Source: Gallionellaceae bacterium (lineage in GTDB: Bacteria > Pseudomonadota > Gammaproteobacteria > Burkholderiales > Gallionellaceae). From it: DNA of 13,612 nt. Position numbers and translations under genes: made by a program. The stretch is taken from assembly GCA_030646595.1 (NCBI GenBank), contig JAUSKS010000214.1, positions 1 to 13,612 of the forward strand. Reading direction: 5' to 3'. The notes under the pieces were generated by a model that ran no database searches, was not told where the DNA came from, and was given only the letters and a program-made list of their open reading frames with translations. The first letter of the stretch is position 1. Each line of letters begins with the position of its first letter. Positions 1-13,612 of this stretch are shown piece after piece.

Positions 1-1798
1 AGGATGGAGAAGTGTTTTTTACTTGTGCGTCGGATGAATTGCCCATGCTTCCTGCCGCGCCCACTGTGCTGGTGCCAAAATCGTTGATTACCGTCGGGGT
101 TCCTGTTCCGGATGGTGCATATCCCAAATTATTTTTTATGACCGTGCTTATAGCACCGACTCCGACTCGTACTCCAGTAAAGCTGACTGCACTGGCGGTG
201 TAAAAGGTATTGTTGTAAACCGCAACATCTGTTGGTGGCGGTTCCACACTGGTGGGGCCATAACCACGCATTTCAACCCTCAGGCAAGCCCCGTCGTTGA
301 CTATTATACAAATATTATTTCTGACTGTTTCCCTGGCCGCGTTAATGACCAGCGCTGCTGAAGTTGTGTTTCCAGGAATAAACCAGTTGCGTTCAACAAT
401 AATATCCCTCAAGCGCTCATCGCTTTGAGCATTCTGAGGCCCAGTGTTGACTGTCCAGTCTGTGCCATCTGATGATAATAATTTGTTATCGGAGATGACA
501 ACTTTCTCGGTATAACCGCCTGCATCCCCCCCGATCCCTGACGGCAGAACACCAACCGTATATCCAGGTGATTTTGTCGAGCATAATCCATTTACCACAG
601 CGCTCCCAGCAGCGCACCAGGTAGGGCCGTGTAATTTCAATATTGTCTTCAAGGGCGCCTGATTACTTAATGTATTATTGCTTATCACTCCTTGGACTAT
701 CATGGGTAAGCGCACGATGTGTTCAGCTAAAGTGGAATCGTCAATAAAATTTCCCAGAAGGGAAAAACGTTGTGCTGATAAAAAAACGCCATTGCCTCCA
801 GGATTTTGAATAACCCGCTGCACTGATGAATCAACAATGGCAATCTGATCCCATAGCGCATGTCCTGCATGTCCTGGATTTCCATCGCTGTTAAAAAAAT
901 CCAACGTGGAGAGGGAAAAAGTAAAGCCTTCCCCTACATCATGGATATTTAACCTGAGCATGGTTACTTTGCTCATCCCGCCGAACCCCTGGACTCCGAT
1001 TGATGCCTGTTGGCTGAGTCCGTCCAATTCCAGATCCATCACGCGCCAGTCGCTGATAGTGGGCGTTGCGTTGCTGGATAAATTTAAAATTGCACTGCTG
1101 CCGGTCATTTGTACTATAGGCGCTGCTCCCACGCCAAATGCTCCTATAATTCCAGGGCCAGTGCTGGTGATTGAAGCAGCAGTTGCCGCAGTGAATGTTT
1201 CTCCACGCTTGAATAATAAGCGCCTGGTTGCGCCTTGATACCCTGAAAGAGCGGTAACAAAATTAGAGGTTGTTACTTGCGTTGCCCCGGCAGGGCATCC
1301 TGTAAAGTTACCCGCTGTGGAAAAACAGATCGTATTGGTAGCAGCAAATATAGTTTCAGGATCGGTAACGGTAATCGTCGTATTAGTGGTAGTAGTCTTG
1401 ATACCATCAAATACAGTCAAAGTAACGGTGTAGGTACCCGGTGTCTCGAACACATGGGAAGCAACAGGTCCGGTTGCCGAATTCTTGCTGCTTACTCCCG
1501 CTTGCGCGCCATAGGCCCATGTCACTCCGCTGGCAGCATCTCCAAAATCCCAGCGGTATTCCAGGTCGTGGAACGGTCGGCTGGTGACTCCCGCATCGGT
1601 GGTGCCCGATGCATCAAAAAATACTGCAAGGGGAGCAACACCTGTGGAGCGGGAAGGAGTTAGCGATGCGGTAAGGGTGGTGGCAGTAGCAGCAGCCCCC
1701 CCGCCGCTTCCGCACGAGGCCAGGCCAAAAACCATGAATAATAGCGCTACAATAGCAGCTAACAGAACCCTTGATCCAATTACATTGTTATTTGACAT
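1..1798 (-). CDS. PKD-domain lipoprotein with probable beta-helix, 3' end outside window
   Basis: An open frame runs from an ATG at 1796-1798 off the left edge (599 complete codons, no stop seen). AAGGAT lies about 7 nt upstream of the ATG as a ribosome binding site. The N-terminus has a hydrophobic signal segment (residues 10-28) ending in a lipobox Leu-Ala-Ser-Cys (26-29), followed by Gly/Ser/Ala-rich linker, so it should be lipidated at Cys29 and exported. Residues about 45-146 form a PKD domain: APLAVFFDASGTTD, then YRWDFGD (81-87), then HVFETPGTYTVTLTV. The remainder is rich in Asn, Gly, Ser and Thr, with spaced short beta-strand-like segments such as VVISDNKL, IIVERNWF and VAVYNNTFY, as in right-handed parallel beta-helix proteins. 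The role is unknown; a surface or periplasmic carbohydrate-binding or polysaccharide-processing protein is plausible. It is transcribed divergently from the ExeA-like ATPase gene. Confidence 0.85.
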   Translation of the reverse strand, partial: MSNNNVIGSRVLLAAIVALLFMVFGLASCGSGGGAAATATTLTASLTPSRSTGVAPLAVFFDASGTTDAGVTSRPFHDLEYRWDFGDAASGVTWAYGAQAGVSSKNSATGPVASHVFETPGTYTVTLTVFDGIKTTTTNTTITVTDPETIFAATNTICFSTAGNFTGCPAGATQVTTSNFVTALSGYQGATRRLLFKRGETFTAATAASITSTGPGIIGAFGVGAAPIVQMTGSSAILNLSSNATPTISDWRVMDLELDGLSQQASIGVQGFGGMSKVTMLRLNIHDVGEGFTFSLSTLDFFNSDGNPGHAGHALWDQIAIVDSSVQRVIQNPGGNGVFLSAQRFSLLGNFIDDSTLAEHIVRLPMIVQGVISNNTLSNQAPLKTILKLHGPTWCAAGSAVVNGLCSTKSPGYTVGVLPSGIGGDAGGYTEKVVISDNKLLSSDGTDWTVNTGPQNAQSDERLRDIIVERNWFIPGNTTSAALVINAARETVRNNICIIVNDGACLRVEMRGYGPTSVEPPPTDVAVYNNTFYTASAVSFTGVRVGVGAISTVIKNNLGYAPSGTGTPTVINDFGTSTVGAAGSMGNSSDAQVKNTSPS

Positions 1799-1881
1799 GA
1801 TTGCATCCTTCAGTAATGACACCTAAACTGACTCACATAAAGCTTATGGCAACGTGAGGTTCATAAATGCCATGTAGGTTT

Positions 1882-1909
1882 GGGTAGGCAAATAGTCTAT
1901 GATCTACCC
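1882..1909. promoter_or_regulatory. Interrupted dyad, possible operator
   Basis: Two nested inverted repeats share one centre: GGGTAG (1882-1887) pairs with CTACCC (1904-1909), and ATAG (1892-1895) pairs with CTAT (1897-1900) around a single T. Spacers between the arms are 4 and 3 nt. The position, about 85-110 bp upstream of the lipoprotein start in a divergent region, suits a transcription-factor site. No regulator can be named from the motif. Confidence 0.35.
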
Positions 1910-1954
1910 CCATTTTTAAGTTGCATCCGAAACGATATAGTTTTCATCGCACAC

Positions 1955-1982
1955 TTGCAAGATTTTGTTTGTTTTTTATACA
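1955..1982 (+). promoter_or_regulatory. Possible sigma70 promoter for the ExeA-like ATPase gene
   Basis: TTGCAA (1955-1960) and TATACA (1977-1982) are separated by 16 nt. Each matches 4 of 6 consensus bases. If used, the leader would be about 135 nt and would include the GCCGGAT repeats and the hairpin at 2081-2103. This is a weak motif match only. Confidence 0.25.
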
Positions 1983-1993
1983 TACCGTCAGAA

Positions 1994-2014
1994 GCCGGAT
2001 GCCGGATGCCGGAT
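1994..2014. repeat. Three perfect tandem GCCGGAT heptamers
   Basis: GCCGGAT occurs at 1994-2000, 2001-2007 and 2008-2014 without mismatch, and the array then breaks off as ACCGCG. It lies in the probable leader of the ATPase gene. Copy-number change here would alter leader length but not a coding frame. Confidence 0.8.
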
Positions 2015-2080
2015 ACCGCGCCCCATGCTTGCAAGAATGGCATCGGAGTCTTGTGTCGCTATGTATTATTTATTCTCAGG

Positions 2081-2103
2081 GAGCTTCCTCAAAACGGAAG
2101 CTC
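2081..2103 (+). promoter_or_regulatory. Hairpin in leader of ATPase gene
   Basis: GAGCTTCC (2081-2088) and GGAAGCTC (2096-2103) form a perfect 8-bp stem with a 7-nt loop, ending 24 nt before the ATG at 2128. No T-tract follows, so it is not a typical terminator. It could influence translation or mRNA stability, or be a chance structure. Confidence 0.4.
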
Positions 2104-2127
2104 AAATATCCATAGGTATTGATAAGC

Positions 2128-2952
2128 ATGTACGAAGCATTCTACGGTTTGAAGGAAAAACCCTTCTCGATTCAGCCTGACCCGGATTTTTTGTATTTCG
2201 GTCGGCGGCATGCTTACGCTTTTGCGATGCTGGAGTTTGGGATAAAAAATGGTGCCGGGTTTTCGGTTTTAAGTGGTGAGATTGGGTGTGGCAAGACTAC
2301 GCTGATCCGGCATTTGCTCAATAGTTTAGCTACTAGCCATGTGGTTGGCTTGGTGTACAACACCCACCGTGATATAGCCGATTTACTGGAATGGATTATG
2401 CTCGCTTTTGGGTTGCCCTATGAAGGGAAGTCCAGAGTGGCGCTGTTTGATACTTTTCAGCGCTTTCTGATCGAGCAGCATGGTTTGGGCAAACGTGTGC
2501 TGCTGATTGTTGACGAGGCGCATAACCTTAATCCGGATGCGCTGGAATCCTTGCGCATGCTGTCCAACATCAATGCAGATAAACATCAGTTGCTGCAAGT
2601 CATACTGGTGGGGCAGCCGCAACTGAAGAACATGCTCACGCAGCCCGAACTGCAACAATTTGCGCAACGTGTGGCGGTAGATTTCCATATCAAGCCTTTT
2701 GAGGCATCTGATGTAATGAATTATATTCAGCATCGGCTGGCCATAGCGGGCCGGAAAACACCCCTGTTCGCCGCCGCGGCCTGCGCCAGGATTGCAGAAA
2801 TCAGTCGCGGCATTCCGAGAAGCATTAATATTCTGTGCGACACAGTATTGGTTTATGGGTTTGCCGCCGAATCTGAAACTATCAGCCTGGCATTGGTTGA
2901 AGAGGTATTAAAAGACAAAGCTGAATTTGGAACGCTGCCGCCCACCGTATGA
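2128..2952 (+). CDS. ExeA-like AAA ATPase (PEP-CTERM-locus/secretion ATPase type)
   Basis: The protein has 274 aa. The first residues, MYEAFYGLKEKPFSIQPDP, are typical of the ExeA/MshM/PEP-CTERM-locus ATPase group. Walker A is GEIGCGKT (50-57), Walker B is VLLIVDEAH (124-132), a sensor-like LVGQPQL follows at 160-166, and Arg181 lies where an arginine finger could sit. The C-terminal half (about 190-265) is the helical lid of AAA proteins. There is no transmembrane segment and no peptidoglycan-binding domain after the AAA module, unlike full-length ExeA, so it would be cytosolic. The ATG at 2128 is preferred over an in-frame TTG 9 nt upstream because family members begin MYxxF. The ribosome binding site is weak (ATAGG, spaced about 12 nt). 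Relatives energise secretion, pilus or exopolysaccharide machinery, but no such operon is visible here, so the partner is unknown. Confidence 0.85.
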   Translation: MYEAFYGLKEKPFSIQPDPDFLYFGRRHAYAFAMLEFGIKNGAGFSVLSGEIGCGKTTLIRHLLNSLATSHVVGLVYNTHRDIADLLEWIMLAFGLPYEGKSRVALFDTFQRFLIEQHGLGKRVLLIVDEAHNLNPDALESLRMLSNINADKHQLLQVILVGQPQLKNMLTQPELQQFAQRVAVDFHIKPFEASDVMNYIQHRLAIAGRKTPLFAAAACARIAEISRGIPRSINILCDTVLVYGFAAESETISLALVEEVLKDKAEFGTLPPTV

Positions 2953-3037
2953 ATTTACTTGCGCTGCCACTGTCTTTACCCCATCCCCACTCTTCCCTGT
3001 TGAAGGCACACCTCTTTGCGATCCATTGCTTTTGCTA

Positions 3038-3063
3038 CCCTCTCCCGCTTGCGGGGAGAGGGG
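3038..3063. repeat. CCCTCTCC hairpin repeat, copy 1
   Basis: CCCTCTCCCGC (3038-3048) pairs with GCGGGGAGAGGG (3051-3063 region) around a TT loop, with one bulged base. A second copy follows 26 nt downstream. Such CCCTCTCC/GGAGAGGG palindromes are dispersed in many proteobacterial intergenic regions. Confidence 0.75.
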
Positions 3064-3089
3064 CTGGGGGAGAAATTCCCTCTCCCTAA

Positions 3090-3114
3090 CCCTCTCCCAC
3101 AAGTGGGAGAGGGG
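3090..3114. repeat. CCCTCTCC hairpin repeat, copy 2
   Basis: CCCTCTCCCAC (3090-3100) and GTGGGAGAGGG (3103-3113) form a perfect 11-bp stem around an AA loop. The segment between the copies (CCCTCTCCCTAA, 3078-3089) is a further half-site. The strong stem between convergent genes may terminate transcription, although no T-tract is present. Confidence 0.8.
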
Positions 3115-3123
3115 ACTTGTGTG

Positions 3124-3291
3124 CTAGCAGCCTGTCTGACTTGAAGGAAATCGGCTGCAAATCCGCCTGAGCGGTCCATATTTCACCGCTTTTTTGGTCA
3201 ATAGAACGACTATTGACCTGCAAAACCGGCAAAATCTGTCCTCGCTCAGCCGAATTTTCGCTCCGATTCTTCAAGTCAGACAGGCTGCTAG
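3124..3291. mobile_element. 168-bp palindromic MITE-like element
   Basis: The ends are perfect 23-bp inverted repeats, 3124-3146 (CTAGCAGCCTGTCTGAC...) and 3269-3291. The symmetry continues inward with mismatches (AATCGG, CTGAGCG, ATTT and CCG blocks on both arms) to a perfect 9-bp stem at the exact centre, GGTCAATAG (3196-3204) against CTATTGACC (3210-3218) with a 5-nt loop. The whole element can therefore fold as one long hairpin. It has no coding capacity. If the terminal TA belongs to a target-site duplication (TA at 3125-3126 and 3289-3290), a Tc1/mariner or IS630-type mobiliser would fit, but this is inference. Alternatives are a large REP/BIME-like structure or a bidirectional terminator. 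Confidence 0.6.
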
Positions 3292-3313
3292 ATTAGCCAT
3301 GAAGGAAAGGGGA

Positions 3314-6300
3314 TTATTGCGTTTTCACTTGCTTGAGCGGTAAAGTAACCATAAAAGTTGCACCTTGTCCCGGTGTGCTGCGGGCGGTGATAGTGCCGCC
3401 ATGCCGCTCGACGATTTTGCGGCACACGGCCAGGCCGATGCCGGTGCCTTCATAGTCACTGCGGCTGTGCAAGCGCTCAAAGATAATGAAGATGCGATCC
3501 AGGTATTTTTCATCGAAGCCGATGCCATTATCTTCAACCAGAATGGTGCAGGTGTTGGGGGCAGAGGATTGCTGATAAATTTTGACTACAGGTGCCGCCT
3601 CGCCCTTGAATTTCAGCGCATTGCCGATCAGGTTTTGCAGCAGTTGCCGCATTTGTGAGGGGTCAGCGTCTATGGTGGGTAATTCGCCAAGCTCCACCCG
3701 CCCGCCGCATTGCTCAATACGGATTTCCATATCACTCAATACTTCGCGCACACTCTGAGCCAGATCAGTCGGCACAAAGGGCTGCCCTTTGCTGGTGACG
3801 CGCGACAGGGTTAACAGGTCATTGATCAATGCTTGCATGCGCTCAGAAGCGTTCTGCATGCGCTTCAGATAATCACGGCCTTGTTCGCTCAATGATTCGC
3901 CACACGCACTTTGCAGGCGGTCGCCGAATGCCGAGATTTTGCGTAAGGGTTCCTGCAAATCATGCGCGGCAATTGAAGCAAAATCCTGCAACTCACGATT
4001 GCTTTGATCAAGTTGAGTGGCGAATTTTTTTAATTGCTCATCGGCTGTTTTTCGTTCAATGATGCGCCCCAGTTGTGTTGCTACGTGGCTCACTGCATTC
4101 AGCAATCGTGGCGTGATGGATGCAGTGTCGGTGGCAAAACATTCGAGCACAGCAGCCATCTCGCTACCAATAAATATCGGAAAACAGAAGTCTGCTGTAA
4201 TGCCCACTGCGCGCGCTTGCTGGGTGCGCGGATCGGCCGCATCCTTGTCGGCGTCATCAACTCTGACTACCTGTCCCTGTACAAATGTGTTGGCGTCGAA
4301 ATGAAGCTGTGGCGCATGGATAACTGAACAAAATTTGTCCAGCCGCTCAGGATCAGACAAATACCAGGCAGGGGCGGGAAGCAGGGTAGCGGGATTATTT
4401 TTGTCTACAAAATAGACATGGCCCGCAATCCAGCTGGCATACACGCAGATCTGCTTGATGCCAATTTTCATGGCGTCTTCAACATTGGCTGCTTCGTTGG
4501 CAAGCAGTGCAATTTTTTGCGCGATATATAAGGCTCCAGTATTTTGTTTTCTTTCCGTGATATCGCGGGCGATGATGGATATCCCGGTGATCTGGCTACC
4601 GCTGTCGCGGATGGGGGAAAGCGTGATGGAAACATCAATGTGTTTGGCATCCTTGCGCTGCATGATGGTTTCATAGTTCCGGGTATTTTCACCTGCGCGG
4701 ATTTTTTCCAGCAGGGGCGGTATTTCATCGCTACGGTTGGGGGGGCTGAACAGGGTAATCGCGCGCCCTTTTATTTCGGCTGCGGTATAGCCGAATATTT
4801 TTTCGGCGCCATTATTCCACGCAGTAATTTCCCCTTGCAGCGTGAGGCCAATCACCGCGTCTTCCGAAAATTCAACAATGGCGGCCATTTGCCCTAATGT
4901 TTTATCGGCATTTTTACGCTCGGTAATGTCGTGCAGAATAACGGAGTGTTCATTCAAATTGCTGTCCGATATTTTGGAAATAGCGACCTCGACTGTACGC
5001 CAACTACCGTCCTTATGCGGCAAGGTATATTCACTGCGTTCGGGTTGCACGTCAGGGATGAATTCATCCAGTTTTTTTCCGATAATCTGCCCGCCGCCCA
5101 GGCCCAGCAATGTTTCTGCGGCCGGATTGGCCAGGCGCACCACGCCGCGATTATTAATAACCAGAATGGCATCCCGTGCCGTCTGCAACAGGTGATGCGC
5201 TTCCAACACTGCCTGTTCCCGTGCTTCGCTGATGGTGGCCAGTTGCGGCAAGGTGGACCAGCAGGCAATCGCTACCCCGAAAAATCCGCTGAGCTGAATC
5301 AGGATCGCCAGCAGGCTGGCACTGACCTCGGCTTCATGTTGCACGGAATCCAGCAGAATATGGGCACCCCAGCCCATCGCCACTGCACTGGCGATGCCGC
5401 TGAACAATAAAATAATCTGCAGGATGACGTTATCCCTGATTTTTTCATACGGTCGCGCGCGGTAAAAATGCATCCACCAGGCAGGCTGAAAGATAGAGTT
5501 GGGCACCCATTGCACCAAAGAATCGACCGCCATTATCAGCAGCGGGAATAACAGGCCGATCAGAAAATCCTGCCAGTTCCAGGTCCAGCCGCCGGCTACG
5601 AAAATAATGATCTCCGCAATAAAAAATAGCAGCGACCAGCGTGGCCAGCGCACTTCAGGTTTATCGCGATTCAGCCACAAGCCCAAATGAAAAGCGATAA
5701 AGCTGAAAAAATAGCCGGTGCTGGAAATGATCAGCACATGGGTCAGATCACCCCACAACAGAAAAACCAGACTGACCAGTATGGTCAACACCAGCGCCGG
5801 GCCGGGGATATTGCGCCGCGAAACAACCTGGAAGACGGGTGCGGCCTGACCGTTTACCGCCATCTGATAAATCATGCGCGGCGAATTGGCACAGCCCGCT
5901 ACGCAACTGGTCAAGAGGCCGGCGGTAATCATGAAGGCGGCAAGAAAGAAGGAGGGAGTGCCCCAGAAATAGTGACTGGCGCGCACCAGATTATTATAAA
6001 CGTCGCCGTTATTGTGCGGCGTATTGGCCAAGCGCATCAATATCCAGGCTCCGCCAATAAAGACAAAGGGCAGCAACATGGCGACAGCGGAAAGACAACG
6101 CTGGGTATTAAGCGGCTTTTTGCCGTCCACCATGAAAGCAGACGCCGTTTCCATGCCATAGGCTGCGTAAGTCGCAACGAAATACCAGATGGCCCATTCG
6201 CGAAAGTTGAATTCCCCCCACTGTAGTGGTAGCAAGCCGCGGCTATCAGGCGAAAAGCTCAGCCAGGCCAAACCCTGCACACAGAAAACAAGCAGCAAAA

Positions 6301-6826
6301 CCATCGCGGGTATCACGAAAAAAAGCTGCAACACACTCAAGGCACGAGTGCCGGCAAAAGCCACGACAAAGGCAAATACCGTCAAGCTGATTTTGATCGG
6401 CCATTCCGGGAAATCGAGGTGCAGTGGAATGACCACATTATTCATGATCAGATGCGACAAAATAATGGCGCTGACAGTGGGTACGGAAGCCCAACCCTGA
6501 AAATAAGACAGGGCCGAGTACCGCGCCAGCAGAGGATAATTTTGCAGTAGGCGGGCAGTGTAATTGGGTGTGCCGCCTGCCATCTCCGGCCAGGCCACAG
6601 CCAGGCGGCGCACTTGCAAATTGATCATGATGCCGACCACCACCAGCGGCAGCCACACAAATATGGCCTGCGGCCCCAATGCCGCATGCACACTGGGCGC
6701 GATGCCCAGCCATACCAGAAAACCAGTGCAGCCAAAGCCCCAGATTTCCAGGCTGCTCAGGCTGGGCCGCAAGCGCCAGGACACAGCACCTTGCGCCGGG
6801 TCTGGTGTGTCGGGTTTGGTTAGCAT
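3314..6826 (-). CDS. APC-type transporter-histidine kinase fusion, PAS-PAS-GAF-HisKA-HATPase (1170 aa)
   Basis: Residues about 25-440 form a 12-helix membrane domain of amino-acid permease (APC) type. Helix 1 has GFGCTGFLVWLG (30-41), and the PEMAGGTPNYTARLL segment (80-94) matches the P-x-x-GG-x-Y region of APC transporters. Two further helices (about 466-492 and 500-525) lead into a helical linker (533-550). Next come PAS1 (about 545-637), PAS2 (about 645-760), GAF (about 770-925), HisKA with phospho-acceptor His955 in AAHDLQEP, and a HATPase with N-box NLIGNA (1065-1070), DNGIGF (1099-1104) and GTGIGL (1127-1132). All catalytic boxes look intact, and there is no receiver domain of its own. 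It probably senses or transports a small solute and passes phosphate to the Rcp1-like regulator at 8284-8742. The ATG has no Shine-Dalgarno sequence; heptamer repeats occupy that position. A GTG 14 codons later (after AAGG) is an alternative start. Confidence 0.85.
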   Translation of the reverse strand: MLTKPDTPDPAQGAVSWRLRPSLSSLEIWGFGCTGFLVWLGIAPSVHAALGPQAIFVWLPLVVVGIMINLQVRRLAVAWPEMAGGTPNYTARLLQNYPLLARYSALSYFQGWASVPTVSAIILSHLIMNNVVIPLHLDFPEWPIKISLTVFAFVVAFAGTRALSVLQLFFVIPAMVLLLVFCVQGLAWLSFSPDSRGLLPLQWGEFNFREWAIWYFVATYAAYGMETASAFMVDGKKPLNTQRCLSAVAMLLPFVFIGGAWILMRLANTPHNNGDVYNNLVRASHYFWGTPSFFLAAFMITAGLLTSCVAGCANSPRMIYQMAVNGQAAPVFQVVSRRNIPGPALVLTILVSLVFLLWGDLTHVLIISSTGYFFSFIAFHLGLWLNRDKPEVRWPRWSLLFFIAEIIIFVAGGWTWNWQDFLIGLLFPLLIMAVDSLVQWVPNSIFQPAWWMHFYRARPYEKIRDNVILQIILLFSGIASAVAMGWGAHILLDSVQHEAEVSASLLAILIQLSGFFGVAIACWSTLPQLATISEAREQAVLEAHHLLQTARDAILVINNRGVVRLANPAAETLLGLGGGQIIGKKLDEFIPDVQPERSEYTLPHKDGSWRTVEVAISKISDSNLNEHSVILHDITERKNADKTLGQMAAIVEFSEDAVIGLTLQGEITAWNNGAEKIFGYTAAEIKGRAITLFSPPNRSDEIPPLLEKIRAGENTRNYETIMQRKDAKHIDVSITLSPIRDSGSQITGISIIARDITERKQNTGALYIAQKIALLANEAANVEDAMKIGIKQICVYASWIAGHVYFVDKNNPATLLPAPAWYLSDPERLDKFCSVIHAPQLHFDANTFVQGQVVRVDDADKDAADPRTQQARAVGITADFCFPIFIGSEMAAVLECFATDTASITPRLLNAVSHVATQLGRIIERKTADEQLKKFATQLDQSNRELQDFASIAAHDLQEPLRKISAFGDRLQSACGESLSEQGRDYLKRMQNASERMQALINDLLTLSRVTSKGQPFVPTDLAQSVREVLSDMEIRIEQCGGRVELGELPTIDADPSQMRQLLQNLIGNALKFKGEAAPVVKIYQQSSAPNTCTILVEDNGIGFDEKYLDRIFIIFERLHSRSDYEGTGIGLAVCRKIVERHGGTITARSTPGQGATFMVTLPLKQVKTQ

Positions 6827-6830
6827 AGCT

Positions 6831-6951
6831 GTCAGTGGTCAGTGGTCAGTGGTCAGTTGACAGTTATCAGTTGTCAGTTGGCAGTAATAAATTTTCGCGG
6901 CGGAGCCGCACCACAAGCCTGATAACTGACTACTGTCAACTGGCATCTGAC
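6831..6951. repeat. Inverted array of GTCAGTK heptamers around a GC-rich hairpin
   Basis: On the plus strand, eight consecutive 7-nt units close to GTCAGT(T/G) run from 6831 to 6886; the first three are identical GTCAGTG. After an AT-rich spacer and a hairpin GCGGC-GGA-GCCGC (6897-6909), about 4.7 units of the same heptamer appear in the opposite orientation at 6919-6951 (AACTGAC, TACTGTC, AACTGGC, ATCTGAC). The two arms can pair. The right arm contains the stop codon (6936-6938) and last codons of the GGDEF gene, and the left arm directly abuts the ATG of the 1170-aa kinase. Confidence 0.85.
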
Positions 6952-8255
6952 ACCTCCGGCTGCCACACTTCATATCGTTTCCCCCCTGCAGTCTTGGCAC
7001 GGTACATGGCTATATCCGCATGGATCAACAAATCTTCCGGGCGTTTGCAATCATTACTCTCTTTGGGCGCAATACCGATACTGACATTGCATAATATTTC
7101 ATTGCCATCCAGATAGAATGGCTGGGCCAGTGCCTTGTGTATGCGTTCCGCCACTATGCTGGCATCACTCAGCGCTTTTATATCGTCCAGCAAAATAGTG
7201 AATTCATCTCCGCCCAGGCGCGCCAGCGTGTCTTCCGGGCGCAGACAGGATTCTACTTTTCGAGCGACATTAATCAGCAATTCATCTCCTATCATATGGC
7301 CCAGGTTATCGTTGACTGCCTTGAAATGATCAATGTCGATGAACAACACGGCATATAAATAATGAGGGGAGCGTTTGGTGCACTTTATGGCATGGCTTAA
7401 GCGATCCATAAAGAGAGAGCGATTGGGCAACCCGGTCAAGGAATCATGCAGCGCGTTGTATTTGAGTCTTTCCTGAGCCAGTTCGCGTTGCGTGATATCA
7501 GCCTGCGATCCAGCCATGCGGCTGGCGATATTATTGGTATCGCGCACTACCAACCCTCTAACCAATACCCAGCGCCAGGAGCCGTCCTTATGCAGGATGC
7601 GATGCTTGATTTCCATATCTTCCGTGGCACCGTCAATATGGGTGGCCAGCGTGGCTTTTACCTGATGCAAATCATCCGGATGGATACGGCTGAACCATTC
7701 CTGTGATTGATCGCCGATTTCAGTTTCCTGATAACCCAGCATGGATTTCCAGCGCGGAGAAAAATAAATCTGGCCGGTTTTTAAATTCCAGTCCCACAGA
7801 CCATCTTTAGCCCCACGCACGGCCAATGCATAACGCTCTTCGCTTTCGCGCAAGGCATCCAGGTTTTTCTTTCTTTCGATGGCATAGCGTATTGAGCGCT
7901 CCAGCATATCTGCATCTACTTTGCCTTTGACCAAGTAATCAGCCGCGCCCGATTCCAAGGCTTCCTTGTCCACACTGCGGTCGCCTTGTCCGGTCAGCAA
8001 AATAATCGGCGCATGAAAACCCAGCGCCTGCGCCTGGCGGATCAAGTCTATCCCGCTGCGCTCGCCCAGACGGTAATCGGCGATACAGGCATGGTAGCTG
8101 TTGCAACGGATGGCTTGCACTGCCGCCTCATAGGAAGTAACCCAATCCAGCTCAATATCATACTCTTTGACTTTGGACAGCCAGGTCTGTGCCAAGACGT
8201 AATCATCTTCCTCGTCTTCAACGAACAGCACTTTCAGATGATTCCTTGTTTTCAA
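6936..8255 (-). CDS. REC-PAS-GGDEF response regulator, diguanylate cyclase
   Basis: This 439-aa protein should make c-di-GMP from two GTP in response to phosphorylation. The receiver domain (about 6-128) has acidic residues in VEDEED (12-17), phospho-acceptor Asp60 in IADYRLGERSG, Thr88 in LLTGQG, and Lys110 in YLVKGKVD. A PAS domain with PAC motif covers about 138-256 (DGLWDWN, SPRWKSMLGY, HKDGSWRWV). The GGDEF domain (about 265-432) begins HDSLTGLPNR and has the intact motif GGDEF at 348-352. An RxxD inhibitory site, Arg339-Pro-Glu-Asp342, stands five residues before it, so feedback inhibition by product is expected. No EAL domain is present. The start is probably a TTG at 8253-8255, with GGAG 6 nt upstream and the receiver fold beginning a few residues later; the frame stays open further upstream to 8318, but that stretch overlaps the regulator gene and is not receiver-like. 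The last codons come from the heptamer repeat. Confidence 0.9.
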   Translation of the reverse strand: MKTRNHLKVLFVEDEEDDYVLAQTWLSKVKEYDIELDWVTSYEAAVQAIRCNSYHACIADYRLGERSGIDLIRQAQALGFHAPIILLTGQGDRSVDKEALESGAADYLVKGKVDADMLERSIRYAIERKKNLDALRESEERYALAVRGAKDGLWDWNLKTGQIYFSPRWKSMLGYQETEIGDQSQEWFSRIHPDDLHQVKATLATHIDGATEDMEIKHRILHKDGSWRWVLVRGLVVRDTNNIASRMAGSQADITQRELAQERLKYNALHDSLTGLPNRSLFMDRLSHAIKCTKRSPHYLYAVLFIDIDHFKAVNDNLGHMIGDELLINVARKVESCLRPEDTLARLGGDEFTILLDDIKALSDASIVAERIHKALAQPFYLDGNEILCNVSIGIAPKESNDCKRPEDLLIHADIAMYRAKTAGGKRYEVWQPEVSDAS

Positions 8256-8300
8256 TATTAACTCCTGGACTGGGTTTCCAATATTAACTCCTCGACTGGG
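8249..8300. repeat. 26-bp tandem duplication at regulator/cyclase junction
   Basis: Two adjacent 26-nt copies, 8249-8274 and 8275-8300, differ at only two positions. Read on the minus strand, each copy contains CAG-TC-S-AGG-AGT-TAA followed by ATATTG. The upstream copy (8275-8300) supplies the true stop codon of the Rcp1-like gene (TAA at 8284-8286). The downstream copy repeats that stop as a remnant and supplies the GGAG and TTG start of the GGDEF gene. Confidence 0.9.
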
Positions 8301-8742
8301 GCAGCCTGACAATTTCAAACCAGTAGGTAGCCAGGATTTTCATCAGGTCCACCAGGGAGATAAATGTCACCGGCTTGGTGATATAGGAATTTACACCCAT
8401 ATCATAGGTGCGGTATATATCTTCTTCGGCTTTGGAGGTGGTTAACACAACCACCGGAATGCGGCGCAAATTCTCATCCGCGCGGATTTCCTTGAGCGCC
8501 TCACGCCCGTCTTTGCGGGGCATGTTGAGGTCCAGTAAAATCAGGCCCGGCATGGGCGACAGCGCCGGGTCGCTGAACTTGCCGCGATGATGCAAATAAT
8601 CCATCAACTCTTCACCGTCTTCCACAAAGTGCAAAGGATTGGCCAAACGGCTTTCATGAAACGCATCCTTTATCATCATGCGGTCATCCGCGTCGTCATC
8701 TGCCACCAGAATGGAAATCGGCTGTTTGGAATCAGTGCTCAT
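8284..8742 (-). CDS. Rcp1-type single-domain response regulator
   Basis: This 152-aa protein is a lone receiver domain without an output domain. Acidic pocket residues are Asp15-17 in LVADDDADD, the phospho-acceptor is Asp71 in LLDLNMPRKDG, Thr101 lies in VVLTTSKAEED, and Lys123 in YITKP. The LDLNMPRKDGREAL, RIPVVVLTTS and C-terminal WFEIVRLP segments closely follow the Rcp1 family, whose partners are phytochrome-like kinases with an HDLQEPLR H-box, exactly the H-box of both kinases here. The start is the ATG at 8740-8742, with GGAG 8 nt upstream. It overlaps the end of the 908-aa kinase by 11 nt (ATGAGCACTGA), which implies translational coupling and a common transcript. The frame extends upstream of this ATG only as out-of-phase reading of the kinase gene. 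It probably relays phosphate or binds a target protein directly. Confidence 0.93.
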   Translation of the reverse strand: MSTDSKQPISILVADDDADDRMMIKDAFHESRLANPLHFVEDGEELMDYLHHRGKFSDPALSPMPGLILLDLNMPRKDGREALKEIRADENLRRIPVVVLTTSKAEEDIYRTYDMGVNSYITKPVTFISLVDLMKILATYWFEIVRLPQSRS

Positions 8743-11458
8743 TGTTGTTCTCCTTAAGTTGTAAGACGGGTAAAGTAACAATAAAGGTGGCGCCCATGCC
8801 GGGCGCGCTCTTGGCTGTGATGCCGCCGTTGTGGCGCTCGGCAATTTTGCGGCACACGGCCAGGCCGATGCCGGTGCCTTCGTAGGTATCACGTCCATGC
8901 AGGCGTTCAAAGGCAGTAAAAATACGATCCAGATATTTTTCGTTAAAGCCTATCCCGTTATCGGCCACCATGATCTGGCACATGCTGCTGCCGGGGGTAA
9001 CAGTCGCGTATATTTTAACCACCGGTGCCGCCTCGCCTTTGAATTTGAGCGCATTGCCGATCAGGTTTTGCAATAGTTGGCGCATTTGCATGGGGTCAGC
9101 AGAGATGACAGGCAAGTCCTGCAATTCTATTTTTGCCTGATGTTTTTCAATGGCCACTTCCAGATCAGATAACACCTCCTTGACGATCTGATTTAAATGC
9201 ACGGTTACGAAAGGCTGACCGCGAGTGGTGACGCGCGATAAAGTCAGCAGGTCGGTGATCAGGGATTGCATGCGCTCGGCCGCATTGCGCATCCGCCTCA
9301 AATAATCCAGCGCCTGTTCATTCATGGTAGTGGCGCAGAGATCCTGCAGACGTTCGCCGAACGCGGTAATTTTACGCAGCGGTTCCTGTAAATCATGCGC
9401 GGCGACCGAGGCAAAATCCTGCAATTCGCGATTGCTGTGTTCCAGATGCGCGGAAAATTGTTGCAGTTTTTCCTCCGCCTGTTTGCGCTCGGTGATGTCA
9501 TGCAAAATAATCGAGCGCTCGTTCATCTGGCCATCCGATATATCGGCAATCGCCACTTCGACGATGCGTAATGAGCCATTTGCCTGGGCCAGCCTATGTT
9601 CACTGCGTTTTTCTCCCTTGGCGATGGCCGCATCCACACCCGGAATCAGATCATCCAGGTGGCGTCCCCGCAGGCGTTCCTGTGGCAGCGTGAAAATATC
9701 TTCTGCAGCCGGGTTGGCCAAGCGGATAAGGCCGCGTTCGTCCACCACCAGAATGGCGTCCAGTGCACTTCTTAACAGATGTTGTGCCTCGGCAGCAGCT
9801 TGTTCGCGCGCTTCGCTAATCGAGGAAAGTTGCGGCAAGGTGGTCCAGCAGGCCGCGGCAATGGCAATAAATCCGGTAATCTGCAGGCTGATGCCGAATA
9901 GATTCAGCCGTAAATGTGCTATTTCGACATTGCCCAACAGATAATTGATGCCCCAGCCTAAAGTGAGGGCTACGGAAACCAGCACCAGCGTTACCGTTAC
10001 ATGGGATGCCAGGCTGTCAATTTTTTGCACATAAGGCCGCGGCCGATAAAGATGGATCCACCATGCCACCTGCAAGGGACCGCGCGGGATGCGCCGAATG
10101 AGGCTGTCCAGGCCCATCAGGACTGCCGGAAAGGCCAGACCCATCAAGAAATCCACACCGCTCCAGGCCAGGCCACCTACTACAAAGATGATTACTTCGA
10201 CCACAAAAAATCCCAATGACCACCACGGCCATCTTACTTCGGGTTTGCCGCGATTCAACCATAAACCCAGGTGCATGGCGATGAAGCAAAAAAAGTAGCC
10301 GGTGCAGGTAACCATTAATACGCGCGCCACATTACCCCACAGCAGAAACACCAGACTGACCAGCAAGGTTAACACCAAGGCGGGGCCGGGCACATTGCGC
10401 CGTGAAGCGACCCCAAATACAGGCGCGGCTTGGCCATCCAGCGCCATCTGGTACAGCACACGCGGAGAATTGGCGCAGCCCGTAGCACAACTTAACAAGC
10501 AGCCTGCGGTGATGAGGGAGATGACAATGAAGTAAGCAGACTTGCCCCAGAACGGCAAGCTGGCATTGAGCAAATTCAAGTAGACATTATCGGCATTGCC
10601 GGACACGCCGGAGGAGCGCATCAGCACCCACGAGCCGCCAATAAAAATCAGCGGAATCAATAAGGCAGCGGCGGATAAACAAAGCAGGGTATTCTGCGGG
10701 CGCTTGCTGTCCACCATAAAGGAAGAAGACGTTTCTACGGCATAGACGGCATAAGTTGCCACAAAGCACCATTTGGCCCACAGTATAAAATCAAAATGGC
10801 CCCAGGTCTCCGGCATGAAACCTGGGCTGTTCGCCGAAAAAGCCAGCCAGCCCAAGCCTTGCACACAAAAGGCCACCAGCAATCCGAACGCGGGCACGAC
10901 AAAGAACAGATGCAGAATACTCAGCGCGCGGGTGCCGGCAAAAGCCACGACAAATGCCAGCGCAGTTAGCGCAACTTTGAGTGTCCATGGCGGCACACCG
11001 GTAATGCCGGCAATATCCAGGTTGGTCATGATTATATCGGCCAGGATGATCGCACTGACCGTAGGCACGGAAGCCCAACCCTGAAAGTAAGCCATGCCGA
11101 CATAACGGGCCAGCCAGGGATGGTTTTTGAGCAAGCGCGCCGTGTAATTGGGGGTGCCTCCGGCCATTTCCGGCCAGTGCGCGGCCATGTGGCGGACCTG
11201 TAAATTAATCAAAATCCCGACCACGACTAACGGCAGCCACATGAGAATGGCTTGCGGCCCCAGCTCGCTATGCGCACCGGGTGCGGTACCCAGCCATAAC
11301 AGGAAACCCGTGAAACCAAAGCCCCAAACTTCAAGAGAGCTTAAGCTGGGAAAGAGACGAAAGAAGGAAAGAGAAGAAGCTGATTGAGGCGGGTTATTTT
11401 TTTTATAGGGGATGCTTGCAGAGCTTGTAACAACAGGAACATCTGTAGACACTGACAT
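8732..11458 (-). CDS. APC-type transporter-histidine kinase fusion, PAS-HisKA-HATPase (908 aa)
   Basis: This is the first gene of the signalling cluster and the shorter paralogue of the kinase at 3314-6826. Residues about 40-455 are a 12-helix APC-like membrane domain, with GFGFTGFLLWLG (46-57) and PEMAGGTPNYTARLL (96-110), nearly identical in these segments to the other kinase. Two more helices (about 486-508 and 518-540) precede a helical linker, one PAS domain (about 560-657), HisKA with His688 in AAHDLQEP, and HATPase with NLIGNA (798-803), DNGIGF (833-838) and GTGIGL (861-866). The PAS2 and GAF modules of the paralogue are absent. The start is the ATG at 11456-11458, supported by an excellent AAGGGAGG ribosome binding site 5 nt upstream; a TTG 18 nt further upstream lacks such a site. 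An integral inner-membrane location is certain; the transported or sensed solute cannot be read from the sequence, although an amino acid or amine is the natural guess for this fold. Confidence 0.9.
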   Translation of the reverse strand: MSVSTDVPVVTSSASIPYKKNNPPQSASSLSFFRLFPSLSSLEVWGFGFTGFLLWLGTAPGAHSELGPQAILMWLPLVVVGILINLQVRHMAAHWPEMAGGTPNYTARLLKNHPWLARYVGMAYFQGWASVPTVSAIILADIIMTNLDIAGITGVPPWTLKVALTALAFVVAFAGTRALSILHLFFVVPAFGLLVAFCVQGLGWLAFSANSPGFMPETWGHFDFILWAKWCFVATYAVYAVETSSSFMVDSKRPQNTLLCLSAAALLIPLIFIGGSWVLMRSSGVSGNADNVYLNLLNASLPFWGKSAYFIVISLITAGCLLSCATGCANSPRVLYQMALDGQAAPVFGVASRRNVPGPALVLTLLVSLVFLLWGNVARVLMVTCTGYFFCFIAMHLGLWLNRGKPEVRWPWWSLGFFVVEVIIFVVGGLAWSGVDFLMGLAFPAVLMGLDSLIRRIPRGPLQVAWWIHLYRPRPYVQKIDSLASHVTVTLVLVSVALTLGWGINYLLGNVEIAHLRLNLFGISLQITGFIAIAAACWTTLPQLSSISEAREQAAAEAQHLLRSALDAILVVDERGLIRLANPAAEDIFTLPQERLRGRHLDDLIPGVDAAIAKGEKRSEHRLAQANGSLRIVEVAIADISDGQMNERSIILHDITERKQAEEKLQQFSAHLEHSNRELQDFASVAAHDLQEPLRKITAFGERLQDLCATTMNEQALDYLRRMRNAAERMQSLITDLLTLSRVTTRGQPFVTVHLNQIVKEVLSDLEVAIEKHQAKIELQDLPVISADPMQMRQLLQNLIGNALKFKGEAAPVVKIYATVTPGSSMCQIMVADNGIGFNEKYLDRIFTAFERLHGRDTYEGTGIGLAVCRKIAERHNGGITAKSAPGMGATFIVTLPVLQLKENNNEH

Positions 11459-11879
11459 ATTACCTCCCTTAAACACAAAAATTCTTTTTATTGCAGCGCG
11501 TGTAGGCAGTAAGCAAATGAATTGTGCCTGACTACACCGCGGCTGGCAACACCATTCAGATCATCACCTTCAGTGCAGTGCAATCCCCTTAGCAATACGG
11601 CATTGCTTTCATTAAACAACGGGATGAGAGAGAGGGATACCTGTAATGTCTTACAGGTGAGCGCTGTGATCGTTGCATTTAAATCAAAGTTGTATTTAAC
11701 TCTTGATTATGGCTATCCGATTCGTTATTCTGCATTGCCAGCCATAACAATAAAGCTGGGGGCGCATAGTTAAGAATGAGGAACGATGTCAAGGGGGCAG
11801 TTTTCATGAACAAGTAAAATATATATGTCAGTTCATGGAAGCACCTGAGTTACTATAATTCATAAAGGAGGACTAAATA
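11459..11879. other. Divergent intergenic region between signalling cluster and peroxidase gene
   Basis: These 421 bases should hold promoters for both directions. I see no convincing sigma70 promoter and no supported gene. Two hairpins are visible: AGCAAT-ACGGC-ATTGCT (11591-11607) and the dyad at 11639-11658. The stretch 11800-11840 is AT-rich and contains two copies of a TTCATG(A/G)A-like word (11802-11809 and 11832-11839). Confidence 0.65.
11639..11658. promoter_or_regulatory. Perfect 8-bp dyad ACCTGTAA-N4-TTACAGGT
   Basis: ACCTGTAA (11639-11646) and TTACAGGT (11651-11658) are perfect inverted repeats separated by TGTC. The 20-bp size and symmetric form fit a dimeric regulator site. It lies 181 bp before the divergent kinase ATG and 222 bp before the peroxidase ATG. 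No known regulator motif is assigned with confidence. Confidence 0.45.
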
Positions 11880-12890
11880 ATGATAAACAGCATTTGTAAA
11901 TATCTATTTTTGGGTTTTACATTGATGATGGCCCTTTCTGCTAATGCAGCCAGTAAAAAAACCGATCCTTATCTTCGCCCCATTCCTGTCCCCTATCCTG
12001 CTGATAACGTACCGACTGCCGAGCGAGTGGAGCTCGGTAAAAAATTATTTTTTGATCCCAGATTATCTGGCTCGGAATGGATCAGTTGCGCCACCTGCCA
12101 TAATCCTGCGCTGTCCTGGTCTGATGCTCTGCCTACCATGATAGGCAACAAGATGGCCAAAGGGAATCGCAGCACACCGACCATTTTGAATACTGCCTAC
12201 AACAAAATGCAATTCTGGGATGGCCGCGCAGGCACGCTGGAAGAACAAGCTCTGGGGCCTATTCAGGCACCGGGCGAAATGCATCAGGACCTGGATGAAC
12301 TGGTCAAACGCCTGACGGCAATTGAGGGTTACCGGGCTGCATTTGATGTGGCTTATCCCGATGAAGGCATCAGCAAGCAAACCATAGCCAAGGCAATTGC
12401 CAGTTTTGAGCGTAGTGTGGTGTCTACTGAAGCTCCTTTTGACCGCTGGCGCATGGGGGATCAAAAAGCCCTTAGCGAGTCTGCCAAACGGGGATTCAAG
12501 CTGTTTGAAGGTAAGGCCAACTGTGCCGCTTGCCATCAGGCATTCAATTTTGCCGATGATGGATTTCACAACATTGGTTTGCCGATGAGTGGCCAAGAAG
12601 ATGTAGGCCGCTTTGCACATCGCAAAGTCAAAGTTAATAAGGGCGCATTCAAAACGCCTACCTTGCGCGATATTGATCTGACCGCTCCTTACATGCACAA
12701 TGGTGCCTACAATACACTGGATGAAGTAGTGGAACATTACAACAAAGGGGGGGTAACTTTGGACAACCTGGACCCGAACATGAAACCCTTGAACTTGAAT
12801 GATCAAGAGAAAAAGGACATCGTGGCTTTCTTGAAAAGCTTGACCGGCAAGCCGATGGCACTGGTCGTTCCTATTTTGCCTGTCCGTTAA
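11880..12890 (+). CDS. Diheme cytochrome c peroxidase / MauG-family protein
   Basis: This 336-aa protein has a Sec signal peptide (hydrophobic 7-20, likely cleavage after Ala21-Asn-Ala23), so it acts in the periplasm. Two c-type heme sites are present: CATCH (70-74) and CAACH (215-219). Family landmarks are LFFDPRLSGS (56-65), NRSTPTILN (96-104), QFWDGRAGTLEEQALGPIQ (111-129), the catalytic-type Glu133 in PGEM, FKTPTLRDI (257-265) and APYMHNGAYNTLDEVV (269-284). Length is normal for the bacterial diheme peroxidase family, which reduces H2O2 to water or, in MauG, carries out protein oxidation. Two ligand positions look unusual: Asn90 (in MIGN) where classical enzymes have the distal His of the peroxidatic heme, and Tyr287 (in EHYNKGG) where they have the axial Met, the latter as in MauG. 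The start has a strong AAAGGAGG site 8 nt upstream. A cupredoxin gene follows 38 nt after the stop. Confidence 0.92.
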   Translation: MINSICKYLFLGFTLMMALSANAASKKTDPYLRPIPVPYPADNVPTAERVELGKKLFFDPRLSGSEWISCATCHNPALSWSDALPTMIGNKMAKGNRSTPTILNTAYNKMQFWDGRAGTLEEQALGPIQAPGEMHQDLDELVKRLTAIEGYRAAFDVAYPDEGISKQTIAKAIASFERSVVSTEAPFDRWRMGDQKALSESAKRGFKLFEGKANCAACHQAFNFADDGFHNIGLPMSGQEDVGRFAHRKVKVNKGAFKTPTLRDIDLTAPYMHNGAYNTLDEVVEHYNKGGVTLDNLDPNMKPLNLNDQEKKDIVAFLKSLTGKPMALVVPILPVR

Positions 12891-12928
12891 TCCACAGTTT
12901 CTTATTGACCAATGATCGGAGCTACCCC

Positions 12929-13264
12929 ATGAAAAAATATCATTCCCTGTTTTCAATGTTTATCCTGGTGACCTTCAGTGCCTCAGTATTGGCCGAGGCC
13001 GAGGTTAAGTCGTACGTTGTTACCCAGAAGGAGAAGAAATTCAGTGAGGAAAAGTTAAAAATAAAAGTAGGTGACTCAATTGATTTCAAGAATGATGATC
13101 CCTGGTTCCATAATGTGTTTTCTCTGTCTGATGTACAGAATTTTGACCTTGGCTCTTATCCCAAGGGGCAGTTCAAAACTGTAGTATTTAACAAAGAGGG
13201 GAAGCTGGATGTGGAATGTGCCATTCATCCCCAAATGCATATGGTGGTAGAGGTTACTAAATAA
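12929..13264 (+). CDS. Small periplasmic cupredoxin (plastocyanin/amicyanin-like)
   Basis: The protein has 111 aa, with a signal peptide at 1-22 (likely cleavage after Val20-Leu-Ala22). The mature domain is a cupredoxin: GDSIDFKNDDPWFHNVFS carries the first His ligand, His61, and the C-terminal loop Cys97-Ala-Ile-His100-Pro-Gln-Met103 gives the other type 1 copper ligands. The Cys-x2-His-Pro-x-Met spacing is like amicyanin; Met105 would instead match plastocyanin/pseudoazurin spacing, so the axial Met is not certain. The ATG at 12929 is chosen because GGAG lies 7 nt upstream and the signal peptide starts MKK; an in-frame TTG 24 nt earlier is less likely. It sits 38 nt downstream of the diheme peroxidase gene, probably in the same operon, so it is a good candidate for that enzyme's electron donor. 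This pairing is inferred from position. Confidence 0.9.
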   Translation: MKKYHSLFSMFILVTFSASVLAEAEVKSYVVTQKEKKFSEEKLKIKVGDSIDFKNDDPWFHNVFSLSDVQNFDLGSYPKGQFKTVVFNKEGKLDVECAIHPQMHMVVEVTK

Positions 13265-13300
13265 AAGTTTTGTATTTTTTATTATCAGTGCGGGCAGTAC

Positions 13301-13328
13301 GCGAGGCATTGGATTTATAATGCCTCGC
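13301..13328. repeat. 10-bp perfect hairpin after cupredoxin gene
   Basis: GCGAGGCATT (13301-13310) and AATGCCTCGC (13319-13328) form a perfect stem with an 8-nt loop, 37 nt after the cupredoxin stop codon. Outer words GCAGTA and TACTGC can extend the pairing with an internal bulge. It could end the peroxidase-cupredoxin transcript, but no run of T follows on either strand, so a terminator role is tentative. Confidence 0.5.
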
Positions 13329-13408
13329 TATGGCTCATACTGCATGCCCATCATGCCGCTTAATAATGGATAAAGTCCATGATGCCCCGATGTTCCAGGA
13401 GATAGAAA

Positions 13409-13612
13409 ATGCAATCCGTCAGCAATAATGAATTCCTGACCTTTACCCTGGGTAAGGAAGAGTATGGCATCGACATCCTCAAGGTTCAAGAAATACGGGG
13501 CTATGATGCCGTTACTACCATCGCCAATACCCCGGCCTTTATCAAGGGCGTGATTAATCTGCGCGGCCTTGTTGTTCCCATTCTGGATATGCGCATCAAA
13601 TTCAACCTGGGT
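13409..13612 (+). CDS. cheW: CheW chemotaxis coupling protein, 3' end outside window
   Basis: The first 68 codons are present, and the frame stays open at the right edge. The sequence [24 protein letters not shown] (8-31), then [25 protein letters not shown] (38-62), follows the CheW fold closely, including the NLRG-VVPI-D-R core. CheW joins methyl-accepting chemoreceptors to the kinase CheA at the inner face of the membrane. The ATG at 13409 has AGGAG about 8 nt upstream. A 144-nt gap with a hairpin separates it from the cupredoxin gene, so it is probably a separate transcription unit, perhaps the start of a chemotaxis operon beyond the window. A single-domain CheW-like protein from another signalling cluster cannot be excluded from this part alone. 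Confidence 0.92.

Follow-up and report, generated by a model that had tools for sequence, protein, structure and literature searches.

The window analysed here is a stretch of 13,612 nucleotides from a Gallionellaceae bacterium, and the open reading frames show four intact genes on its minus strand that are the subject of this report (Table 1). Two of them, kinA and kinB, encode proteins in which an APC-type membrane domain is fused to a histidine kinase, and the genes for a single-domain receiver and a REC-PAS-GGDEF protein sit between the two. A first-pass annotation, made from the sequence alone, had described two permease-kinase fusions in one strand run with these two other genes, and this arrangement is confirmed.

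The start of kinA is placed at the ATG at 11458, which is preceded by GGGAGG. The frame itself extends to a GTG at 11476, and the residue numbers that we use for KinA are those of this 914-residue frame, from which 6 must be subtracted to obtain numbering from the ATG (908 residues). The receiver gene starts at an ATG at 8742 behind AGGAG, with an 11-base overlap with the end of kinA, and the GGDEF gene starts at a TTG at 8255, likewise behind AGGAG.

A gap of 109 bases separates the GGDEF gene from kinB. The 117-base stretch over this spacer has a stronger predicted fold than every shuffle in a set of 200 (z -4.1). On the minus strand it contains two terminator-like matches that overlap each other (6910-6896 and 6916-6895); across the whole region such matches number 24, compared with 11.0 in shuffles. 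Given the hairpin and the terminator-like matches, a single transcript for the four genes is not established, and kinB may be transcribed apart from the other three. To see whether the spacer repeats recur across the genome, one 16-base pattern was searched for, and it occurs once.

Table 1. Genes, domains and other features of the locus
Feature	Position	Strand	Description	Basis
kinA	8732-11458	-	APC membrane domain - PAS - HisKA (HDLQEPLR) - HATPase_c, 908 aa	
APC-type membrane domain, KinA	9821-11356	-	Residues 41-552	phmmer boundaries, PF00324, hhalign, hydropathy
PAS domain, KinA	9479-9769	-		PF08448
HisKA-HATPase_c core, KinA	8765-9424	-		PF00512, PF02518
Rcp1-type single-domain receiver	8284-8742	-	152 aa	Pfam, nearest solved structures
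26-base tandem duplication	8248-8299	-	Includes the TTG start of the GGDEF gene and its ribosome-binding site	
REC-PAS-GGDEF protein	6936-8255	-	439 aa	Pfam, motifs from sequence
Spacer stretch, GGDEF gene to kinB	6824-6940	-	Strong predicted hairpin, then TGACCAC repeats	
kinB	3314-6826	-	APC - PAS - PAS - GAF - HisKA (HDLQEPLR) - HATPase_c, 1170 aa	
APC-type membrane domain, KinB	5237-6769	-	Residues 20-530	Profile match, identity to KinA

The membrane domain

In Pfam, KinA matches the AA_permease family PF00324 with an E-value of 3.8e-9 and 36.2 bits, above the cut-off of 24.6. KinB, with 19.8 bits, falls under that cut-off; its membrane part is 58-60% identical to that of KinA, and two listed relatives, P0002 and P0006, also exceed the Pfam APC cut-off. 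When 22 members of the family were compared at E<=0.1, PF00324 was matched by 12 and PF13520 by six, and no SSS family was among the Pfam matches of KinA, KinB or these 22 members. Searching the PDB with a single sequence retrieved only an unrelated-looking chain (E 0.13), while a profile of the 22 members gave the LysP chain 9eyd as its sole match at E<1 (1.2e-7). Profile-profile alignment with hhalign assigned a probability of 95.6 (E 1.1e-8, 297 columns) to LysP, AroP and GabP of E. coli K-12, against 0.2 (E 0.31) for the SSS proteins PutP, ActP and PanF of the same strain. Membership in the SSS family, as in CbrA, is therefore rejected. The first-pass annotation had staked its reading mainly on an APC rather than an SSS identity, and with APC so far ahead of SSS in the profile comparison, that choice is upheld and an SSS placement fails.

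The extent of the domain is a different matter. It had been put at the first ~440-455 residues, and the hydropathy carries it to approximately residue 550. The family-averaged profile has 15 peaks, of which three are weak (residues 63, 246 and 349). Read from this profile, the domain may comprise 14 helices, namely 12 APC-like ones and a hairpin running into the PAS domain, with the peak at 349 left out; the pocket and helix assignments used below are likewise predictions, drawn from sequence alignments. A comparison of TM1 guided by two permease frames, L158 and L161, is too weak to draw on; L157 and L159 are not permease frames, and L155 and L156 are incomplete at the N-terminus. The membrane domain of KinA had no match among viral protein families. 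In NCBIfam, the only match of the two membrane domains was to a trimethylamine N-oxide permease, at 29 and 35 bits with a cut-off of 690, which is so far under the cut-off that the ligand cannot be named from it.

In APC carriers, a lysine in TM5 has a role in proton coupling. It is present in all three E. coli permeases, LysP (K163), AroP and GabP. Across 66 aligned members of the family, which consist of the three proteins of the source genome and 63 chosen from 120 listed relatives, the corresponding column (A196 of KinA) holds alanine in 65 and serine in one, a correspondence that depends on two alignments, with 9eyd and with E. coli LysP. The neighbouring residue is a proline in all 66. 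Two acidic residues of TM6 are kept: E222 of LysP aligns with E248 of KinA (E in 65 members, D in one), and E230 with D256 (D in 60, E in six). The TM6 proline P260 is retained in 64 of the 66, and the GGTPNY motif of TM3 is conserved in the family alignment. Since the TM6 acids are kept and the TM5 lysine is absent throughout, a ligand receptor is favoured over a flux meter, and because of the missing lysine we call the domain APC-type rather than an APC transporter. We infer that the pocket has been retained for binding while the usual coupling residue has gone. The loss of the lysine is compatible with transport by other means and does not exclude it; the earlier suggestion that nutrient flux is what these kinases sense nevertheless becomes doubtful, as the alanine and serine at this position fit a receptor at least as well.

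The main competitor to a receptor is an active transceptor, in which the APC domain would still transport its solute and the kinase would read the transport cycle, that is flux, as discussed for CbrA. We regard this as a serious but doubtful alternative. The membrane domain is highly conserved, with a mean majority-residue share of 0.70 (PAS 0.49, HisKA 0.67, HATPase 0.65), and the TM6 acids and GGTPNY are conserved as well; moreover, the SLC5 domain of CbrA transports histidine according to the available text of PMC13022988. The absence of the TM5 lysine in every aligned member argues the other way. So, weakly, does the absence of PF13520 matches at 1e-20 (this one model) in all nine other genus members sampled, so that permeases of this kind look unusual for the genus.

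The same conservation bears on the idea of the permease domain as no more than a membrane anchor, with cytoplasmic redox or small molecules being sensed by the PAS domains. A PAS domain is present and could sense alone, and KinB has an extra PAS and a GAF-like domain. We consider an inert anchor improbable all the same, because the membrane domain is more strongly conserved than the PAS domain and because three or more dissimilar outputs are found fused to this module.

The kinases, the receiver and their cassette

PAS, HisKA and HATPase_c exceed their Pfam cut-offs in both KinA and KinB, and the GAF matches of KinB stay under theirs. The best solved-structure matches of the KinA kinase core are 8f71 and bacteriophytochromes, and those of the lone receiver are 5te9, RphyB, RcpA, RcpB and Rcp1. 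The receiver is Rcp1-type in the sense that it resembles Rcp1, RcpA and RcpB and adjoins a phytochrome-type kinase core, and the two sets of matches together support the proposed pairing of an Rcp1-type regulator with a kinase that has an HDLQEPLR box. From this histidine onwards, KinA and KinB share the stretch HDLQEPLRKI(T/S)AFG(E/D)RLQ and differ at two conservative sites only, which makes a common partner plausible; the integration of two related solutes that the first-pass annotation suggested is a conjecture. The REC-PAS-GGDEF protein has an intact GGDEF motif with an RxxD five residues before it, and cyclase activity is predicted.

The source genome encodes three APC kinases, with the APC module on two contigs. 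The third kinase, HK3, lies on contig C162, differs in its H-box stretch and has a receiver of its own. This receiver, which comes next, is Rcp1-like and shares 35% identity with that of the window; after it comes a REC-PAS protein with 28% identity to its counterpart in the window, and the contig ends where a GGDEF domain would start. Similar sets occur in this genome behind other sensors. On C206, the kinase is a non-APC one, behind which come first an Rcp1-like receiver and then a REC-GGDEF gene, and C317 carries a non-APC kinase, a receiver and a REC-PAS protein that ends at the contig edge before any GGDEF.

To place these sets in a wider context, we surveyed 20 stretches from 19 related genomes; they were selected as the best kinase matches, so the rates that follow are not those of a random survey. 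For 16 of the 20 matched kinases the adjoining gene encodes an Rcp1-like receiver on the same strand, and for nine of the 20 the next gene is a GGDEF gene. For the ten HDLQEPLR kinases among them, the receiver is present in nine cases and the GGDEF gene is next in eight. The order is not strict: four matched kinases are without an adjoining receiver and 11 without a GGDEF gene next. Two further stretches, L141 and L144, have the receiver next to another kinase that neighbours the matched one, and in L135 a GGDEF gene lies two genes further on.

The set of kinase, receiver and diguanylate cyclase is thus not specific to the APC sensor, as other sensors carry it in related genomes. Because the downstream genes recur with other sensors, the sensor is the exchangeable part of the cassette, and the APC sensor appears to have been spliced onto an existing c-di-GMP cassette. 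The c-di-GMP output put forward in the first-pass annotation gains support from the repetition of the gene order on C162, up to the point where that contig ends before the GGDEF, and from the direct APC-GGDEF-EAL fusions described below, and is best stated as a prediction from these arrangements.

Distribution and ancestry of the APC-type sensors

In a genome collection, 236 stretches encode a relative, and the best 80 of these 236 are all from Cyanobacteriota. A protein database yielded 339 relatives of KinA residues 1-540. Among the 120 of these 339 matches that were listed, 79 have a kinase H-box of the HE..NP type, 12 are APC-GGDEF-EAL fusions, two have HDLQEPL (both the window's own), one has HDLRSPL and 26 are without these patterns, four of the 26 carrying SpoIIE (PF07228). 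P0002, an APC-PAS-GGDEF-EAL protein labelled Gammaproteobacteria, is 61% identical to KinA. The matches listed in a search based on HK3 included two relatives with Actinobacteria labels.

We examined the neighbourhoods of 83 APC genes at 80 cyanobacterial loci, many of which have short flanks. Where there was room for a neighbour, a lone receiver is next to none of 54 HEINNP-type APC kinases (58 in all), nine of 11 HEI(R/K)NP-type kinases (13 in all) and one of eight other APC genes (nine in all); the three GGDEF-EAL fusions have no receiver next to them. A GGDEF gene adjoins the APC gene at none of the 80 loci, many with short flanks, and a separate one was seen at a single locus of the 80, 6.4 kb away and on the other strand. 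This speaks against a c-di-GMP output for the family as a whole, and we limit that claim to the source lineage and the direct fusions. The first-pass annotation had asked whether an Rcp1-like and a GGDEF gene travel with permease-PAS-HisKA proteins. The architecture is indeed widespread and the receiver accompanies the HEI(R/K)NP-type kinases in nine of 11 cases, but no GGDEF gene adjoins at the 80 cyanobacterial loci.

These counts bring in another explanation, according to which the kinases have their real partner in the lone Rcp1-type receiver. It would act through contact with other proteins, in processes such as motility or the export of polysaccharide, and the REC-PAS-GGDEF protein would answer other kinases. 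The cyanobacterial HEI(R/K)NP-type kinases, with their adjoining receivers and no adjoining GGDEF gene, would suit this explanation, as would the overlap of the receiver gene with kinA and the excess of receivers (16) over GGDEF genes (9) beside the 20 kinases of relatives. We nonetheless find it unlikely, as the GGDEF gene is next in eight of the ten HDLQEPLR cases of relatives and the module also occurs in direct APC-GGDEF-EAL fusions.

An APC-type histidine kinase was not the subject of any listed title or abstract beginning in our searches for transporter- or permease-type kinases, in which few subscription journals were covered. The impression that the layout is uncharacterised therefore stands for the literature searched, although the architecture itself proves to be common in Cyanobacteria. 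What we have is a real and apparently uncharacterised variant of the transporter-domain sensor kinase.

Closer to the source genome, the module is rare. Sampling found it in one of 19 genomes of the genus (at E 1e-20) and in one of 399, 369 and 349 genomes of the order, class and phylum, respectively (at 1e-60); the source genome is counted in each of these overlapping draws and is the one positive in all of them. Inheritance within the genus was considered and rejected, as no other genome with the module appeared in the genus, order, class or phylum samples.

In a tree of the membrane domain built from 72 of 121 rows, KinA, KinB, HK3, P0002, P0004 and P0006 are separated by a branch (SH-aLRT support 100) from 66 database rows whose named kin are cyanobacterial. 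The kinase-core tree, for which 47 of 92 rows passed the filters and which carries a long-branch warning, left out the C206 kinase, the kinases of stretches L146, L148 and L150, and 18 of 20 database rows. It puts KinA and KinB among the HDLQEPLR kinases of relatives (support 97), pairs KinB with a kinase on contig C312 of the same genome (93) and groups HK3 with P0006 (100). In its kinase part KinB is 76% identical to the C312 kinase versus 68% to KinA. The membrane and kinase halves thus differ in their nearest kin, as repeated splicing of a module onto resident kinases would be expected to produce. At the DNA level, kinA and kinB are diverged duplicates, with 70-87% identity in seven paired blocks. 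The C312 protein as a fourth APC kinase is not supported: it has only 24 residues, with one helix, before its PAS domain, these match neither KinA nor KinB usefully, and its N-terminus lies beyond the contig end.

A family that is otherwise mainly cyanobacterial, found in one of 19 genus genomes, raises the question of a binning or assembly artefact, in which a cyanobacterial contig was assigned to the wrong genome. We consider this very improbable. The same contig encodes an ATPase of the XrtA/PEP-CTERM type (TIGR03015, 303 bits, under the cut-off of 324.5). A member of the genus has a counterpart with 74% identity to it, and this match ties the contig to its genus; the usual owners of such ATPases also point to a proteobacterial host. 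Synteny with L122, the nearest genus member (a single contig of 15 kb), is limited to this ATPase. Furthermore, the module is present on two contigs of the bin, and the kinase halves are of the relatives' type.

A proposed mechanism and known systems

We lean, with limited confidence, towards the view that a permease domain of the APC fold has been turned into a ligand sensor in KinA and KinB, making them receptor kinases that feed a c-di-GMP cassette. This view starts from the domain identity, the gene order, the partial repetition of that order in the genome and the different nearest kin of the two halves, all of which the sequence shows. The permease pocket would bind a small solute, most probably an amino acid or some other small amine-type compound, and this binding would shift the final membrane hairpin together with the helix that connects it to the PAS domain. 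The shift would switch autophosphorylation of the histidine in HDLQEPLR. The phosphate would then pass to the Rcp1-type receiver, to the receiver of the REC-PAS-GGDEF protein, or to both, and so set c-di-GMP synthesis, as the recurring cassette suggests. As to origin, an APC-PAS module of the mainly cyanobacterial family would have been joined to kinases of a resident cassette of kinase, Rcp1 receiver and REC-GGDEF protein.

A broader proposal is one that we hold more tentatively. APC-fold domains could form a large and undescribed class of bacterial receptors that have lost the coupling lysine and been shuffled onto unlike outputs, including several types of histidine kinase, GGDEF-EAL proteins and SpoIIE phosphatases; in the source lineage, they would have been spliced at least two times into the existing cassette of kinase, Rcp1 receiver and diguanylate cyclase, so that a solute would control c-di-GMP with no separate transporter involved. 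Should this be true, the hundreds of relatives (236 stretches and 339 proteins) would make the step from transporter to receptor testable, and the family would have a simple signature: the TM5 lysine absent, the TM6 acids retained and the outputs swappable. Such receptors would also be candidates for linking an extracellular solute directly to c-di-GMP. Transporter-fold receptors are thought rare: the transceptors reported earlier appear as oddities in PMC11109136, a research paper that adds a class of S-component receptors.

Several known systems resemble parts of this one. The yeast protein Ssy1 is itself a member of the APC permeases and is not known to have a fused histidine kinase. It is a transporter-like amino-acid sensor in which transport has been lost (PMC5890159, in part), and it differs further from KinA and KinB in being eukaryotic. 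In LysP-CadC, the lysine permease LysP also reports lysine to a regulator (excerpts of PMC6320335), and among PDB chains the APC-type sensor family matches one of LysP best; there, however, permease and regulator are separate proteins, and LysP transports and keeps the TM5 lysine. In the ammonium sensor kinase Ks-Amt5, the fold of an uptake transporter serves as the receptor of a fused histidine kinase, and a section heading of PMC5764959 states that ammonium (NH4+) is bound and not translocated. Its fold is that of Amt, whereas the domain in KinA and KinB is APC-type.

The closest layout is that of the SLC5/STAC sensor kinases (CbrA, CrbS/MxtR and RpuS), which have a transporter-fold domain N-terminal to the histidine kinase (PMC7918813, PMC13022988 and PMC9100948, each in part). 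By contrast, the membrane domain of KinA and KinB is APC-type, not SSS, and joins straight to PAS; no STAC domain was among the Pfam matches of either protein, assuming that the library contains a STAC model. Unlike CbrA, the two kinases are partnered by an Rcp1-type receiver and a GGDEF protein rather than by a CbrB-type regulator. Finally, in their cytoplasmic half they resemble the systems of a bacteriophytochrome-type kinase with an Rcp1-type receiver, which are among the best solved-structure matches of the window's kinase core and receiver, and differ from them in that the sensor is a membrane permease domain and a REC-PAS-GGDEF gene follows.

The APC module and the cassette elsewhere

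We found the permease-type APC module in other fusions as well. Its fusion partner is a SpoIIE-type phosphatase in L096, a stretch from another genome, and in the database proteins P0027, P0054, P0072, P0108 and P0248; the last of these is assigned by name to Limnofasciculus baicalensis, from which L096 also comes. Two APC-kinase-like database proteins, P0276 and P0277, carry the labels Actinobacteria/Actinomycetota, which reflect either true spread of the module or wrongly labelled contigs.

The window's own genome encodes another protein with 77% identity to residues 122-432 of the REC-PAS-GGDEF protein (G000:C49:2-934). It is incomplete, the contig start interrupting its coding region, and its gene could belong to a further cassette.

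Flanking genes and repeat elements

The remaining features of the window are listed below; the peroxidase and cupredoxin genes are oriented divergently from kinA, one of the two APC kinase genes.

Other features of the window
Feature	Position	Strand	Remark
Large predicted protein with PKD domain	2-1822	-	Reading frame open at window end
168-base element	3124-3291		Directly past the 3' end of kinB
Predicted long-stem hairpin and TGACCAC tandem repeats	6824-6940		Between GGDEF gene and kinB
Di-haem cytochrome c peroxidase (MauG/CCP) gene, then cupredoxin gene	11880-13264	+	

The 168-base element, present once in the genome, has perfect terminal inverted repeats of 23 bases and is 76% identical to its own complement; it resembles a small mobile element or a terminator-like one. 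Short pieces of the neighbouring segment 3032-3117, 40-89 bases long, match multiple sites in the contig of L125, a relative from the same order, at 72-95% identity, a pattern expected of dispersed repeats.
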